The notes beneath the pieces are model-generated. The model was given only the letters and a program-made list of their open reading frames with translations. It had not been told where the DNA came from and did no database searches. DNA of 64,000 nt from Methylophilus sp. QUAN (lineage in GTDB: Bacteria; Pseudomonadota; Gammaproteobacteria; Burkholderiales; Methylophilaceae): contig NZ_JADKYT010000002.1 of the NCBI RefSeq assembly GCF_015354445.1, forward strand, positions 372,001-436,000. The letters run 5' to 3'. The position numbers were made by a program, and so were the translations under genes. Shown in pieces: positions 1-64,000 of the stretch (positions are counted from its first letter, which is position 1; each line of letters opens with the position of its first letter).

Positions 1-1
1 A

Positions 2-70
2 CTCGATGTCATCGAAGAGCAGTGGTTAGACGTGCAGGAAAAACTGGAAGCCCTGCCTGAGATTGAATAA
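2..70 (+). CDS. C-terminal fragment of an unidentified protein (5' end outside window)
   Basis: An open frame enters from the left edge and ends with TAA at 68-70. The 22 visible residues are acidic and probably helical (ending EKLEALPEIE). The stop is 29 bases before the next start, so the two genes may be co-transcribed. Too little is visible to name the product. Confidence 0.4.
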   Translation, partial: LDVIEEQWLDVQEKLEALPEIE

Positions 71-99
71 CACGGATAATATTAATTAAAGGGATCATC

Positions 100-672
100 A
101 TGGAAATGACTTATGAAGAACGTTTGAGGTTTATGTATCAGCTATGCCAGGCGCAGACTAGTGCGGGTATTCAGTCTGAAGCACAAGCTGTAGAAGCCTT
201 TGCCAATGTTGAAATCGAAGACGCTATACATTATCTGGCGAGCTTTTTAACATTTAAAGCGATTCAGTCCGCTGACCGCCATCCGGCAGAAGAGCTGGAA
301 AACGATTTTGATATGCTAGGTGTATATCAATGCTTCGGAGTGATGGTGTATGCCTTCTTATTCATGCCACTCACTCAGGAAGGGCGTCATCCTGACTACG
401 ATAGGGCGCAGATTACCATCGGTAAAACCCTGTTTGATGGGCTTGCGCCAGAGATGCTGGCTGAGATTATTGAATCTGGCTTTCATAAGTTCAAACTGAT
501 TGCAGAAGCGGAGTCTGAACATTGGCAGGAGTACCGTGAAAACCTGGATAAAGTGACCATTAGCTATATGATTGCAACGACAGATGATGATAGCCCGCAT
601 AGTCCGGAAGAGGTGCTGCCACTGTTTGGTCAATTGCTAAGTCAGTTATGTGAGGCATTTACGGCTGATTAG
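100..672 (+). CDS. hypothetical protein, 190 aa
   Basis: Not recognised. It is an acidic, probably soluble, largely helical protein with no signal peptide. A central hydrophobic stretch around residues 76-90 (GVYQCFGVMVYAFLFMPL) looks like a buried helix rather than a clear membrane span. The start at 100 follows AAAGGG at a reasonable distance; a second ATG two codons later is equally possible. It lies close behind a gene entering from the left and is followed by a 177-base AT-rich gap, so it probably ends a transcription unit. Coding is supported by length and an uninterrupted frame, not by homology. Confidence 0.65.
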   Translation: MEMTYEERLRFMYQLCQAQTSAGIQSEAQAVEAFANVEIEDAIHYLASFLTFKAIQSADRHPAEELENDFDMLGVYQCFGVMVYAFLFMPLTQEGRHPDYDRAQITIGKTLFDGLAPEMLAEIIESGFHKFKLIAEAESEHWQEYRENLDKVTISYMIATTDDDSPHSPEEVLPLFGQLLSQLCEAFTAD

Positions 673-849
673 CCGTTTAGCATCATAAAATTTTCAGGTA
701 TACTTTAAAATTGTTTAACATTTTTGATACAGTTTGAAAACTTGGGTAAAGTTAGGCCATTTACGCTTGTTAATCAATTTAATTGTTCATAATATTCCAA
801 GGCTAAATATTAGGATAAGCCTTGTGTTATCTTTTAAAAAAGGACATAA

Positions 850-1530
850 ATGAGCAAGCTGCTGTTGATTGACGATGATGTTGAATTAGCCAATATGCTG
901 AAGGAGTTCCTGACGCAAGAGGGCTTTGCGGTGACGACTGCGCACGATGGATTGACGGGTGAGCAATATGTGCTTGCCGGTAAGTTTGACCTAGTGATTC
1001 TTGATGTCATGATGCCAGGTCAGGATGGTTTGCAGACGTTACGCAATGTCAGACAACATTCCGATATCCCTGTGCTGATGCTGACGGCTAAAGACGACAA
1101 TGAAGGCCGCATTGAAGGTTTGGAAGGCGGCGCGGATGACTACGTGCAGAAACCCTGTCTGCCAAGAGAGTTGGTTGCCAGAATTCGTGCCATTTTGCGC
1201 CGTCATACCAGTGACACGCCTAAAGGCAACGATATTGTGGTTGGCCAGTTGGTGGTGTCCAGCGAGCGCAGAAAAGTATTCTGGGCTGACAAGCCGATTG
1301 TGTTTACCAGTACGGAATTCAGCCTGATTGAAATTCTGGCCAAGCACGCCGGTACGATTGTGAGCAAAGAAGATTTGTCCATCAAGGCGCTGGGTCGTCC
1401 GTTGGTCAAATATGACCGTAGTATTGACGTGCATTTAAGTAGTATCCGTCAAAAAATATCAGAAGTGTCTGGCGGTGTGAATGTGATACAAACCATTTAC
1501 CGCGTCGGATACCAACTTGTTAGAGAGTAA
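850..1530 (+). CDS. cpxR-like: OmpR/CpxR-family response regulator
   Basis: DNA-binding response regulator of 226 aa. The receiver domain (about 1-118) has the acidic DDD near residue 9, the phospho-acceptor aspartate in LVILDVMMPG and the conserved lysine in YVQKPCLPREL. A winged-helix domain follows (about 130-225), ending in the typical SIDVHLSSIRQKI...IQTIYRVGYQL pattern. It is followed 20 bases later by its probable partner kinase. Closest in type to CpxR, which responds to envelope stress; the actual stimulus is not shown by the sequence. An AAAAAAGGAC ribosome site precedes the ATG. Confidence 0.88.
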   Translation: MSKLLLIDDDVELANMLKEFLTQEGFAVTTAHDGLTGEQYVLAGKFDLVILDVMMPGQDGLQTLRNVRQHSDIPVLMLTAKDDNEGRIEGLEGGADDYVQKPCLPRELVARIRAILRRHTSDTPKGNDIVVGQLVVSSERRKVFWADKPIVFTSTEFSLIEILAKHAGTIVSKEDLSIKALGRPLVKYDRSIDVHLSSIRQKISEVSGGVNVIQTIYRVGYQLVRE

Positions 1531-1550
1531 GTGAATTAAACGCGAGGGTT

Positions 1551-2714
1551 ATGGGGCGCCTGTTCTGGAAGTTATTCTTAGCATTCTTTTTGGCGCTCAT
1601 CTCCACCGATCTCATCGTTGGTAATATTGTTGAGTGGCAGACCCATCAACAATCTCCCATGCATCATACAGTCTCGCAGGCTTGCACCTCAGCAAGCGAC
1701 TGTGAGACCAAGCCAAATGCCTTAAAGCCTGAGTCTCAGTCAGTGAAGGCCGATCAACCGTCGGCTGAGAGGCAATACTTTAGCCTGCCTTTATATGTAC
1801 TGATCTACAGCCTCGTCTCCAGCAGCATTTTTGCCGGAGTCCTGGCCTGGTCAATTTCGCATCCCATCAAGTTATTGCTTGATCATCTGAAGAGTGCCGC
1901 AGAAGGGGATTTGCTGGTCAGGGTGAGCCCCAAAATCACCGCCAGTCACGATGAATTTTCTGAGTTGGGTGAAGCATTTGACTTGATGGCATTGCGCCTT
2001 AACAACATGATTAAAAGCCAATCCAAAATGTTGCATCATGTTTCTCACGAGTTACGTTCGCCATTAGCCAGGATACAGATGTCGGTGGGCCTGGTGATGC
2101 AGAATCCCAAGAAAATGCAAAGCTCTTTACAGCGTGTTGAGCTGGAAGCGGTACGCATGGAAAGAATGATTTCAGAGTTGCTGGAAATCTTTCGATTTGA
2201 ATCGGGCATGCAAAAGCTGCAAAAGACCGAGGTCGATTTAAAAGAACTGCTGACCGGGATTGTGGGTGATGTGCTATTCGAGAAACATGAGGCCAAGCTG
2301 CATCTGGATATGCCGGAGGATGCTGTAGTCGTGGACGGCCAGTTGGAGTTGTTGCAACGGGCAATCGACAATGTGATCCGCAATGCCGTGAAATATGGCC
2401 CAGAGAGTGGCGTGGTAACGATTGAGTTGCAACACAGTGCACGTACCAGTGAAGTGATCCTGGAAGTGGAGGATCAAGGCCAGGGCGTCGAGCCGCAAGA
2501 GCTTGAGCAAATCTTCAGGCCGTTTGTACGCGGACGTCGCGCATCACAGGTGGACGGCCATGGCATCGGCTTGGCCATGACCAAGCATATCGTTGAAGCG
2601 CATGGTGGTTTCGTCAAAGCGACCAATCTCAGTCCGCATGGTTTTATGATCCGTATCCATTTGCCCGAAAAGCATGAGGCTCCTACCGATCAAGAGTCTA
2701 AAAATTGGATGTAA
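1551..2714 (+). CDS. cpxA-like: CpxA-like sensor histidine kinase
   Basis: Membrane histidine kinase of 387 aa paired with the preceding regulator. An N-terminal membrane segment (about 5-25), a short periplasmic loop of about 60 residues and a second span (about 80-102) are followed by HAMP, a HisKA box ([15 protein letters not shown]) and an HATPase domain with N box ([11 protein letters not shown]), G1 (DQGQGV) and G2 ([13 protein letters not shown]). The periplasmic loop contains two cysteines (CTSASDC), possibly disulfide-linked. The short sensor loop and overall order fit the CpxA type. The ligand is unknown. Confidence 0.87.
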
Positions 2715-2766
2715 CAATGCTAAAATAGCGGGTTTACGAATAACGCAGACGATAGCCGGATACTTT

Positions 2767-4305
2767 ATGACAGCACAACATTCCAACCCAGACAGCACGA
2801 CAGAGTCAGTCGTTGATGAGAATCACGTGATTGCAGAGCGTCGCGAAAAGTTGCGCCTGCTGCGCGAACAGGCGCAATCTGCACAAGTCGCGACGTTTCC
2901 TAACGACTTCAAGCCTGAGCATAAGGCAGCTGTTTTACAGGAGACTTATGCTGCCACAGAGAAAGACGTGCTGGATCCGCAAGAGATTGTGGTTGTGGTG
3001 GCCGGTCGCATGATGCTCAAGCGCGTCATGGGCAAAGCCAGTTTTGCGACGATTCAAGACAGCACGGCGCGTATTCAACTGTATGTTGCACGTGATGAAA
3101 TCGGCGAAGAACTCTACGAGAGCTTTAAACACTGGGACATGGGTGACATTCTGGGGGCGCGCGGACGTTTGTTTAAAACCCGCACCGGTGAGCTGTCGGT
3201 GCATGTGACCGAACTGCGTTTGCTGACCAAGTCGCTGCGCCCATTGCCAGAAAAATTCCATGGTCTGCAAGATCAGGAAATCAAATACCGTCAGCGTTAT
3301 GTTGACCTGATCACCTCTGAAGAAACCCGCGCAACCTTTAAAGCGCGCTCAAAAGTCGTGGCGGCGATTCGCCAGTTTATGAATGACAACGAGTTTCTTG
3401 AAGTGGAAACGCCCATGTTGCACCCGATTCCTGGTGGTGCGTCAGCCAAGCCATTTGTCACGCATCATAATGCGCTCGATATGCAGATGTTTATGCGTAT
3501 TGCGCCAGAGCTCTACCTGAAGCGCCTGATTGTGGGCGGTTTTGAGCGCGTGTTTGAAATCAACCGTAACTTCCGTAATGAAGGCCTCAGCGTGCGTCAT
3601 AACCCTGAGTTCACCATGATGGAGTTCTACGCGGCTTATACTGACTACCAATGGTTGATGGATTTTACCGAGCAATGTATCCGTGCGGCAGCGATTGCGG
3701 CCAACGGTACGGCAGTATTGAGCTATGCTGGCAAAGAAGTCGATTTAAGCAAGCCGTTCGAGCGTTTGACCATTGTCGGTGCCATTCAAAAATATGCGCC
3801 ACAATATACGCTGGCGCAACTCGATGACGCTGATTTCATCCGTCAGGAGTTATTAAAATTTGGTGTGAAGCCGTTTGACCATGCTGGTTTGGGTTCACTA
3901 CAGTTGTCCCTGTTTGAAGAAACTGCGGAAAGCCAGCTGTGGCAGCCAACCTATATTATTGATTACCCGGTGGAAGTGTCGCCTTTGGCGCGTGCTTCAG
4001 ACAAGCACCCTGAAATCACTGAACGTTTTGAGCTGTTTATTACCGGCCGCGAAATGGCCAATGGCTTTAGCGAGCTGAACGATGCAGAAGACCAGGCCGC
4101 GCGCTTCCATGCCCAAATGAAAGCCAAAGAGGCGGGTGACCAGGAAGCCATGTATTACGATGCGGACTTTATCCGTGCCCTGGAATATGGCATGCCGCCG
4201 ACCGGTGGTTGTGGCATTGGTATTGACCGCCTGGTGATGCTGATTACGGATAGCCCAAGCATTCGCGATGTGATTCTGTTCCCGCATATGCGCGCGGAAA
4301 GCTAA
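2767..4305 (+). CDS. lysS: lysyl-tRNA synthetase (class II)
   Basis: Charges tRNA-Lys with lysine in the cytoplasm. The 512-aa product has the N-terminal OB-fold anticodon-binding domain (about 60-170) and the class II catalytic core: motif 1 around [21 protein letters not shown], motif 2 as [21 protein letters not shown] and motif 3 as [16 protein letters not shown] place the start at the ATG at 2767. This gives the usual LysS length, whereas the upstream in-frame ATG at 2674 would run back through the end of the kinase gene and add 31 untypical residues. An intrinsic terminator follows directly. Confidence 0.96.
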
Positions 4306-4324
4306 ACCAATCAAAATAACATGG

Positions 4325-4350
4325 AGCCACCCGATAAGGGTGGCTTTTTT
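4325..4350 (+). terminator. Rho-independent terminator after lysS
   Basis: GCCACCC (4326-4332) pairs with GGGTGGC (4338-4344) around a five-base loop and is followed by six T. It lies 20 bases after the lysS stop. Confidence 0.93.
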
Positions 4351-4386
4351 GTTACTAATAGTCTGCCTGTAAGAAATATGTAAGGT

Positions 4387-4405
4387 TTGTCATCAAACTG
4401 TCATA
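4387..4405 (+). promoter_or_regulatory. Pho box (PhoB-type operator) before the porin gene
   Basis: TTGTCATCAAACTGTCATA contains two 7-base repeats (TTGTCAT and CTGTCAT) separated by exactly four bases. This is the geometry of the PhoB binding site, with one mismatch in the first half. It ends about 58 bases before the porin start, a normal position for an activator. It predicts induction of the downstream porin by phosphate starvation. Confidence 0.8.
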
Positions 4406-4463
4406 TTGAAAATTCAAAATACGTCCCGGATACACACATGTAATCTTATAACAGGGGATAATA

Positions 4464-5873
4464 ATGAATTTGAAGTTTCGTCGTTTGTTGATGGCAACCT
4501 TGGCCGGTGGCTTGTTAACAGGTTTGACGTCTGTCTCATATGCTGATTCAACTACTGACCTGGTGCAGGCATTGATTAGCAAAGGTGTTTTGACTGAAGA
4601 AGAAGGCGCTTTGCTGATGAAGGGCCGTACTAATGAAGTTGAAGTGCAGAAAAAGAAAGAAAGCAAAAGCTGGACTAGCCGCGTGAATATGCGTGGTTAT
4701 GTGCAAAATCGTGTCACGGCAATGATTGGTAATGACGGTGATAATCCTGCGCATCCTGTCGATTTATGGTCCGACCGTTCCGTAGGGACTGATGACTCCA
4801 TCAACCCCGACAAGAACTTTTTGATTCGTCGTGCACGTATCATTATTTTTGGTGATTTTGGTGACCATCTGAGCTACTACATCCAGCCTGACTTTGCATC
4901 ATCTGCTAGTGGTACAAACAACATTGCACAGCTTCGTGACGCTTACGGTGATATCAACATTGATAAGGCTAAAGTTCACCGCGTACGTGTGGGTCAATCT
5001 AAAGTGCCTTATGGTTTCGAAAACCTGCAATCGTCTTCTAACCGCTTGGCGATGGATCGTGTAGATGCGATGAACAGTGCTGTGCGTGATGAGCGTGATA
5101 CAGGTGCGTTTTACTACTACACGCCAGAAAATGTTCAGGCATTGTTTAAAGAAATCAACGATAAAGGCCTGAAACATTCTGGCAACTACGGTATGGTTGG
5201 TGTTGGTTTATATAATGGTCAGGGCGCTAACCGTAGTGACGTTAACGATAACTACCATGTGGTAGCACGTGCTACTTACCCTTGGAAAACTGAATCCGGC
5301 CAGATCTATGAGGCTGGTATTCAAGCCTATTCCGGAGATTACCAACCGTCGGCTGGCGCTTACAGAAGAACAGCTAGCGCCAGTGCTACTACACCAGGTG
5401 TGTTTAAAGATGGAGTGACGACCACTAAAGGTATCAAAGATGAACGTGTAGGCGTTAGCTTTATCATGTATCCTCAGCCATTCGGTTTGCAAGCGGAATG
5501 GAACTGGGGTACTACACCTGGTTTGGACACTGCACAGAATAGAATTGAGGAAAAACATCTACAAGGTGGCTATGTACAAGCGATGTACAAGATCGATAAT
5601 TTCCAATTCCTGGAAACGAATGGCACTTTGATTCCATTTGTCAAATGGCAATACTTTGATGGTTATAACAAAGCTGAAACCAATGCCCCTGAGAACCACG
5701 TAAACGATTGGGAGTTGGGTGTGGAGTGGCAACTTGCACCAGAGGTTGAGATTATGGCTGAATATCATCACATGAAGCGTAATAACCTGGTAACTGGTAA
5801 CCTTGCGCGTGCAGTGGATTATCAAAGCTTTACCGCAGATGCTTTGCGCGTACAAGTCCAGTACAACTTCTAA
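4464..5873 (+). CDS. OprO/OprP-type phosphate-selective porin
   Basis: Outer-membrane beta-barrel porin of 469 aa. A signal peptide ends near residue 27 (SVSYA-DS). A short helical, lysine-rich linker resembling the trimerisation coiled coil of such porins comes next (about 35-70), then alternating beta strands, ending in an aromatic residue (VQVQYNF). The segment FLIRRARIIIFGDFGDHLSYYIQPDF is characteristic of the Porin_O_P family. The upstream Pho box independently supports a phosphate or polyphosphate role. It is monocistronic, with its own terminator. Substrate selectivity cannot be read from the sequence. Confidence 0.87.
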   Translation: MNLKFRRLLMATLAGGLLTGLTSVSYADSTTDLVQALISKGVLTEEEGALLMKGRTNEVEVQKKKESKSWTSRVNMRGYVQNRVTAMIGNDGDNPAHPVDLWSDRSVGTDDSINPDKNFLIRRARIIIFGDFGDHLSYYIQPDFASSASGTNNIAQLRDAYGDINIDKAKVHRVRVGQSKVPYGFENLQSSSNRLAMDRVDAMNSAVRDERDTGAFYYYTPENVQALFKEINDKGLKHSGNYGMVGVGLYNGQGANRSDVNDNYHVVARATYPWKTESGQIYEAGIQAYSGDYQPSAGAYRRTASASATTPGVFKDGVTTTKGIKDERVGVSFIMYPQPFGLQAEWNWGTTPGLDTAQNRIEEKHLQGGYVQAMYKIDNFQFLETNGTLIPFVKWQYFDGYNKAETNAPENHVNDWELGVEWQLAPEVEIMAEYHHMKRNNLVTGNLARAVDYQSFTADALRVQVQYNF

Positions 5874-5900
5874 TAACAAGCGTATCAACACTTAAATTGA

Positions 5901-5928
5901 AATCCCGCAGTATTGCGGGATTTTTTTT
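5901..5928 (+). terminator. Rho-independent terminator after the porin
   Basis: AATCCCGCA (5901-5909) pairs with TGCGGGATT (5914-5922) around GTAT, followed by a run of T to 5928. Confidence 0.95.
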
Positions 5929-6031
5929 ATCTCTTATATAGTTAAAAGTAATATAAAAATAACAAATAATTATTTTTTTAAATATTAATAGTCTGAAATA
6001 ATGCCGTTCATTCAATGCAGTGAGGGGCATC

Positions 6032-6226
6032 ATGTCTACAGTATTAAACAAACCGGAAACAAAACCTGACGAGGCCGTACTTGCCATCGTGGCGGCAGCC
6101 ATTTCGGCTGTGCAGCAGGATACCGGCTATGGTTCGATTGAAATTACGGTGCATGATGGGCGGGTGACACAAATTGAGCGGCGCGAGAAAGTCCGCTTTG
6201 ATCATCAGATAAAACCGAAGAAGTAG
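6032..6226 (+). CDS. DUF2292 (YezD-like) small protein
   Basis: Cytoplasmic protein of 64 aa. The C-terminal half (TGYGSIEITVHDGRVTQIER) matches the DUF2292 pattern, a small beta-hairpin domain of unknown function often found beside sulfur-assimilation genes. The start is the ATG at 6032, four bases after GAGGGG; an in-frame GTG at 6020 lacks a ribosome site. It is followed by an outer-membrane barrel gene and a sulfate-binding protein gene on the same strand, probably one operon. I infer a role in sulfur metabolism from this context only. Confidence 0.78.
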   Translation: MSTVLNKPETKPDEAVLAIVAAAISAVQQDTGYGSIEITVHDGRVTQIERREKVRFDHQIKPKK

Positions 6227-6290
6227 TTGATAAAATTTTACTGAGCACTGACCAGGCTGCTGGAAGTCATTAATTCACGGGAGATAATAC

Positions 6291-8036
6291 ATGCAGTTAA
6301 AGAAATTAAGTCTTGCACTGGCAACCGCAGGTGTGTGGTGGCTAGGTAATGGCGTGGCCTCAGCAGCAGAAGAGGTACAGCTGGCAGAGACACAAATAGA
6401 GGATGCTGAGCAACAAAAGAAAGTAAAAGCACGCCTGGAAGAAATCAAGGCTGAAGAAAAAGCGGCTGCCAAAGCAGCAAGTGGCTATTACGTTGAGCGC
6501 CGTAGTTATGGCACACAAAAAGAAACCGAGCCGCCAAAGTATGTGAAACAGGCTAATAAAACCTGGCTGAAAGACTACGATACATTTGCTGATGTTGATT
6601 GGTTGGACATCGGCTTTGAGCATCGCGCTCGTTTTGAAAGCCGTCAAAACGATTTTCGTCGTGCCCGTGAAAATATTGATGAACCACTCTTACTGCGTAC
6701 ACGCGCTTTTGTGGGCTTGAAGAATATCTTGGACCCATTCCGTTTTGCGGTCGAGGTGCAGGATTCTCGCCGTAATCATAGCGATTACAACAGCAGTACA
6801 GATCGTCGCTTATCTAGCGACCCCAGAGACATCAATCATGCAGACTTTCTACAAGCCTATCTGGAGTTGTATTTCAAAGAGAGCATTTTCGGTAAAGATG
6901 ACCTGGGTAATAACCGCCCATTCTGGGTACGCGGTGGCCGTTTGGCCTGGGAAGATCTGGATCGTCGTTTGATTGCCCGTAACGAATGGCGTAACACAAC
7001 TAATACATTCCAGGGTATTCGTGCCAACATTGGTGAAAAGAAAAATGACTGGCAATTGGAAGCGTTTGCTGTGCAACCGGTACAACGTTTTGCATCAGAG
7101 CTGGATCAAGTTGATCATGCCCAAAAATTTTACGGATTGGTGGGTGATTGGCGCCGTTGGTCTGAATACGTGACGATTCAGCCATATTATTTCTACCTGA
7201 AGCAAGATGGCGATAAGGTTAAGTATGATGGTAATGGGTCTGCGTATAGTGATCGTAGTGTTTCTCCTAGTCCTCTTGCTTACACCGCAATACAGGAAGC
7301 AAGAGCTCAAGTCGATCGTGAAATTAACACTGCAGGTATTCGCGTGTTTGGTGTGATTCCTGGCACACAGTGGGATTACGATGCTGCTTACAATAAACAA
7401 TGGGGGCATGTGCAGCGTTTCATTGGAACAACTGTGGCTGCGGGTCGTTATATCAACGTAGACCATGATGCCTATGCCTATAACGCTGAGGTTGGTTACA
7501 CCTTCAATAAACATGCATGGAAGCCACGCTTCAGCGCTTCTTACGGCGTAGCCAGCGGTGACCATGTGTCAGGAGGTAATACCAACACAGATACTTCTGA
7601 TAACCAAGGTTTCGACCGCTTGTTTGGCTTTGCGCGTCCTTGGTCTAACAACGACTACGTGCAGATGAATAACATTCGTGCCGCCAAAGTACGTGTGGAA
7701 TTCGACCCTAAAGTCCCATTCCTGGATAACGTAAAAGTCGATACTGGCTTTAGCTGGTACCGCCTGGATGATGCTACAGATCGCTGGGCTGCTGGCAATA
7801 ACTTGCAAGATGCCACCGGGAGATCTGGCTCAGATCTGGGTAAAGAATACGACTTGCGTGTACGTTTCCCGCTGAACCAATATGCGTCACTCAATTTGGG
7901 TTATGCACACTTCTGGGCGGGTGATTTTGTTCAAGATGCTGTAAGCGCTTCAGCTAACAACCGTACCGCTTTTGACCAGAACCGTTCTGATAGCTCAGAC
8001 TTTTTCTACACTGAACTCACTTTGTTAGGTTTTTAA
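6291..8036 (+). CDS. alginate-export-type outer-membrane beta-barrel protein
   Basis: A 581-aa outer-membrane protein. The signal peptide ends near residue 25 (GVASA-AE). Residues 28-60 form a strongly charged helical stretch (KKVKARLEEIKAEEKAAAK) that probably makes a coiled coil. The remainder is a barrel with a C-terminal aromatic residue (TELTLLGF). The barrel segment (DIGFEHRARFESRQNDFRR, RTRAFVGLKN) is of the alginate_exp/AlgE superfamily, whose members carry many anionic solutes. GGGAG precedes the ATG. Only 12 bases separate it from the sulfate-binding protein gene, so I infer a porin for sulfate or organosulfur anions rather than alginate. Confidence 0.78.
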   Translation: MQLKKLSLALATAGVWWLGNGVASAAEEVQLAETQIEDAEQQKKVKARLEEIKAEEKAAAKAASGYYVERRSYGTQKETEPPKYVKQANKTWLKDYDTFADVDWLDIGFEHRARFESRQNDFRRARENIDEPLLLRTRAFVGLKNILDPFRFAVEVQDSRRNHSDYNSSTDRRLSSDPRDINHADFLQAYLELYFKESIFGKDDLGNNRPFWVRGGRLAWEDLDRRLIARNEWRNTTNTFQGIRANIGEKKNDWQLEAFAVQPVQRFASELDQVDHAQKFYGLVGDWRRWSEYVTIQPYYFYLKQDGDKVKYDGNGSAYSDRSVSPSPLAYTAIQEARAQVDREINTAGIRVFGVIPGTQWDYDAAYNKQWGHVQRFIGTTVAAGRYINVDHDAYAYNAEVGYTFNKHAWKPRFSASYGVASGDHVSGGNTNTDTSDNQGFDRLFGFARPWSNNDYVQMNNIRAAKVRVEFDPKVPFLDNVKVDTGFSWYRLDDATDRWAAGNNLQDATGRSGSDLGKEYDLRVRFPLNQYASLNLGYAHFWAGDFVQDAVSASANNRTAFDQNRSDSSDFFYTELTLLGF

Positions 8037-8048
8037 TCGGGGAACAGC

Positions 8049-9056
8049 ATGAAATTTAATACGACCTTACTTAAGGTGATTGCCGCAGTCGCCTTTGTAT
8101 TACCAGTGGCTGCATCAGCTGCCGATGTGAACCTGCTCAACGTGTCTTATGATCCAACGCGTGAGCTGTATCAAGACTATAACGATGCATTTGCCAAGTA
8201 CTGGAAAGCCAAAACTGGTGACAATGTGGTGATCAAGCAATCACACGGTGGTTCCGGCAAGCAGGCGCGTTCAGTAATCGATGGCTTGCAGGCCGATGTG
8301 GTGACACTGGCCTTGTCTTATGACATTGACGAAGTCGGCAGTAAAGGGCGCTTGTTCGGGCCAGACTGGCAAAAACGTCTGCCGCATAACAGCTCACCTT
8401 ATACCTCTACTATTGTGTTCTTGGTGCGTAAAGGCAACCCGAAAAACATCAAGGACTGGAATGATCTGGTGAAACCAGGGACTTCGGTGATTACGCCTAA
8501 CCCGAAAACCTCGGGTGGTGCACGCTGGAACTACCTGGCTGCTTATGCTTATGCGCTTAAGCAGAACAATAATGATGATGCCAAAGCCAAGGACTTCTTG
8601 AAAAAGCTGTTTAAAAACGTGCCGGTGCTGGATAGCGGTGCGCGTGGCTCAACCACCACATTTGTCGAACGCGGCATTGGTGATGTGTTGCTGGCATGGG
8701 AGAACGAGGCTTTCCTGGCGCAGAAAGAGTTGGGCCCGGACAAGTTTGATATCGTGGTGCCATCCTTGTCAATTTTGGCTGAGCCGCCAGTGACGGTGGT
8801 TGATAAAAATGCCAAGCGACATGGTACTGAAGCGGTTGCAAAAGCTTACCTGGAGTATTTGTATAGCGAAGAAGGCCAGGAAATTGCGGCGAAGAATTAC
8901 TACCGCCCAACCTTGGAATCTGTCGCCAAGAAATACGAAAAACAGTTTCCAAAGGTCAATTTGATCAAGATTGATGAAACGTTTGGCGGCTGGCAAAAAG
9001 CACAGAAAACACATTTTGCCGATGGGGGCGTGTTTGACGAGATTTACCAAAAATAA
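8049..9056 (+). CDS. sbp: periplasmic sulfate-binding protein (copy 1)
   Basis: Captures sulfate (or thiosulfate) in the periplasm for an ABC importer. The 335-aa product has a signal peptide (cleavage near ASA-AD, residue 24) and family hallmarks: [13 protein letters not shown] at the mature N-terminus, [16 protein letters not shown], and [19 protein letters not shown]. No permease or ATPase genes are adjacent; it probably feeds CysTWA encoded at 20.7-23.5 kb. It is co-oriented with the DUF2292 and barrel genes and followed by a terminator. It is a clear paralogue of the second binding protein at 18.7 kb. Confidence 0.94.
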
Positions 9057-9070
9057 GATTTGATCAACAG

Positions 9071-9100
9071 AAAAAGGCATTTACCCAATGCCTTTTTCTT
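9071..9100 (+). terminator. Rho-independent terminator after sbp copy 1
   Basis: AAAAAGGCATT (9071-9081) and AATGCCTTTTT form an 11-base-pair stem around a short loop, with T-rich sequence following. It ends the DUF2292-barrel-sbp unit; the next gene starts 24 bases later. Confidence 0.88.
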
Positions 9101-9123
9101 TCTCTACAAAAGGAGAGTGTTTC

Positions 9124-9402
9124 ATGTCAAAAGCATTAGTGATTGGTGGTGACCGTATTGAAGGCATCAAGCAGGTACTGCAAGCGCAGGGGATCGATAA
9201 AATTGATCACTGGACAGGCAGAAAGCCCGGAGATGTGAAGCGCGAGCTACCGGCAAACGTCAATGTGATTGTGTTGGTCACCGGCTGGCTCAATCATTCC
9301 ATGATGTACCGTATCAAGCATGTGGCGCACAAACGCGGCCTCAAGGTCGTGTATACACGCAATAGTGCCGATGGTATGCAGCGCGTACTCGAAGCGGCCT
9401 GA
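9124..9402 (+). CDS. DUF2325 domain protein
   Basis: Small cytoplasmic protein of 92 aa. The pattern MSKALVIGGDRIEGIKQVLQAQG, followed by a central VIVLVTGWLNHSMMY and RGLKVVYTRN, fits the DUF2325 family, whose members resemble receiver or Rossmann-like folds and have no established biochemical role. The start at 9124 follows AAAGGAGAG; an earlier in-frame ATG at 9088 lies inside the preceding terminator and is rejected. Because a terminator separates it from sbp, expression may rely on read-through or its own promoter. Confidence 0.78.
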   Translation: MSKALVIGGDRIEGIKQVLQAQGIDKIDHWTGRKPGDVKRELPANVNVIVLVTGWLNHSMMYRIKHVAHKRGLKVVYTRNSADGMQRVLEAA

Positions 9403-9578
9403 TCACGCGTTGCACGGTTACGCAGTCTTAAATATTAATTTTTTTTAAATTAGGTCTAAATTTATCCGTTTGTTTGGCCGATAACCCTAATGAGATTTCA
9501 GGTTTAATGACCTGACTCAAGAATTTTTCTGTGTCGACGGCTCAGAATAATGCGGTGATAGCGGTTAAAGGGTAAATA

Positions 9579-11270
9579 ATGAGTCAAACCGGGATTGGCG
9601 AACTGGCAGCGCCACTCAGCGAAAATATAACGCAGCGGCAGTTTATGCGTCATCGTCTTGTGCGTAAAGTACAGGACCATACTCATTTTTTGGCGATGGC
9701 AAGCATGGTATGCGGTTTGCTGGGCTTTCCACATTACCTGTTAGACGTAGATAACAATGTCTGGCTGGCACAACTACTCACTTATCTCACATTTATTCTG
9801 GTGAGCTACAATTTGCTGCTCGAAAACGGCCGCACCAATCTGGCCATGCTCACTATGTCGCTGGTCACCATTAGTTTGTTTATGGTGCAACTTTCCCCTT
9901 ATGCCGCCGATTTTAACGATACTGCACATCTGCTGCGCATTGCGAATGACCTGCAGGTGCAACAAGACTCAAGGCTGGTGGAATATGCCTCAGGCGCTTT
10001 GCTGGCTTGCCTGATTGCCATTTCCTATCTATTCCAGCGTTCTGGCTGGCTGGCTACCAGTCAGGCAATTTTGTGTGTTGCGGTGATGATTCCCTTGATC
10101 CCGCTGCTGGGTTTTTTGTGCGGCATTGCCCATCCTTACGGCCTGATGCCACCATTAGCGACCCTGAGTGGTTTGTTATGTGCCTTTGGTTTATTGGCCA
10201 GGCACGCGTCGCATCCGCCCATGAGTTATTTATTGTTGATGGACGATAACGGTAAGCAGATACGCTTCAGCATTGTGTTCTTAAGCTTTTTTGCCATCAT
10301 GTTGGCCAGGGCTGGCGTCGAGTTTGAAGACAATATGCGTGCATTACCGGCGTTAGTGGTGGTGGCGATTCTGGCCATTGTCTATACCATGACGGTGACT
10401 TATTACCGCAAAGGGCAAAGCACCGACCTAGTGCTCCCGGCCACGGATATGGACTTTGCCAGCCAATTGGAAGCAGCGTTGGATAGTCAGCAGTTTTTTA
10501 TGGTGTATCAACCGCAAGTCGATTTCAATACAGGTAAGTTAAAAGGCGTTGAGGCGCTGGTGCGCTGGCGGCATCCCGAAAAAGGCGTGATCTCACCTGA
10601 AAAATTTATTCGCGTGGCAGAACTCACTGGCCTGATTGTGCCTTTAGGCAAATGGGTGATGCGAACCGCTTGCACGCAGGCAGCGCAGTGGAACCATCAC
10701 CCGGTATTGGGACAGATGGAAGTGGCTGTGAATGTGTCTGCTTTGCAGCTCAAGTCCGGCACGCTGGTAGAGGATATTTTACGCATCCTGGCTGAAACTG
10801 GCTTACCGCCACAGCGGCTGGTGGTGGAGCTGACTGAAAGCTCTTTTGTACAAGATGATGGTGAAAATGCCCGCATCATGCATCGCTTGAAACAGGCAGG
10901 CATCAAACTGGCAATTGATGATTTTGGCACCGGGTATTCGTGCTTGTCTTACCTACGCGATATTCCTGGTGACTACTTAAAAGTCGACCGTTCATTTGTC
11001 ATGGAGTTGCCAGGCCATAACAAGGCCGAGGCAGTGATTCAGGCCATTGTCAGCCTGGGCAAGAGCCTGGATTACCGCATTATTGCCGAAGGCATCGAAA
11101 ACGAAGCCCAGGCCAGCTTTCTCAAAGGCATAGGTTGCGATATCGCGCAAGGTTTCCTGTTTTCACGGCCGCTGGAAGCACCGGCTTTAGAGCATTGGGT
11201 GGCTAACGACCTTGCTGTCAGTACAGAATCTGTCAATCCATCATCATTGGTGGCGAACATTAGTCGCTGA
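9579..11270 (+). CDS. membrane-anchored EAL-domain c-di-GMP phosphodiesterase (copy 1)
   Basis: A 563-aa protein. The N-terminal half (about 35-280) is a set of about seven or eight hydrophobic helices forming an unrecognised membrane sensor. A C-terminal EAL domain (about 295-545) follows. The catalytic set is intact: GVEALVRW, the Asn in AVNVSAL, the Glu in ELTES, IDDFGTGYS, the Lys in LKVDRSFV, AEGIEN and QGFLFSRP. There is no GGDEF domain, so it should only hydrolyse c-di-GMP. It is followed by a same-strand paralogue, a tandem duplication. It sits between the two sulfate-binding-protein loci. Confidence 0.9.
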   Translation: MSQTGIGELAAPLSENITQRQFMRHRLVRKVQDHTHFLAMASMVCGLLGFPHYLLDVDNNVWLAQLLTYLTFILVSYNLLLENGRTNLAMLTMSLVTISLFMVQLSPYAADFNDTAHLLRIANDLQVQQDSRLVEYASGALLACLIAISYLFQRSGWLATSQAILCVAVMIPLIPLLGFLCGIAHPYGLMPPLATLSGLLCAFGLLARHASHPPMSYLLLMDDNGKQIRFSIVFLSFFAIMLARAGVEFEDNMRALPALVVVAILAIVYTMTVTYYRKGQSTDLVLPATDMDFASQLEAALDSQQFFMVYQPQVDFNTGKLKGVEALVRWRHPEKGVISPEKFIRVAELTGLIVPLGKWVMRTACTQAAQWNHHPVLGQMEVAVNVSALQLKSGTLVEDILRILAETGLPPQRLVVELTESSFVQDDGENARIMHRLKQAGIKLAIDDFGTGYSCLSYLRDIPGDYLKVDRSFVMELPGHNKAEAVIQAIVSLGKSLDYRIIAEGIENEAQASFLKGIGCDIAQGFLFSRPLEAPALEHWVANDLAVSTESVNPSSLVANISR

Positions 11271-11467
11271 AGCGCTATATCTTTGGTTGCTTATCTATAA
11301 TTTCATGCCATTTCATAGCAAATCATCCATGAGTATCAATTTAATTTGATTTAAAGGATGATAAAACCCTGTTTTATTTTATGTTGGTCTCAATGTAATT
11401 GCGCCTATAGTAAAACAAAACTGCCTGCCAGCGCGGGCAATAATAATAGATAGCGACAGGGGGCAAC

Positions 11468-13096
11468 ATGTCAGTATCCAGCATTGACTGGTCAGCTGTA
11501 ACTGTTCAGGAATGTACAACGCAACGTCAGTACATGCGGCATCGATTTCTTAGAACGGTACAGAAGTATTCTCCTTGGCTGGCGCTCGCCAGCATTGTGA
11601 GTGTGCTGCTAGGGTTCCCATTGAGTGACCTGCACCACACGTTTGAATTAAGTGTGCTGCAGAGTGTGAGCTACCTTATTTTTGTGGTGGTGAGTTTGCG
11701 AGTTATCTATGACACCAGGCGTGAACATCCCATGATCGGGTGGCTCATCGGCAGCGTCTTGCTCGGTTATGTGCTGCAAGCCTATTGGTTGTTAAGCAGC
11801 CACGCCTCTTTTAGCCATATCGCCTCCATCAACAGCTTTTCACAAGTGGTCAGCCATGGCCAGATTGCGACCGATTTCGGTATGTCTTTGCTGGTGATCG
11901 CCGGCTTCTTGTTGTGTCACTATCAATGTAACCGGGCTAGCCAGGCCGTGCTTAGTGTCGCGTTGTTGCTGCCGGTGACTGGCTTGCTGGCGCGTGCTTA
12001 TGGTATTCCGGATGCCTATGGGCAGCTTTCCATGTTGTCTTGCCTGGGCGGCTTGCTGTGTGCCTCGGCCTTGTTGGCCAAGCAGGTCTCTCAAACCTCA
12101 ATGAGTTATCTGCTGTTGATGGACGATACTGGCAAGCACCTGCGCTGGATCGTCAGCTTGCTGTTTTTGTGTGCCATCGTGTTGGGCGGCGTGGGTGTGT
12201 ATTTTAAACACGACTACCGTTTGACGCCTTTGATTATCACGCTGGCATTGATCTCAGTCGTCTGCATCATGACGTTTACTTATTACCGTAAAGGCGTCAT
12301 GCATGAGCAGGTGTTACCGCCTGAAGACCTGGCCTTTGCCAGCGAGCTGGAGGCGGCGATTGCGCATCAGGAATTTTACCTGGTCTACCAGCCGCAACTG
12401 GACTTTATGACGGGTGAACTCGTTGGTGTCGAAGCATTAATCCGCTGGCAACATCCGCAACAAGGCGTGGTGTCGCCTGCCAAGTTTATTGGCGTGGCCG
12501 AGTTGACCGGCCTGATTGTGCCCATGGGCGCCTGGGTGTTAAAAGCGGCCTGCCAGCAGGTGGCTGCCTGGCAAGAAGGGGCATTGAGCAAGGCCAAAGT
12601 GTCGGTGAACGTTTCGCCCATGCAGTTACGCTCACCAGGCTTTACCGATTATGTGCTGCAAGTGTTACGTGAAACCGGCTTGTCTGCTGACCGCCTGGTG
12701 ATAGAACTGACCGAGAGCGCCTTGATTCACTCTGATTGTAAAGGCACTGATAGCTTGCAGGCGCTCAAACAATTGGGCGTCAAGCTGGCCATCGATGATT
12801 TTGGCACTGGTTACTCATGCCTGGCCTATTTGCGCGACATTCCTGGTGATTATTTAAAAGTAGACCGGTCTTTTGTCAATGACGTGCCTGGCAAAGAGCG
12901 CTCTGAGGCGGTGACCAGCGCCATTGTAGTGCTCGGCAAAAACCTTCATTACCAGATTGTGGCCGAAGGGGTTGAAACACAAGCCCAGGCCGACTACCTG
13001 AAGAGCTTAGGTTGTGATTTGGTGCAAGGTTATTTATACGCCAAGCCCATGGAAGAGCAAGCCTTGCAACAATGGGTGAGCGCAAGGCTTGCGTGA
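11468..13096 (+). CDS. membrane-anchored EAL-domain c-di-GMP phosphodiesterase (copy 2)
   Basis: A 542-aa paralogue of the preceding gene, sharing TTQRQYMRHRFLRTVQ at the N-terminus, MSYLLLMDD(N/T)GK in the membrane region and TYYRKG before the EAL domain. All catalytic residues are present (GVEALIRW, VNVSPMQL, ELTES, IDDFGTGYS, LKVDRSF, AEGVET, QGYLYAKP). The membrane regions have diverged more than the EAL domains, suggesting different input signals with the same output. A 197-base gap with no terminator hairpin that I can see separates the copies. It converges on the TAXI gene. Confidence 0.9.
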   Translation: MSVSSIDWSAVTVQECTTQRQYMRHRFLRTVQKYSPWLALASIVSVLLGFPLSDLHHTFELSVLQSVSYLIFVVVSLRVIYDTRREHPMIGWLIGSVLLGYVLQAYWLLSSHASFSHIASINSFSQVVSHGQIATDFGMSLLVIAGFLLCHYQCNRASQAVLSVALLLPVTGLLARAYGIPDAYGQLSMLSCLGGLLCASALLAKQVSQTSMSYLLLMDDTGKHLRWIVSLLFLCAIVLGGVGVYFKHDYRLTPLIITLALISVVCIMTFTYYRKGVMHEQVLPPEDLAFASELEAAIAHQEFYLVYQPQLDFMTGELVGVEALIRWQHPQQGVVSPAKFIGVAELTGLIVPMGAWVLKAACQQVAAWQEGALSKAKVSVNVSPMQLRSPGFTDYVLQVLRETGLSADRLVIELTESALIHSDCKGTDSLQALKQLGVKLAIDDFGTGYSCLAYLRDIPGDYLKVDRSFVNDVPGKERSEAVTSAIVVLGKNLHYQIVAEGVETQAQADYLKSLGCDLVQGYLYAKPMEEQALQQWVSARLA

Positions 13097-13117
13097 GTGC
13101 TGCTATCAGGCACGCAA

Positions 13118-14455
13118 TCAGTTGCCCGCTGTAGTTTGAAACTTGTGATGGTTGAGTTTAGACCTGACCAGCTCAATATGCGCGCGTAGCTCGTAAGCAT
13201 ATTGTGAAAAGGGTACTGGTAACTTCACATTAACCACTTTGGCTTCAATATCATTGAGCTTGTCCAGGCATTCCTGCACGTCTTCTGCACTTTTGATCTC
13301 CTGTAACTGGGTGTCCAGAAAGCGCAACTCACCGTAATAACGGAACAGTTTTCGTTTCACCAGCCACACATACACCATCGGGATAATCTTGGTCAGCGGA
13401 ATCAGCAAGGCCAGTAATGGCAAGATCACGATCAAGGTCCGGTTCACAAATGTCGCCGCCCAAAATGGCAGATATTTATCAATAATCGGCAAGCCAGATT
13501 TGTAAAAATTAAGTGCCTGCGTACTCAGTGGAAAGTCGGTATCCTTGGCCGATGGAAACTCACCCTTGCTATTAAACATGCTCGGGCCACCGTGTACTTC
13601 AGCAATCACTTTCATCATCAGGTAGACCAGGGCTGGGTGCATGTTTTCTTTCACCACCAGTGTGGCGGTCGGGGCGACCAGATGCACATCGTGGCTGGGG
13701 GTATTGCGTGCCAAGTCCATGGCACCTTCGGGTAATACCAGGTGGTGCATAAACGCGAATTTGCGTGAAAAGGCTTCTGCGGTGTCCAGGCTGAGTAAGC
13801 GCAGACGTTTGTCCGTCACCATTTCATGAACCATGCCCGAATTGGCGACATCGACAAACAGTGCGGCATCGAGTTTACCCTGGCGCAAGGCCGTGGCCGC
13901 CTCTTCACCGCCAATCTCGACAAGCCTGGTATTGCTGGCATTAATTCCGCTTTCATTAAGCAAGGTGCTGACTAAGGTGTGCGTGCCATTGCCTGCATAG
14001 CCGATGGCAATACGTTTGCCTTTGAGCGCAGATAAATGCGTAGTGCTGGCTTTGCAACGGCAAAAAATCCACACCGGCTGGTAATACAAACTGCCCAGTG
14101 ACAACAATGAACCAGCGCCTTCGCTATGGGCCACGCCGTCCTGGATAAATGCAATATCAACGTCTGATTCAGCGTCTTTTAACAAGCGCAGGTTTTCGGT
14201 GTCACCAGAGGTCTTGCGCAACGTGAGCGTAATGCCTTCTTTTTGCAAATAAACACCGTAAATAGCGGCAAATGCGTTGTAGTTTAGATCGGACTCGCCG
14301 GTGGCGATCACAATTTTGCGAGGTGGCGCCGGGTCTATGAATTTATAGGCAAAAAACAGCGCCAGGCAGATTAGAAGCACCGACGGCAGCGTTGCTTCCA
14401 GCATCTCTCTGGTAAAAATTGAGGTGAATTTGTTATTGCGTGGATCAAATTTCAT
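13118..14455 (-). CDS. TAXI-family (TRAP-type) solute-binding protein with two membrane anchors
   Basis: A 445-aa protein with one N-terminal membrane span (about 20-38), a large extracytoplasmic TAXI-like binding domain (about 45-330; ATGESDLNYNAFAAIYGVYL, DIAFIQDGVA, GYAGNGTHTLVS) and a second span near 338-362. An approximately 80-residue cytoplasmic tail follows. Canonical TAXI proteins are soluble and work with DctM-like permeases; none is visible nearby and this one is membrane-tethered, so it may be a sensor or an orphan receptor. The terminator of the cysteine desulfurase operon separates it from that operon. Confidence 0.8.
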   Translation of the reverse strand: MKFDPRNNKFTSIFTREMLEATLPSVLLICLALFFAYKFIDPAPPRKIVIATGESDLNYNAFAAIYGVYLQKEGITLTLRKTSGDTENLRLLKDAESDVDIAFIQDGVAHSEGAGSLLSLGSLYYQPVWIFCRCKASTTHLSALKGKRIAIGYAGNGTHTLVSTLLNESGINASNTRLVEIGGEEAATALRQGKLDAALFVDVANSGMVHEMVTDKRLRLLSLDTAEAFSRKFAFMHHLVLPEGAMDLARNTPSHDVHLVAPTATLVVKENMHPALVYLMMKVIAEVHGGPSMFNSKGEFPSAKDTDFPLSTQALNFYKSGLPIIDKYLPFWAATFVNRTLIVILPLLALLIPLTKIIPMVYVWLVKRKLFRYYGELRFLDTQLQEIKSAEDVQECLDKLNDIEAKVVNVKLPVPFSQYAYELRAHIELVRSKLNHHKFQTTAGN

Positions 14456-14561
14456 CGGTCAATATTCTGTGTATAGAGGGCAGCAACCGCTTGGTCGATA
14501 GGGGGATTTTACAGAGGGTTGGCCAGAATGTCACAACTGACGATGATTGGCGGGCACCGGC

Positions 14562-14596
14562 AAAAAAACAGCCATTCACCGGCCGGTGAATGGCTG
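14562..14596 (-). terminator. Rho-independent terminator ending the encapsulin operon
   Basis: A perfect 28-base palindrome (14569-14596, half-site CAGCCATTCACCGG) is followed on the minus strand by seven T (14562-14568). It begins 16 bases past the end of the cysteine desulfurase gene. Confidence 0.95.
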
Positions 14597-14611
14597 CCAG
14601 GATAAACTGCG

Positions 14612-16513
14612 TTAGGCGTGATAAGATGCTAGCCGTTGTAGGACTGCAATCATGCGGTCGATTTCTTCATAGGTGTTGTAAAACGCCAATGAAGGACGCA
14701 CCGTGGTTTCTACCCCAAAGCGGCGCAAAATCGGTTGCGCACAATGATGGCCAGAACGCACGGCAATGCCTTCTTCATTGAGCGCTGCACCGACTTCTTC
14801 ACTCTGATAGCCTTTGAGTGCAAATGACAGCACGCTGGCTTTATGCTTGGCTGTGCCAATCAAGCGCAGGTTGGGGATCTGGCTCATGGCTGCGGTGGCA
14901 TATTCAAGCAAAGCATGCTCGTAGGCCGCGATGTTCTCAATGCCCAGGCGTTCCACATATTTCAGCGCTGCACCCAAACCAACTGCATCGGCAATATTGC
15001 CGGTGCCTGCTTCAAACTTGGCAGGCGCCGCGTGGTAGACCGTTTTTTCAAACGTCACGTCCTGGATCATATTGCCGCCACCTTGCCAGGCCGGCATGTC
15101 TTGCAACACATCTGCTTTGCCATACAGCGCGCCAATGCCAGTCGGACCGAAGATTTTATGGCCTGAAAACACAAAAAAGTCGGCATCCAGCGTTTGTACA
15201 TCGGTACGCAGGTGCGAGACGGATTGTGCGCCGTCCAGTAATACTTTGGCGCCAACCCGGTGTGCCATGGCAATCATTTCTTGCGCCGGTGTGACCGTGC
15301 CCAAGGCATTTGAGACTTGTGTGAAAGACACCAGCTTGGTTTTTGCCGTGAGCAATTTCTGGTATTCCTCCAGCAAAATCTGACCACTATCATCGACCGG
15401 AATCACCTTGATCACCGCGCCTGTTTCCTGGCATAGCTGCTGCCAGGGCACGATATTGGCATGATGCTCAAGGTTGGAGACCACGATCTCGTCACCAGTG
15501 CCAAGATGCTTCTTGCCCCAGGTTTTGGCCACCAGGTTAATCGCTTCGGTGGTGCCACGCACAAAAATCACGTTATTCACCGACGGTGCATTGATAAAGC
15601 GGCGCACGGTTTCACGCGCATCTTCATAAGCATCCGTCGCACGCGCCGCCAGTGCATGCGCTGCACGGTGGATATTGGAGTTTTCGTGCTGGTAGAAATA
15701 GCTGATACGGTCTATGACTACCTGTGGTTTGTGCGTAGTTGCAGCGTTATCAAACCACACCAACTGACGACCGTTGACGCGCTCGTTCAGAATCGGGAAG
15801 TCGCGGCGCACGGCATGCACATCAAAGGCCGGATGCGCAGAGGCGGGCAGGCTACCGATGACAGCTGGCTCAGCTTGCAAAAAGTAAAATGATTGCGCGC
15901 TGCCCGCAGATGGTTTGTTGGCCGGTTGCGTGGATGCTGCTGATGACGGTGACTGGCCCGCAGCTGTGCCCAACCAGCGATCAAGCTCCTGCTGATAGGG
16001 AATCTCTATGCCCAGTCCGGCAAAAGCGGCTGGTGCCAGGTAAGCGGCGTCAGGCTGCAACACATTCAGGTGTGCTGGATGGTTATGCAGCGGATCACTA
16101 GCCAATGTTTCTACGCCAGGCGCGTAAGTGAGTTGCTGCGCCTGTGTTTCCAGCGTAACGGGCTGCACTTGCGACTGGACGTAGCTAGGTGACGATATGC
16201 CCAAAGCGCTGCCCCCCGCATTGCCCAGTTTCGTCGTCAATGAGTCAGTGGCTGGCACAGACGGTTGTGGCGTATGCGAACTAGCCAATGATTGCGCAAA
16301 GTCTGCTGCGGCAAACGGGGCCGTGGCCGGAAAGCCTTCGGCGTAAAGATCATTTACCAGTTGCGTCAGGGTGGCGGTATCCAGCACCCCCGTATTTTCC
16401 AGTTCGCGACCAACGCCCAGCGCAGCCGTCATCTTCGGATGCTCACCCGGCAGTGAGGCTAATATCGCCTCAGGCTCAAAGCTTGCTAAATCGATTGAAT
16501 TACTTGTAGTCAT
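14612..16513 (-). CDS. encapsulin-associated cysteine desulfurase with N-terminal cargo-loading extension
   Basis: A PLP enzyme that takes sulfur from L-cysteine, giving alanine and an enzyme persulfide. From the ATG at 16513 it has 633 aa. Residues about 1-228 are Ala/Pro/Ser/Gln-rich and probably largely disordered. Residues about 230-633 form a SufS-type desulfurase: His in NLEHHANIVPW, PLP lysine about K453 (VFSGHKIFGPTGIGALYG) and catalytic cysteine about C591 (VRSGHHCAQP). Such extensions load cysteine desulfurases into family 2A encapsulins. The gene starts inside the end of the encapsulin gene (14-base overlap). An upstream in-frame ATG at 16534 is a possible alternative start. SufS itself is about 400 aa, so the extra length is the cargo domain. 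Confidence 0.93.
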   Translation of the reverse strand: MTTSNSIDLASFEPEAILASLPGEHPKMTAALGVGRELENTGVLDTATLTQLVNDLYAEGFPATAPFAAADFAQSLASSHTPQPSVPATDSLTTKLGNAGGSALGISSPSYVQSQVQPVTLETQAQQLTYAPGVETLASDPLHNHPAHLNVLQPDAAYLAPAAFAGLGIEIPYQQELDRWLGTAAGQSPSSAASTQPANKPSAGSAQSFYFLQAEPAVIGSLPASAHPAFDVHAVRRDFPILNERVNGRQLVWFDNAATTHKPQVVIDRISYFYQHENSNIHRAAHALAARATDAYEDARETVRRFINAPSVNNVIFVRGTTEAINLVAKTWGKKHLGTGDEIVVSNLEHHANIVPWQQLCQETGAVIKVIPVDDSGQILLEEYQKLLTAKTKLVSFTQVSNALGTVTPAQEMIAMAHRVGAKVLLDGAQSVSHLRTDVQTLDADFFVFSGHKIFGPTGIGALYGKADVLQDMPAWQGGGNMIQDVTFEKTVYHAAPAKFEAGTGNIADAVGLGAALKYVERLGIENIAAYEHALLEYATAAMSQIPNLRLIGTAKHKASVLSFALKGYQSEEVGAALNEEGIAVRSGHHCAQPILRRFGVETTVRPSLAFYNTYEEIDRMIAVLQRLASYHA

Positions 16514-17414
16514 AGTAATGGTCAACTCCGACATCTTCCAGTACGGCAATCGCATCTTCGGTCAGTACTGCCAGTGAGCAATACAGAGAGACCAGGTAGG
16601 ACGCAATCGCTTTATGGTTGATACCCATGAAGCGCACGGACAAGCCCATGGTTTGTTGGCCAGGCAGGTTTGGTTGATACAAACCAATCACGCCTTGCTT
16701 GCTTTCGCCTACGCGCAGCAACAGGATTTTGGATTTGCCGTTGACGATAGGCAATTTGTCGCTAGGAATCAGCGGTACACCACGCCAGGTCAGGAATTGT
16801 GAGCCAAACAATGACACGGTTGGCGGTGGCACGCCACGGCGGGTGCACTCACGGCCAAAGGCAGCAATTGCTTTCGGGTGCGCCAGAAAGAAGGCAGGCT
16901 CTTTCCAGACTTTGGTCAGCAATTCGTCCAGGTCGTCCGGAGTAGGGAAGCCATTACGGGTTTTCACCGTTTGTGACTTGGCCACGTTGTTCAGCAGGCC
17001 GTATTCCTTGTTGTTGATCAGTTCGCTTTCCTGACGCTCTTTCACCACTTCAATGGTCAGGCGCAATTGCTCTTTGATCTGGTTGTGCGGGCTGCTATAA
17101 AGGTCAGACACGCGGGTATGTACATCTACCACGGTGTTGACAGCGTTCAACACATATTCACGGCCCCATTCTTCGTAGTCGACAAAAGTCGCTGGCAGTT
17201 CTTTTTCGTCTTTGTTGGAGCAATCGACCGTAATGGCGTTAGGATCTTTGGCTTTGTTGACGCGGTAAATACCAGCTTCTACCGGTACCCAATTGAGCAA
17301 ATGCACCAACCAGCGTGGGCTGATGGTGCTGAGCATGGGCACCGATTTGGTGGCATTGGCAAGCGTTCGTGCGGCGACATCGCCTAAGGCGCTTTGGGTT
17401 GGTTGTTCAGACAT
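16500..17414 (-). CDS. srpI-like: family 2A encapsulin shell protein (SrpI-like)
   Basis: A 304-aa HK97-fold shell protein of the SrpI type, which self-assembles into an icosahedral compartment. Recognised from the overall sequence (PRWLVHLLNWVPVEAGIYRVNK; FLAHPKAIAAFGRECTRRGV; GSQFLTWRGVPLIPSDKLP; MGLSVRFMGINHKAIASYLV). It lies between serine acetyltransferase and a cysteine desulfurase with a long disordered N-terminus, the defining gene set of family 2A. There is no signal peptide, so assembly is cytoplasmic. A strong ribosome site (AAGGAGAAT) precedes the ATG. The known cargo of this family is the desulfurase, and elemental-sulfur storage has been shown for relatives. A rhodanese gene, often present, is absent here. 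Confidence 0.93.
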   Translation of the reverse strand: MSEQPTQSALGDVAARTLANATKSVPMLSTISPRWLVHLLNWVPVEAGIYRVNKAKDPNAITVDCSNKDEKELPATFVDYEEWGREYVLNAVNTVVDVHTRVSDLYSSPHNQIKEQLRLTIEVVKERQESELINNKEYGLLNNVAKSQTVKTRNGFPTPDDLDELLTKVWKEPAFFLAHPKAIAAFGRECTRRGVPPPTVSLFGSQFLTWRGVPLIPSDKLPIVNGKSKILLLRVGESKQGVIGLYQPNLPGQQTMGLSVRFMGINHKAIASYLVSLYCSLAVLTEDAIAVLEDVGVDHYYDYK

Positions 17415-17472
17415 ACAATTATTCTCCTTATTAAGCTAATTAATTAGCGGCTAAAAACTGAGTGGTTAAAAA

Positions 17473-18375
17473 TCAAGCAGCCACCGGAATCGGTTTGGCA
17501 TCCGAATGTGCTTGTGTGACATGACTATTGGCGGGCACGCTGCGGGTCACCCAGACATTGCCGCCAATAATAGAATGTTTGCCGATCGTGATGCGGCCCA
17601 GAATCGTGGCACCGGCATACACCACCACATAGTCTTCCAGAATCGGGTGACGTTCAAACTTTTTGACTAGATGGCCATTGGCATCTTTGGGGAAGTTTTT
17701 GGCACCCAATGTTACGGCCTGATACAGGCGGACATGACTGCCAATAATGGCAGTTTCGCCAATCACGACGCCCGTGCCATGGTCGATAAAAAAGTGATCC
17801 CCAATTTGCGCGCCAGGATGGATATCAATCCCGGTTTGCGAGTGGGCAATTTCGGTGATTAAACGCGCAATAATGGTCAGGCCCAGACCATGCAATACAT
17901 GCGCGATGCGGTAATGAATCAAGGCCAGGATGCCAGGGTAGCTGACCAGGATTTCATCGACACTGTCTGCGGCCGGGTCGCCCTGGTAAGCTGCTTCCAG
18001 GTCGGTATCCAGTTGCAGACGGATATGTGGCAACTGCTCGGCAAAAGCGTGTGTGATGGCATGCGCTTGCGTATTAAACTGGCTGGAGGGGCTGCCAGGT
18101 GCTTTAAAGGCGAGTTCCAGGCGTACTTGCTGCTGCAACTCACGCAAGGCTTTATCTAGTGTGGTGCCGACATAAAAGTTAATGGCATGTGCTTGTATAT
18201 CAGAGTCGCCCAAACGATTGGGAAACAGGGACGCGGCCAGCCAGTCCACGCATTTCCCCAGGGCTTTGCGGGCGGGCAATTTGGGCGGCTGTGACAAACG
18301 CTGGCGCTGCTGCAAGGCGCTTTCGCGTATGCTGGCCAGTTGTTGCACGATGTGTTCAATCGCGATCTCTTCCAT
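17473..18375 (-). CDS. cysE-like: serine O-acetyltransferase, long EpsC-type
   Basis: Transfers acetyl from acetyl-CoA to L-serine, giving O-acetylserine for cysteine synthesis. The 300-aa product has a helical N-terminal domain (about 1-165) and a left-handed beta-helix C-terminal domain with hexapeptide repeats and the signatures DIHPGAQIGDHFFIDHGTG, VVIGETAIIG and VTLGAKNF. It is distinct from the 244-aa CysE at 44.6 kb. It is first in the encapsulin operon, 58 bases before the shell gene. Pairing it with a desulfurase looks paradoxical, as one makes the cysteine precursor and the other consumes cysteine. This fits a cysteine-to-sulfur flux into the shell. Confidence 0.92.
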   Translation of the reverse strand: MEEIAIEHIVQQLASIRESALQQRQRLSQPPKLPARKALGKCVDWLAASLFPNRLGDSDIQAHAINFYVGTTLDKALRELQQQVRLELAFKAPGSPSSQFNTQAHAITHAFAEQLPHIRLQLDTDLEAAYQGDPAADSVDEILVSYPGILALIHYRIAHVLHGLGLTIIARLITEIAHSQTGIDIHPGAQIGDHFFIDHGTGVVIGETAIIGSHVRLYQAVTLGAKNFPKDANGHLVKKFERHPILEDYVVVYAGATILGRITIGKHSIIGGNVWVTRSVPANSHVTQAHSDAKPIPVAA

Positions 18376-18420
18376 CGGCTATCCAATCCTGTATCTAAGG
18401 CATTGACTGCTGTACAGACG

Positions 18421-18458
18421 AAAAAAAAGCCAGCTGCCCCTCCTGGGGAAACTGGCTT
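18421..18458 (-). terminator. terminator-like hairpin in the leader of the encapsulin operon
   Basis: On the minus strand AAGCCAG and CTGGCTT close a hairpin whose inner stem is CCCC/GGGG, followed by eight T (18421-18428). It lies 46 bases upstream of the serine acetyltransferase start and points towards it. No annotated gene ends here on this strand. It is therefore either an attenuator in the operon leader or the end of a short RNA. Confidence 0.8.
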
Positions 18459-18479
18459 CCAGGTGTCTGGTCAGCGTTA

Positions 18480-18502
18480 ATCTTTTTAAACTATAAAAGA
18501 AT
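18480..18502. promoter_or_regulatory. AT-rich dyad box in the encapsulin/sulfate-importer intergenic region
   Basis: A 23-base site with right arm AAAAGAAT, identical to the arm of the palindrome before cysT, and a degenerate left arm (ATCTTTTT). Including the next bases, AAAAGAATCCA is shared with the cysT site. A related left arm, ATTCTTTT, recurs at 18660-18667, about 62 bases before the second sbp. The 353-base gap between the divergent genes therefore holds a leader hairpin, this box and a half-box. A CysB-like LysR regulator is the obvious candidate, but that is inference. Confidence 0.5.
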
Positions 18503-18728
18503 CCATCGGCCTTGAACAGGCCTGTGACTAGAATCGTTAATTATTTGTTTATATGTTTTTATTCTTAAAACGGCTTTAGCGCGTGCTTAACGGGTCATGT
18601 ATAGGCTCATTCGGAAGGATAGCTTAATATATCTTTATATTATAAATATATTATTTTTTATTCTTTTTAAAAATATAAGTTTGTCGTTATAGTGCTCTCC
18701 AGTTTCATAATAATAAAGGGAGTTATGT

Positions 18729-19709
18729 ATGCCGTTTGTATTGCGCAGTGTCTTAGTGGCCGTGTTGTTCAGCAGTGTGTCACTGCAAGCCGCCGAGTTG
18801 TTGAATGCGTCTTATGATGTGACCAGGGAGTTTTATAAGGATTTCAATCCGGCGTTTGCGCAGTACTGGAAAGAAAAGACCGGTGAAAGCGTGACAATTA
18901 ACCAGTCGCATGGTGGCTCGACCAAACAGGCGCGCTCAGTGGTCGATGGCTTGCCGGCAGATGTGATTACCATGAACCGCAGTGCCGACATTGATATCCT
19001 GGCACAAAAAGGCAAATTGATTCCGGCCAACTGGCAAACACGTTTACCAAATAATAGCGTGCCCAGCGCGTCACCGACAGTATTCCTGGTGCGTAAAGGT
19101 AATCCTAAACAAGTCAAAGACTGGGATGACTTGGTCCGCCCAGGCGTGACGTCTGTGATTCCTAATCCCAAGACCTCAGGTAACGGTAAATATAGCTACC
19201 TGGCAGCCTGGGGTTATGTGACGCAAAAAGGTGGTGATGCAGCCAAAGCACGCCAGTTTGTGACAGAGTTATTCAAGCATGTGCCAGTGTTGGATACCGG
19301 TGGCCGCGGCGCGACCACGACCTTTGCCCAGCGTGAGATTGGGGATGTACTGGTGACCTTTGAAAACGAAGTCTATTTGCTGCAAAAAGAGCTGGGTGAA
19401 GACAAGTATGAAGTGGTGTATCCGTCTGTGACCGTGCTGGCAGAAAATCCGGTGTCATTAGTAGATAAAGTAGTGGACAAAAAAGGCACGCGTAAAGTGG
19501 CGCAGGCTTATCTCGAGTTCCATTTTTCACCGCAAGGGCAAGCATTGGCTGCCAAGCATTATTTGCGTCCGCAAGTGAGCGAAGTGGCGCAACCGGCATT
19601 CAAGAAGTTACATACGTTCACCGTCAAGCAGGTGTTTGGTAGTTGGAACGAGGCTGAAAATACGCATTTTAGTGATGGCGGTATTTTCGACCAGATTTAT
19701 CAGAAGTAA
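18729..19709 (+). CDS. sbp: periplasmic sulfate-binding protein (copy 2)
   Basis: A 326-aa sulfate or thiosulfate receptor. The signal peptide is cleaved near residue 21 (LQA-AE). The mature protein carries LLNASYDVTREFYKDF, SHGGSTKQARSVVDGL and VIPNPKTSGNGKYSYLAAW. It is collinear with the 8.0-kb copy but clearly diverged. The start at 18729 is placed by GGGAG eight bases upstream. It heads the sbp-EAL-cysTWA unit, so it is the cognate receptor for this importer. Divergent from the serine acetyltransferase-encapsulin operon. Confidence 0.95.
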   Translation: MPFVLRSVLVAVLFSSVSLQAAELLNASYDVTREFYKDFNPAFAQYWKEKTGESVTINQSHGGSTKQARSVVDGLPADVITMNRSADIDILAQKGKLIPANWQTRLPNNSVPSASPTVFLVRKGNPKQVKDWDDLVRPGVTSVIPNPKTSGNGKYSYLAAWGYVTQKGGDAAKARQFVTELFKHVPVLDTGGRGATTTFAQREIGDVLVTFENEVYLLQKELGEDKYEVVYPSVTVLAENPVSLVDKVVDKKGTRKVAQAYLEFHFSPQGQALAAKHYLRPQVSEVAQPAFKKLHTFTVKQVFGSWNEAENTHFSDGGIFDQIYQK

Positions 19710-19755
19710 GCAGATTTTTCAGAAGTACAAAGTAGTCTCGCAGGAAGGAGTCACG

Positions 19756-20625
19756 ATGACGCAACGTCAATCAAATCAGGAACCAGAACACGTCATACAG
19801 CTACGGGCAGAGTTAAAGCATGCGCTGTCGCTGGATCTGGAAGAGCTGGGGCTGCTGGAAGCCAGTTCGGGCGAATATGAGAGCACCTTTATCGGTGTGC
19901 ATCTCAAAACCGCTTTCCAGCCTATTTATGATGCCAAACAAGGCGATATCTACGGCTACGAAGCCCTGATCCGTCCGTCTTTGTTTGGCACGCTGGGCAG
20001 CACGCCAGAGTTTGCGTTCACCTATGCCGAGCAATCCGGCAAGCTGGTGCAGTTTGACCGTGTATGCCGCTCGCAGCACGTGTTGAATTACCGTGCGATT
20101 CACCAGGAAAACGGCCTGCTATTTTTAAACGTGCATCCAAAACTGCTGCTTGAAGTCAGCGCGCACGGCAAGGTATTTGAGCAGATTCTGCATAAATATT
20201 CCGTGCCTACACACCGGGTGGTGCTGGAGATCAATGAGTCCCTGATTGAGCAGGACAAGCACCTGATTTCGGCGATTGAAAATTACCGTGCACTGGGCTA
20301 CCAGATTGCGTTTGACCATGTGGGTGGCCATCAGAGCAAGTTGTACCGCTTATGGAGCGCGCACCATGATTACATTAAATTTGATGTGTCAGTGATTCAC
20401 CAGGCAGCACAACAGCCTTCACTGGCTAAGGCCTTGAAGGGGCTGGTAGCGACGGTGCAAGATCTAGGCAGTACACCGGTGATTCTTGGCATAGAAACGC
20501 AGCAGCAACTGGATATTGCCATTGCTTCTGGCGCGACCGTGCTGCAAGGTAATTTATTGGCGGCGCCAGTGGTGGCCAAGGTTATTAATGACCAGTACCA
20601 GCACCGTTCACCTAAAGTAGCGTAA
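19756..20625 (+). CDS. degenerate EAL-domain protein inside the sulfate-importer locus
   Basis: A 289-aa cytoplasmic protein, mostly one EAL domain (about 45-285) without membrane segments. Some c-di-GMP residues remain: YEALIRP, the Asn in LFLNVHP, the Glu in LEINES, and the Lys in YIKFD. However, the central DD is DH (AFDHVGG) and the general-base Glu of AEGVET is Leu (ILGIET). It is therefore probably catalytically inactive, serving as a binding or interaction module. The start at 19756 has AGGAAGGAG just upstream; an earlier in-frame start would overlap sbp. It lies 46 bases after sbp and before cysT. Confidence 0.85.
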   Translation: MTQRQSNQEPEHVIQLRAELKHALSLDLEELGLLEASSGEYESTFIGVHLKTAFQPIYDAKQGDIYGYEALIRPSLFGTLGSTPEFAFTYAEQSGKLVQFDRVCRSQHVLNYRAIHQENGLLFLNVHPKLLLEVSAHGKVFEQILHKYSVPTHRVVLEINESLIEQDKHLISAIENYRALGYQIAFDHVGGHQSKLYRLWSAHHDYIKFDVSVIHQAAQQPSLAKALKGLVATVQDLGSTPVILGIETQQQLDIAIASGATVLQGNLLAAPVVAKVINDQYQHRSPKVA

Positions 20626-20672
20626 TCATCTATTCTTTAATATAACAGGCGCTTATAAATTAATGATTATCT

Positions 20673-20695
20673 ATTCTTTTGAGATTTAAAAGAAT
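20673..20695. promoter_or_regulatory. perfect inverted repeat before cysT
   Basis: ATTCTTTT (20673-20680) and AAAAGAAT (20688-20695) form perfect 8-base arms around GAGATTT, 42 bases before the cysT ATG. The arm size and AT-rich dyad suit a LysR-type (CysB-like) operator. Related boxes occur upstream of the encapsulin operon and sbp copy 2. A transcript start here would give cysTWA its own promoter separate from sbp-EAL. Confidence 0.55.
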
Positions 20696-20736
20696 CCAGC
20701 TACATTAGCGCCTGTTTACACTTGTCACCACACAAT

Positions 20737-21570
20737 ATGGCATCACAAAAAAAGAAACATTTACTTCCCGGCTTCGGGCTGTCATTGGGGGTCACACTGG
20801 TTTATTTAAGCCTGATTGTGCTGATTCCGTTAGCTGCTGTTTTTCTACGCACCACTGAGCTGAGTTTGCATGAGTTTTGGGCTGTGGTGACCACGCCACG
20901 CGTGGTGGCAACTTATAAGCTCACCTTTGGCGCCTCCCTGCTGGCAGCCGTGATTAACCTGGTGTTCGGCTTACTCACGGCCTGGGTGCTGGTGCGCTAC
21001 CAGTTCTTTGGCAAAAAAGTGCTCGATGCCCTGGTTGACTTGCCTTTTGCCTTGCCCACTGCCGTCGCCGGTATCGCATTGACAGCGATTTATGCGCCGA
21101 ATGGCTGGTTAGGCCAATGGCTGGAACCACATGGTATTAAAGTGGCTTTTACGCCGCTGGGCGTGGTGGTTGCGCTGACGTTTATCGGTTTGCCATTTGT
21201 GGTGCGCACGGTGCAGCCGGTGCTGGAAGATTTTAGTGCAGAAGCCGAAGAGGCTGCTGCCAGCCTGGGCGCCAACCGCTGGCAAACCTTTTACAAGATT
21301 ATTTTGCCAGCCATTTGGCCCGCTTTGCTCACCGGCTTTTCGCTGGCATTTGCCCGCGCCGTGGGTGAGTATGGTTCGGTAATTTTTATTGCGGGCAATA
21401 TGCCGATGATCTCCGAGATTACGCCGCTGATGATTATCACCAAGCTGGAACAATATGACTATGCCGGGGCAACCGCGATTGCAGTGGTGATGCTGGTGAT
21501 TTCGTTTGTCTTGTTGTTGCTGATTAACTTATTGCAGTGGTGGAGTAATCACCGCCATGGTCATAAGTAA
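20737..21570 (+). CDS. cysT: sulfate ABC transporter permease CysT
   Basis: Inner-membrane permease of the sulfate/thiosulfate importer, 277 aa with about six membrane helices. The EAA cytoplasmic loop that docks on the ATPase is visible as EEAAASLGANRWQTFYKIILP. DLPFALPTAVAGIALTAIY is characteristic of CysT. I choose the ATG at 20737 because it gives the standard length; an upstream TTG at 20722 is less likely. No strong ribosome site is visible. It forms one unit with cysW and cysA. Confidence 0.95.
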   Translation: MASQKKKHLLPGFGLSLGVTLVYLSLIVLIPLAAVFLRTTELSLHEFWAVVTTPRVVATYKLTFGASLLAAVINLVFGLLTAWVLVRYQFFGKKVLDALVDLPFALPTAVAGIALTAIYAPNGWLGQWLEPHGIKVAFTPLGVVVALTFIGLPFVVRTVQPVLEDFSAEAEEAAASLGANRWQTFYKIILPAIWPALLTGFSLAFARAVGEYGSVIFIAGNMPMISEITPLMIITKLEQYDYAGATAIAVVMLVISFVLLLLINLLQWWSNHRHGHK

Positions 21571-21625
21571 TTGGCTATGCGGGCAAATGCTGCACTCGCT
21601 TAATATTTAATTGAATAGAACATTT

Positions 21626-22516
21626 ATGCATACCACACAATTTCAACAATATCAGGGCAAGGTTGCTTACAAGCGTGCGACCTCTGAACCGACCTGGGTA
21701 CGCTGGGGGCTGATTGGCCTGGCACTGGCTTTTTTGGGATTGTTCTTATTAATCCCGCTGGCGGCTGTATTTGCTGAGGCTTTGCGCAAAGGTTGGGGCG
21801 TCTACCTGGCGGCGATTACCGAAGCGGATGCTTTGTCGGCCATGAAGCTGACACTGATTGCTTCTTTGATTTCGGTGCCATTAAACCTGGTGTTTGGCGT
21901 GGCCGCGGCCTGGGCGATTACCAAGTTCGACTTTAAAGGCAAAAGCTTTTTGATCACCTTGATTGATTTGCCATTTGCCGTATCGCCAGTGATTGCAGGT
22001 TTAATTTTTGTGCTGATTTTTGGCCTGCAAGGCTGGTTTGGCGAGTGGCTGATTGATCATGATCTCAAAGTCGTGTTCGCAGTGCCTGGCATTGTGTTGG
22101 CGACCATTTTTGTAACCTTCCCGTTTGTGGCACGTGAGTTGATTCCGCTGATGCAGGCGCAAGGCAAAGAAGAGGAAGAGGCTGCCTTAGTATTAGGTGC
22201 TTCCGGCTGGAAAATGCTGTGGCATGTGACCTTGCCCAACGTGAAGTGGGGCCTGATTTACGGTGTGATTCTGACCAATGCGCGGGCGATGGGTGAGTTT
22301 GGTGCCGTGTCTGTGGTGTCCGGCCATATCCGCGGCCTGACCAATACCATGCCGCTGCATGTCGAGATTTTGTATAACGAATATAACTATGCGGCTGCGT
22401 TTGCTGTGGCTTCACTGCTGACGCTGCTGGCACTGGTCACACTGGTATTAAAAACATATGTCGAATGGCAGGCTTCGCGTGATGCTGCCAATATTGAAAA
22501 GGAAGTGACGGCTTAA
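21626..22516 (+). CDS. cysW: sulfate ABC transporter permease CysW
   Basis: Second permease subunit of the sulfate importer, 296 aa with six predicted membrane helices. It has the EAA loop ([23 protein letters not shown]) and [20 protein letters not shown], typical of CysW. The ATG at 21626 is preferred over a TTG at 21611. It pairs with CysT to form the translocation channel and ends one base before the cysA start, a sign of translational coupling. Confidence 0.95.
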
Positions 22517-22517
22517 G

Positions 22518-23495
22518 ATGAGTATTACCATTCAACAGATTAACAAAGGTTTTGGCCAGTTTAGCGCGTTGCGTGATATCAACCTGCAAGTGCCGTCTGG
22601 CGAGTTGGTGGCCTTACTGGGGCCGTCAGGTTGCGGAAAAACCACCTTGTTGCGCATTATTGCTGGCTTGGAATCCCCGGATAGCGGCCAGGTATTGTTT
22701 GATGGCGTAGATACTACCCATAGAGATGTGCGCGAACGCCAGGTAGGGTTTGTATTTCAGCACTATGCACTGTTCCGCCATATGACGGTGTTTGAAAACG
22801 TGGCATTTGGCCTGCGCGTGCGTCCAAAAGAGACCCGTCCGTCAGATGGTGAAATCAAAAAACGGGTGCATGACCTGCTCAAACTGGTGCAGTTAGACTG
22901 GCTGGCAGATCGTTATCCACCGCAATTATCTGGTGGCCAGCGCCAGCGTATCGCCCTAGCGCGTGCGTTGGCCGTCGAGCCTAAAGTGTTGTTGCTGGAT
23001 GAGCCATTTGGCGCGCTGGATGCCAAAGTGCGTAAAGACCTGCGCCGCTGGTTGCGTCGCTTGCACGACGAGTTGCATGTGACCAGCGTGTTTGTGACGC
23101 ATGACCAAGAAGAGGCTTTAGAAGTAGCTGACACCATTGTGGTGATGAATCATGGCCAGGTCGAGCAGGTGGGTTCACCTCAAGCGGTTTACGACCAGCC
23201 TGCGACGCCGTTTGTGTATGAGTTTTTGGGTAATGTGAATGCGTTTGAAACACCGCAAGGCAAAGGCTTTGTGCGCCCGTATGAAATCGCCGTGAGCCGT
23301 GTGGCCGAAGCCAATAGCATCGCAGGTGCGCTAACCTATGTGCATTCTGTAGGCTCGCTGGTACGCCTGGAAATCAAGCGTACAGACAATGCGCAATATG
23401 TAGACGTGGAACTTGGGCGTGACCAGTTTAACCAGTTGAATTTTCAGCAAGGTGAAACCGTTTATTTGAAGCCAACGCAGTTGCGCGTGTTTTAA
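22518..23495 (+). CDS. cysA: sulfate/thiosulfate ABC transporter ATPase CysA
   Basis: ATP-hydrolysing subunit of the sulfate importer, 325 aa. Walker A is GPSGCGKTT, the Q-loop is [16 protein letters not shown], the signature motif is [15 protein letters not shown], Walker B is [12 protein letters not shown] and the switch histidine is in [11 protein letters not shown] shortened C-terminal regulatory region (about 240-325) follows. It is the last gene of the unit, with a terminator 25 bases after the stop. Confidence 0.96.
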
Positions 23496-23520
23496 ATATC
23501 CAACTCGATTGCGCTGAATC

Positions 23521-23551
23521 CAGGCGAGCCACTGTGCTCGCCTGTTTTTTT
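23521..23551 (+). terminator. Rho-independent terminator after cysA
   Basis: CAGGCGAG (23521-23528) pairs with CTCGCCTG (23537-23544) and is followed by seven T. Confidence 0.95.
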
Positions 23552-23654
23552 GCCTGCTTAGGTCAACACTGCACCAGGTTTTAATCACAGTATTAAAGTT
23601 GCATTTTTGTTATCAAATATTAAATTAAATCAATGTTTGATGACATAAACAGAA

Positions 23655-23700
23655 TAACGTTATGATGCCTTATCACTCCATGATACTTGCTAACGTTATG
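23655..23700. repeat. direct repeat TAACGTTATG before the diguanylate cyclase
   Basis: TAACGTTATG occurs at 23655-23664 and again at 23691-23700, a 36-base period; each contains the palindrome AACGTT. The second copy ends 40 bases before the ATG of the next gene, a plausible place for a regulator site. Confidence 0.4.
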
Positions 23701-23740
23701 TTGGTCATGGCAGTGTCTATGAAAAAACAATGGTAGAGCG

Positions 23741-25150
23741 ATGACGTACGACGAACATACCCCCGACGCTGGCAATCATCCAGAGTATGCTGAAATGCTG
23801 GTGACCGATGAATGGAAAGCCATTATAGCTGGCACGCCGCCTGCGGTGATCCAGCAGGTTTATGGCTTGATTACGGACAATATGCAGGAGCTGCTCACTG
23901 CTTACCTGCATTACCTGGGCACAGACCCGGTGTTGAGTAAGTTGCTTAATACGAATGAGATGCGCGCCAAATGGACGGCCGTGTTTGAAGAGTGGGTATA
24001 TCAGCTATTTAGCATGCAGTTTTCGGATGTCAACCACTTCGTGCAGGAGCAGCATGCGCTAGGCATGAAATTGTCCCGAGTCGGCTACCCAGCGCATTCG
24101 GTGTCGAAAAGCCTGCGTATGATCAATGCCTGTATTTTGCGGCATATCCTCATGCAAGCGTGGACAGACCAGGAAAAGATGCAGTCGGTGATGTATGTGA
24201 ATCATCTGATCGGACTGTCATACGAGATCCGTAATCATGGCTATATGCAATCGATTTCTGATCAAACACGGCTTGATGAGTCCTATCGGCTGGCGGTAAT
24301 AGGCAGCAATATCGCCATGGAGAGAGAGCGACAACGCGCATTTCTCACCGAATGGGAGCGCAATATCCTGGCCTGGTTTTATAGCCCCTCCGACATCGGT
24401 TTGCCACGATTGGCCAAGTCTGAATTTGGCATGTGGTTTTTGCACAAAGCCAGCCTGATGTTTGAACGCACCCCCAAGTTGCAAAACATTGCCGAATGTA
24501 TTGCCAAAATTGACCAGCAGATTTTGCCCAAGCTGGAAACCACGCAGTACGATGACCGTGCGGCGATTGGCAGTCAGTTCCAGTTGATTCAGCAAGACCT
24601 GGTCAAAATCAAGTTTGTCATTAATGAGATTTTTGACTCACACATCGAGCTGGATAACGCACGCGACAGCCTGACTCGTTTATTAAACCGCCGCTTTATT
24701 CACACGGTGCTATCGCGTGAAATTGCCTTGCAAAAACGTGAAGGTGCGGTAGGCTTTGCTATCCTGATTCTTGACTTGGACCACTTCAAAACCGTCAATG
24801 ACAGCCATGGTCATGCTGCTGGCGATATGGCCTTGCAGAAAGTGGCGACGTTAATGACCGAGTCAGTGCGTCCGTCAGACTTTGTGTTCAGGTATGGCGG
24901 TGAAGAAATGCTATTAATCCTGGTTGAAGCGGATGCGAGCACAGCCATGCATGTCGCAGAGAATATCCGCAGCAAGGTCGCACAAGCGCGTATCCAGGCG
25001 CCCGGCGGCAACAGTATTGCACTCACCGTGAGTATTGGCGGCGCGCTGGCAAAGGGCAAAATTGATTATGAGTCTGTGATCGCAGAGGCAGATAAAGCGC
25101 TGTACCAGGCCAAACATGCAGGCCGCAACCGGGTGATGATGAGTGCGTGA
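23741..25150 (+). CDS. DosC-like globin-fold diguanylate cyclase
   Basis: A 469-aa c-di-GMP synthase with the architecture of E. coli DosC (YddV). Its parts are a globin-like sensor (about 15-170), a middle domain recognisable by SEFGMWFLHKA (about 225-300) and a C-terminal GGDEF domain (about 305-469). The active-site loop reads GGEEM with an RxxD inhibitory site upstream (RPSDFVFRYGGEEM). By my alignment the DosC proximal heme histidine (H98, in EVHARIGIP) is replaced by leucine here (about L111, in MKLSRVGYP), so heme binding is doubtful. It follows cysTWA but has its own upstream region. Confidence 0.87.
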   Translation: MTYDEHTPDAGNHPEYAEMLVTDEWKAIIAGTPPAVIQQVYGLITDNMQELLTAYLHYLGTDPVLSKLLNTNEMRAKWTAVFEEWVYQLFSMQFSDVNHFVQEQHALGMKLSRVGYPAHSVSKSLRMINACILRHILMQAWTDQEKMQSVMYVNHLIGLSYEIRNHGYMQSISDQTRLDESYRLAVIGSNIAMERERQRAFLTEWERNILAWFYSPSDIGLPRLAKSEFGMWFLHKASLMFERTPKLQNIAECIAKIDQQILPKLETTQYDDRAAIGSQFQLIQQDLVKIKFVINEIFDSHIELDNARDSLTRLLNRRFIHTVLSREIALQKREGAVGFAILILDLDHFKTVNDSHGHAAGDMALQKVATLMTESVRPSDFVFRYGGEEMLLILVEADASTAMHVAENIRSKVAQARIQAPGGNSIALTVSIGGALAKGKIDYESVIAEADKALYQAKHAGRNRVMMSA

Positions 25151-25519
25151 TTATTTTTCACGCACGATGTTGCCTGAAATCACATAGCGTTGTTTGCCAT
25201 CAATAATGGTTGAATATACCTTCATGGTGTTCAGGTTGATTACTTGGGTGACATTGATGCCTGTTTTTTCTATCCAAGTCGCAAAGTAAACCTTGTCGGC
25301 CACGGTAAAACGTTCAGGTGTTTCTACGCCGTGCGCGCCTTTTTCATCTCCCTTGATACATAGCCACGACATGGATTTGGCCTCCTTGACCGTGACCCGG
25401 TAAACGTTGCCGCCGTCATATTGGTAAAGAAACTGGCCGAGGTAGGCTTCGGCAGCATGTGCCGTGGTGACCAAACTGGAGAGCAGCATCGTGGTGATAA
25501 GGAATGGCAGCGATTTCAT
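25151..25519 (-). CDS. small periplasmic protein of unknown function
   Basis: A 122-aa secreted protein. From the ATG at 25519 the N-terminus is a signal peptide cleaved near residue 21 (TTAHA-AE). AGGAAAAC precedes this start; the longer frame would put 15 untypical residues ahead of it. The mature region of about 100 residues is beta-rich (YLGQFLYQYDGGNVYRVTV, YFATWIEKTGINVTQVINL) with one cysteine. I do not recognise the family. It converges on the diguanylate cyclase with no gap; the stops abut. Confidence 0.7.
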   Translation of the reverse strand: MKSLPFLITTMLLSSLVTTAHAAEAYLGQFLYQYDGGNVYRVTVKEAKSMSWLCIKGDEKGAHGVETPERFTVADKVYFATWIEKTGINVTQVINLNTMKVYSTIIDGKQRYVISGNIVREK

Positions 25520-25560
25520 AGATGTTTTCCTGAAGGGGGCAGTAAATAGGGCGTTTAAAG

Positions 25561-26109
25561 TCATGATTCAAGACGTCGTAACCAGGGCCATCTCTTTTGG
25601 TAGGAGTTGGCTTTGCTTTCGTAAAGGTCACGATGCGGTGTCAGCGGATTGATGGACAAAATGCCTTGATAGAGCGGCTCAAAGCCATGCGGTGCATACA
25701 CCGCATCAGGATTGATGCCAACACAGGTCGATGGAATCAGAAAACGATCTATGCCTTGCCGACTGTTGTGTAACTGCGGGTAGGGATAACCAAAGTGGTT
25801 TTCATACCAATGATGCACCCTGGCCTGGTTGCATACCTCGATCGTGATATTGAGGTCATGGAAGAGGGCATTGGCTTCTGCCTGGCACGCCTGTTCAGCT
25901 TCTGCAGAGACATCCGTGGCGTCAAAGTAGAAGATGTCGTAATCCTTGATATCAGCTTCCGGTGATTTAGCAGACAAACGGTTCCAGACCGTTTGGAACA
26001 AGCATCCTGCCACCAGCCAGCTATCCGGCAGGGATAACTGATGCCAGCGTGCAAGGATCTGGGCGTTGTTCGGATTGGTGAGAATGTCTGCGACGAACGT
26101 ATGCTGCAT
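25561..26109 (-). CDS. nucleotidyltransferase-family protein (DUF925 type)
   Basis: A 182-aa protein. SWLVAGCLFQTVWNRL followed by DIKDYDIFYFDATDVSAEAE resembles the nucleotidyltransferase-fold family formerly called DUF925, with acidic residues placed as in the catalytic DxD. ENHFGYPYPQLHNSRQGIDRFLIPSTCVGI is also characteristic. Substrate unknown. I place the start at 26109 (MQHTFVADIL), as the earlier in-frame start adds a cysteine-rich, untypical stretch; this choice is uncertain. Confidence 0.72.
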   Translation of the reverse strand: MQHTFVADILTNPNNAQILARWHQLSLPDSWLVAGCLFQTVWNRLSAKSPEADIKDYDIFYFDATDVSAEAEQACQAEANALFHDLNITIEVCNQARVHHWYENHFGYPYPQLHNSRQGIDRFLIPSTCVGINPDAVYAPHGFEPLYQGILSINPLTPHRDLYESKANSYQKRWPWLRRLES

Positions 26110-26171
26110 GGCGTAGCACTTTAGCGATGATTGCAGGCAGACACAAGCCGCCTGCAATCACCAGGTGATGC

Positions 26172-27443
26172 CTATACCTCTGCCAGCGCCTGCTCCAGGT
26201 CAGCAATCAGGTCGTCAATATGCTCTATGCCTACTGACAGCCTGACCATGTCTTCACTCACCCCCGCGCGGGCGAGTTCTTCTGCATTCAGTTGACGGTG
26301 CGTGGTGGTTGCCGGGTGGCAGGCCAGGCTTTTGGCATCGCCGATATTCACCAGGCGGGTGAAGAGCTGCAGCGCATCAATAAAGCGTGTGCCGCCTTGT
26401 CGTCCATCTTGCACGCCAAAAGACAATATCCCCGAAGCTTGCCCCTTCAGGTATTTTTGCACCAACGCATGGTCGGGATGGTCTGTCAGCCCGGCATATT
26501 TAACCCATTTGACCTTGGGGTGTTGCTGCAAGTAATTGGCCACCGCCAAGGCATTGCTACTATGCCGCTCGATACGCAGTGCCAGTGTTTCCAGTCCTTG
26601 CAGGATCAAAAAGCTGTTGAATGGGCTGATGGCGGCTCCGGTGTTACGCAATGGCACCACGCGCGCACGGGCGATGTAGGCCGCAGGGCCGAGCGCTTCT
26701 ACATAGTTGACGCCGTGGTAACTTGGGTCTGGTGTATTGAGGCTAGGAAATCTGTCCGCATGTTCACCCCAGGGAAATTTGCCGCTATCGACGATGATAC
26801 CGCCTATCGAGTTGCCATGCCCGCCGATATATTTGGTCAGGGAATGCACCACGATATCCACACCATGCTCGAATGGTTTGGCCAGGATAGGGGTAGCGAC
26901 AGTGTTATCGACGATGACGGGCACGCCATATTTATGCGCAGCAGCGCTAATGGCAGCCAGGTCTACCACATTGCCCAAGGGGTTGCCTATGGTTTCGGCG
27001 AATACCAGTTTGGTACGACTGTCTATGAGTTTTTCCAGCGAAGCAGGATCGCGATAATCAAAAAACCTGACTTCTATGCCTTGCTTGGGCAAGGTATGGG
27101 CAAATAAATTATAAGTGCCGCCGTAAAGCGTAGAGACTGAGACAATATTATCGCCAGCCTCGGCAATGGTTTGAATGGCATAAGTGATTGCAGCCATACC
27201 GGAGGCCAGCGCCAATGCGCCTATGCCACCTTCGAGTTGTGCCAGGCGCTCTTCCAGTACGGCGGTGGTCGGGTTCATGATGCGCGTGTAGATATTGCCC
27301 TGTACCTTGAGGTCAAACAGGTCTGCGCCATGCTGGGTGTTGTCAAAGGCGTAAGAGGTCGTTTGATACACAGGTACCGCCACCGCCTTGGTGGTCGGAT
27401 CGGGGCTATAGCCGCCATGGATGGATATCGTCTCTTGCTGCAT
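26172..27443 (-). CDS. metY: O-acetylhomoserine sulfhydrylase
   Basis: PLP enzyme making homocysteine from O-acetylhomoserine and sulfide, the direct sulfhydrylation route to methionine. The 423-aa length and N-terminus (ISIHGGYSPDPTTKAVAVPVYQTTSYAF) fit the family. The PLP lysine is in VVHSLTKYIGGHG, and GNIYTRIMNPTTAVLEERLAQLEGG is the expected tyrosine/arginine cofactor-binding segment. AAGGAGATACACGCG precedes the ATG. It stands alone, and it links the sulfide product of sulfate assimilation to methionine. Confidence 0.94.
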   Translation of the reverse strand: MQQETISIHGGYSPDPTTKAVAVPVYQTTSYAFDNTQHGADLFDLKVQGNIYTRIMNPTTAVLEERLAQLEGGIGALALASGMAAITYAIQTIAEAGDNIVSVSTLYGGTYNLFAHTLPKQGIEVRFFDYRDPASLEKLIDSRTKLVFAETIGNPLGNVVDLAAISAAAHKYGVPVIVDNTVATPILAKPFEHGVDIVVHSLTKYIGGHGNSIGGIIVDSGKFPWGEHADRFPSLNTPDPSYHGVNYVEALGPAAYIARARVVPLRNTGAAISPFNSFLILQGLETLALRIERHSSNALAVANYLQQHPKVKWVKYAGLTDHPDHALVQKYLKGQASGILSFGVQDGRQGGTRFIDALQLFTRLVNIGDAKSLACHPATTTHRQLNAEELARAGVSEDMVRLSVGIEHIDDLIADLEQALAEV

Positions 27444-27491
27444 CGCGTGTATCTCCTTGTGGTTTTATTGGGACGAACAAGGAGTATAGCC

Positions 27492-27537
27492 CCGCCATGG
27501 CGGCAGGTTTATAACATTTACTTTGTGGCTTATAACC
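27492..27537. promoter_or_regulatory. metY upstream region with two dyads
   Basis: Upstream of metY lie the 12-base palindrome CCGCCATGGCGG (27492-27503) and an imperfect inverted repeat GGTTTATAA...TTATAACC (27507-27537). On the minus strand a TATACT (27483-27488) just downstream of the palindrome could be a -10 element, but no good -35 is visible. Candidate regulator sites only. Confidence 0.3.
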
Positions 27538-27561
27538 AGTATTTATGAGGCTGGTAGCTGG

Positions 27562-28164
27562 TTATCCCAGGTCTGGGATCATATGGCCCAGCTTGCTGGA
27601 CTTGGTTTGCAGGTATTTGAGGTTTTCCGCGGTCGGTGTGGTCAGCAGGGGTACTTGCTGATGAATACTAATCCCCAAGGATTGCAAAGCGGATCGCTTT
27701 TCTTGGTTATTAGACAGCAAACGGATGCTATTGATTTCAAAGTAGCCCAGCATGTCCGCAGCGGCCTCATAGGTACGTGCGTCAATCGGTAAACCCAGTG
27801 CCACATTGGCTTCTACCGTATCCATGCCCTGGTCTTGCAAGGCATACGCACGCATTTTGTTGGTCAGGCCGATGCCGCGGCCTTCATGGTTTTTTAAATA
27901 CAGGATCAAGCCTTGGCCGGTTTCCTGGATCAGGCGTTGCGCGTGATGTAGTTGTTCGCCGCAATCGCAGCGCGTGGAGCCAAACACATCCCCCGTTAAA
28001 CACTCAGAATGCACCCGCACCAGTGGCTCGCTGGCGCGCTGCAGTTCACCGCAGGCCAGGGCAATATGCTCCACGCCATTACGGCTATCCGTAAATACAT
28101 GGATATCAAATTCACCAAACTGGGTAGGTAATCTGGCGGTGGAGGTATGGGATAAAAAAAGCAT
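27562..28164 (-). CDS. ribA: GTP cyclohydrolase II
   Basis: First enzyme of riboflavin synthesis, opening GTP to a diaminopyrimidine. The 200-aa stand-alone form has the zinc-binding cysteines in the SECLTGDVFGSTRCDCGEQL segment and the catalytic/GTP region LKNHEGRGIGLTNKMRAYALQ. No DHBP synthase domain is fused. The start at 28164 has no strong ribosome site. It is separated from metY by 118 bases, so co-regulation is not evident. Confidence 0.94.
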   Translation of the reverse strand: MLFLSHTSTARLPTQFGEFDIHVFTDSRNGVEHIALACGELQRASEPLVRVHSECLTGDVFGSTRCDCGEQLHHAQRLIQETGQGLILYLKNHEGRGIGLTNKMRAYALQDQGMDTVEANVALGLPIDARTYEAAADMLGYFEINSIRLLSNNQEKRSALQSLGISIHQQVPLLTTPTAENLKYLQTKSSKLGHMIPDLG

Positions 28165-28284
28165 GTACGTGGGTGTTCGGTGTTAAAGGCTCAATCTCAT
28201 ATTGTAGCGGTTGTGCGTTTTTTAAAGTGCCTGTGATGAATTAATCTGCGATTTAGAACATGCAAATACAGGGAGCAGGCCTGA

Positions 28285-28303
28285 ATTCAGCTTGGTTTAA
28301 GAT
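28285..28303. promoter_or_regulatory. shared box upstream of the PepSY two-component operon
   Basis: ATTCAGCTTGGTTTAAGAT here matches ATTCAGTTTGGTGAAAGAT at 31152-31170 at 16 of 19 positions. The two copies flank the operon encoding the response regulator, so this may be its binding site and give autoregulation. Confidence 0.45.
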
Positions 28304-28355
28304 GAATACTGTTAAACTTTGGTCGATTTCAGTAGTTTTTGAGGGATGTGACGCT

Positions 28356-28682
28356 ATGTTTTGGATGCAACGCCGCACATGGATAGGGCTTTTTACGCTG
28401 CTTGCTGTATTGCTTGCGCTGGTTTACCTGCCTCGTGCAGACTCAGGTGAAAGTGCCACCAGCGCTGGGCGTTTATCGGCGAAAGGCGATATTTTGAGCT
28501 TGGAAAAAATCTCACAAAAAGCCAGAAGCTATAAACCTGGCGAGATTCTGGAGGTCGAACTTGAGAAAAAGCATGGGCGGTATATTTATGAGGTTGAGAT
28601 ACTGGATGCCGCTAGCCAGGTGTGGGAGCTTAAACTGGACGCCAAGAGCGGGCAGTTACTCAAAATGGAGCAGGACGACTAA
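28356..28682 (+). CDS. membrane-anchored PepSY domain protein
   Basis: A 108-aa protein. An N-terminal span (about 6-24) is followed by one extracytoplasmic PepSY domain (about 45-105), recognisable from ISQKARSYKPGEILEVELEKKHGRYIYEVEIL...VWELKLDAKSGQLLKME. Single PepSY proteins next to two-component genes often modulate the kinase. The start at 28356 is placed by GAGGGATG upstream and by the signal anchor. It is four bases from the response-regulator gene, hence the same operon. Confidence 0.82.
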   Translation: MFWMQRRTWIGLFTLLAVLLALVYLPRADSGESATSAGRLSAKGDILSLEKISQKARSYKPGEILEVELEKKHGRYIYEVEILDAASQVWELKLDAKSGQLLKMEQDD

Positions 28683-28685
28683 AGT

Positions 28686-29366
28686 ATGCGTTTGCTGTTG
28701 GTAGAGGATGACGCTGTGCTCGGCGCACAGACACAGCAGGCACTCAAAGCGGCGGGCTATGCTTGCGACTGGCTGCAAGAGGGCAGTGAGGCCAGCATAC
28801 AAGGTACGCTTGAGCCCTATGACCTGGCGATCCTGGATCTCGGTTTGCCGGGCAAGCCTGGTTTGGATGTGCTGGCTGAATGGCGTGCAAAACCTGGCAG
28901 TATGCCGGTGATCGTATTAACCGCGCGCAGTAGCTGGCAAGAGAAGGTGGAGGCATTTAATTTGGGCGCGGATGACTATGTGACCAAGCCTTTCCATATG
29001 GAGGAATTGCTGGCACGTATCAGTGCCGTGCATAAGCGTAGCGTGGGTGTAGTGAATGGCGCGCTGGTAGTGGCAGATTTAAGCCTGGACGAGCAGACAC
29101 AAACCATCTGGCAGGGCGACACCGCACATGCATTGACGGGCACCGAGTTCAGGTTGCTGCGCTACCTGATGTTGCATCCCGGGCGAATTTTTTCTAAAAC
29201 CGAACTCACCGAGCATGTCTACGCCTATGATGCAGATAAAGACAGCAATGTGATTGAGGTCTATATCAACCGCTTGCGGCAGAAAGTCGGTGCTGACCGC
29301 ATCCAGACCAAACGTGGTCAGGGCTATCTGTTTACAGGTGGCCAGACGTCAGGTGTGGGCGCATGA
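28686..29366 (+). CDS. OmpR-family response regulator (QseB/PmrA-like)
   Basis: A 226-aa DNA-binding regulator. The receiver has LVEDD, phospho-Asp in LAILDLGLPG and Lys in YVTKPFHMEEL. The winged-helix domain ends SNVIEVYINRLRQKVGADRIQTKRGQGYLF. QseB/PmrA-type regulators bind direct repeats at 11-base spacing, and such a repeat (GTGAAAG twice) lies at 31162-31179 near the end of this cluster. The gene overlaps the kinase start by four bases (ATGA). Confidence 0.9.
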   Translation: MRLLLVEDDAVLGAQTQQALKAAGYACDWLQEGSEASIQGTLEPYDLAILDLGLPGKPGLDVLAEWRAKPGSMPVIVLTARSSWQEKVEAFNLGADDYVTKPFHMEELLARISAVHKRSVGVVNGALVVADLSLDEQTQTIWQGDTAHALTGTEFRLLRYLMLHPGRIFSKTELTEHVYAYDADKDSNVIEVYINRLRQKVGADRIQTKRGQGYLFTGGQTSGVGA

Positions 29367-30724
29367 AGTCGCTGCGCAGACAGCTATCGCTGGGCTTGAC
29401 GCTGAGCCTGGTTGGGCTGCTGACGCTGCAATGGGCGGTGGTCACCTTTACCATAGACCATTTAATCCAGTCGCAATTGACGGCGCGTATGCAACAAGAA
29501 GCCGAAGGCTTGCTGGCCGGCGTGTCGGTGAACGCGCGCGGAGAATTGGCGCTGGAGCCGCGACTGATTACAACCAGTTATCAGCGCCCCTTTTCTGGCC
29601 GCTATTTTATTGTGCTGCTAGACAATACAGGCAAGGACGCTGCACACAAGATACAGTCTCGCTCCTGGTGGGATGTGGATATGCCGGTGAGTGCGCTCAA
29701 GGTCGGTGAGGAGCGGGTCAGCCATGTTAGCGGCCCGGAATCGCAACCGTTGCTGCTATTGGGGCATGCTTACCGTAAACAGCAACGCACCATCACGATT
29801 TATATTGCAGAAAGCCTGGTCGAGCTTCAGCAAAGCCTGCGCCTGTTTCATTGGTTGTATGGCGTGTTTTCCTTGCTGGGTTTGCTGGCGTTGCTGGCAT
29901 TACAGCGCTGGATTGTGGTGAATACGCTGCTGCCTTTGCAGCAAATCAAGGAAAACCTGGCAAAAGTCGCTAGCGGTGAGGTACAGCAGATTAATGCTGG
30001 CGGCCCGTCTGAAGTCATGCCGCTGGTCAACGAGTTTAACCGCATCCTCAAAAGTACCAGCCAGAAAACCCGGCGTTCACGCCTGGCCATTGGCAATCTG
30101 GCACATGGGCTCAAAACCCGCCTGGCGCAGTTGCAATTGCTGGCGGGTAACGGATCCGTGGATGGGGATACGCAGTTACGGCAGATGATACAAAACTGTA
30201 GCGAAGAGATACACCATGATGTCGAACGTGAATTAAAACGCGCACGACTCATGGGCGATGTTTACACCAGCCAGCAGACTGATTTAGATGTAGAGTTACC
30301 TAAACTGGTGACCACTTTGCAGAGGATTTATAGCAATAAGACAGTGGCATTTGCCTGGCAGCACGATGGGCAGGCCCGCGTGATGGTTGACCGTGAAGAC
30401 ATGCTGGAGTTGCTAGGTAATGTGCTGGATAACGCCTTTAAATGGTGTCACGGTCAGGTGCAGTTACATGTATCAGTGCAAGACGTGATCCAGATTGTGG
30501 TTGAAGATGATGGCCCAGGTAGCAGCGCGCCGACATTGGATACGTTGTTGCAGCGCGGTATGCGTATGGATGAATCCAAACCCGGCAGTGGTTTGGGGCT
30601 GGCGATTGTGCAGGATATTGTGCAGCACTACCACGGCCAGGTGACGCTCACTCACTCTGAGCGACTGGGTGGTTTGCGCATCCAGATGACGCTGGCACCC
30701 ACGTCGGTAGGCACCAGCGTTTAA
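29363..30724 (+). CDS. PhoQ/QseC-like sensor histidine kinase
   Basis: A 453-aa kinase with a membrane span at about 9-29, a periplasmic domain of about 130 residues, a second span (about 160-182), HAMP, and a phospho-acceptor histidine in IGNLAHGLKTRLAQLQLL. The ATPase domain has N box DNAFKWCHG and G2 GSGLGLAIVQDIVQHYHG. The H box has HGLKT rather than HELRT, a PhoQ-like form. It is translationally coupled to its regulator and probably monitored by the PepSY proteins on either side. Confidence 0.88.
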   Translation: MKSLRRQLSLGLTLSLVGLLTLQWAVVTFTIDHLIQSQLTARMQQEAEGLLAGVSVNARGELALEPRLITTSYQRPFSGRYFIVLLDNTGKDAAHKIQSRSWWDVDMPVSALKVGEERVSHVSGPESQPLLLLGHAYRKQQRTITIYIAESLVELQQSLRLFHWLYGVFSLLGLLALLALQRWIVVNTLLPLQQIKENLAKVASGEVQQINAGGPSEVMPLVNEFNRILKSTSQKTRRSRLAIGNLAHGLKTRLAQLQLLAGNGSVDGDTQLRQMIQNCSEEIHHDVERELKRARLMGDVYTSQQTDLDVELPKLVTTLQRIYSNKTVAFAWQHDGQARVMVDREDMLELLGNVLDNAFKWCHGQVQLHVSVQDVIQIVVEDDGPGSSAPTLDTLLQRGMRMDESKPGSGLGLAIVQDIVQHYHGQVTLTHSERLGGLRIQMTLAPTSVGTSV

Positions 30725-30727
30725 GCC

Positions 30728-31063
30728 TTAAAACCAGTCACGGTTGATGCTGTTGACCTTGCCGGTTTTGGCATCGATATATACTTCCCATTCGGCACCA
30801 TTGCTATCGACAATTTCAACTTCGTAATCCCAGCCGGATTTGAATTTTCTGCGCTCCAGTTCGACCTCTTTCACCACACCAGGCTTGGCTGCCAGCGCTT
30901 TGCTTTGTGCTTCTTCATGTGAAATCAGGCCAAACGCTTTGGCCTTTTCAGTCATTTTTTGCACGTCATCATCATCGTCTGCCAGTGCAGGGTGGCTGGC
31001 CATCGCGCCTAAGAATAGAGCGATCATGAGCAGGTTAACGGATTTGTTTGAGGCTTTATGCAT
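30728..31063 (-). CDS. secreted PepSY domain protein
   Basis: A 111-aa protein with signal peptide (cleavage near ALA-DD, residue 29), an acidic DDDDD stretch, then one PepSY domain (ISHEEAQSKALAAKPGVVKEVELERRKFKSGWDYEVEIV...WEVYIDAKTGKVNSINRDW). The start at 31063 follows GGAGATCACG. It converges on the kinase gene with only three bases between stops. It shares domain and probably regulation with the PepSY gene at 28.4 kb. The acidic run after the signal could bind metal ions, but this is speculation. Confidence 0.85.
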   Translation of the reverse strand: MHKASNKSVNLLMIALFLGAMASHPALADDDDDVQKMTEKAKAFGLISHEEAQSKALAAKPGVVKEVELERRKFKSGWDYEVEIVDSNGAEWEVYIDAKTGKVNSINRDWF

Positions 31064-31151
31064 CGTGATCTCCATGTGATTGATTGAGTATTCACGATAC
31101 TGCACGCGCCTTAATTCAAACTGAAAACACAGATAAATGCTGCGGGCAGGC

Positions 31152-31179
31152 ATTCAGTTTGGTGAAAGATTTGTGAAAG
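31152..31179. promoter_or_regulatory. shared box with 11-base direct repeat between PepSY and small secreted gene
   Basis: ATTCAGTTTGGTGAAAGAT (31152-31170) resembles the box at 28285. GTGAAAG occurs at 31162-31168 and 31173-31179, an 11-base period as bound by OmpR-family dimers. It lies between the minus-strand PepSY gene and the plus-strand small secreted gene and could control both. Confidence 0.5.
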
Positions 31180-31269
31180 TCTGCTGTAAGGCAAGTGCGC
31201 TAGAGTGAACACCATCAAATCCGTCTCACAAAGGCGGCAATAGTGAAGTCTCAATTAAAGGAGCGTGCG

Positions 31270-31524
31270 ATGAAAATAGTGAAATTAGTTGGTTTAATTG
31301 GTTTGGTTACCATGTCATTTGCTGGATCTGCAATGGCGGATCAGTCTGTTGTCACTCAAAACATTGCGAAAAGACCGGTGTTTGAGCTGTCTACTGCAAA
31401 TGCAGATCAGGCTTGGGAGGGCGCAAGCCTGAAGAAAGATATTCGCCTACAGGCGCTAAGTGCGCGTACAAATTTACAATTTGTAAGTAAACGCGCTTAT
31501 CTTGCACCAGTAGCAACTGACTAA
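31270..31524 (+). CDS. small secreted protein, KRPY-motif family (member 1)
   Basis: An 84-aa protein with a signal peptide cleaved near residue 23 (SAMA-DQ). The mature ~60 residues contain NIAKRPVFEL, then NADQAWEGASLKKD, then FVSKRAY. This order (KRPx - [DE]xxWxGA - KRxY) is shared with the two small proteins at 34.9 and 35.2 kb. The start follows AAAGGAGCGTGCG. No known family is recognised. It is downstream of a probable response-regulator site. Confidence 0.72.
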   Translation: MKIVKLVGLIGLVTMSFAGSAMADQSVVTQNIAKRPVFELSTANADQAWEGASLKKDIRLQALSARTNLQFVSKRAYLAPVATD

Positions 31525-31527
31525 CTA

Positions 31528-31983
31528 TCAGGATGAATAGCCTGGTAGTTGCAGGTTAGGCTGGTGCTGTTTGAGTTGAGTAAACAACCAGCGTGTCTCA
31601 AGCAGTATCCAGACACGTAGCATGGCCTCCATCGGGTCAAAAGGCTTGGTTAAAAAGTCTTTTGCACCCAATGCCAGTGCCTTGCGGCGCGTGGCGATGG
31701 TGGCGTCTGCGGTGAGCACCAGCACGGGTAGGTATTCATGCGGTCCGACATGGTGTGAAAGCTGGTCGAGGACGGCAAAACCATCCAGTACCGGCATCAT
31801 GAGGTCCAGCAAAATCAGGTCGGGTTGAAACGCATTGACCAGGTCCATGGTTTTGGTCGAGTCGGTTGTGCTGATGACTTGCTCAAAGCCTTCCTTGGTC
31901 AGTAACTCTTCCAGCAGTCGCAGATTGGCCTCGGCATCATCGACGATTAAAATTTTGGAGGCACGTAGTTGTTCTATATTCAT
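31528..31983 (-). CDS. single-domain response regulator
   Basis: A 151-aa receiver (about 9-130) with no output domain: IVDDAEAN, phospho-Asp in LILLDLMMPVLDG, Thr in VLVLTAD, Lys in DFLTKPFDPMEA. A 20-residue tail follows. It overlaps the hybrid kinase stop (ATGA), so it is the third gene of a LuxR-kinase-receiver operon and probably a phosphorelay partner. It converges on the small secreted gene, with three bases between stops. Confidence 0.88.
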   Translation of the reverse strand: MNIEQLRASKILIVDDAEANLRLLEELLTKEGFEQVISTTDSTKTMDLVNAFQPDLILLDLMMPVLDGFAVLDQLSHHVGPHEYLPVLVLTADATIATRRKALALGAKDFLTKPFDPMEAMLRVWILLETRWLFTQLKQHQPNLQLPGYSS

Positions 31984-33959
31984 GGGGTCTCTGGTAGAAG
32001 TTTTAGTAATAACTGGTTAAAAGCGGCGACATTCAACGGCTTGGTAAAGTAATGCGCGATGCCCAGGGTGTTGAGGCGTTGCATAGTTTCCGGCAAGGCG
32101 TCTGCACTTAAAATCACCACCGGGATATGTTGCAAGTCTGTGCGGCTGGATTGAATATGCTGGATCAAGGATTCTCCCGAGCCATCCGGCAGGTTGAGGT
32201 CCAGCAGCAGCAAGTCTGGCTGCATATCGCGCAACCAGACCATGCTTTCTTGCACACTGGCCGCCAGGTGTAGCTTGAGGTGCCTGTGTTTGCTTAATAT
32301 GGCTTCTATCAGGGCCTGGTTGCTATGGTTATCTTCTACATAGAGGATGTGGCGTTTGGCTGCGGGCGTAGCCGACGTTGCGCGGTGCGGCGCAGCGTCA
32401 ATGGCAATCTCTTTGTCCATGGCTGTCACTGGGGTGGCCTGAACTGCCTCTGGCAGGCTGATCCAGAACAGGCTTTGGTCTTCGGCAACGCCGATTTGGC
32501 CGCCCATGGCATCCATCAGTTGCTTGCTGAGCACCAGGCCCAAGCCTGTACCTTCAGTCACGGTGCGCTCAGCCCCCAGCCGATCAAAGGGGGTAAAGAG
32601 CCGCGAGCGCAAGGCTGCTGGGATGCCTTGCCCCTGGTCTTTCACATCGACACGGATATGACCGTTTAGGCGGTAAGCACTGAAGATGACGCTGGTGTTT
32701 TCTGGACCATATTTCAAAGCATTGGCCAGCAGGTTTAAAATCACCTGCAGCAAGCGCTGACGGTCGGCGCGCACTTTCAAATCAGGCTCAAAATGCGTTT
32801 CTATGGTGATGTCGCGCACTTTTTCCAGTGGCTTGAGATAGTGGTAGGCTTCTTCTAGCAGTAGATTCAGGGCGATGACTTCCATAGACATACTGATATC
32901 GCCACTTTCAATGCGCGAAATATCCAGTACTTCATTAATCAGCTTCAGCAAGTGTTGGCCGGCATTATGAATCAGCGTTGCGCTGTCTTTTTGCCGCCCT
33001 TCAGGCAAGTCGTTTTCGAGGATCTGCGCAAAGCCCAAAATCGCGTTTAATGGCGTGCGCAGCTCATGACTGGTACGTGATAAAAAATTACTCTTGGCAG
33101 CACTGGCTTCTTCTGCCTCTACACGGGCTAGGTGCGCTTCCTGCGCACTTTGTGTCAGCAATTGCGAGGCATGCTCCAGTTCACTGGTGAGTTCACCCAA
33201 CTCGTCACGGCTGATGCTAGGCAAGGCCAGAGGTTCGCCCTTGACCAGGTGTATGGCGCTATCGCGTATGGTTTTGACGCGGGCGACAATGGTTTGGGTA
33301 AACAGCCAGACGCCAATCAGCGAGCCGACTACGCCCGCAATCACGGCCATCAGCGTGATGCGTAAATTGCGCTTGCGTTCGTACACCACTTCTTTTTTGT
33401 CCTGGTTAACGATGGCGGATTCGCGCAAGCTCATGCGCTCAAGATGGGCACGCAGTTGATTTAAGGCATTGCCCTGTGAGCTGAATTTACCAATCAGTGC
33501 TTCATCAGCCTCTTCTTCACTGTGACTAGCCAGGGTCGCCAGGTCGTCCAGGTTTTTGGCGACCAATGGATGAATCACTTGCAACAGGTGTTGTTGCGAG
33601 CGGTCATCCAGGTTGTGTTCCAGTGAACTCAGTAAGTGTGGCATGCTTTGTCTGGCGCTTTCGTAGCCTGTCAGAAACTGGCGGTTACCTGTCAGCAGGA
33701 AATCACGCACGCCGGTGGAGGCTTCGAGCAACAGGGTTTGCAGGGTCTGGATATCCTGCTGGATTTGTAGCGCATTTTGCACGCGTCTTTCCAGCAGTGC
33801 GGCTTGTTGTTCGCTTTCAAAAATCAGGGCCAGTGAGGCCAGCAATACGGTCAAGGGTAGGGCATTAAGCACAATGCCTTTGGTGGTCAGCGATAAATCC
33901 TGCCACAAGCGGTCCATGCGGTGGGTGGCATTCGTCATGGCATGAAGTATGACTTTCAT
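31980..33959 (-). CDS. hybrid sensor histidine kinase with CHASE3-like sensor
   Basis: A 659-aa protein. A first membrane span (about 28-46) leads to an extracytoplasmic helical domain of the CHASE3 type (about 50-205; QTLLLEASTGVRDFLLTGNRQFL), then a second span (about 208-228) and HAMP. HisKA follows with the acceptor His in FLSRTSHELRTPLNAILGFAQ, then HATPase (NLLANALKYGP, DQGQGI, GTGLGLVLSKQL). A C-terminal receiver domain ends the protein (phospho-Asp in LLLLDLNLPDGSG). It lies between a LuxR regulator and a lone receiver, indicating a phosphorelay. Confidence 0.9.
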   Translation of the reverse strand: MKVILHAMTNATHRMDRLWQDLSLTTKGIVLNALPLTVLLASLALIFESEQQAALLERRVQNALQIQQDIQTLQTLLLEASTGVRDFLLTGNRQFLTGYESARQSMPHLLSSLEHNLDDRSQQHLLQVIHPLVAKNLDDLATLASHSEEEADEALIGKFSSQGNALNQLRAHLERMSLRESAIVNQDKKEVVYERKRNLRITLMAVIAGVVGSLIGVWLFTQTIVARVKTIRDSAIHLVKGEPLALPSISRDELGELTSELEHASQLLTQSAQEAHLARVEAEEASAAKSNFLSRTSHELRTPLNAILGFAQILENDLPEGRQKDSATLIHNAGQHLLKLINEVLDISRIESGDISMSMEVIALNLLLEEAYHYLKPLEKVRDITIETHFEPDLKVRADRQRLLQVILNLLANALKYGPENTSVIFSAYRLNGHIRVDVKDQGQGIPAALRSRLFTPFDRLGAERTVTEGTGLGLVLSKQLMDAMGGQIGVAEDQSLFWISLPEAVQATPVTAMDKEIAIDAAPHRATSATPAAKRHILYVEDNHSNQALIEAILSKHRHLKLHLAASVQESMVWLRDMQPDLLLLDLNLPDGSGESLIQHIQSSRTDLQHIPVVILSADALPETMQRLNTLGIAHYFTKPLNVAAFNQLLLKLLPETP

Positions 33960-33962
33960 CTG

Positions 33963-34727
33963 TTATAACCCATCACTTTTGAATCCGGCCTCAACGGCTT
34001 TGACGGCGGCCTGCGTGCGGTCGTTCAGGTCCAGTTTGCTTAGAATACGTTCAATATGGATTTTGACGGTGCCCGGCGAGATGCCCAGTTTTTGCGCTAA
34101 TGCGGCGTTGCTTGCGCCTGAAGGCAGCAGCGCGAAGACTTCGCGCTCACGGGGCGTGAGTTTTTGCAGGTAGCTATCATCAATGGCTGTGGCGGTTTGG
34201 CTGTGTCCTTGCAGTGCGAATCCAAGTAGGCCACAGACACTATGTAGTAATTGCAGGTTGCTGGGACTTAAGGGGTTGCCGGTGATTAGGCCGAGTAACC
34301 CCACAGCGCGTTGCTGGCAGGCGATGGGCAAGTGGTAGCAATGCATGGCAGGTGAAGTGTTTGCTTGCAGGGTCCACAGGCTGGGCACAAATTGCGCGTG
34401 TACTTCAAAGTGTATGGGTTCTTTCAGCCATTGTCCCAGCGCGCCCAACATGGGCACACGAGCGCCGACCGGAAAAGTTTTTCCACGTTGCGCCAGTATC
34501 TTCAATGCCCCGGCATGCTGCTGGCTAATCAGGCCATGTGCCGCGCCGAATTGCATGCACAACTCATCAAGCAGCCATTGTAGTAAGTCTTCAGACCAGC
34601 CATGCATGAACAATTTCTGTCCAAGCCGTTCAAACAATCTGTCGTGAGCCAGTTGTACCTGCGATTGTTTAAGCGCATTGCGTAAGGCAAACGCGCTTTC
34701 TGTGGGTGGGGGGCTGTCATTCGGCAT
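33963..34727 (-). CDS. LuxR-family transcriptional regulator with GAF-like sensor
   Basis: A 254-aa regulator. An N-terminal GAF-like domain (about 30-170; ALKILAQRGKTFPVG, LPIACQQRAVGLLGLI) is followed by a C-terminal LuxR helix-turn-helix (LTPREREVFALLPSGASNAA, then TVKIHIERILSKLDLNDRTQ). There is no receiver domain. The start at 34727 is preferred because the upstream extension runs into the divergent promoter region. It heads the operon with the hybrid kinase, whose ATG is three bases after its stop. Confidence 0.85.
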   Translation of the reverse strand: MPNDSPPPTESAFALRNALKQSQVQLAHDRLFERLGQKLFMHGWSEDLLQWLLDELCMQFGAAHGLISQQHAGALKILAQRGKTFPVGARVPMLGALGQWLKEPIHFEVHAQFVPSLWTLQANTSPAMHCYHLPIACQQRAVGLLGLITGNPLSPSNLQLLHSVCGLLGFALQGHSQTATAIDDSYLQKLTPREREVFALLPSGASNAALAQKLGISPGTVKIHIERILSKLDLNDRTQAAVKAVEAGFKSDGL

Positions 34728-34742
34728 ATGCCGTTTAGTATA

Positions 34743-34764
34743 TACCGAACTACCTATATCGGTA
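34743..34764. promoter_or_regulatory. inverted repeat TACCGA-N10-TCGGTA
   Basis: Perfect 6-base arms with a 10-base spacer lie 16 bases upstream of the luxR-type gene start and 107 bases before the divergent small secreted gene. The size fits a LuxR-type dimer site, so autoregulation is possible. Confidence 0.5.
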
Positions 34765-34870
34765 GATTTTTTGTTGCCAGACCACGGGCAAAATGCAAAC
34801 CATCGTGAATGCATCAACATTCATACAAAACGAAACAACTGGTCTGAAAGACAATTAAAGGAGAAATAAT

Positions 34871-35122
34871 ATGCGTAAAGTAACTGCTATCGTTGCCGTG
34901 GTATTGGGTTTGAGTGTTGTGTTGCCAGTGCAGGCGGCTGACACTAATGTAGAGGCTGTGCAAAGAGCACATCAGGTACATTTCCTGGGTAAGCGTCCTT
35001 ATCAACAAGTGGTTGCCAAGGCTGATGCCGAGCAAGCCTGGGTAGGGGCTACGCTGCGTGTGGAGCCAAACAATCAGCAGCAGGTATTAAAACTGCACAA
35101 CCTGGGCAAGCGTGCTTTCTAG
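34871..35122 (+). CDS. small secreted protein, KRPY-motif family (member 2)
   Basis: An 83-aa protein with a signal peptide cleaved near VQA-AD (residue 23). The mature part contains HFLGKRPYQQVV, ADAEQAWVGATLRVE and LHNLGKRAF, a duplicated LGKR-aromatic motif flanking a WVGA core. AAAGGAGAAATAAT precedes the ATG. It is followed 84 bases later by a third member of the family. It is divergent from the LuxR-kinase operon. No known family is recognised. Confidence 0.75.
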   Translation: MRKVTAIVAVVLGLSVVLPVQAADTNVEAVQRAHQVHFLGKRPYQQVVAKADAEQAWVGATLRVEPNNQQQVLKLHNLGKRAF

Positions 35123-35206
35123 TCAGTGTTGCGTAAGGTTGTTGGCACATAATTACCTTACACCTACCCCAGGTGTATACACAAATAAATTATGTAGGAG
35201 CGATAA

Positions 35207-35494
35207 ATGAGTAAATTATTATTGGCACTCTTGGTGACATTTGGTTTAATGGCTAATGTACACGCAGAGGAAACACTGGATCAGGACATGGGCGTAAAAG
35301 ATTTGCATCATAAAAACTTTTTAGGTCAGCGTCCTTATGCCAAAACACCTGTAGCGAAACAAAACTCCGATGAAAAATGGGTAGGTGCGGGCATCGTGAC
35401 TGACAAGCCGGAAAAAGGCTTCGATAAACATCAACAAATGCGTTTGAACTTTATTGGCAAACGTCCATATACCGGTAGCACCACAGCGGATTAA
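35207..35494 (+). CDS. small secreted protein, KRPY-motif family (member 3)
   Basis: A 95-aa protein. A signal peptide (cleavage near VHA-EE, residue 21) is followed by KNFLGQRPYAKTPV, NSDEKWVGAGIVTDKP and LNFIGKRPYTGST. It has the same architecture as the two other members and the clearest pair of RPY motifs. GTAGGAGCG precedes the ATG, and a terminator follows. Function unknown. Confidence 0.75.
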   Translation: MSKLLLALLVTFGLMANVHAEETLDQDMGVKDLHHKNFLGQRPYAKTPVAKQNSDEKWVGAGIVTDKPEKGFDKHQQMRLNFIGKRPYTGSTTAD

Positions 35495-35519
35495 TTCGCT
35501 GATACCGCTCTAACAATAA

Positions 35520-35541
35520 CCCCGCATCATTGCGGGGTTTT
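35520..35541 (+). terminator. Rho-independent terminator after the small secreted genes
   Basis: CCCCGCA (35520-35526) and TGCGGGG (35531-35537) form a 7-base-pair stem with loop TCAT, followed by TTTT. Confidence 0.88.
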
Positions 35542-35609
35542 GTGTGTCATAACGTCAATTATAAAAATTAACAATATAACAATAGTTTTGTTTGTGAAGG
35601 ATATACACC

Positions 35610-37196
35610 ATGTCAACCTCAGTGCAGGGGTCTAGCCCGCTAGACTTGTTCAAGCACATCAATCGAGACTTACCAGCCTCCATTGTCGTGTTTTTTGTGG
35701 CATTGCCACTTTGTTTAGGTATCGCGCTGGCGTCGGGTGCGCCGCTATTTTCGGGCGTGATTGCCGGGATTGTCGGTGGCATCGTTGTTGGCCTGGCCAG
35801 CGGCTCGCAACTGGGGGTCAGTGGCCCGGCAGCTGGCCTGGCTGTGATTGTGATGGCGGCCATTGGTAATCTGGGTTCTTATGAGGTTTTTCTGGCGGCG
35901 GTGGTGCTCGCTGGTGTATTCCAGTTTTTGCTGGGGCAGTTGAAAGCCGGTTTTATTGCCTACTTTGTGCCATCTTCAGTGATTACCGGCATGCTCACAG
36001 GCATAGGTTTGCTGATTATCCTCAAGCAGATTCCGCATGCATTTGGTTACGATGCGGACTACGAAGGCGATGAATCTTTTGATGCATTTGCCGGGCATGA
36101 TACCTTCAGCGATATTTTGCAGGCATGGGACCTGTTAACCCCTGGCGCAGTCTTGATTGCGGCCGTGTCTTTCGCGATTCTGATCCTGTGGGATACGGTG
36201 CTGACCAAAAAACACCGGATTTTCCAACTGCTGCAAGGGCCAATTGTGGTGGTGCTGGTCGGTATCCTGCTCAACGTGGCCTTTATGCGCGGCTGGTTGA
36301 ATTTCACCTTGAGTGACGACCAGATTGTGCGCTTGCCTGTAGCGAGCAGCTTGGGCGAGTTTGCCAGCTTCTTTACCCATCCTGATTTCAGCAAGATCAC
36401 GCAGCCGCTGGTGATTAAAACTGCGTTGGTCATGGCCATTGTCGCCAGCCTGGAAACACTCCTTTGTGTCGAAGCGACTGACAAACTGGATACACACAAA
36501 CGTGTGACGCCGACCAACAAAGAACTCAAGGCGCAAGGCTTGGGTAATATTGTCTCAGGGCTGATTGGTGGTTTGCCGATTACGCAGGTGATTGTGCGTA
36601 GTAGTGCCAACGTGACTTTTGGTGCGCAAACAAAATTGTCTGCAGTTTTGCATGGTTTCTGGCTGTTGCTGAGTGCAATTACCATTGCCAGCTTCCTCAA
36701 CCTGATCCCTCTGGCCAGCTTGGCCACTATCCTGATTATGGTGGGTTACAAACTGGCTAAACCTAAACTGTTCAAACAAATGTACCAGTTGGGCTGGGAG
36801 CAGTTTGTGCCGTTTATCGTGACGATAGTCGCGATCGTGTTTACCGATCTGTTGACCGGCATCGGCCTGGGCCTTGTGATTGCGATCTTTTTCACCTTGC
36901 ATCACAGCTACCGCAATTCGCACTACATCAAGCAAACGCGTTCTACCAAAGACGGCAAAGAGGTGTATGAGTTAGTGCTGGCGGAAGAGGTTTCCTTCTT
37001 TAACAAGGCCAGCATCCTGGAGGTATTGGAAGCCATTCCACCGAATAGCAAAGTGGTGATTGATTGCACCAATAGCAAATCAATTGCTTATGATGTGGTG
37101 GAGTTTATCCACGGCTACCAACAACACGCCAAGTTGAAAAATATTGATGTAGAAACCATTGATTTCAAACCACCCAAGCATATGCTGGGACATTAA
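35610..37196 (+). CDS. SulP-family anion transporter
   Basis: A 528-aa inner-membrane transporter with 10 or more helices. The SulP signature segment near the N-terminus reads DLPASIVVFFVALPLCLGIALASGAPLFSG...GVSGPAAGLAVIV. A short STAS-like C-terminal domain is present (about 455-520; VVIDCTNSKSIAYDVVEFIHGY). SulP proteins carry bicarbonate, sulfate or other anions. The gene 56 bases downstream is a carbonic anhydrase, favouring bicarbonate; sulfate remains possible given the sulfur theme of the region. Confidence 0.9.
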   Translation: MSTSVQGSSPLDLFKHINRDLPASIVVFFVALPLCLGIALASGAPLFSGVIAGIVGGIVVGLASGSQLGVSGPAAGLAVIVMAAIGNLGSYEVFLAAVVLAGVFQFLLGQLKAGFIAYFVPSSVITGMLTGIGLLIILKQIPHAFGYDADYEGDESFDAFAGHDTFSDILQAWDLLTPGAVLIAAVSFAILILWDTVLTKKHRIFQLLQGPIVVVLVGILLNVAFMRGWLNFTLSDDQIVRLPVASSLGEFASFFTHPDFSKITQPLVIKTALVMAIVASLETLLCVEATDKLDTHKRVTPTNKELKAQGLGNIVSGLIGGLPITQVIVRSSANVTFGAQTKLSAVLHGFWLLLSAITIASFLNLIPLASLATILIMVGYKLAKPKLFKQMYQLGWEQFVPFIVTIVAIVFTDLLTGIGLGLVIAIFFTLHHSYRNSHYIKQTRSTKDGKEVYELVLAEEVSFFNKASILEVLEAIPPNSKVVIDCTNSKSIAYDVVEFIHGYQQHAKLKNIDVETIDFKPPKHMLGH

Positions 37197-37252
37197 CCAA
37201 AAAGCATGGCGTATAAGCCATGCAAATAATTCATTAGTAGAGGATACACAAT

Positions 37253-37897
37253 ATGTACAAGCACCCATTACTCGACCGCGACAAAATGACTGCGCGTGAA
37301 GCACTGGATATCTTGATTGAAGGCAATCACCGGTTTATTACCGACCGTGAACAGGACAAGGATTTCAAAAGCCTGATTCAAATCACCAAGGATAAACAAC
37401 ATCCGTTCTCGTCTTTTTTGAGCTGCAGTGACTCACGTGCGCCTGTAGAGCTGTTGTTTGATCAGGCATTGGGTGATGTGTTCAGCGTGCGCCTGGCTGG
37501 TAATATTGCTTCAGACAAAGCCATCGGCAGCCTGGAGTTTGGCAGCAAGTACCTGGGTAGCAAGCTGATTGTGGTCATGGGCCATACTTCTTGCGGCGCA
37601 GTCAAAGCGGCATGTGATGACTTTAAAGATGGTCATATTGGCGAGATTATCAACCTGATCAAACCTTCTATCCGTCACGAAAAGACCATTACCGATCCGG
37701 CCCAGCGCAATTCAAAAAACAGTGATTTTGTAGAGAAGATTTGCGCGTTAAACGTGAAATACCAGATCGATACTATCATTCGTTGCAGTGACATTATTGA
37801 TGATATGTTGCAAAGCAAGCAGATCGGTATTGTCGGCGCGGTCTACGATATCTCTACCGGTAAAGTGGACTTCCTGGAAGACACCTTTATTGGTTAA
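37253..37897 (+). CDS. can-like: beta-class carbonic anhydrase
   Basis: Interconverts CO2 and bicarbonate in the cytoplasm. The 214-aa protein has zinc ligands C58 (SCSDSRAP), H111 and C114 (GHTSCGAVKAA), with D60 and R62 forming the catalytic pair. It is co-oriented with the SulP transporter and shares the downstream terminator, so the pair probably supplies bicarbonate for carboxylation. Confidence 0.95.
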   Translation: MYKHPLLDRDKMTAREALDILIEGNHRFITDREQDKDFKSLIQITKDKQHPFSSFLSCSDSRAPVELLFDQALGDVFSVRLAGNIASDKAIGSLEFGSKYLGSKLIVVMGHTSCGAVKAACDDFKDGHIGEIINLIKPSIRHEKTITDPAQRNSKNSDFVEKICALNVKYQIDTIIRCSDIIDDMLQSKQIGIVGAVYDISTGKVDFLEDTFIG

Positions 37898-37916
37898 TCA
37901 GCCATAGGCATGAAAC

Positions 37917-37946
37917 AAAAAGCCGATGCATGCATCGGCTTTTTTA
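37917..37946. terminator. bidirectional terminator between carbonic anhydrase and fdx
   Basis: A perfect palindrome AGCCGATGCATGCATCGGCT (37921-37940) is flanked by A on the left and T on the right. It can terminate the plus-strand carbonic anhydrase unit and the minus-strand isc operon, whose last stop is at 37971. Confidence 0.93.
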
Positions 37947-37970
37947 TTGGGCTAACTGGCGGCAACAGGC

Positions 37971-38312
37971 TTAGTGATGGCCTTCTTTCGCAAGATTAAT
38001 ACTGTATTTTGGAATCTCTACCGTGACATCGGTGTCTTGCAAAATGGCCTGGCAAGATAAGCGCGATTGTGGTGTGAGTCCCCAAGCGCGGTCCAGCATG
38101 TCGTCTTCGTCTTCTTCAATCTCATTCAGGCTATTAAAGCCTTCGCGTACCACGACATGGCAGGTAGTACAGGCGCAGACGCCACCACAGGCGTTATCAA
38201 TATCAATATCGTGCTTGAGCAGCGCGTCACAGATGGAGGTGCCTTTATCGGCTTCGATCACGGCCCCTTCAGGACAGATGTCAGCATGAGGCAATATGGT
38301 AATTTTTGGCAT
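37971..38312 (-). CDS. fdx: ISC-type [2Fe-2S] ferredoxin
   Basis: Supplies electrons for Fe-S cluster assembly on IscU. It has 113 aa with cluster ligands C42, C48, C51 and C87 (ACGGVCACTTCHVVV and SRLSCQA), the same positions as E. coli Fdx. It is the last gene of the isc operon, three bases after hscA. Confidence 0.96.
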   Translation of the reverse strand: MPKITILPHADICPEGAVIEADKGTSICDALLKHDIDIDNACGGVCACTTCHVVVREGFNSLNEIEEDEDDMLDRAWGLTPQSRLSCQAILQDTDVTVEIPKYSINLAKEGHH

Positions 38313-38315
38313 ATT

Positions 38316-40205
38316 TTAGAGTTCCAGTGAATCCAGGTTTTTGCCGGCAAGGGCTTTTTGTACTGAGGCATCCATGCGCTTGGCGGCAAAGTCTTCTGTG
38401 GCATGGTTGAGTGCATCGCTCGCCTGTTTAACCGCATGGCTATCCGTGCCCTGGCATAAAGCCAGCAGGGCATCAATATGGGTTTGTATTTGTTGGCGTT
38501 CGTCTGCACTCAGCAATGTGTCACCATCTTCGGCCAGCGCGGCTTGAATCGCTTCAATCAGGCGTTGCGCATCGACCACGGCCTCGCGCAGCATACGCGC
38601 TGCTTTGTCGCTTTCGGCTGCACCAAATGAATCCTTCAGCATGCTGGTGATCTGGTCTTCGTTCAGGCCATAAGAGGGTTTCACCGTGATGTTGGCTTCC
38701 ACACTATTGGTTTGTTCACGCGCACTGACGGATAACAAGCCATCGGCATCGACTTGAAACGTCACGCGAATACGGGCGGCCCCAGCTGCCATGGGTGGAA
38801 TACCCCGCAGTTCAAAACGCGCCAATGAACGACAGTCACTGACCAGTTCACGCTCACCTTGCACGACATGAATCGCCATCGCGGTCTGACCGTCTTTATA
38901 GGTGGTAAAGTCCTGCGCGCGTGCAATCGGTAAGGTGGAATTGCGAGGAATCACTTTTTCTACCAATCCGCCCATTGTTTCCAGGCCGAGTGAAAGCGGC
39001 GTGATGTCCAGTAACAGTAATTCATCGCCACTGCGGTTACCGGCGAGCACGTTGGCTTGTATGGCTGCGCCAAGGGCGACGACCTTATCCGGGTCGAGGT
39101 TGGTCAGTGGTTCTTGCTCGAAGAATGCCTGCACCGCATGGCGGATGTGCGGCATACGTGTTGCGCCGCCGACCAGGACGACGCCTTTGATCTCGTCTAT
39201 GCTTAATCCTGCATCGCGCATGGCTTTGCGCGTCGGGCTTAAGGTTTTAATCACCAGATGCTCGGTGAGCGCGACAAACTGGGCCACCGACAAGGTTTCA
39301 TCGACCAGGGCGCCGTTACTCAGTTTGCAGACGATATTGGCTTCATGGTTATCGGTCAGCCATTCTTTGGCCTGCCGTGCCTTGGTCAGCAGCAGGCGGG
39401 TATCTTCTTCGCTGAGAGGTTTGAAGTCCTTGGTTTTGCTGCGTACCTGATCCAGCACCCAGCAAAAAATGCGATGGTCAAAGTCATCACCACCCAAGGC
39501 AGAGTCGCCGTTGGTGGCCAACACTTCAAATACGCCTTTGCTCAGGCGCAGGATGGAAATGTCAAAGGTGCCGCCACCCAGGTCATAAATGACGTAGACG
39601 CCTTCGGCGGCATTGTCCAGGCCGTAGGCGACCGCAGCAGCGGTGGGTTCATTGAGCAGGCGTAATACATGCAAGCCGGCGAGGCGTGCAGCGTCTTTGG
39701 TCGCCTGGCGTTGCGCGTCATCAAAATAAGCGGGCACGGTGATGACCGCGCCTGTGAGTTCGCCCCCCAATGCTTTTTCAGCACGGGCTTTCAGGGTTTT
39801 TAAAATCTCGGCAGAAATCTCGACCGGGCTTTTCAAACCCGCACGCGTTTTGATTTCGAGAATGCCTTGCGAACTGTCATTCTCCACAAAATGATAGGGA
39901 ATATGCGCTCTGTCGGTGATGTCGTGCAAGGCGCGACCCATAAAGCGTTTGACCGAGACGATGGTATTCACCGGGTCAAGACTTTGTGCTGCCTGTGCTT
40001 CATGGCCGACAATGACGGCGTCTTGCAAGTAACGCACGACAGAAGGCAGCAGTGCGTGCCCATGTTCGTCATGCAACACGGTGCTCATGCCGCTGCGTAC
40101 AGTGGCCACGAGGGAGTTGGTGGTGCCCAGATCAATGCCCACTGCCAATTTGTGTTGATGCGGGGCAGGGGATAATCCAGGTTCGGAAATCTGTAATAAG
40201 GCCAT
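38316..40205 (-). CDS. hscA: Hsp70-type chaperone HscA
   Basis: Dedicated Fe-S chaperone that releases clusters from IscU by ATP-driven cycling. The 629-aa length and the motifs [15 protein letters not shown] (phosphate loop), [17 protein letters not shown] and [14 protein letters not shown] are those of the HscA branch. A substrate-binding domain follows. The IscU in this operon carries the matching LPPVK recognition motif. Six bases downstream of hscB. Confidence 0.95.
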
Positions 40206-40211
40206 GAAACT

Positions 40212-40724
40212 CTAATCTTCCAACTGAGCGATCAGCTGATTCACATCTTCACTCACTTTATCAATAAATCGCAGCTTGCGTACCGTCAGGGCGGCCTGCG
40301 TCGGGGCGGCCACAATTTCATTGGCCACTTGCTGCTGCAAGGCCTTGGCTTGCGTGCGCATTTCTTTCAGTAACGCATCCAGCGCGGGGATGTCCTTGCC
40401 AAACCTGGCGTCATCCATGGCTTCACGCCACTCCATTTGCGCCATCAAAAAATCACCCGGCATGGCCGTGTTGTTTTCTTCATCGGTGGCAATACCTTGC
40501 AGTTGCAGCAGGTAGCGGGCGCGTGACGTCGGCTGTTTGAGCACCTGGTAAGCTTCGTTTACCAGCGTGGCCATTTGCATGGATTGCATGCGTTCGGCGG
40601 GTGACGCATTCACAAACTTATCCGGATGGACTTCTGCTTGTAACTTGCGGTACTGGGCATCCAGCACCGCCATGTCTAGCTCAAACTGTTGCGGTAGCTG
40701 AAAGAGGGCGAAGTAGTTTTGCAT
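40212..40724 (-). CDS. hscB: J-domain co-chaperone HscB
   Basis: Delivers IscU to HscA and stimulates its ATPase. The 170-aa product has a J domain (about 1-75) with the HPD motif in LQAEVHPDKFVN and a helical C-terminal IscU-binding domain. The start at 40724 (MQNYFALFQLP) is chosen because the N-terminus matches the family; the frame extends to a GTG at 40745 with weaker support. Confidence 0.94.
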   Translation of the reverse strand: MQNYFALFQLPQQFELDMAVLDAQYRKLQAEVHPDKFVNASPAERMQSMQMATLVNEAYQVLKQPTSRARYLLQLQGIATDEENNTAMPGDFLMAQMEWREAMDDARFGKDIPALDALLKEMRTQAKALQQQVANEIVAAPTQAALTVRKLRFIDKVSEDVNQLIAQLED

Positions 40725-40772
40725 AGTCGATGGCTGTAAATACACGCATGCTGCATGTGTTTACAGCAAACG

Positions 40773-41096
40773 TTAAACGGTAAATGACTCGCCGCAGCCG
40801 CACTCGTCTTTCACATTCGGGTTGTTGAACTTAAAGCCTTCGTTCAAGCCTTCCTTGGTGAAATCGAGTTCAGTGCCGTCGATATATACCAGGCTTTTCG
40901 GGTCGACAATGACCTTGATGCCGTGGCTTTCAAATGCCACATCTTCCGCTTGCATTTCGTCCACAAATTCCAGCGTGTAGGCCATGCCTGAACAGCCCGT
41001 GGTTTTGACGCCCAGGCGTAAACCGAGGCCTTTGCCACGGTTAGCCAGAAACTTTTCCACGCGGTTGGCTGCGGTTTCAGTCAGGGTAATTGCCAT
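40773..41096 (-). CDS. iscA: A-type Fe-S carrier IscA
   Basis: A 107-aa Fe-S cluster carrier with the three ligand cysteines C35 ([10 protein letters not shown]), C99 and C101 (ECGCGESF). It lies four bases after iscU and 48 bases before hscB in a standard isc order. Confidence 0.96.
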
Positions 41097-41100
41097 ATGC

Positions 41101-41481
41101 TTAACCTTGTTTGGATTTCAAGTCAGCAATCGCTGATTTGATTGCATCTTCTGCCAGCACGGAGCAGTGAATTTTCACTGGCGGCAATGCCAGCTCTTCA
41201 GCAATCGCAGAGTTCTTGATCTCTTGCGCCTGATCCAGTGTTTTGCCTTTTAACCATTCTGTCACCAGCGAGCTGGAAGCAATCGCAGAGCCGCAACCAT
41301 AAGTCTTGAATTTGGCATCTTCAATTACGCCTGCATCATTCACCTTGATTTGCAACTTCATCACGTCACCACACGCAGGCGCGCCGACCATGCCGGTGCC
41401 CACATTCGGGTCATTTTTGTCCAGAGAACCCACGTTACGTGGATTTTCGTAGTGGTCCAATACTTTATCTGAGTAAGCCAT
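41101..41481 (-). CDS. iscU: Fe-S cluster scaffold IscU
   Basis: Scaffold on which clusters are built from IscS sulfur. It has 126 aa with ligands C37 (GAPACGDV), C63 (YGCGSA), H105 and C106 (KIHCSV), and the HscA recognition motif LPPVK at residues 99-103. A 182-base gap with a long hairpin separates it from iscS, an unusual break in an otherwise tight operon. Confidence 0.97.
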
Positions 41482-41573
41482 GTTGTTGCTCCTATCAATT
41501 AAATCGCGATATTCGGAGGAGTATTCGCGTTTTAATTATAAAAAATATTTCTTTAGTGAATAAAAATTGCAGA

Positions 41574-41654
41574 TTTCATTGTCTGGCAAGGCGGAGACAT
41601 GCGCCGTTTAGTGTATCTAAACAAGCATGTCGACAACGCCGCCAGGCGATGAAA
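41574..41654. repeat. 81-base imperfect palindrome between iscS and iscU
   Basis: Arms pair in order: TTTCAT/ATGAAA, CTGGC/GCCAG, GGCG/CGCC, GACATGC/GCATGTC and GTTTAG/CTAAAC, leaving a five-base loop (TGTAT) with small internal bulges. The RNA would fold into a very stable hairpin in the isc transcript. It may be a dispersed repeat or an mRNA-processing element that adjusts iscS versus iscU expression. Confidence 0.8.
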
Positions 41655-41663
41655 GAACAATTT

Positions 41664-42881
41664 TTAATGTTCCGCCCATTCTACTTTGGACAAATCAATC
41701 CCATCCTTGAACATCTCCCATAATGGGGACAGTTCACGCAATTTTCCAATTTTGCTCTTTAACAGGTCAATCGTGTAATCTACATCGGCTTCAGTAGTAA
41801 AGCGGCCAATGCTGAAACGGATCGAGCTGTGTGCCAATTCATCAGAGCGGCCCAGCGCGCGCAGTACATAGCTAGGCTCCAGGCTGGCAGAGGTACATGC
41901 GGAGCCGGAGGAGACAGCAATATCCTTGATCGCCATGATCAGTGACTCACCTTCAACGTAGTTAAAGCTGACGTTGAGGTTATGCGGCACGCGATGATCC
42001 AGGTCACCATTGACATAGGTTTCTTCAATCTGCAGCAAGCCGTTCAATAAACGGTCACGCAGGGTGCGGATACGTTCGTTTTCGCTGGCCATCTCTTCAC
42101 GTGCAATGCGGAAAGCTTCGCCCATGCCCGCAATCTGGTGCGTCGCCAGCGTGCCTGAACGCATGCCGCGCTCATGACCACCGCCGTGCATTTGCGCTTC
42201 AATACGAATACGTGGTTTGCGGCGCACATACAAGGCACCGACGCCTTTAGGACCGTAGGTCTTGTGTGCGGAGAAGCTCATCAAGTCCACTGGCAATTTT
42301 TCCAGATCAATCGCGACCTTGCCGGTTGCCTGTGCCGCGTCAACGTGGAAAATAATATTATTGGCGCGGCATACATTGCCCAGCGCTTCAATATCCTGAA
42401 TCACGCCGATTTCGTTATTGACCAGCATGATGGAGGCCAATACCGTGTCAGGGCGAATCGCGGCTTTGAATTTCTCAAGGTCAATCAGGCCGTCGGCTTC
42501 TGGTTGCAGGTAAGTCGCTTCGTAGCCCTCACGCTCCAGTTCACGCACGGTATCCAGCACCGCTTTGTGCTCGGTAGCGGCGGTGATGATGTGCTTGCCT
42601 TTGCTGCCAGCGTAAAAGTGCGCGGCACCTTTAATCGCCAGGTTGTTAGACTCGGTCGCGCCTGAGGTCCAGACGATTTCACGTGGATCGGCATTGACCA
42701 GTTTGGCCACTTCTTCACGCGCGTTTTCTACCGCGTGCTCTGCGGCCCAGCCATACGGGTGGCTACGCGAAGCAGGGTTACCAAAGTCTTCGGTCAGGTA
42801 AGGAATCATTTTTTGCGCAACACGGGGGTCTACCGGTGTGGTCGCAGAGTAATCCAGGTAAATCGGCTTTCTTTCAGACAT
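41664..42881 (-). CDS. iscS: cysteine desulfurase IscS
   Basis: Housekeeping sulfur donor for Fe-S clusters and thiolated cofactors. The 405-aa protein has the PLP lysine K207 ([14 protein letters not shown]) and catalytic cysteine C329 in the mobile loop ([13 protein letters not shown]), the E. coli IscS pattern. It is preceded by a second desulfurase gene and followed by iscU. Confidence 0.97.
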
Positions 42882-42906
42882 GTCTCATGCTCTTTCAATT
42901 AAAGTC

Positions 42907-44058
42907 TCATGCCGCAACGGCATTTAATCCTTTCAGACGCTGCACCTGTTGCTGCAACGCTGCTAAAAACTGGGTGATTTCTTCACTGGTATTGCTATCG
43001 CTCAGGCTGACACGCACTGCACCGCGTGCCAGGTCTGGCGTGATGCCCATGGCCAGCAAAACATGGCTAGGCTCTGTACTGTCACTGGAGCAGGCTGAAC
43101 CGCTAGCCACGGCAAAACCTGCTTTATCCAGGGCTGTGACCAATGTTTCGCCTTCAATATTCGCGATGGCAAAAAAGCTGGTGTTAGGCAGGCGCTTGGC
43201 CTGTGGCGCAAAAATTGTGGCGCCTAACTGGTTTAACCCCGCTTCGAGTTGCTCACGCAAACGCTGCACTGCCGTATGGCGCGTGTCCAGGGTTTCCATC
43301 GCTAACTGGCAAGCTTGAGCAAAACCAATCACGCCAGCGACATTTTCTGTGCCGCTACGAAGACCACGCTCCTGACCGCCACCATGCAGCAAGGGTGCAA
43401 TGTCTACACGTTTATCAATAATCAATGCGCCGACGCCAATCGGCCCGCCAATTTTATGGCTGGAGATCGTCATCGCATTCACGCCCAGAGCGCTCATGTC
43501 GACGTGGATTTTGCCAAATGCCTGCACGGCATCAGTATGCAATAACGCACCATGTGCTTTTGCCAGTTGCGCCAACTCGGCTATCGGCTGTATGGCTCCG
43601 GTTTCATTGTTTGCCAACATGGCCGAGACTAAACCTGTGCGTGTGCTGAGGGTTTGCTCTGCCTGCGCCAAGTCAATCACGCCCTGACTGTCCACACCAA
43701 TCGTGGCCACTTTCCAATCATGCCAGGCCAATGACTGTGCCGGGCGTGTCACGCACGGATGTTCAATGCCGCTGATCAGTAACTGTGACGGACTCAGGTT
43801 CGCCGTGATGCCTTTAATGGCAAAGTTATTGGCCTCTGTGCCGCCAGACGTAAACACGACTTGTGACGCCTGCACACCGACGCAAGCTGAAATCTGTTTC
43901 CTGGCCAGCTCTAGCGCTTCGCGTGCATTGCGGCCATACACATGGCGACTGGTCGGGTTGCCCGTTGGCTGGGTCAACCAGGGCAGCATTGCTTCCAGCA
44001 CCTGCGGTTTTAACGCCGTGGTGCTGTTGTGATCCAGGAAGGCGGTTTTCGTTGTCAT
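42907..44058 (-). CDS. second cysteine desulfurase, NifS/IscS-like
   Basis: A 383-aa class I desulfurase paralogous to IscS but only moderately similar. PLP lysine is about K202 (TISSHKIGGPIGVGALI) and catalytic cysteine about C323 (ASGSACSSDSTEPSHVL), both intact. The start is the ATG at 44058; a TTG two codons upstream is unlikely. It lies between iscR and iscS, nine bases after iscR, in the same operon. It may be a specialised donor, such as for tRNA thiolation, but this is unproven. It is one of three desulfurases in the window. Confidence 0.92.
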   Translation of the reverse strand: MTTKTAFLDHNSTTALKPQVLEAMLPWLTQPTGNPTSRHVYGRNAREALELARKQISACVGVQASQVVFTSGGTEANNFAIKGITANLSPSQLLISGIEHPCVTRPAQSLAWHDWKVATIGVDSQGVIDLAQAEQTLSTRTGLVSAMLANNETGAIQPIAELAQLAKAHGALLHTDAVQAFGKIHVDMSALGVNAMTISSHKIGGPIGVGALIIDKRVDIAPLLHGGGQERGLRSGTENVAGVIGFAQACQLAMETLDTRHTAVQRLREQLEAGLNQLGATIFAPQAKRLPNTSFFAIANIEGETLVTALDKAGFAVASGSACSSDSTEPSHVLLAMGITPDLARGAVRVSLSDSNTSEEITQFLAALQQQVQRLKGLNAVAA

Positions 44059-44067
44059 GGCCAAATA

Positions 44068-44538
44068 TTAGGCGGCAATGGTTGCTTCAGAGCCACATTT
44101 TCTTGGTGCGAATACGACCGTACCTGCGCCTTTTTTGCGCTGCATATCAACCATGTCTGCCAAGCTCACGCCTGATAAGTAATCAAGAATTTTGCTGTTT
44201 AATGACGCCCACAGCTCATGCGTCATGCAGCGGCCTTCGTCGTGGCAGTTCTCATTGCCGCCACATTGGGTTGCGTCAATTTGTTCGTCTACCGCAGTAA
44301 TAATGTCAGAGACAGAAATTTCGCTGTGTGCTTTGGCAATGCGGTAACCGCCGCCTGGCCCGCGTACGCTGGAAACCAGGCCTTGCTTGCGCAGGCGGCT
44401 GAATAATTGTTCAAGATAAGACAAGGAAATGCTTTGGCGTTCGCTAATGCCAGCCAGTGTGACTGGCTTGTCCGCTTCGTAAAGCGCAATGTCGAGCATC
44501 GCGGTGACAGCAAAACGTCCTTTGGTGGTTAATCGCAT
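44068..44538 (-). CDS. iscR: Fe-S sensing repressor IscR
   Basis: A 156-aa Rrf2-family regulator. The winged helix-turn-helix occupies about 1-75, with C92, C98, C104 and H107 ([20 protein letters not shown]) as [2Fe-2S] ligands at the same positions as E. coli IscR. Holo-IscR represses its own operon, and a matching operator overlaps the promoter upstream. Confidence 0.97.
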
Positions 44539-44567
44539 CTTGAGATGACCTTTTAAAACAGAGGTGA

Positions 44568-44600
44568 ATTGTATAATAACCTACTGTTTTAGTCAATTAT
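44568..44600 (-). promoter_or_regulatory. isc promoter with overlapping IscR type 1 operator
   Basis: On the minus strand TTGACT (44591-44596) and TACAAT (44568-44573) are separated by 17 bases, a strong sigma-70 promoter. The 25 bases at 44576-44600 agree with the E. coli type 1 IscR consensus at 22 positions by my count, including GACT and CAGT half-sites. This supports repression by holo-IscR. Confidence 0.85.
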
Positions 44601-44646
44601 TATGCCCAAAAAGTTCAGGGCTTGATGTCGTGTTGCCAGAAGGTGG

Positions 44647-45381
44647 CTATTCGGGCTTTTTGGCAAAAGCCTCACCAACATTGGTATCGGTTTCAGTATC
44701 GCTCAGTTTGGCTAATTGTATTTTTAGTTCTGCGATCTCTGCCTCTTGCTTGTGGGCATGATCTAGCAGGCTGTTAATCGCTTTGATCATGGGGTCATTT
44801 TCATCGTTGCCAACCGCGTAGGCGCTGAAGCCCATTTTTTGCGCGGCATCCTGGCGTTGTTTGGCTTTTTCCTCTTCAAGAATACGCGCCGGGATTCCGA
44901 CGGCTGTCGCGCCGTCTGGTACATCTTTGACCACCACCGCGTTCGAGCCAATCTTGGCATTTTTTCCAATGGTAATTGGCCCCAGCACTTTTGCACCCGC
45001 GCCGATGACGACGCCAGACTCCAAAGTCGGATGGCGTTTGCCCTTGTTCCAACTGGTACCGCCTAACGTCACGCCATGATACAGCGTGCAGTCATCGCCA
45101 ATAATGGCTGTCTCCCCGACCACTACACCCATGCCGTGATCAATAAATACGCGACGGCCTATGGTGGCACCGGGATGAATTTCGATGCCGGTAATCCAGC
45201 GCCCAAAGTGGGAGAGGGCACGCCCCAGCCAATACAGACGATGACTCCATAACCAGTGGCTGAATCGATGCAGGATCAGGGCATGCACACCAGGGTAAGT
45301 GGTCAGAATCTCGAAATGGGTACGCGCCGCCGGATCGCGGTCAAACACAATCGAAATATCTTCTTTGAGGTGCTTAAACAT
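44647..45381 (-). CDS. cysE: serine O-acetyltransferase CysE
   Basis: A 244-aa short-type serine acetyltransferase. The short N-terminal helical part is followed by a left-handed beta-helix with [30 protein letters not shown] and [21 protein letters not shown] charged helical C-terminal tail (about 175-244) contains [17 protein letters not shown], a possible coiled coil. It is the general cysteine-pathway enzyme, often found next to iscR in other bacteria, and is separate from the long-type paralogue in the encapsulin operon. Confidence 0.94.
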
Positions 45382-45457
45382 GCGCGCATTATGCCATTAA
45401 GTTAGGCGCGCGTCTAAAGCTGGCACGGCTATTTACACTAAACGCGCAATTGCAAGC

Positions 45458-46210
45458 TTAGTATTTGCTGTGTTTTTTCGGGTTGACTGTCAGCGTCAAA
45501 ATGCCACGCAATAAATTCACTTCTTCTTTCTCTAACCGGCTACGGCCATACAGGCGGCGCAGGCGTTCAAACAGCTTTTTAGGCGCGCGCGGGTTGATGT
45601 AGCCAATATGTTCCAGGACTTCGCGCATATGCTCGTAAAAACGCTCCAGGTCTTCCTGCGTGGCGAGCTCGGCTGGTTTTTCTTCGTAGTGTAGTTCCCC
45701 GGTCGTGATCGCCATACGTGTTTCATAACTCATGATTTGTACTGCTTGCGCCAGGTTGAGCGAAGTATACTCAGGGTTGGCCGGAATCGTCGCCAACACA
45801 TGACAAAGATCAGCCTCGGCATTGCTCAGGCCGCTCATTTCTGTGCCAAATACCAATGCCACCTGGCTATGGCTGGCGACGGATTTTACTTCTTGTGCCG
45901 CTTCGCGCACCGTCATCACCTGCTGCGACAGCGAGCGTTCCTTGCCACTGACGCCAATCACAAACTGGCAATCGGCCAATGCCTCTTCCAGTGTTTCTGT
46001 CACCACGGCAGTTTCCAGTAAGTCAGCCGCATTTACCGCCAGCGAGTTTGCTTCGTTATCCGGAAAGTGCTTGGGGCGCACCAGGTAAAGGCGGCTTAAA
46101 CCCATGGTTTTCATGGCGCGCGCCGTAGAACCGATGTTGCCAGGATGGCTGGTTTGGCATAAAACGACACGGATATTGGCAAAGATTGTAGATTCTGGAG
46201 TGGGTGACAT
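45458..46210 (-). CDS. trmJ: tRNA (cytidine/uridine-32-2'-O)-methyltransferase TrmJ
   Basis: A SPOUT-class tRNA 2'-O-methyltransferase of 250 aa. Motifs are VVLCQTSHPGNIGSTARAMKTMGL near the N-terminus, VALVFGTEMSGLSNAEADLC, and IPANPEYTSLNLAQAVQIMSYE forming the SAM-binding knot. It is divergent from suhB and upstream of cysE-isc genes, the same order as in many proteobacteria. Confidence 0.94.
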   Translation of the reverse strand: MSPTPESTIFANIRVVLCQTSHPGNIGSTARAMKTMGLSRLYLVRPKHFPDNEANSLAVNAADLLETAVVTETLEEALADCQFVIGVSGKERSLSQQVMTVREAAQEVKSVASHSQVALVFGTEMSGLSNAEADLCHVLATIPANPEYTSLNLAQAVQIMSYETRMAITTGELHYEEKPAELATQEDLERFYEHMREVLEHIGYINPRAPKKLFERLRRLYGRSRLEKEEVNLLRGILTLTVNPKKHSKY

Positions 46211-46293
46211 GGGTAAATGTTGCCGTTATGTTTGTGGCTAAGCGTGTAAAAAGCTAAAATAGCATTTTATCAGTTGAATCAAGATCCCACAGC

Positions 46294-47109
46294 ATGCATC
46301 CAATCCTGAATGTCGCCATTCGCGCCGCGCGTGAAGCAGGCAAAATCATCAACCGTGGCGCCATGGACATCGGCGCCTTAAAAGTCGAGCAAAAAGACAC
46401 CAATGACTTTGTCAGCGAAATCGACCGCAATGCCGAGCAAGCCATTATCAATGTATTAAAAGAAGCTTACCCAAACCACGGCTTTTATGGCGAAGAAACG
46501 GGTAAGACCAATAGCGAATCCGACAATATCTGGATTATCGACCCGCTAGATGGTACGACTAACTTTTTGCATAACTTCCCGGCTTACTGTATTTCAATTG
46601 CCCTGCAAGAAAAAGGCGTGCTGACCCAGGCCGTGATTTACGACCCGGTGCGCAACGACCTGTTTACCGCCACCAGAGGCAGCGGTGCGTTTTTGAACAA
46701 TCGCCGTATCCGCGTCACACAGCGCACCAAATTGCAAGAAGCGCTGCTTTCTACGGGGTTCCCATTCAAAGATTTCAGCTATCTGGATACCTATATCAAT
46801 ATCTTCCGCGATATGGCCAAGAAAACAGCTGGTTTACGCCGTCCTGGCTCCGCCGCGCTGGATCTCGCCTATGTAGCCGCCGGTTTCACTGACGGTTTCT
46901 TCGAGATTAACCTGTCGCCATGGGATATCGCTGCTGGTGCGTTGCTGGTACAAGAGGCCGGTGGTATTGTCGGTGACTTTGAAGGCAATGAAAGCTGGTT
47001 GCGTACCGGTAATATCGTAGCAGCTAACCCGAAAGTGTTTGGGCAAATGCTGCAAGTGATTGCACCGCACTTAACTGAGCGTATCAAGACACCGACATTG
47101 GTCGTGTAG
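46294..47109 (+). CDS. suhB: inositol-1-monophosphatase family protein SuhB
   Basis: A 271-aa Mg-dependent phosphatase. Metal-binding motifs are GEETG, WIIDPLDGTTNFLHNFP and SPWDIAAGALLVQEAGG. SuhB also takes part in rRNA antitermination in E. coli. The neighbouring divergent trmJ is the usual context. A terminator lies 24 bases after the stop. Confidence 0.95.
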   Translation: MHPILNVAIRAAREAGKIINRGAMDIGALKVEQKDTNDFVSEIDRNAEQAIINVLKEAYPNHGFYGEETGKTNSESDNIWIIDPLDGTTNFLHNFPAYCISIALQEKGVLTQAVIYDPVRNDLFTATRGSGAFLNNRRIRVTQRTKLQEALLSTGFPFKDFSYLDTYINIFRDMAKKTAGLRRPGSAALDLAYVAAGFTDGFFEINLSPWDIAAGALLVQEAGGIVGDFEGNESWLRTGNIVAANPKVFGQMLQVIAPHLTERIKTPTLVV

Positions 47110-47133
47110 TTTTTTGATTGGATGGATAAGTAG

Positions 47134-47166
47134 ACCCGGATATAAATGTCCGGGTTTATTTTTTTG
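47134..47166 (+). terminator. Rho-independent terminator after suhB
   Basis: ACCCGGA (47134-47140) and TCCGGGT (47149-47155) form a 7-base-pair stem followed by TTATTTTTTT. Confidence 0.9.
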
Positions 47167-47265
47167 TGGGTGATGGGTTAGGAAGGTAATTCTTTGGGTT
47201 TGTTTAGGTGTTGTTGCTTTTCACCTTTTTCTTTGCTTACACAAAATGGATTTAGGACAGATCTA

Positions 47266-47496
47266 TTTCGCCTTTTCGGCGAGTTACTTTTCTTTGCTTG
47301 TACAAAGAATAAGTAACTAAAAGAAAGTGCACCCCAGCTTCCGCTTGATTCCTGCGTTGCTCGTCAAAATAAGCGGTCACGAAAGTCCTAATTTGAGCAA
47401 CGCAAGGGAGCCTTTAGGCCGTGATGGCTGGGTGTCGTCCTCTTTGGTTACTTTCTGGGGGACAAGCGCCAGAAAGTGACTCGCCGAGAGGCGAAA
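47266..47496. repeat. fold-back repeat element, short copy
   Basis: Fills most of the gene-free 47110-47646 gap. Outer arms of about 24 bases are inverted (TTTCGCC..TTCGGCGAGT..ACTTT at the left; AAAGTGACTCGCCGA..GGCGAAA at the right). Inner inverted pairs are CACCCCAGC/GCTGGGTG and GCGTTGCTC/GAGCAACGC, so the whole element can fold back on itself. The same modules recur at 52.1-52.7 kb. It contains no credible gene or transposase; it is probably a MITE-like dispersed repeat. Confidence 0.75.
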
Positions 47497-47646
47497 GAGA
47501 GTGCAGCTTAAAACTCACATCTCTAAATGTAAGAATAACTTTCTTCCATCATCGTCTTTCTATCAGCACGCTCGGCAAAAAACATGCTTTTGTTGTAAGA
47601 TGCACTGGCTATTTATTCCAACCTCTCTAAATCAAAGTTTCCCTGC

Positions 47647-50193
47647 ATGGCCTTCGAAAATCACACCCCCATGATGCGTCAATACCTGACGTTGAAAGCA
47701 CAGTATCCCGATATGCTGCTGTTTTACCGCATGGGTGATTTTTACGAACTGTTTTTTGAGGATGCTGAAAAAGCGTCGCGTTTGCTTGGGATTACACTGA
47801 CCCGCCGTGGTGCCAGCAATGGCGAGCCGATTAAGATGGCAGGTTTGCCTTACCATGCAGCCGAAGGGTATCTGGCCAAATTGGCGAAAATGGGCGAAGC
47901 GGTGGCCATTTGCGAGCAGGTGGGTGATCCGGCAACGTCTAAAGGGCCGGTAGCGCGTGAGGTGACGCGTATCCTCACCCCTGGCACCCTGACGGATGCG
48001 GCGCTGCTAGATGAGACACGTGATAACACGCTGCTGTGTGTGGCCAAAGGGGAAGGTTTACTGGGTTTGGCGCGGCTCAACCTGGCCTCTGGTGAGTTTG
48101 TGTTGAGTGAAATCGCGCCCGGACATTTGTCGCAAGAGCTGGAGCGTATTCATCCTGCCGAGCTGGTGATTGCAGAGGACCATAGTTCAGAGGTATTGCA
48201 ACAGTCACGTTGCGCTAAAAAGCGCTTGGCGCCATGGCAGTTTGACCTGGATACCGCTAACCGCAGTTTGACGCAGCAATTCAATACGCATGACCTGGGT
48301 GGTTTTGGTTGTGCTGAAATGCCTGCGGCAGTGACGGCGGCGGGGGCTTTGCTGGAATATGTGAAGCATACCCAGCGCACGGCGTTGCCGCATATTGCCG
48401 GTTTACGTGTAGAGCAGAGCCATCATTACCTGCAACTGGACGCGGCGACACGCCGCAACCTGGAAATTGATACCACCATTCGTGGTGAAGCCACGCCGAC
48501 GTTGTATTCATTGCTGAATTCAACACAAACGGCTATGGGCGCGCGATTGTTACGTCATTGGTTGCATCATCCTTTGCGCAACCAGCACCTCATCCAGCAG
48601 CGTCATTTGGCAGTGGCTGAGTTGCTGGGGCAGTTTCTGGATAGTGCATTGCAGCAGGCGCTGCATCCGATAGGCGATATTGAGCGCATGACGGCACGGG
48701 TCGCTCTGAAAACGGCCCGTCCGCGTGATTTGTCTGGTTTGCGTGATAGTTTGTTGCAATTGCCTGCGCTGGTTGCGACATTGCCAGGAGCTATGTCGCC
48801 TTTATTGCAAGGGTTGCTGGGGGAGTTGCAAGCGCCCTCTGATGCGTTGCAGTTGTTGGTGCAGGCGATTCAGGCGGAGCCTTCTGCGGTGTTGCGCGAA
48901 GGCGGAGTGATCGCCACTGGTTACGATGGCGAACTGGATGAGTTGCGTGCGATTCAGACCGATCATGGTGACTTCTTATTGCAATTTGAAGCTGCAGAAA
49001 AAGCCCGTACCGGTATTGCCAATCTCAAGGTTGAATATAACAGTGTGCATGGTTTTTATATTGAAATCAGCCGCTTGCAGGCCGAAAGTGCGCCACCGGA
49101 ATATCGCCGCCGCCAAACACTAAAAAACGTTGAGCGTTTTATTACTCCTGAACTTAAAGCGTTTGAAGATAAGGTTCTGAGTGCTAATGAGCGTGCCTTG
49201 GCGCGCGAAAAAATGCTTTATGAGCAGGTGCTGGATGCACTGTTGCCGCACATTACCACGTTGCAACGTATCGCCACGGCGGTCGCCAGCCTGGATGTAC
49301 TGGCCTGTTTTGCCGAGCGGGCACGGGCACTCAATTATGTGCAACCTGAATTTCGTGCCGAGATTGGCCTCGATATTCAGCACGGCCGCCACCCGGTGGT
49401 GGAAAGCATTGCCCAGCCTTATGTGGCGAATGACGTCACGCTCAATGCCTATCGGCAATTATTGCTGATTACTGGCCCGAACATGGGTGGTAAATCCACC
49501 TTTATGCGGCAGACAGCATTGATTGTATTGCTGGCTTACTGTGGCAGCTTTGTGCCTGCGCAACGTGCAGTCATTGGCGAGGTAGACCGCATCTTTACCC
49601 GAATTGGTGCTTCTGATGACCTGGCAGGTGGCCGCTCAACCTTTATGGTGGAGATGACGGAAACGGCTAATATTCTTAATAATGCCAGTGCCAATAGCCT
49701 GGTGTTGCTGGATGAAATTGGCCGCGGTACCAGTACGTTTGACGGCCTGAGCCTGGCCTGGGCCGTGGCGAAACAGTTGCTGGAGAAAAACAAATCGTTG
49801 ACCTTGTTTGCCACACACTACTTTGAGCTGACTCGCATTGTCGATGAAGCCAAGCATGCCGCCAATGTGCATCTGGATGCGGTGGAGCATGGTCAGGGTA
49901 TTGTGTTTTTGCATAAGGTAGAAGAGGGCGCCGCGACCATGAGTTACGGCATACAGGTGGCGCAGTTGGCCGGTATTCCTAAGTCTGTGGTGCAACTGGC
50001 CAAGCGCAAACTGCAACAACTGGAAAACCAAACCATTGCCGCGACACCACAAAATGATTTGTTTGCGGTCAGTCATGCGCCAGAGGGACCGCCTTTGCAT
50101 CCCCTGGTCGCAGAGTTAGAGCGTATTCAACCGGATGACCTGACGCCCAAGCAGGCGTTAGAGTTACTGTATTCTTTAAAAAAACAATTGTGA
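47647..50193 (+). CDS. mutS: DNA mismatch repair protein MutS
   Basis: Recognises mismatches and starts methyl- or nick-directed repair. The 848-aa product has the mismatch-reading F32-Y33-E34 (GDFYELF), the central lever/clamp region, and an ATPase with Walker [14 protein letters not shown] and Walker [17 protein letters not shown]. The C-terminal helix-turn-helix and tetramer region are present, near E. coli length (853 aa). Confidence 0.97.
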
Positions 50194-50203
50194 GGATTTG
50201 ACC

Positions 50204-50797
50204 ATGCAAAAACCTGCGATCACGCAACAAGCCATTCATGAACTGTTAGCTAACCGCTGGAGCGGCCGTGCTTATGATGCAGACCAGTCGGTCAGCAAAG
50301 AACAAGTGGTTAGCCTGCTTGAAGCCGCCCGTTGGGCGCCATCCTGTTTTGGCGACCAGCCCTGGCGCTATGTTGTTTGCAACAAGGCCGATAACCTGGA
50401 AGCCTGGCAGGCAGCGTTTGATTGCCTTGTGCCTGGCAACCAAGGCTGGGCAGTTAACGCGCCGGTGTTGTTGTTGATTTGCGCAGATACTTTGTTTGGC
50501 CATAACGATAAACCGAATAAGTGGGCCGCCTACGATACAGGCGCCGCGACTGAAAACCTGTGTTTGCAAGCCACTGCACTGGGCCTGATGGCGCACCAAA
50601 TGGGTGGATTCGATGCCGATAAAGCCAGGGCGGCTTTTAATGTGCCTGAGCGTTACCAGATCCTAGCGATGGTTACCGTAGGCTACCAGGCATCCGTAGA
50701 CAGTTTATCGGGTGAAGTGAAGGAGCGCGAACTGGCTGCCCGTAGTCGCAAGCCACTGGAAGAGTTATTTTTTAATGGGGTCTGGCAAGGTCAATAA
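50204..50797 (+). CDS. nitroreductase-family flavoprotein
   Basis: A 197-aa FMN-dependent oxidoreductase of the nitroreductase superfamily: NRWSGRAYDADQSVSKEQVVSLLEAARWAPSCFGDQPWRYVVC (FMN-binding N-terminal region, partly quoted as SGRAYD and APSCFGDQPWR) and GAATENLCLQATALGLMAHQMGGFD. The ATG at 50204 is chosen, with TGAGGATTTG upstream. It lies 10 bases after mutS and is probably co-transcribed. Substrate unknown. Confidence 0.88.
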   Translation: MQKPAITQQAIHELLANRWSGRAYDADQSVSKEQVVSLLEAARWAPSCFGDQPWRYVVCNKADNLEAWQAAFDCLVPGNQGWAVNAPVLLLICADTLFGHNDKPNKWAAYDTGAATENLCLQATALGLMAHQMGGFDADKARAAFNVPERYQILAMVTVGYQASVDSLSGEVKERELAARSRKPLEELFFNGVWQGQ

Positions 50798-50960
50798 TTC
50801 ATCATAATTACCCATTCGGTATTGGCCCGTTTGGGTAGATAAGCCGTTGATCAATAAGATTGTTGTTGAGTTATTTAATCTGATGAATTACGATTGGCAT
50901 AACTAAAAAATTAATTAAAATATGCCTGTTATACAGGCCCATTCTTTGAGGAGAGAGAAG

Positions 50961-51497
50961 ATGTTGATGTCACGTTTTTTCAAAACACTGGTAGGTGCCG
51001 CCTTATTAGCAGGCGTTTCACTGGCAAATGCGGCGACTTATAGTTTTGTTGGTAGTTGGTCTGTTTATGATGATGCGGCACCAGAGTGGAATGATCCCGC
51101 TTACAGTGCTACAAAAGGCCCTTTAGCCTACACGGCACAAGAGGCAGCTGCCTTGTTATTTGGTGGTTCAGCTTCTGATTATGTGATTAGTTCTATTGAT
51201 GACAATCCACTAAATATTGACTTTAAGGCTTGGTATGATGTGATTGGTTATAGTGGCGGTGCCGTATTTGCACAAGACTATAACAATAAATATAACGGAC
51301 TGTATTATGGGCCAGTAGACTCTTTTGTTGTCGGTAGTATCAATTCTGCAGCTTCCGCTTTTATTAGAGATAACGGTATTTTTAATAAAAACTATGCATT
51401 CAGAATTACAGCGGTGCCAGAGCCAGAAACTTATGGTTTGTTGATGGCAGGTTTGGGTGCTATTGTCTTGGTACGTAGAAGAAAATACAACGCTTAA
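50961..51497 (+). CDS. PEP-CTERM anchored exported protein
   Basis: A 178-aa exported protein. A signal peptide (cleavage near NAA-TY, residue 22) and a mature beta-rich, glycine/tyrosine-rich region are followed by the sorting signal VPEPETYGLLMAGLGAIVLV and a basic tail RRRKYNA. Such proteins are processed by an exosortase, encoded elsewhere, and are often linked to exopolysaccharide. GAGGAGAGAGAAG sets the start at 50961. The mature part is not recognised. Confidence 0.88.
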   Translation: MLMSRFFKTLVGAALLAGVSLANAATYSFVGSWSVYDDAAPEWNDPAYSATKGPLAYTAQEAAALLFGGSASDYVISSIDDNPLNIDFKAWYDVIGYSGGAVFAQDYNNKYNGLYYGPVDSFVVGSINSAASAFIRDNGIFNKNYAFRITAVPEPETYGLLMAGLGAIVLVRRRKYNA

Positions 51498-51513
51498 TTT
51501 CAGGCGTTATCGC

Positions 51514-51540
51514 AAAAAAGCCGACCTTGTCGGCTTTTTT
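51514..51540 (+). terminator. Rho-independent terminator after the PEP-CTERM gene
   Basis: AAAAAAGCCGAC and GTCGGCTTTTTT pair around CTT; the 3' side ends in six T. Confidence 0.93.
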
Positions 51541-51643
51541 GTTTTCAAGATTTGGGACGAGTCACCGATGAAAATTTCTCTGGCATCAGGCTTCGTCTGT
51601 TAAAATATGAGTCATAAAAACAATTTTTTGGACTGGAGATAGT

Positions 51644-52012
51644 ATGGCGGTTGTAACACTGACCAAAGCGAACTTTAAAGAAACCATCGAAAGCAATGCG
51701 TTCGTGATTGTCGACTTCTGGGCGCCATGGTGTGACCCTTGTGTCGCATTTACGCCAACTTTTGAGGCGGCTGCGGCCAAAAACCCGGACATCGTATTTG
51801 GTATGGTGAATACTGAAACTGATCCGGAAATTTCTGAGTATTTCGAAGTGAAACAGATTCCTGGATTGTTGGTCATTCGTGAGCGTGCAGGTATTCATGC
51901 GCAAGTCGGCGAGATTGGTGCACCGGCACTGGATGAGATTATCAAGTGGGCACGTGAGTTTGATATGACGCCAGTGCGTGAATATTACAAAGCGGAAGAC
52001 GCTAAGCAATAG
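51644..52012 (+). CDS. thioredoxin-like protein with CDPC active site
   Basis: A 122-aa cytoplasmic thioredoxin-fold protein. The active site reads FWAPWCDPCVAFTPTFE, with aspartate in place of the usual glycine of CGPC, and the cis-proline segment is KQIPGLLVI. The C-terminal helix is extended (about 105-122). The CDPC change should alter the redox potential or partner choice. It is monocistronic, between two terminators. Confidence 0.88.
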   Translation: MAVVTLTKANFKETIESNAFVIVDFWAPWCDPCVAFTPTFEAAAAKNPDIVFGMVNTETDPEISEYFEVKQIPGLLVIRERAGIHAQVGEIGAPALDEIIKWAREFDMTPVREYYKAEDAKQ

Positions 52013-52030
52013 TCATTGATTATTGTGTTT

Positions 52031-52057
52031 AAAAAGCCATGCATTGCATGGCTTTTT
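52031..52057 (+). terminator. Rho-independent terminator after the thioredoxin-like gene
   Basis: AAAAGCCATGCA and TGCATGGCTTTTT pair with almost no loop beyond TT, giving a strong hairpin with a T tract. Confidence 0.9.
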
Positions 52058-52095
52058 GCTTTTTGAGTGTGTCAATTAGTGATGTAATGGGCGTT

Positions 52096-52715
52096 GCTTT
52101 TTGCCTTTTCGGCGAGTTACTTTCTTTAGCTTGCCCAAAGCGAAGACTATTCTATGATCGATCTATTTCGCCTCTCGGCGACCATTCTTTCTTATGCTTG
52201 TCCATAAGAAAGAAGGCAAAGAACAAGACACCCCAGCTTCCGCTTGATTCCTGTGCTACTCAGCTTGTCGGGCGTCAATCAAAAACTCGTCCTGACAAGC
52301 CACACAGAACGTGGCTTGTTGCGGGACTCAAACAGTTGCTTGCCGAAATCCCCCGCCAATCCTGCGTTGCTCGGCGCGGCAGATGGGGACCCCGAACACC
52401 AGGCGAACGCAACTGTTTTCAGACTTTAGTAAAAGAATCTGGTTTTTAACCATCCGAACTAAATCAATGCAAGTTAGATGAGACAAATCCCATCCCATCA
52501 CGCTGAGTAGCGCAGGCGAAGTGGGGGGGGCTCTGCCATCGACTGTTCGAGTTCCGCGGTGGCTTGCGGGGTGTGCAAGCCGCTAGGGCGAGTTTCGATG
52601 GACGCCCATTTTGTTGAGCAACGCAAGGGAGCCGTCAGGCCGTGATGGCTGGGTGTCTTCCTCTTTGGTTACTTTCTGGGGGACAAGCACCAGAAAGTGA
52701 CTCGCCGAAAGGCGA
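52096..52715. repeat. fold-back repeat element, long copy
   Basis: Fills most of the gene-free 52013-52768 gap. It shares with the 47.3-kb copy GATCTATTTCGCC near 52161, CCCCAGCTTCCGCTTGATTC near 52231, GAGCAACGCAAGGGAGCC at 52616, GGCCGTGATGGCTGGGTGTC and the right arm AGAAAGTGACTCGCCGA. Between the inner arms it carries about 350 extra bases, including a GGCTTGCGGGGTGTGCAAGCC hairpin and a run of eight G. No transposase or credible gene is present. Confidence 0.75.
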
Positions 52716-52768
52716 AATAGGATATTGCTATAGCAAGCATTGGCTAAAGGCCTCTTTCTTGATCACTT

Positions 52769-53233
52769 TTAATCTACTGGTACTTTCGCCCTTGCCACCA
52801 CATTCCTCAATACAAAACTGGTATGTACGCCTGTAACACCTGCAATTTTGGTAATTTTATGCAGTAATAGATGCTGGTAATCATCCATGTCCTTTACAAC
52901 CACTTTAAGCAAATAGTCTGATTGTTGACCGGTAATCAGCAGGCATTCAAGCACTTCTGGAATCTGCGTGATGCTGCTTTCAAAATTGGCAAACCGTTCT
53001 GGTGTGTGTTGATCCATGGAAATACCAATCAACGCCATTAAGCTCAACCCCAGCTTTTTGGCATCGACCAGTGCCTGATAGCCAAGTATCAGGCCTGCTT
53101 GTTCTAATGCTTTGACTCTCCTCAGGCATGGCGCAGGGGAGAGGCCGATACGGTCAGCGAGTTCCTGGTTGCTGATGTGTCCATCGGTTTGCAGAATGCT
53201 GAGTATGGCTTTGTCGAACCGGTCTAATTTCAT
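52769..53233 (-). CDS. Lrp/AsnC-family transcriptional regulator
   Basis: A 154-aa regulator. The N-terminal helix-turn-helix (LDRFDKAILSILQTDGHISNQELADRIGLSPAPCLRRVKALEQ, key parts LDRFDKAIL and SPAPCLRRVK) is followed by the ligand-binding RAM domain with the expected LLKVVVKDMDDYQHLL. It is divergent from leuA across an AT-rich 163-base region holding repeated TTGAAAT sites, so it may regulate itself and leuA in response to an amino acid such as leucine. Confidence 0.9.
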   Translation of the reverse strand: MKLDRFDKAILSILQTDGHISNQELADRIGLSPAPCLRRVKALEQAGLILGYQALVDAKKLGLSLMALIGISMDQHTPERFANFESSITQIPEVLECLLITGQQSDYLLKVVVKDMDDYQHLLLHKITKIAGVTGVHTSFVLRNVVARAKVPVD

Positions 53234-53237
53234 ATAA

Positions 53238-53301
53238 ATTTCAACTTTAATTTTATATTGAAATAATATTACAAAAATAATTAATAAATTGAAATAATAT
53301 T
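53238..53301. promoter_or_regulatory. repeated TTGAAAT sites between lrp-like gene and leuA
   Basis: ATTGAAATAATATT occurs twice (53257-53270 and 53288-53301), 31 bases apart, about three helical turns. An inverted half-site ATTTCAA lies at about 53238-53244. Regularly phased half-sites suit an Lrp-type octamer. Confidence 0.5.
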
Positions 53302-53396
53302 TTTTAAATTGGCTATTTGTGTGGAAATTAGCAATTTAATTTTTCGCCAAACCTCTATCATGTCTCCTGTCAAAAACAAAACCGATGGAGCGCAGC

Positions 53397-55082
53397 ATGC
53401 AGACACAATCCGCCCAAAAATATCAGGCTTTTCCCCCTGTGAATCTCAAAGACCGCCAGTGGCCGAATGCAGTCATCAGCCAGCCTCCGATCTGGATGAG
53501 TACTGACCTGCGTGACGGTAACCAGTCGCTATTTGAGCCTATGGATGCGGAAAAGAAACTGCGTATGTTTAATATGCTGTGCCAGATGGGGTTCAAAGAA
53601 ATTGAAGTGGCTTTTCCTTCGGCGTCACAAACGGATTTTAATTTTGTACGCAGCCTGATTGAGGAAAAGCGCATCCCGGATGATGTGACCATAGAAGTGC
53701 TGACGCAGGCGCGTGAGCACCTGATACGCCGGACCATGGAGTCGGTGCGTGGCGCACGGCGTGTCATTGTGCATATTTATAATGCGATCTCGCCTACGTT
53801 TAGAGAGGTCGTCTTTAATATGGGCAAGGCCGAGGTGAAAGCCATGGCCGTCGATTCGGTGAAGCTGGTCAAGGCACTGGCAGTCGACATGCCTGAAACC
53901 GAAATCATCATGCAATATAGCCCGGAAACGTTTACGGCCACTGAGCTTGAGTTTTCTAAAGAGGTGTGTGATGCCGTCACCGAGGCCTGGGAGGCGACGC
54001 CAACACGCAAGGTGATTATCAATTGCCCGGCGACGGTAGAGGTGGCGAGCCCCAATGTGTATGCAGACCAGATTGAGTGGATGCACCGCAACCTGGCGCG
54101 CCGCGATAGCGTCATTCTGAGCCTGCATCCGCATAATGACCGTGGTACGGCGGTAGCTGCGACCGAGCTGGGCATCATGGCGGGCGCTGACCGTGTCGAA
54201 GGTTGCCTGTTTGGGCATGGCGAGCGTACCGGGAACGTTGACCTGGTGACCGTGGCGCTTAATATGTACACGCAAGGCGTGCATCCGGGCCTCGATTTTT
54301 CTGATATTGATGCGATTGGCCGTACGGTTGAAGAATGTACGCAGATTGAGATACATCCGCGTCATCCGTATGCGGGAGATCTGGTCTTTACTGCTTTCTC
54401 TGGCTCACACCAGGATGCGATTAAAAAAGGCTTTGCGACACAGCAGGCAGATGCGCGCTGGAACGTGCCTTACCTGCCGATTGACCCTAAAGACCTGGGC
54501 CGCAATTATGATTCGATTATTCGTGTGAATAGCCAGTCTGGCAAAGGCGGCGTGGCCTACCTGATGGAAAACCATTACGGTATCGTCATGCCCAGACGCA
54601 TGCAGGTGGAGTTTTCAGGCGTGGTACTGCAATACACGGATCAGCACGGCAGTGAAGTCGGGCCTGCCGAGCTGTGGCAGCTGTTTAATGCACAGTATGT
54701 GTCTGCCATTGTGCCTCTGCACTTTCAGGACTACCAGCTTGAAACGCATGCACAAGGACAGGCCATCCGCATGCATATTGCCGTCAATGGTGTACCGACC
54801 ATCGCCAGCGGGCAGGGCAATGGGCCGGTAGATGCGGCAGTGCATGCGCTGCAGAATATTGGCATACAGGTACAAGTACGCAGTTTCGAAGAGCGCTCAC
54901 TGGGTGCTAGCCCCTCTGCTGGCGAAGCGACTGCCTGTGCCTTTGTTGAAGTCGTCTGCCAGGGCAAAGTCTGTTATGGCGTGGGCATGGATACTAATAT
55001 CGTGACTGCTTCTATTAAAGCGATTTTCAGCGGCATGAATCGTTGTGGTGTACAGCCCGCAGGGATGGCTAGAATAGCCTGA
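53397..55082 (+). CDS. leuA: 2-isopropylmalate synthase, long (LeuA2-type) form
   Basis: First committed enzyme of leucine synthesis, condensing acetyl-CoA with 2-ketoisovalerate. The 561-aa protein has the catalytic TIM barrel (about 30-330; STDLRDGNQSLFEPM, LHPHNDRGTAVAATELG, VEGCLFGHGERTGNVDL) and a C-terminal LeuA regulatory domain for leucine feedback. Its sequence and length fit the yeast/Corynebacterium-like form rather than the ~520-aa E. coli form. The start at 53397 has GGAG six bases upstream. Confidence 0.94.
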   Translation: MQTQSAQKYQAFPPVNLKDRQWPNAVISQPPIWMSTDLRDGNQSLFEPMDAEKKLRMFNMLCQMGFKEIEVAFPSASQTDFNFVRSLIEEKRIPDDVTIEVLTQAREHLIRRTMESVRGARRVIVHIYNAISPTFREVVFNMGKAEVKAMAVDSVKLVKALAVDMPETEIIMQYSPETFTATELEFSKEVCDAVTEAWEATPTRKVIINCPATVEVASPNVYADQIEWMHRNLARRDSVILSLHPHNDRGTAVAATELGIMAGADRVEGCLFGHGERTGNVDLVTVALNMYTQGVHPGLDFSDIDAIGRTVEECTQIEIHPRHPYAGDLVFTAFSGSHQDAIKKGFATQQADARWNVPYLPIDPKDLGRNYDSIIRVNSQSGKGGVAYLMENHYGIVMPRRMQVEFSGVVLQYTDQHGSEVGPAELWQLFNAQYVSAIVPLHFQDYQLETHAQGQAIRMHIAVNGVPTIASGQGNGPVDAAVHALQNIGIQVQVRSFEERSLGASPSAGEATACAFVEVVCQGKVCYGVGMDTNIVTASIKAIFSGMNRCGVQPAGMARIA

Positions 55083-55090
55083 TGTGATTG

Positions 55091-55121
55091 GCCGCCGCCT
55101 GTCGTCTTGACGATAGGCGGC
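55091..55121. terminator. hairpin between convergent leuA and membrane-protein gene
   Basis: GCCGCCT-g-TCGT (55094-55105) pairs with ACGA-t-AGGCGGC (55110-55121) around CTTG. The T tract is poor on both sides, but the place between convergent genes suits a shared terminator. Confidence 0.6.
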
Positions 55122-55127
55122 GTATCT

Positions 55128-55475
55128 TTACCAGTGGCCGGTGGAGATGAGTCTATAGATGAAATAGGCGCCAACCAGCATCATGGCATAGACCGGCAGG
55201 TTGCTTGCTGAGCGCCGTTGCTGGTTGCTGATGTGGGTGATGTAGCGATGGAAGGCGAAGGCAGCCAGTAGCCCAACGGCAGTGAGTATCATGTTGAGCG
55301 TTGAAGCCATGACCCATTGCACCCAGTCAATCGGTCCCTGATCACTGCCAAATACATGCACGGCAATGCCGATAAAGCCGCACACCATCAAGCCCAGGGT
55401 AAATAATGCCTGCACGATTTGCCAGGGGCTGTCCGGGCGGATAGTGCGGTTTTTGCTGTAACGGTTTGGATCCAT
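55128..55475 (-). CDS. small integral membrane protein, 115 aa
   Basis: Not recognised. It has three predicted membrane helices (about 24-44, 56-76 and 92-110) with a basic N-terminus (MDPNRYSKNRTIR) and a basic loop between helices 2 and 3. It begins 73 bases after nlpD on the same strand and may be co-transcribed with it. AAAGGAGTAGCGC sits just upstream of the ATG, supporting the start. Confidence 0.75.
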   Translation of the reverse strand: MDPNRYSKNRTIRPDSPWQIVQALFTLGLMVCGFIGIAVHVFGSDQGPIDWVQWVMASTLNMILTAVGLLAAFAFHRYITHISNQQRRSASNLPVYAMMLVGAYFIYRLISTGHW

Positions 55476-55548
55476 GCGCTACTCCTTTCAAGCAACATGC
55501 GCCTAAGCGCCATCGATTGCTTTCAAGCCCGCACAGAGGGCGCGGGTG

Positions 55549-56442
55549 TTAACTGTTACTGCTTATTGTAGCCGGATTATTTGGTAAATAACCGACCGGG
55601 TCTACCGGTTTGCCTTTTTGGCGAATCTCGAAATGCAGTACCGGTGATTTGTTATTGGCTTGGGCTGGCAAATTGGCCAGTTTTTCGCCAGAGGCCACAA
55701 ACGCGCCTTCTTTCACTAAAGAATTCCCTTGATGGGCATACACTGAGAGCAGGTTGCTGTTGTGTTTGATGATGATCAGCTTGCCGTAGCCACGTACATC
55801 CATGCCGCTGTAAATGACTTTGCCAGCCCCTGCGGCATTAATCACCTGGCCTGCATTGCCAGTGATATTGAGGCCTTTGTTGGTTTGGGCGTCAAAGCCA
55901 GTGCTGACTTTGCCCGCTAATGGCCATTGCCATTGAATATCCGCATCGGTAATTGCTTCAAGGTCCGTTGCTGTTGCCGTCTTGCCAGTGTCAGCAGGTG
56001 CCTGCGCATTGCTTGCTGCTGCAGTCGTCGCGGGTTCCGCAGCGTTGTTAATGTCTGGGCGAACAATGGCTGAAGTCACGACTTCTGCATCATCTGGCGC
56101 ATTGGCACTGTCATTGGCTTTGCTATTCGCCGTGCTGCTCGTTGCCTTGGCGTTCAGGCTGAGCACTTGGCCGACGTGAATTTCATACGGCGCCTGCAAC
56201 TGGTTAACGTCGGCCAGCTTCATGAACGGGATGCCAAACTTACGGCCTATGCTGTACAGCGTGTCGCCTTTTTGCACCAGGTATTGATTAGCCCCCAGCG
56301 TTGCCGGCGTAGCCACTGGTTTATTACTCTCGGTACTGACCGGGCTACTGCTGACCGGCGCCCGTGGCATGGGTGAGTTAAGGGCGCAGGCGGCAAGTGT
56401 GCAGCTGGTGCCCCATACCGTGAGCAAAGTGCGGAATCTCAT
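55549..56442 (-). CDS. nlpD: LysM/M23 lipoprotein NlpD
   Basis: Outer-membrane lipoprotein of 297 aa that activates amidases in cell separation. The lipobox is LAAC (TCTLAACALNS, C19). A LysM domain (about 53-97; YLVQKGDTLYSIGRKFGIPFM) and a Ser/Ala-rich linker lead to a C-terminal M23-like domain (about 180-290). The latter has VSTGFDAQTNKGLNITG and VLHFEIRQKGKPVDPVGYLP. It lacks the full HxxxD/HxH zinc set, so it should be a non-catalytic activator. It overlaps pcm by four bases. Confidence 0.93.
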   Translation of the reverse strand: MRFRTLLTVWGTSCTLAACALNSPMPRAPVSSSPVSTESNKPVATPATLGANQYLVQKGDTLYSIGRKFGIPFMKLADVNQLQAPYEIHVGQVLSLNAKATSSTANSKANDSANAPDDAEVVTSAIVRPDINNAAEPATTAAASNAQAPADTGKTATATDLEAITDADIQWQWPLAGKVSTGFDAQTNKGLNITGNAGQVINAAGAGKVIYSGMDVRGYGKLIIIKHNSNLLSVYAHQGNSLVKEGAFVASGEKLANLPAQANNKSPVLHFEIRQKGKPVDPVGYLPNNPATISSNS

Positions 56443-57113
56443 GATAAAGCCGTGCCTCCCAACAATGGAACAAATTTGACCGGCTCCAACGCAATTTGTT
56501 GTACGCCTTGTGCGCTACGCTCGATCAGATGTAAGACTTGTTCTGTGGTGCCGACCGGAATCACCATGCGGCCACCCACGGCCAGTTGTTCAACCAGCTC
56601 TTGCGGTACATGGCTGGCAGCGGCAGTGACCATAATGGCATCAAATGGTCCATAACTTTTCAAGCCAAGGCTGCCATCGGCATGGTCCAGTTTAACGTTG
56701 GTGCATTTTAAGGTGCGCAAATGGTTTCTGGCTTTCATCACCAGCGGGCGTATGCGTTCCAGTGAGTAAACCTCGGTGCTGACGCGTGACAATACCGACG
56801 TCTGGTAGCCGCAACCTGTGCCTATCTCCAGCACTTTATTGAGCTGTTTGCCATTGCGCAGGATTTGCGTCATTTTGGCCACAATATAAGGCTGTGAAAT
56901 GGTCTGGCCGTAGCCAATCGGCAATGAAACATCTTCATAAGCGCGAATAGATAGCGCTTCATCGACAAAGATATGGCGCGGAATATCGGCCATAGCGGCG
57001 ATCACTACTTCATCGCTAATCCCTTGTTCGCGCAGGCGGGTCAGCATGCGCTCACGGGTACGTGACGACGTCATGCCTATGCCGGTTTTATTGGATGTTC
57101 TTGGAATTGCCAT
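56439..57113 (-). CDS. pcm: protein-L-isoaspartate O-methyltransferase
   Basis: Repairs isoaspartyl residues in aged proteins using SAM. The 224-aa product has the typical VEIGTGCGYQT-like SAM motif (LEIGTGCGYQTSVLSRV), QTISQPYIVAKMT and FDAIMVTAAASHVPQ. The start is the ATG at 57113, five bases after the surE stop; the longer frame would overlap surE. Confidence 0.95.
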   Translation of the reverse strand: MAIPRTSNKTGIGMTSSRTRERMLTRLREQGISDEVVIAAMADIPRHIFVDEALSIRAYEDVSLPIGYGQTISQPYIVAKMTQILRNGKQLNKVLEIGTGCGYQTSVLSRVSTEVYSLERIRPLVMKARNHLRTLKCTNVKLDHADGSLGLKSYGPFDAIMVTAAASHVPQELVEQLAVGGRMVIPVGTTEQVLHLIERSAQGVQQIALEPVKFVPLLGGTALS

Positions 57114-57118
57114 AATAC

Positions 57119-57868
57119 TTAATTCTTGGCTTGCAGCCATTGTTGCATGGCTGCGATTTGCGAATGCTTGGTCAGGTCTACCTGGATAGGGGAGATAGAA
57201 ACATAGCCTTGTGCGACGGCATGAAAGTCAGTGCCTTCACCGCCATCATTGGGTTGTCCGGCGGCGCCTACCCAGTAAACCGTTTCACCACGCGGGGTTT
57301 GCAGCTTAATCACAGACTCAGCCTTGTGGCGTTTGCCTAGGCGCGTGATCTGACGACCCTTAATCTCTTGCAATGGCAGATCTGGCACGTTGATATTGAG
57401 CAGGGTAGGCTCGGTAAATTCGCTGTGGTTGTATTGCTTGACCAGGTCGACCACGATTTTGGCCGCCGTTTCAAAGTGGGCTGGCTGGTGCTGCGACATG
57501 GAGACGGCAAACGAAGGAATGCCTAGCAAGTAGCCTTCAGTGGCGGCAGCCACCGTACCTGAGTAAATGGTGTCATCACCCATGTTGGCACCATCATTGA
57601 TGCCACTAATCACCATGTCCGGCATGTCTTGCATCAGGCCGGTGAGGGCAATGTGTACGCAGTCAGTAGGGGTGCCGTTGACATAGTAAAAACCGTTGGC
57701 GGCTTGTTTGACACTCAATGGGCGGTCTAGCGTCAGTGAGTTGCTGGCACCGCTACGGTTACGCTCAGGTGCCACCACCGTAATATCAGCGATTTTGCTT
57801 AGGTGGCTGGCAAGTGTGTTCAGGCCTGGTGCCAGGTAGCCATCGTCATTGGATAACAGAATTCTCAT
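57119..57868 (-). CDS. surE: 5'/3'-nucleotidase SurE
   Basis: Stationary-phase survival phosphatase of 249 aa acting on nucleoside monophosphates. Metal ligands are in [15 protein letters not shown] and in [14 protein letters not shown], and [11 protein letters not shown] is also conserved. It heads the surE-pcm-nlpD group; rpoS, which follows nlpD in many proteobacteria, is absent here. Confidence 0.96.
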
Positions 57869-57965
57869 GCCCGATATTATATAAGGTTTACCAGGCTTGT
57901 CAGCGTCCGTGCACGAAAGAATTTATAGTGAAAATGGCACCTGCATTGATGCTGCTAAAGCGATC

Positions 57966-58328
57966 TCACGCAGGCTGGTAACTGCGGCCTGTGTATTTGG
58001 AATATGCAATCACGCTGGCAAAGAAAATCAGGCTGAGGATGACTTCTGCCACGGCCAGCCACCGCGCTACACCTGTCTCTGACCATGCCCTGACCGCGCC
58101 TTCGGTGAAGTAAAACAAAATCAGCATGCCTGACCATTGATAGGTATAACGTTTGCCGCGTAAAATGCCAAATAGCGGTAACAGTAAGGGCAGTGTTTTG
58201 AGAAACAGCAAACTACCGCCTGCGCGTAAAGGCGCCCAGAAAATCTCCCAACCCAGGCACAACACAATCAGGCCAAGTAGGCTGATACTGGCCGCGCTGC
58301 GGCTAACGGATAAAATGCGTGGAATCAT
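57966..58328 (-). CDS. DUF2069 membrane protein
   Basis: A 120-aa inner-membrane protein with about four helices. The pattern LPLFGILRGKRYTYQWSGML followed by LFYFTEGAVRAWSE is that of DUF2069. Function unknown. It overlaps the end of the HugZ-like gene by four bases, so it belongs to the wrbA-HugZ-DUF2069 run. Confidence 0.88.
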   Translation of the reverse strand: MIPRILSVSRSAASISLLGLIVLCLGWEIFWAPLRAGGSLLFLKTLPLLLPLFGILRGKRYTYQWSGMLILFYFTEGAVRAWSETGVARWLAVAEVILSLIFFASVIAYSKYTGRSYQPA

Positions 58329-59050
58329 GATCTACCTGCTTGTGCTAGGGCAACCAGTGCTTTACGCGCGTCCATCGCGTTTAATACCGTCTGTTCAAAC
58401 TGAAAACGCAGCAGGCCTTGCGTTTCTTCGCCCTGATGATATTGCACATCAAAGCCTTCTGCATCCAGGCCGATCATTTCTGCATGGTCGGCTGTCACGC
58501 CATGCACATGCTGGCAATATTGCAGCAGGCTGTCTTTATGGTCTTCGTTCATATGGGAGACGATGCCGCCTTCCTGTGCCGCCAGCATGCTGTCAGCCAG
58601 GTCGTCATTGAGCGCATCGCCTTCAAACCAGCCCATGCGGCCAAAGCCCGCAATATAGCGTACTTGCTCAATCTTGATGCGGTAAAAATGAAAGTCATGC
58701 ATATCAAAGTAACTGGCTGCTTGAGGCAGATAGCGTAAATAACGCGCACGCAAATCCTCATCCTGTTTGTCGCAATGAATCGCTTCGCCCATCAGGGTTA
58801 GCCGTGCATTAGCTTGTAAATCATCGGCACCAGAAAACACCAGCAAGGAGACTTTCGGGTTTTCCAGAATATTTTTGGTATGCTCAGCAATCGTGCTGAT
58901 CAGGATTACCGGCTCAGCTTGCTGGTTGCAAACAAACGGCGCCACCGAGCCAAACGGAAAGCCGGGGTATTTCATCGAGTGCGTCGATAAAATGGCATGG
59001 CGGGTTGAAAACAAGAATTGGCGGGCTTCATGGGCGAGGGCAGCAGACAT
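58325..59050 (-). CDS. HugZ-like pyridoxamine-5'-phosphate-oxidase-fold protein
   Basis: A 241-aa protein with an N-terminal split-barrel FMN/heme-type domain (about 5-145; LFSTRHAILSTHSMKYPGFPFGS) and a C-terminal DUF2470 domain (about 160-238; IVSHMNEDHKDSLLQYCQHV). This is the HugZ/heme-utilisation arrangement; actual heme degradation is not shown. The start at 59050 gives the usual N-terminus, while the longer frame adds 25 untypical residues. Confidence 0.85.
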   Translation of the reverse strand: MSAALAHEARQFLFSTRHAILSTHSMKYPGFPFGSVAPFVCNQQAEPVILISTIAEHTKNILENPKVSLLVFSGADDLQANARLTLMGEAIHCDKQDEDLRARYLRYLPQAASYFDMHDFHFYRIKIEQVRYIAGFGRMGWFEGDALNDDLADSMLAAQEGGIVSHMNEDHKDSLLQYCQHVHGVTADHAEMIGLDAEGFDVQYHQGEETQGLLRFQFEQTVLNAMDARKALVALAQAGRS

Positions 59051-59073
59051 AGCGTACTTTTCCTGAAAAACGG

Positions 59074-59667
<594 letters not shown>

Positions 59668-59684
59668 TTAGAAAATATACGTGA

Positions 59685-62600
59685 TTAGTCAAAGCTAAAT
59701 CCATAAAACACATCCAGCGCGTTGTCTGAGCCGGTCCTAGTTTCGATGGAGATGCGCTTGGTCAGTTGATAGGTGAGTTTACCAACATTTAACAGGCCGA
59801 CAATGCTTTTTTCATAGCCAACCACCAGGTTGCGGTTAATGCGTTTGCCGACGCTGACGGCGTAATTGGTCGGTCCGCTGCCGCGAACATCTATACTATC
59901 CAAGCCAACGGCTTGTGCAATTTTGGTTTGCAGTGAGACAGAATCGCCTTGGGAGAGCAAGGCGCCAGCGGCGACTGATAATAAAGCCATATCGCTACTG
60001 CCAACTTGTGACATGGGTTGTCCCAGTACCAGCAGTGAGATTTTATTCTCGTTGCTGGTATCAGGCGTAGAGACCAGTTTAAGCTGCGGCGTTTGTAGGC
60101 TGCCATTGATTTGAATCCCGACTTTGGTACTTTCCACTTGTCTTGTCGCCAGCACATCGAGGCCAATATTAGGCAGTTTGCCGCTGAATATCAGGCGACC
60201 GGTTTCGATATTGAGTGACTGGCCGTAGGCGATATAAGTGCCGGTGATTTCCAGTGTGCCTGCGGCGGTCAGCTCGTCCAGCAAGCCGTTGAGTTGCATA
60301 TTGCCACTCAGTGCACCATTTAAGCCTTGGCCACGCAACATGAATTGTTCGGATTCCTTGAAAGGTAATACCAGTGGTTTGTCGCCAAAATCGAGTGCAA
60401 AGTTGTTAAACACCAGTTTTGAGGTTGGCTCGGGTTGACTGGCCTGCGGTGATTCAATCACGACATCTTCGTCCAGTTTGGGCTTATCCGCTTTCGGCAG
60501 TTCAAACAGGCCTTTATGTATCTTGAGTTTGCCGCCGAGCAAGGTTTGCCCACTGGTCATGCTGATGTTGGTATTGCCGCTCAGTTGTACCCAACGGTCT
60601 ACCCGGGATAAGGCCTGTAACTTGTTGAATTGCATGGCGGCATCCAGTTGCCAGTGATCGTCTTTAAACACCAGTTGGCCGTTGCCATTGAGTTCGCCAC
60701 TTTTGCCAGCAAAGTGTAGTTGGTCAATATTCACCTGATCGCCTGATAGGATGGCATGCAGGTTGCCTTGTTCCAGCCATAGGCCTTGCGATGGGACTTG
60801 TAAGGCCAGCGCCTGGCCTTGAATGCTGCCTTGTAATTGTGGCTGAGCGATCATGCCGCTAGCCTGGGCATCTATGGTTAATTGCCCGGCTGGCTGCATG
60901 TCTGGCATAAGCTTGGCTAGCCAGCCTAGTTGCGAAATGTTGGCCTTGAGTTGTGCCGAGATCGGGGCTGAGCGTTGAATCACGACGCCATTCTGCGTAG
61001 GTGTGACGACGGTGTTGCCAGCAAATTGCAGATCTATCGCAGTGTCTGCGCGTATGCTGCTTTGCACACTGACGCGATTGTTCTGCGCCTTGATATCTGC
61101 CAGTAGTGTCTGTATACCCAGCCCTTGCCAGCGTGCCTCGCTGTTGTCATAAGCTTGCCAGTCGCCCGAGGCGCGCTCAAGGTGCAGTGCGCCGTTCAGT
61201 TGTTCATCTAACGCTAGCTTCCATTGTGCCGAAACACGCAAATGGTCTGCAGGTAAGGCTTCTGAATGCTCGGGTACCAGCCATGCCATCACCGCTTGTA
61301 ATGGGAACGCCTTGAGTGCGCCTTGGCTGCTGAACTGCACTTTTTCGGCTGCTTGTTGTGTGAGCGGGTCGGCGACCTTGGCCGGGCGGTAGTGCAGCTG
61401 ATCGAGTTGCAGTTGGCCTGAGAGGGCATTGGCGACCAGGTTTTGCAGCTGGAAGCCTTGTTCATTTTGCCATTGCAGGCTGGCAGGTTGTGCCAGTTGA
61501 AAGACCTTGCCATTGGCATCTTGCAATTGCGTGAGTTGTGCTTGCCAGGTGTTTGCTTGCCAACTGCCCTCTAGCGCTAGTAACAGGTTGCGCTGCAATA
61601 ACGGATCAGCATCATTCACTTTGAGCGCCAATTGGTGTTTTGCCAGCGTGCCTGTCAGGTTGAGTTCGGCGTCAATCGGGGGGCTATCGATGCCGCGCGC
61701 ATTCTGCTGTGACAAACCACGTAACTTGACCCGGTTTTTGAGCGAGCCCTGTGACTGGTCAGTGGCCTGACCCTCTGCCTCAAAGCCTGCTAACGTTAAG
61801 CCTTGTGGTAACTGCAATTGCTGGCCAGAGAGTTGATAGGTGGTTGCAAAGCCGCTGGCAGACTGTTGCACCGTGCCAGTGCCTTTTACCTGGCCTGCAA
61901 AGCCTGGCATCAGTTGCGCCAGGTTGGCGAGCTCGGCTTGCCATGACAACGTGGTGACCTCCACGGTAGAGGTGTTTTTACCCGCTTGTATGGTCAGTTT
62001 GTTTTTATCCAGTTGCGCCAGCAAGTCCATATTCATTAGTTGTGTGCCTTGCAGGCTGGCACTGCCACGCACAATCAGCGGCTGCCCCTGCAAGCGGCTG
62101 TCTCCTGCGTCTATGGTTGCCAGCATCTGGCCTTGTTCGGTCAGGCTACCATCGGCGACAATTTTTAAATCCACCTTGCCAGCCAGTTGCGGATGGATAT
62201 GCTTGGCTTGCAGCTGTTGTAGATGCAATAGTAAATGGCTGTTGCGTGTTTCATCCAGGCCAATACTGGCGCTGATTTGCAGCAGGTCTTCGGTCTGCCC
62301 GCTGGCTGGCACTATCGCAAATGGCCTGGCTTTTGGCTGGTAGTGATGGTTGGCGGCAATCTCCAGCCGGGTTAAATCACCATGTAGTTCGGTGCGCAGG
62401 TGATAAGGTAATTCGGTTTGTGGTTGTTGCATGTCCATCCAGCCATTAAGCGCGAAGGGCGCGGCATTTTGCATTTGAAAATGTGTGCTGACTTTGCCCC
62501 ACGGGCTCAGCGCTTGTGCGATGCGGAATTGCAAGGCCTGATTGTCGGCATCAAGGTCAAACTGAATCTGTGTAATCTCTGAAGTGCTTGTGCCCTGGAT

Positions 62601-62975
62601 AATAGTGAGCTGGTCAATCTGGCCGGAGAGCAAGTGAAACGGCAGCGGAATGTTGATACGCGCTGGTAGCGGTATTTTTGCCGCTGGAGGCGTTGGCGTA
62701 ACCTCGGTCGTGGGTTTAAAACGCAAGGTGATTTGTTTGGCGCGAAACTGCGAGACGGTGAGCTCGCCTTTGGGCGTGACCGCCAGGCGCATATTTGAAT
62801 CTATGCCTTCCACTTTGAGTGTTGCGTTACCGAGGTCGGTTTCAAATTCTTTTAAACTGGTCATCAGCAGTACATTTGCCGCCCACACCATTTGTGGCGT
62901 GATGATCAACGATAAACAAAGCACACCAGTGAGTGTGAGTTTGAGCAAGCGCTTGAATGTGTTTACGAGTGACAT
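59685..62975 (-). CDS. tamB: translocation and assembly module protein TamB
   Basis: Inner-membrane-anchored, periplasm-spanning protein that works with TamA in outer-membrane assembly or lipid transport. It has 1096 aa, shorter than E. coli TamB (1259). A single N-terminal membrane segment (about 13-32) is followed by a long beta-rich region and a C-terminal DUF490/TamB domain (about 760-1096; GTYIAYGQSLNIETGRLIFSG and SVGKRINRNLVVGYEKSI). Its ATG overlaps the tamA stop (TGATG), showing coupling. Confidence 0.94.
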   Translation of the reverse strand: MSLVNTFKRLLKLTLTGVLCLSLIITPQMVWAANVLLMTSLKEFETDLGNATLKVEGIDSNMRLAVTPKGELTVSQFRAKQITLRFKPTTEVTPTPPAAKIPLPARINIPLPFHLLSGQIDQLTIIQGTSTSEITQIQFDLDADNQALQFRIAQALSPWGKVSTHFQMQNAAPFALNGWMDMQQPQTELPYHLRTELHGDLTRLEIAANHHYQPKARPFAIVPASGQTEDLLQISASIGLDETRNSHLLLHLQQLQAKHIHPQLAGKVDLKIVADGSLTEQGQMLATIDAGDSRLQGQPLIVRGSASLQGTQLMNMDLLAQLDKNKLTIQAGKNTSTVEVTTLSWQAELANLAQLMPGFAGQVKGTGTVQQSASGFATTYQLSGQQLQLPQGLTLAGFEAEGQATDQSQGSLKNRVKLRGLSQQNARGIDSPPIDAELNLTGTLAKHQLALKVNDADPLLQRNLLLALEGSWQANTWQAQLTQLQDANGKVFQLAQPASLQWQNEQGFQLQNLVANALSGQLQLDQLHYRPAKVADPLTQQAAEKVQFSSQGALKAFPLQAVMAWLVPEHSEALPADHLRVSAQWKLALDEQLNGALHLERASGDWQAYDNSEARWQGLGIQTLLADIKAQNNRVSVQSSIRADTAIDLQFAGNTVVTPTQNGVVIQRSAPISAQLKANISQLGWLAKLMPDMQPAGQLTIDAQASGMIAQPQLQGSIQGQALALQVPSQGLWLEQGNLHAILSGDQVNIDQLHFAGKSGELNGNGQLVFKDDHWQLDAAMQFNKLQALSRVDRWVQLSGNTNISMTSGQTLLGGKLKIHKGLFELPKADKPKLDEDVVIESPQASQPEPTSKLVFNNFALDFGDKPLVLPFKESEQFMLRGQGLNGALSGNMQLNGLLDELTAAGTLEITGTYIAYGQSLNIETGRLIFSGKLPNIGLDVLATRQVESTKVGIQINGSLQTPQLKLVSTPDTSNENKISLLVLGQPMSQVGSSDMALLSVAAGALLSQGDSVSLQTKIAQAVGLDSIDVRGSGPTNYAVSVGKRINRNLVVGYEKSIVGLLNVGKLTYQLTKRISIETRTGSDNALDVFYGFSFD

Positions 62976-64000
62976 CAGAAATTCACGCCCAGGTTAAAGT
63001 GCAAACGGTATTCTTTGGTTTCTTCGCCATAGGCAACGTCCACGCCTACCGGGCCAATCGGGCTGCGCCAGCGTACCCCCAGGCCATAACCAAAGGCCGG
63101 GGCATAGTCTTTCCAGCTATTGGCGGCATGACCAAAATCGACAAATACGGCAGCGCCCCAGGATGAGGTCAGCCATTGCACAATTTCGCTGCTGCCAGTC
63201 AGTAGCACGCGGCCGCCAACAATCGCATCGGCTTCTTTAACGCCGAGTGACTGGAAAGCGTAACCGCGCACGGATTGGTCGCCACCCGCCCTGAATAAGT
63301 AAGTCGCAGGCACACTGCGCGCGCCGGTGACGGTGCCAACTTCAATGCGGCCCAGCCATTGCGTGGATTGTGTCAGTGGGTAAAAACCCTGTAACCTGGC
63401 TTGTGACTGCAGAAAGCGGCCGTCAGACAGCTTGTCCAGCGGTGCCAGTTGGAACTGGGTGTTTAGTATCCAGCCTTTGGTCGGTGCCAGCGGATGATCC
63501 AGTTTGCGCACATTCAGGCCATAGGCCAGTGTGGCCGCCTTGTTGAATTGCGACGATTCGCCGTCCACGGTTAAAAATTCATATAGCAGATTCGCGCCGA
63601 CATATTGCTCGAAAATGCCAGGCTGACCCCAATAGCGGCGCACACCATTCTGCACGGCAGTGGTGATCTGACCTTCGAGGTCTGTGCGTGTCACGCTGTT
63701 TTGTATGCTGTCGCGGTAGCCTTTGTTATCGGTGAGAAAGGTGATGTTGGAGGTGACGGCTTGCAGCTTCTGTTCTAGCCGCAAGCTACTATCCCATAAC
63801 AGGCCGCGGTCAAACAGGTTGCGGTCGGTGTAGTTAAATACGATACGGGCGCCAGTGTTGGTGCTGGCGCCTGCGCCAATGCGGAAGGTGTTCTGCTCCA
63901 TTTCGTGCACAGTGACGTCTATGTCGGCACTGTGGTCGGGATTGAGTGCTTCCGTCCTGGCAACTACGTCCACCGAGCGAAATTTACCTGTGCTCATAAA
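62975..64000 (-). CDS. tamA: outer-membrane assembly protein TamA (5' end outside window)
   Basis: A partial Omp85-family protein; the frame is open to the right edge, leaving about 341 C-terminal residues. Visible are the end of the last POTRA domain and the 16-strand barrel, with VRGYAFQSLG (the conserved VRGY/F loop motif), GVRWRSPIGPVGVDVAYG and a terminal aromatic residue (LHFNLGVNF). The N-terminal POTRA domains lie beyond the window. It is directly coupled to tamB. Confidence 0.94.
   Translation of the reverse strand, partial: FMSTGKFRSVDVVARTEALNPDHSADIDVTVHEMEQNTFRIGAGASTNTGARIVFNYTDRNLFDRGLLWDSSLRLEQKLQAVTSNITFLTDNKGYRDSIQNSVTRTDLEGQITTAVQNGVRRYWGQPGIFEQYVGANLLYEFLTVDGESSQFNKAATLAYGLNVRKLDHPLAPTKGWILNTQFQLAPLDKLSDGRFLQSQARLQGFYPLTQSTQWLGRIEVGTVTGARSVPATYLFRAGGDQSVRGYAFQSLGVKEADAIVGGRVLLTGSSEIVQWLTSSWGAAVFVDFGHAANSWKDYAPAFGYGLGVRWRSPIGPVGVDVAYGEETKEYRLHFNLGVNF

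Follow-up and report, generated by a model that had tools for sequence, protein, structure and literature searches.

Organization of the locus

The window, which here denotes the whole stretch of 64,000 nucleotides analysed, contains three genes of one small-protein family, all on the plus strand. They flank a minus-strand operon for a LuxR regulator, a CHASE3 hybrid kinase and a receiver protein, and the LuxR gene is divergent from the pair of family genes named types A and B. The three ORFs, their strands and their ends, as given in a preliminary description of this DNA, were borne out on recheck. The genes and the hairpin of the locus are as follows.

31270–31524, plus strand: type C member of the family, 84 aa, divergent
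31528–31983, minus strand: stand-alone receiver-domain protein
31980–33959, minus strand: CHASE3 hybrid histidine kinase (HisKA, HATPase, REC)
33963–34727, minus strand: GAF-LuxR (GerE) regulator, its start placed from conservation and from the length in other genera (longest ORF: 34820)
34871–35122, plus strand: type A member, 83 aa, whose last motif, KRAF, is the C-terminus
35207–35494, plus strand: type B member, 95 aa, with KRPY as last motif and a 7-residue tail
35518–35539, plus strand: terminator-like hairpin after type B and before the SulP gene
35610–37196, plus strand: SulP-family transporter, a syntenic neighbour
37253–37897, plus strand: syntenic neighbour gene, whose product we take by eye to be beta-carbonic-anhydrase-like

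The 31270 start is an ATG within a longer, GTG-started ORF that begins at 31243.

A family of small proteins with two motifs

The family pattern consists of two [LIV]-[GSA]-[KQ]-R-[PA]-[YFV] motifs on either side of a W-x-G-A core. The 34871 protein reads FLGKRPY, EQAWVGA and a terminal NLGKRAF; the 35207 protein FLGQRPY, DEKWVGA and FIGKRPY; and the 31270 protein NIAKRPV, DQAWEGA and FVSKRAY, also followed by a 7-residue tail. The paired motifs and the core of the preliminary description are thus present, but its spelling of the motif, GKRPY, was too strict. The Arg of both motifs is invariant in alignment A1, where Lys is common. A fourth copy (type D) lies outside the window in the same genome, at G000:C3:94906-95133. 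A profile drawing on 34 rows of alignment A1 (41 in total), with the 31270-type and C3-type sequences excluded, was run against 2694 ORFs of 45–200 aa. It still recovered both the 31270 protein (E=1.1e-8) and the fourth copy (E=6.8e-12), and had zero matches in shuffled versions of these ORFs. The window proteins and the C3 copy are therefore one family beyond chance, and the coherence claimed for the window trio holds.

No match above cut-off was found for the family in Pfam, NCBIfam, PHROGs or PDB sequences, in agreement with the preliminary description, which could name no family with this pattern; a characterised domain, which would have told against it, did not appear. Two Pfam families matching one member each (E 0.006–0.007) and a few further database lines (E 0.016–0.33) were regarded as chance, and no Rfam family reached its gathering score within the window. 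YhcN, BhsA and McbA (DUF1471) are enterobacterial paralogues, exported and of about 85 residues; the present family resembles them in size, apparent export and number of paralogues, but it has no DUF1471 Pfam match, bears other motifs and occurs in a different bacterial family. In the open-licence literature (titles and starts of abstracts), no paper on this small-protein family was found, and the matched passages of PMC3728764, PMC8399692 and PMC5723320 do not mention these genes.

Predicted export, disorder and processing

An N-terminus resembling a signal peptide (Lys or Arg near the start, a hydrophobic core and an [AVSTG]xA site) was found in 40 of the 41 members of alignment A2, as scored by our own heuristic on start codons that we picked. 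The secreted appearance noted earlier is thus supported, and the proteins are probably exported by Sec. AlphaFold2 placed a short helix ahead of each motif, and its two models had pLDDT values of 62 and 60 and pTM values of 0.19 and 0.18. The proteins look largely disordered in these models, for which low confidence from an input of only 37 rows is weak evidence. Bufferin-type proteins are Sec-exported, Cys-rich, metal-binding RiPPs; a conserved core Cys of that kind was not found here, as Cys occurs in the mature part of 1 of 89 distinct members. Among the neighbouring genes scanned, no modifying enzyme was recognised.

The motifs were counted in the same 89 members, of which one lacks the first motif and 81 have two recognisable motifs, the remainder being excluded. 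The residue directly after the motif Arg is Pro in 77 of the 88 first motifs and in 51 of the 81 last ones. The preliminary description suggested that the proteins might be precursors cut after KR pairs, a reading that the invariant Arg and common Lys would suit. However, Pro after a dibasic pair should block dibasic cleavage, so cutting is unlikely, and the sequence pattern of a dibasic-cut pheromone precursor was not found. In type A, moreover, the last motif is the C-terminus, and its cleavage would free just a dipeptide. We consider such processing extremely improbable. Neurotensin and xenopsin peptides have a KRPY-like ending, a resemblance that we judged to be coincidence.

Types A and B are often neighbours in our gene maps, which omit ORFs shorter than 95 aa unless they are family members, and the two types differ in the residues beyond the last motif (mostly 0 in type A, 5–7 in type B). 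These features would fit a secreted two-peptide antimicrobial formed by A and B, but the leaders look Sec-type rather than double-glycine and the synteny is stable over genera, and we hold this to be very unlikely.

Distribution and linkage to the LuxR module

The family profile matched 42 of 187 genomes of its own bacterial family (relatives of Methylophilus and Methylotenera) in 7 of 24 genera, a count that includes a weak match in G138 (E=0.004). Several paralogues occur per genome. Restriction to close strains, named earlier as an outcome that would speak against the family, was not found. No match lay outside the bacterial family in samples of the order (4 of 399 genomes matched, all 4 within the same bacterial family) and the class (1 of 369, the genome of the window itself), in which some genomes had only part of their first-look candidates scored. 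Two weak single-sequence matches, one from the same order (G051, E 0.03) and one from the same bacterial family (G032, E 0.08), were unconfirmed by profiles and were dropped.

The LuxR ortholog (E<=1e-30) is likewise present in 42 of the 187 genomes, and 41 have both (Fisher p 5e-39, which is not a true probability because the genomes are related). A single-motif short form occupies the slot of the family gene in G136, which has LuxR without a profile match, and also in G138. The kinase was found in 40 of the 187 genomes, every one LuxR-positive. Among 41 stretches read, all picked around family matches, 28 have LuxR in divergent orientation to family genes, and the receiver gene is beside LuxR in 25 of these 28 LuxR-linked loci. 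The linkage to the LuxR/kinase operon that had been noticed in the window is thus real. In G010, LuxR and the kinase have no adjoining family gene, and the pair elsewhere in that genome carries the operator described below.

Spy and CpxP are small periplasmic proteins under two-component control, and the present proteins are similarly small, apparently Sec-exported and the predicted output of a kinase-linked regulator. The co-occurrence of LuxR, kinase and family, and the position of exported-looking proteins beside a CHASE3 kinase, would fit a feedback in which they bind the predicted periplasmic CHASE3 region and damp the module when plentiful. However, G024 retains LuxR, the receiver and two family genes while a kinase match is absent. 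There is also no visible co-diversification, because the CHASE3 region is 75–82% identical and the small proteins 53–66%. The LTXXQ-type (Spy/CpxP) Pfam domain was absent at E<=0.01 in 41 members, and a single NCBIfam Spy line reached just E=0.039, over residues 1–37 of the 34871 protein. In addition, the family differs from Spy and CpxP in its disordered look, its two short motifs and its LuxR rather than OmpR-type regulator. Feedback of this kind is, in our estimate, unlikely.

Downstream, SulP is the next gene past the array in 23 of the 28 LuxR-linked loci, and a close SulP is present in 40 of 42 family-positive genomes. The proteins might accordingly be accessory factors for the SulP transporter and its carbonic-anhydrase-like neighbour, in the uptake of inorganic carbon or sulfate. 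Against this, a hairpin candidate of mixed quality intervenes in 21 of the 28 loci (none in 7), the family profile has no match in 9 of the 49 genomes with SulP, two family-positive genomes (G034 and G192) lack a close SulP, and unlinked A/B copies adjoin other genes, such as YaeQ/efflux and ABC transporter genes. An accessory role to SulP therefore appears quite improbable.

A conserved operator before the family genes

The region between LuxR and the A-B pair contains two regulatory features.

34725–34771, no strand assigned: conserved regulatory element CATATGCC..AGTATATACCG..CTACCTATATCGGTAGATTTTT, with a palindrome at 34750–34765
34789–34794, plus strand: putative -10 box of the A-B transcript, CAAAAT (CATAAT in many other loci)

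The predicted operator, CTACC-N6-GGTAG, is near-invariant. The conserved element also overlaps the LuxR start codon and the putative LuxR -10 (34742–34737, minus strand). The -10 box of the A-B transcript was inferred and was absent from the list of a generic promoter scan. Its distance from the palindrome centre, which was set at a fixed offset from AGTATA, measures 31 bp in 27 of the 28 loci and 30 bp in the other; in 4 loci another candidate hexamer occurs at 36. The centre would thus lie near -43 of the A-B promoter, which fits the geometry of a class II LuxR activator (a site near -41.5 to -43 of its target). In all 12 unlinked A/B loci, far from any LuxR gene, this block recurs ungapped. 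The shared operator, the fourth copy and the A and B subtypes go beyond the preliminary description.

A scan with the operator pattern gave 35 sites in 27 genomes, compared with 7 matches for the pattern read backwards in the same genomes. Directly before family genes are 32 of the 35 sites, and the G007 site, which lies where a contig ends and whose family gene is on a different one, makes 33. The other two (G016:C25:42946 and G022:C1:41033) lie within other ORFs and were taken as chance. Family genes are present in G017 and G192 with no match to the pattern; a PWM does score their sites, on which it had been trained. Four LuxR-linked loci (L052, L055, L109 and L113) have a degenerate form of the operator. 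Types C and D have no LuxR-type operator upstream; therefore, the regulon would leave out some members. With 33 of 35 sites at family genes, the LuxR/hybrid-kinase/receiver module appears to have the small proteins as its main output.

The near-confinement of the operator to A/B genes would also suit an autocrine or population signal, in which the kinase senses A and B released from the cell, intact or after trimming, as a Gram-negative peptide circuit. The precursor-like genes beside a sensor, receiver and activator, the multiple paralogues and the faster change of A and B than of their neighbours point the same way. The arrangement recalls agr and com, which are peptide-signal operons with small precursor-like genes next to a kinase, receiver and activator, but the present system is Gram-negative, has a Sec-type leader and keeps a constant motif rather than a strain-specific one. 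No exporter or processing enzyme was recognised among the scanned part of the conserved neighbours, and dN/dS values of 0.10–0.18 in five loci point to purifying selection. Signalling of this kind is in our judgement rather improbable.

Proposed mechanism

The role that we favour is that of an adaptor or protectant in the envelope. A redox or envelope cue would act on the CHASE3 kinase and on the stand-alone receiver, and these two would control how active the GAF-LuxR protein is. This protein would bind the CTACC-N6-GGTAG element near -43 of the A-B promoter and turn on A and B, in trans also at unlinked copies. Since this element also extends over its promoter, the LuxR gene is probably repressed by its own product. 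A and B would pass through Sec and work in the periplasm or outside. More speculatively, from the conservation of the motifs, their two copies of about ten residues, each ending in [GSA]-K-R-[PA]-[YF] around the W-E/V-G-A core, may dock on an envelope partner, with the proteins serving as adaptor or protectant. We give this reading as a whole, in which A and B are the dedicated, exported output of the module and a bivalent adaptor or protectant, an even chance.

An entire sensor-activator module appears mainly devoted to one orphan small exported family in methanol-using bacteria. A bolder reading, which we regard as distinctly unlikely, makes the disordered, bivalent KRPY proteins the chief product of the LuxR/CHASE3-kinase module and at the same time the signal that it senses, in a Gram-negative circuit not described before; copies spread through the genome together with the operator would let the cell tune the dose and the A:B mixture. 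The operator is a ready-made reporter, whose inducer would reveal the cue and the role of the family, and the constant motif could serve as bait for the envelope partner.

Family members and subtypes

The three small ORFs claimed in the preliminary description are present in the sequence as given. The family shares one layout, in which a signal peptide is followed by about 20 residues, motif 1, a W-[EV]-G-A core, a linker, and motif 2. In 81 of the 89 distinct members, those with two recognisable motifs, the motifs lie 39-52 residues apart and the tail after motif 2 has either 0-3 residues (mostly 0) or 5-7; type A and type B are our names for these two tail-length classes.

Genes and sites of the family and its neighbourhood
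34871-35122, type A gene, first of the window pair, ahead of type B
35207-35494, type B gene, second of the pair, after type A
31270-31524, type C gene, divergent member
Contig C3 of the same genome, type D gene, fourth family copy
L165:253-459 and L166:229-435, (-), single-motif short form, LuxR-SulP gap of genomes G136 and G138
33963-34727, (-), GAF-LuxR regulator (LuxR)
31980-33959, (-), CHASE3 hybrid kinase
31528-31983, (-), stand-alone receiver
35610-37196, (+), SulP transporter
34725-34771, conserved operator block between LuxR and type A

A search with type C as query and a limit of E<=0.1 matched 11 of 31 genomes; a number of these matches are weak, and some were reached via A/B members. 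A profile built without types C and D retrieved both (E 1.1e-8 and 6.8e-12, respectively), and the same profile gave zero matches to shuffled ORFs. The type B gene of genome G014 (L052:1966-2193) is shortened by a stop, and the near-identical copy in G021 is whole.

Distribution and gene neighbourhood

Within the bacterial family, the profile matched 42 of 187 genomes, representing 7 of 24 genera. The order sample of 399 genomes yielded 4 matches, every one from the same bacterial family, and the single match among 369 genomes of the class sample was the window's own genome.

LuxR is divergent from 1-3 family genes in 28 of the 41 stretches read around family matches; these were picked for holding family genes and include near-duplicates (L052 and L055), so the fractions show how the genes are arranged and not how often the arrangement occurs. 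Next to LuxR, 26 of the 28 loci have a hybrid kinase call and 25 a stand-alone receiver call. SulP is the next gene past the family genes in 23; beyond these, stretch L055 stops before SulP, which was located just past its end. The remaining 13 stretches comprise 7 unlinked A/B pairs, 3 type D copies, the lone divergent members L114 and L118, and L116, in which the called LuxR gene is not intact. A second A/B site recurs in L053, L054, L056, L060, and L062. In all five it is flanked on one side by a YaeQ-cluster gene together with a TetR/outer-membrane-efflux cluster, and in L053, L054, and L060 a ThiC-cluster gene lies on the opposite side.

LuxR orthologs (E<=1e-30) occur in 42 of the 187 genomes, 41 of which are also family-positive. 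G018, an assembly 80% complete in about 390 contigs, has a family gene without LuxR. G136 has LuxR without a profile match, and G138 has a weak match elsewhere in the genome; in both, the LuxR-SulP gap holds an ORF of 68 residues whose N-terminus is signal-like and which has a single C-terminal FLGSRPY, suggesting that the C-terminal motif can stand alone.

Operator and predicted promoters

Alignment of the 28 divergent regions revealed a single strongly conserved block, CATATGCC-N4-AGTATAYACCG-N2-MTACCTAT-N3-GGTAGATTTTT, followed by a CATAAT-like hexamer. The palindrome deviates in L052, L055, L109, and L113. When the centre is defined by a constant offset relative to AGTATA, 31 bp separate it from the hexamer start in 27 loci and 30 bp in one (search range 25-36; 4 loci have a further candidate hexamer at 36). 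If the hexamer is the -10 box, the operator centre would lie near -43, a usual position for an activator touching RNA polymerase. No good -35 was seen at the A-B promoter, and a generic promoter scan lists nothing at this place. On the opposite strand, TATACT lies 9 nt ahead of the LuxR start codon at 34727; the LuxR message may therefore be almost leaderless, and LuxR may be repressed by its own predicted binding.

The block is also present, ungapped from operator to hexamer, at all 12 aligned unlinked A/B loci. Across 27 chosen genomes (24 family-positive), the pattern with <=2 mismatches gave 35 sites, versus 7 matches for a reversed control: 32 lie directly ahead of family genes, 2 fall within other ORFs, and one is at a contig end in G007, another contig of which opens with a family gene. 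A PWM derived from the LuxR-linked sites of the 28 loci and applied to the 41 stretches, counting both palindrome strands, scored >11 at 69 places, two of them away from family genes (L063:10640, 12.5; L107:10715, 11.0). The element was not found at types C and D. In a scan of named genome contigs, 24 matched: 19 are titled Methylophilus, Methylotenera, Methylophilaceae, or Methylopumilus, 3 are labelled only Betaproteobacteria bacterium, and 2 are Bacteroidota (one Prevotella), probably matched by chance. In G010, the LuxR locus lacks a family gene and has only a partial operator, and an A/B pair elsewhere bears the operator; this arrangement is consistent with LuxR acting in trans. We consider it very probable that LuxR controls the A and B genes, and this regulatory half is well supported by the comparison.

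Protein properties and possible roles

A simple signal-peptide check was passed by 40 of 41 members, and among 89 members a single one carries a Cys in its mature part. AlphaFold2 models of type B (pLDDT 62, pTM 0.19) and type A (pLDDT 60, pTM 0.18) contain a short helix ahead of each motif; they are compatible with disorder and are no proof of it. The family evolves faster than its neighbouring genes: mean identity within Methylophilus is 65% for the first family gene (6 loci) and 66% for the last (8 loci), compared with 80% and 86% for LuxR and the kinase domain, respectively. The dN/dS values over five loci, at dS of 1.1-1.8 and thus near saturation, are 0.18 (A), 0.10 (B), and 0.044 (LuxR), and therefore indicate purifying selection.

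Among possible roles of A/B, we give first place to that of a bivalent adaptor or protectant in the envelope. A feedback role, acting on the kinase, is ranked second; the kinase (E<=1e-110) occurs in 40 of 187 genomes, always together with LuxR. It is absent in G024, and the G118 contig stops shortly past LuxR. Next comes a role as a signal or SulP accessory; the SulP association is looser (49 of 187 genomes, including 40 of the 42 family-positive ones). Cleavage at KR, a pair lying within the two motifs, where the first position may also be Q, is unlikely.

Other sites near the family genes

Between A and B lie the inverted repeats GTAAGG-N17-CCTTAC (35133-35161) and ACACCT/AGGTGT (35160-35176), the arms of the latter co-varying in G004 and G005 (ACATCT/AGATGT), a candidate RNA hairpin or further regulator site. 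Upstream of type C, GTGAAAG is directly repeated with an 11-bp period (31162-31179), also in G004 and G005, and looks like an OmpR-family site. An OmpR-type regulator, named by eye, lies at 28686-29366. Two PepSY-like genes, 28260-28682 (by clustering) and 30728-31153 (by Pfam), bracket a response regulator/kinase pair, likewise named by eye.
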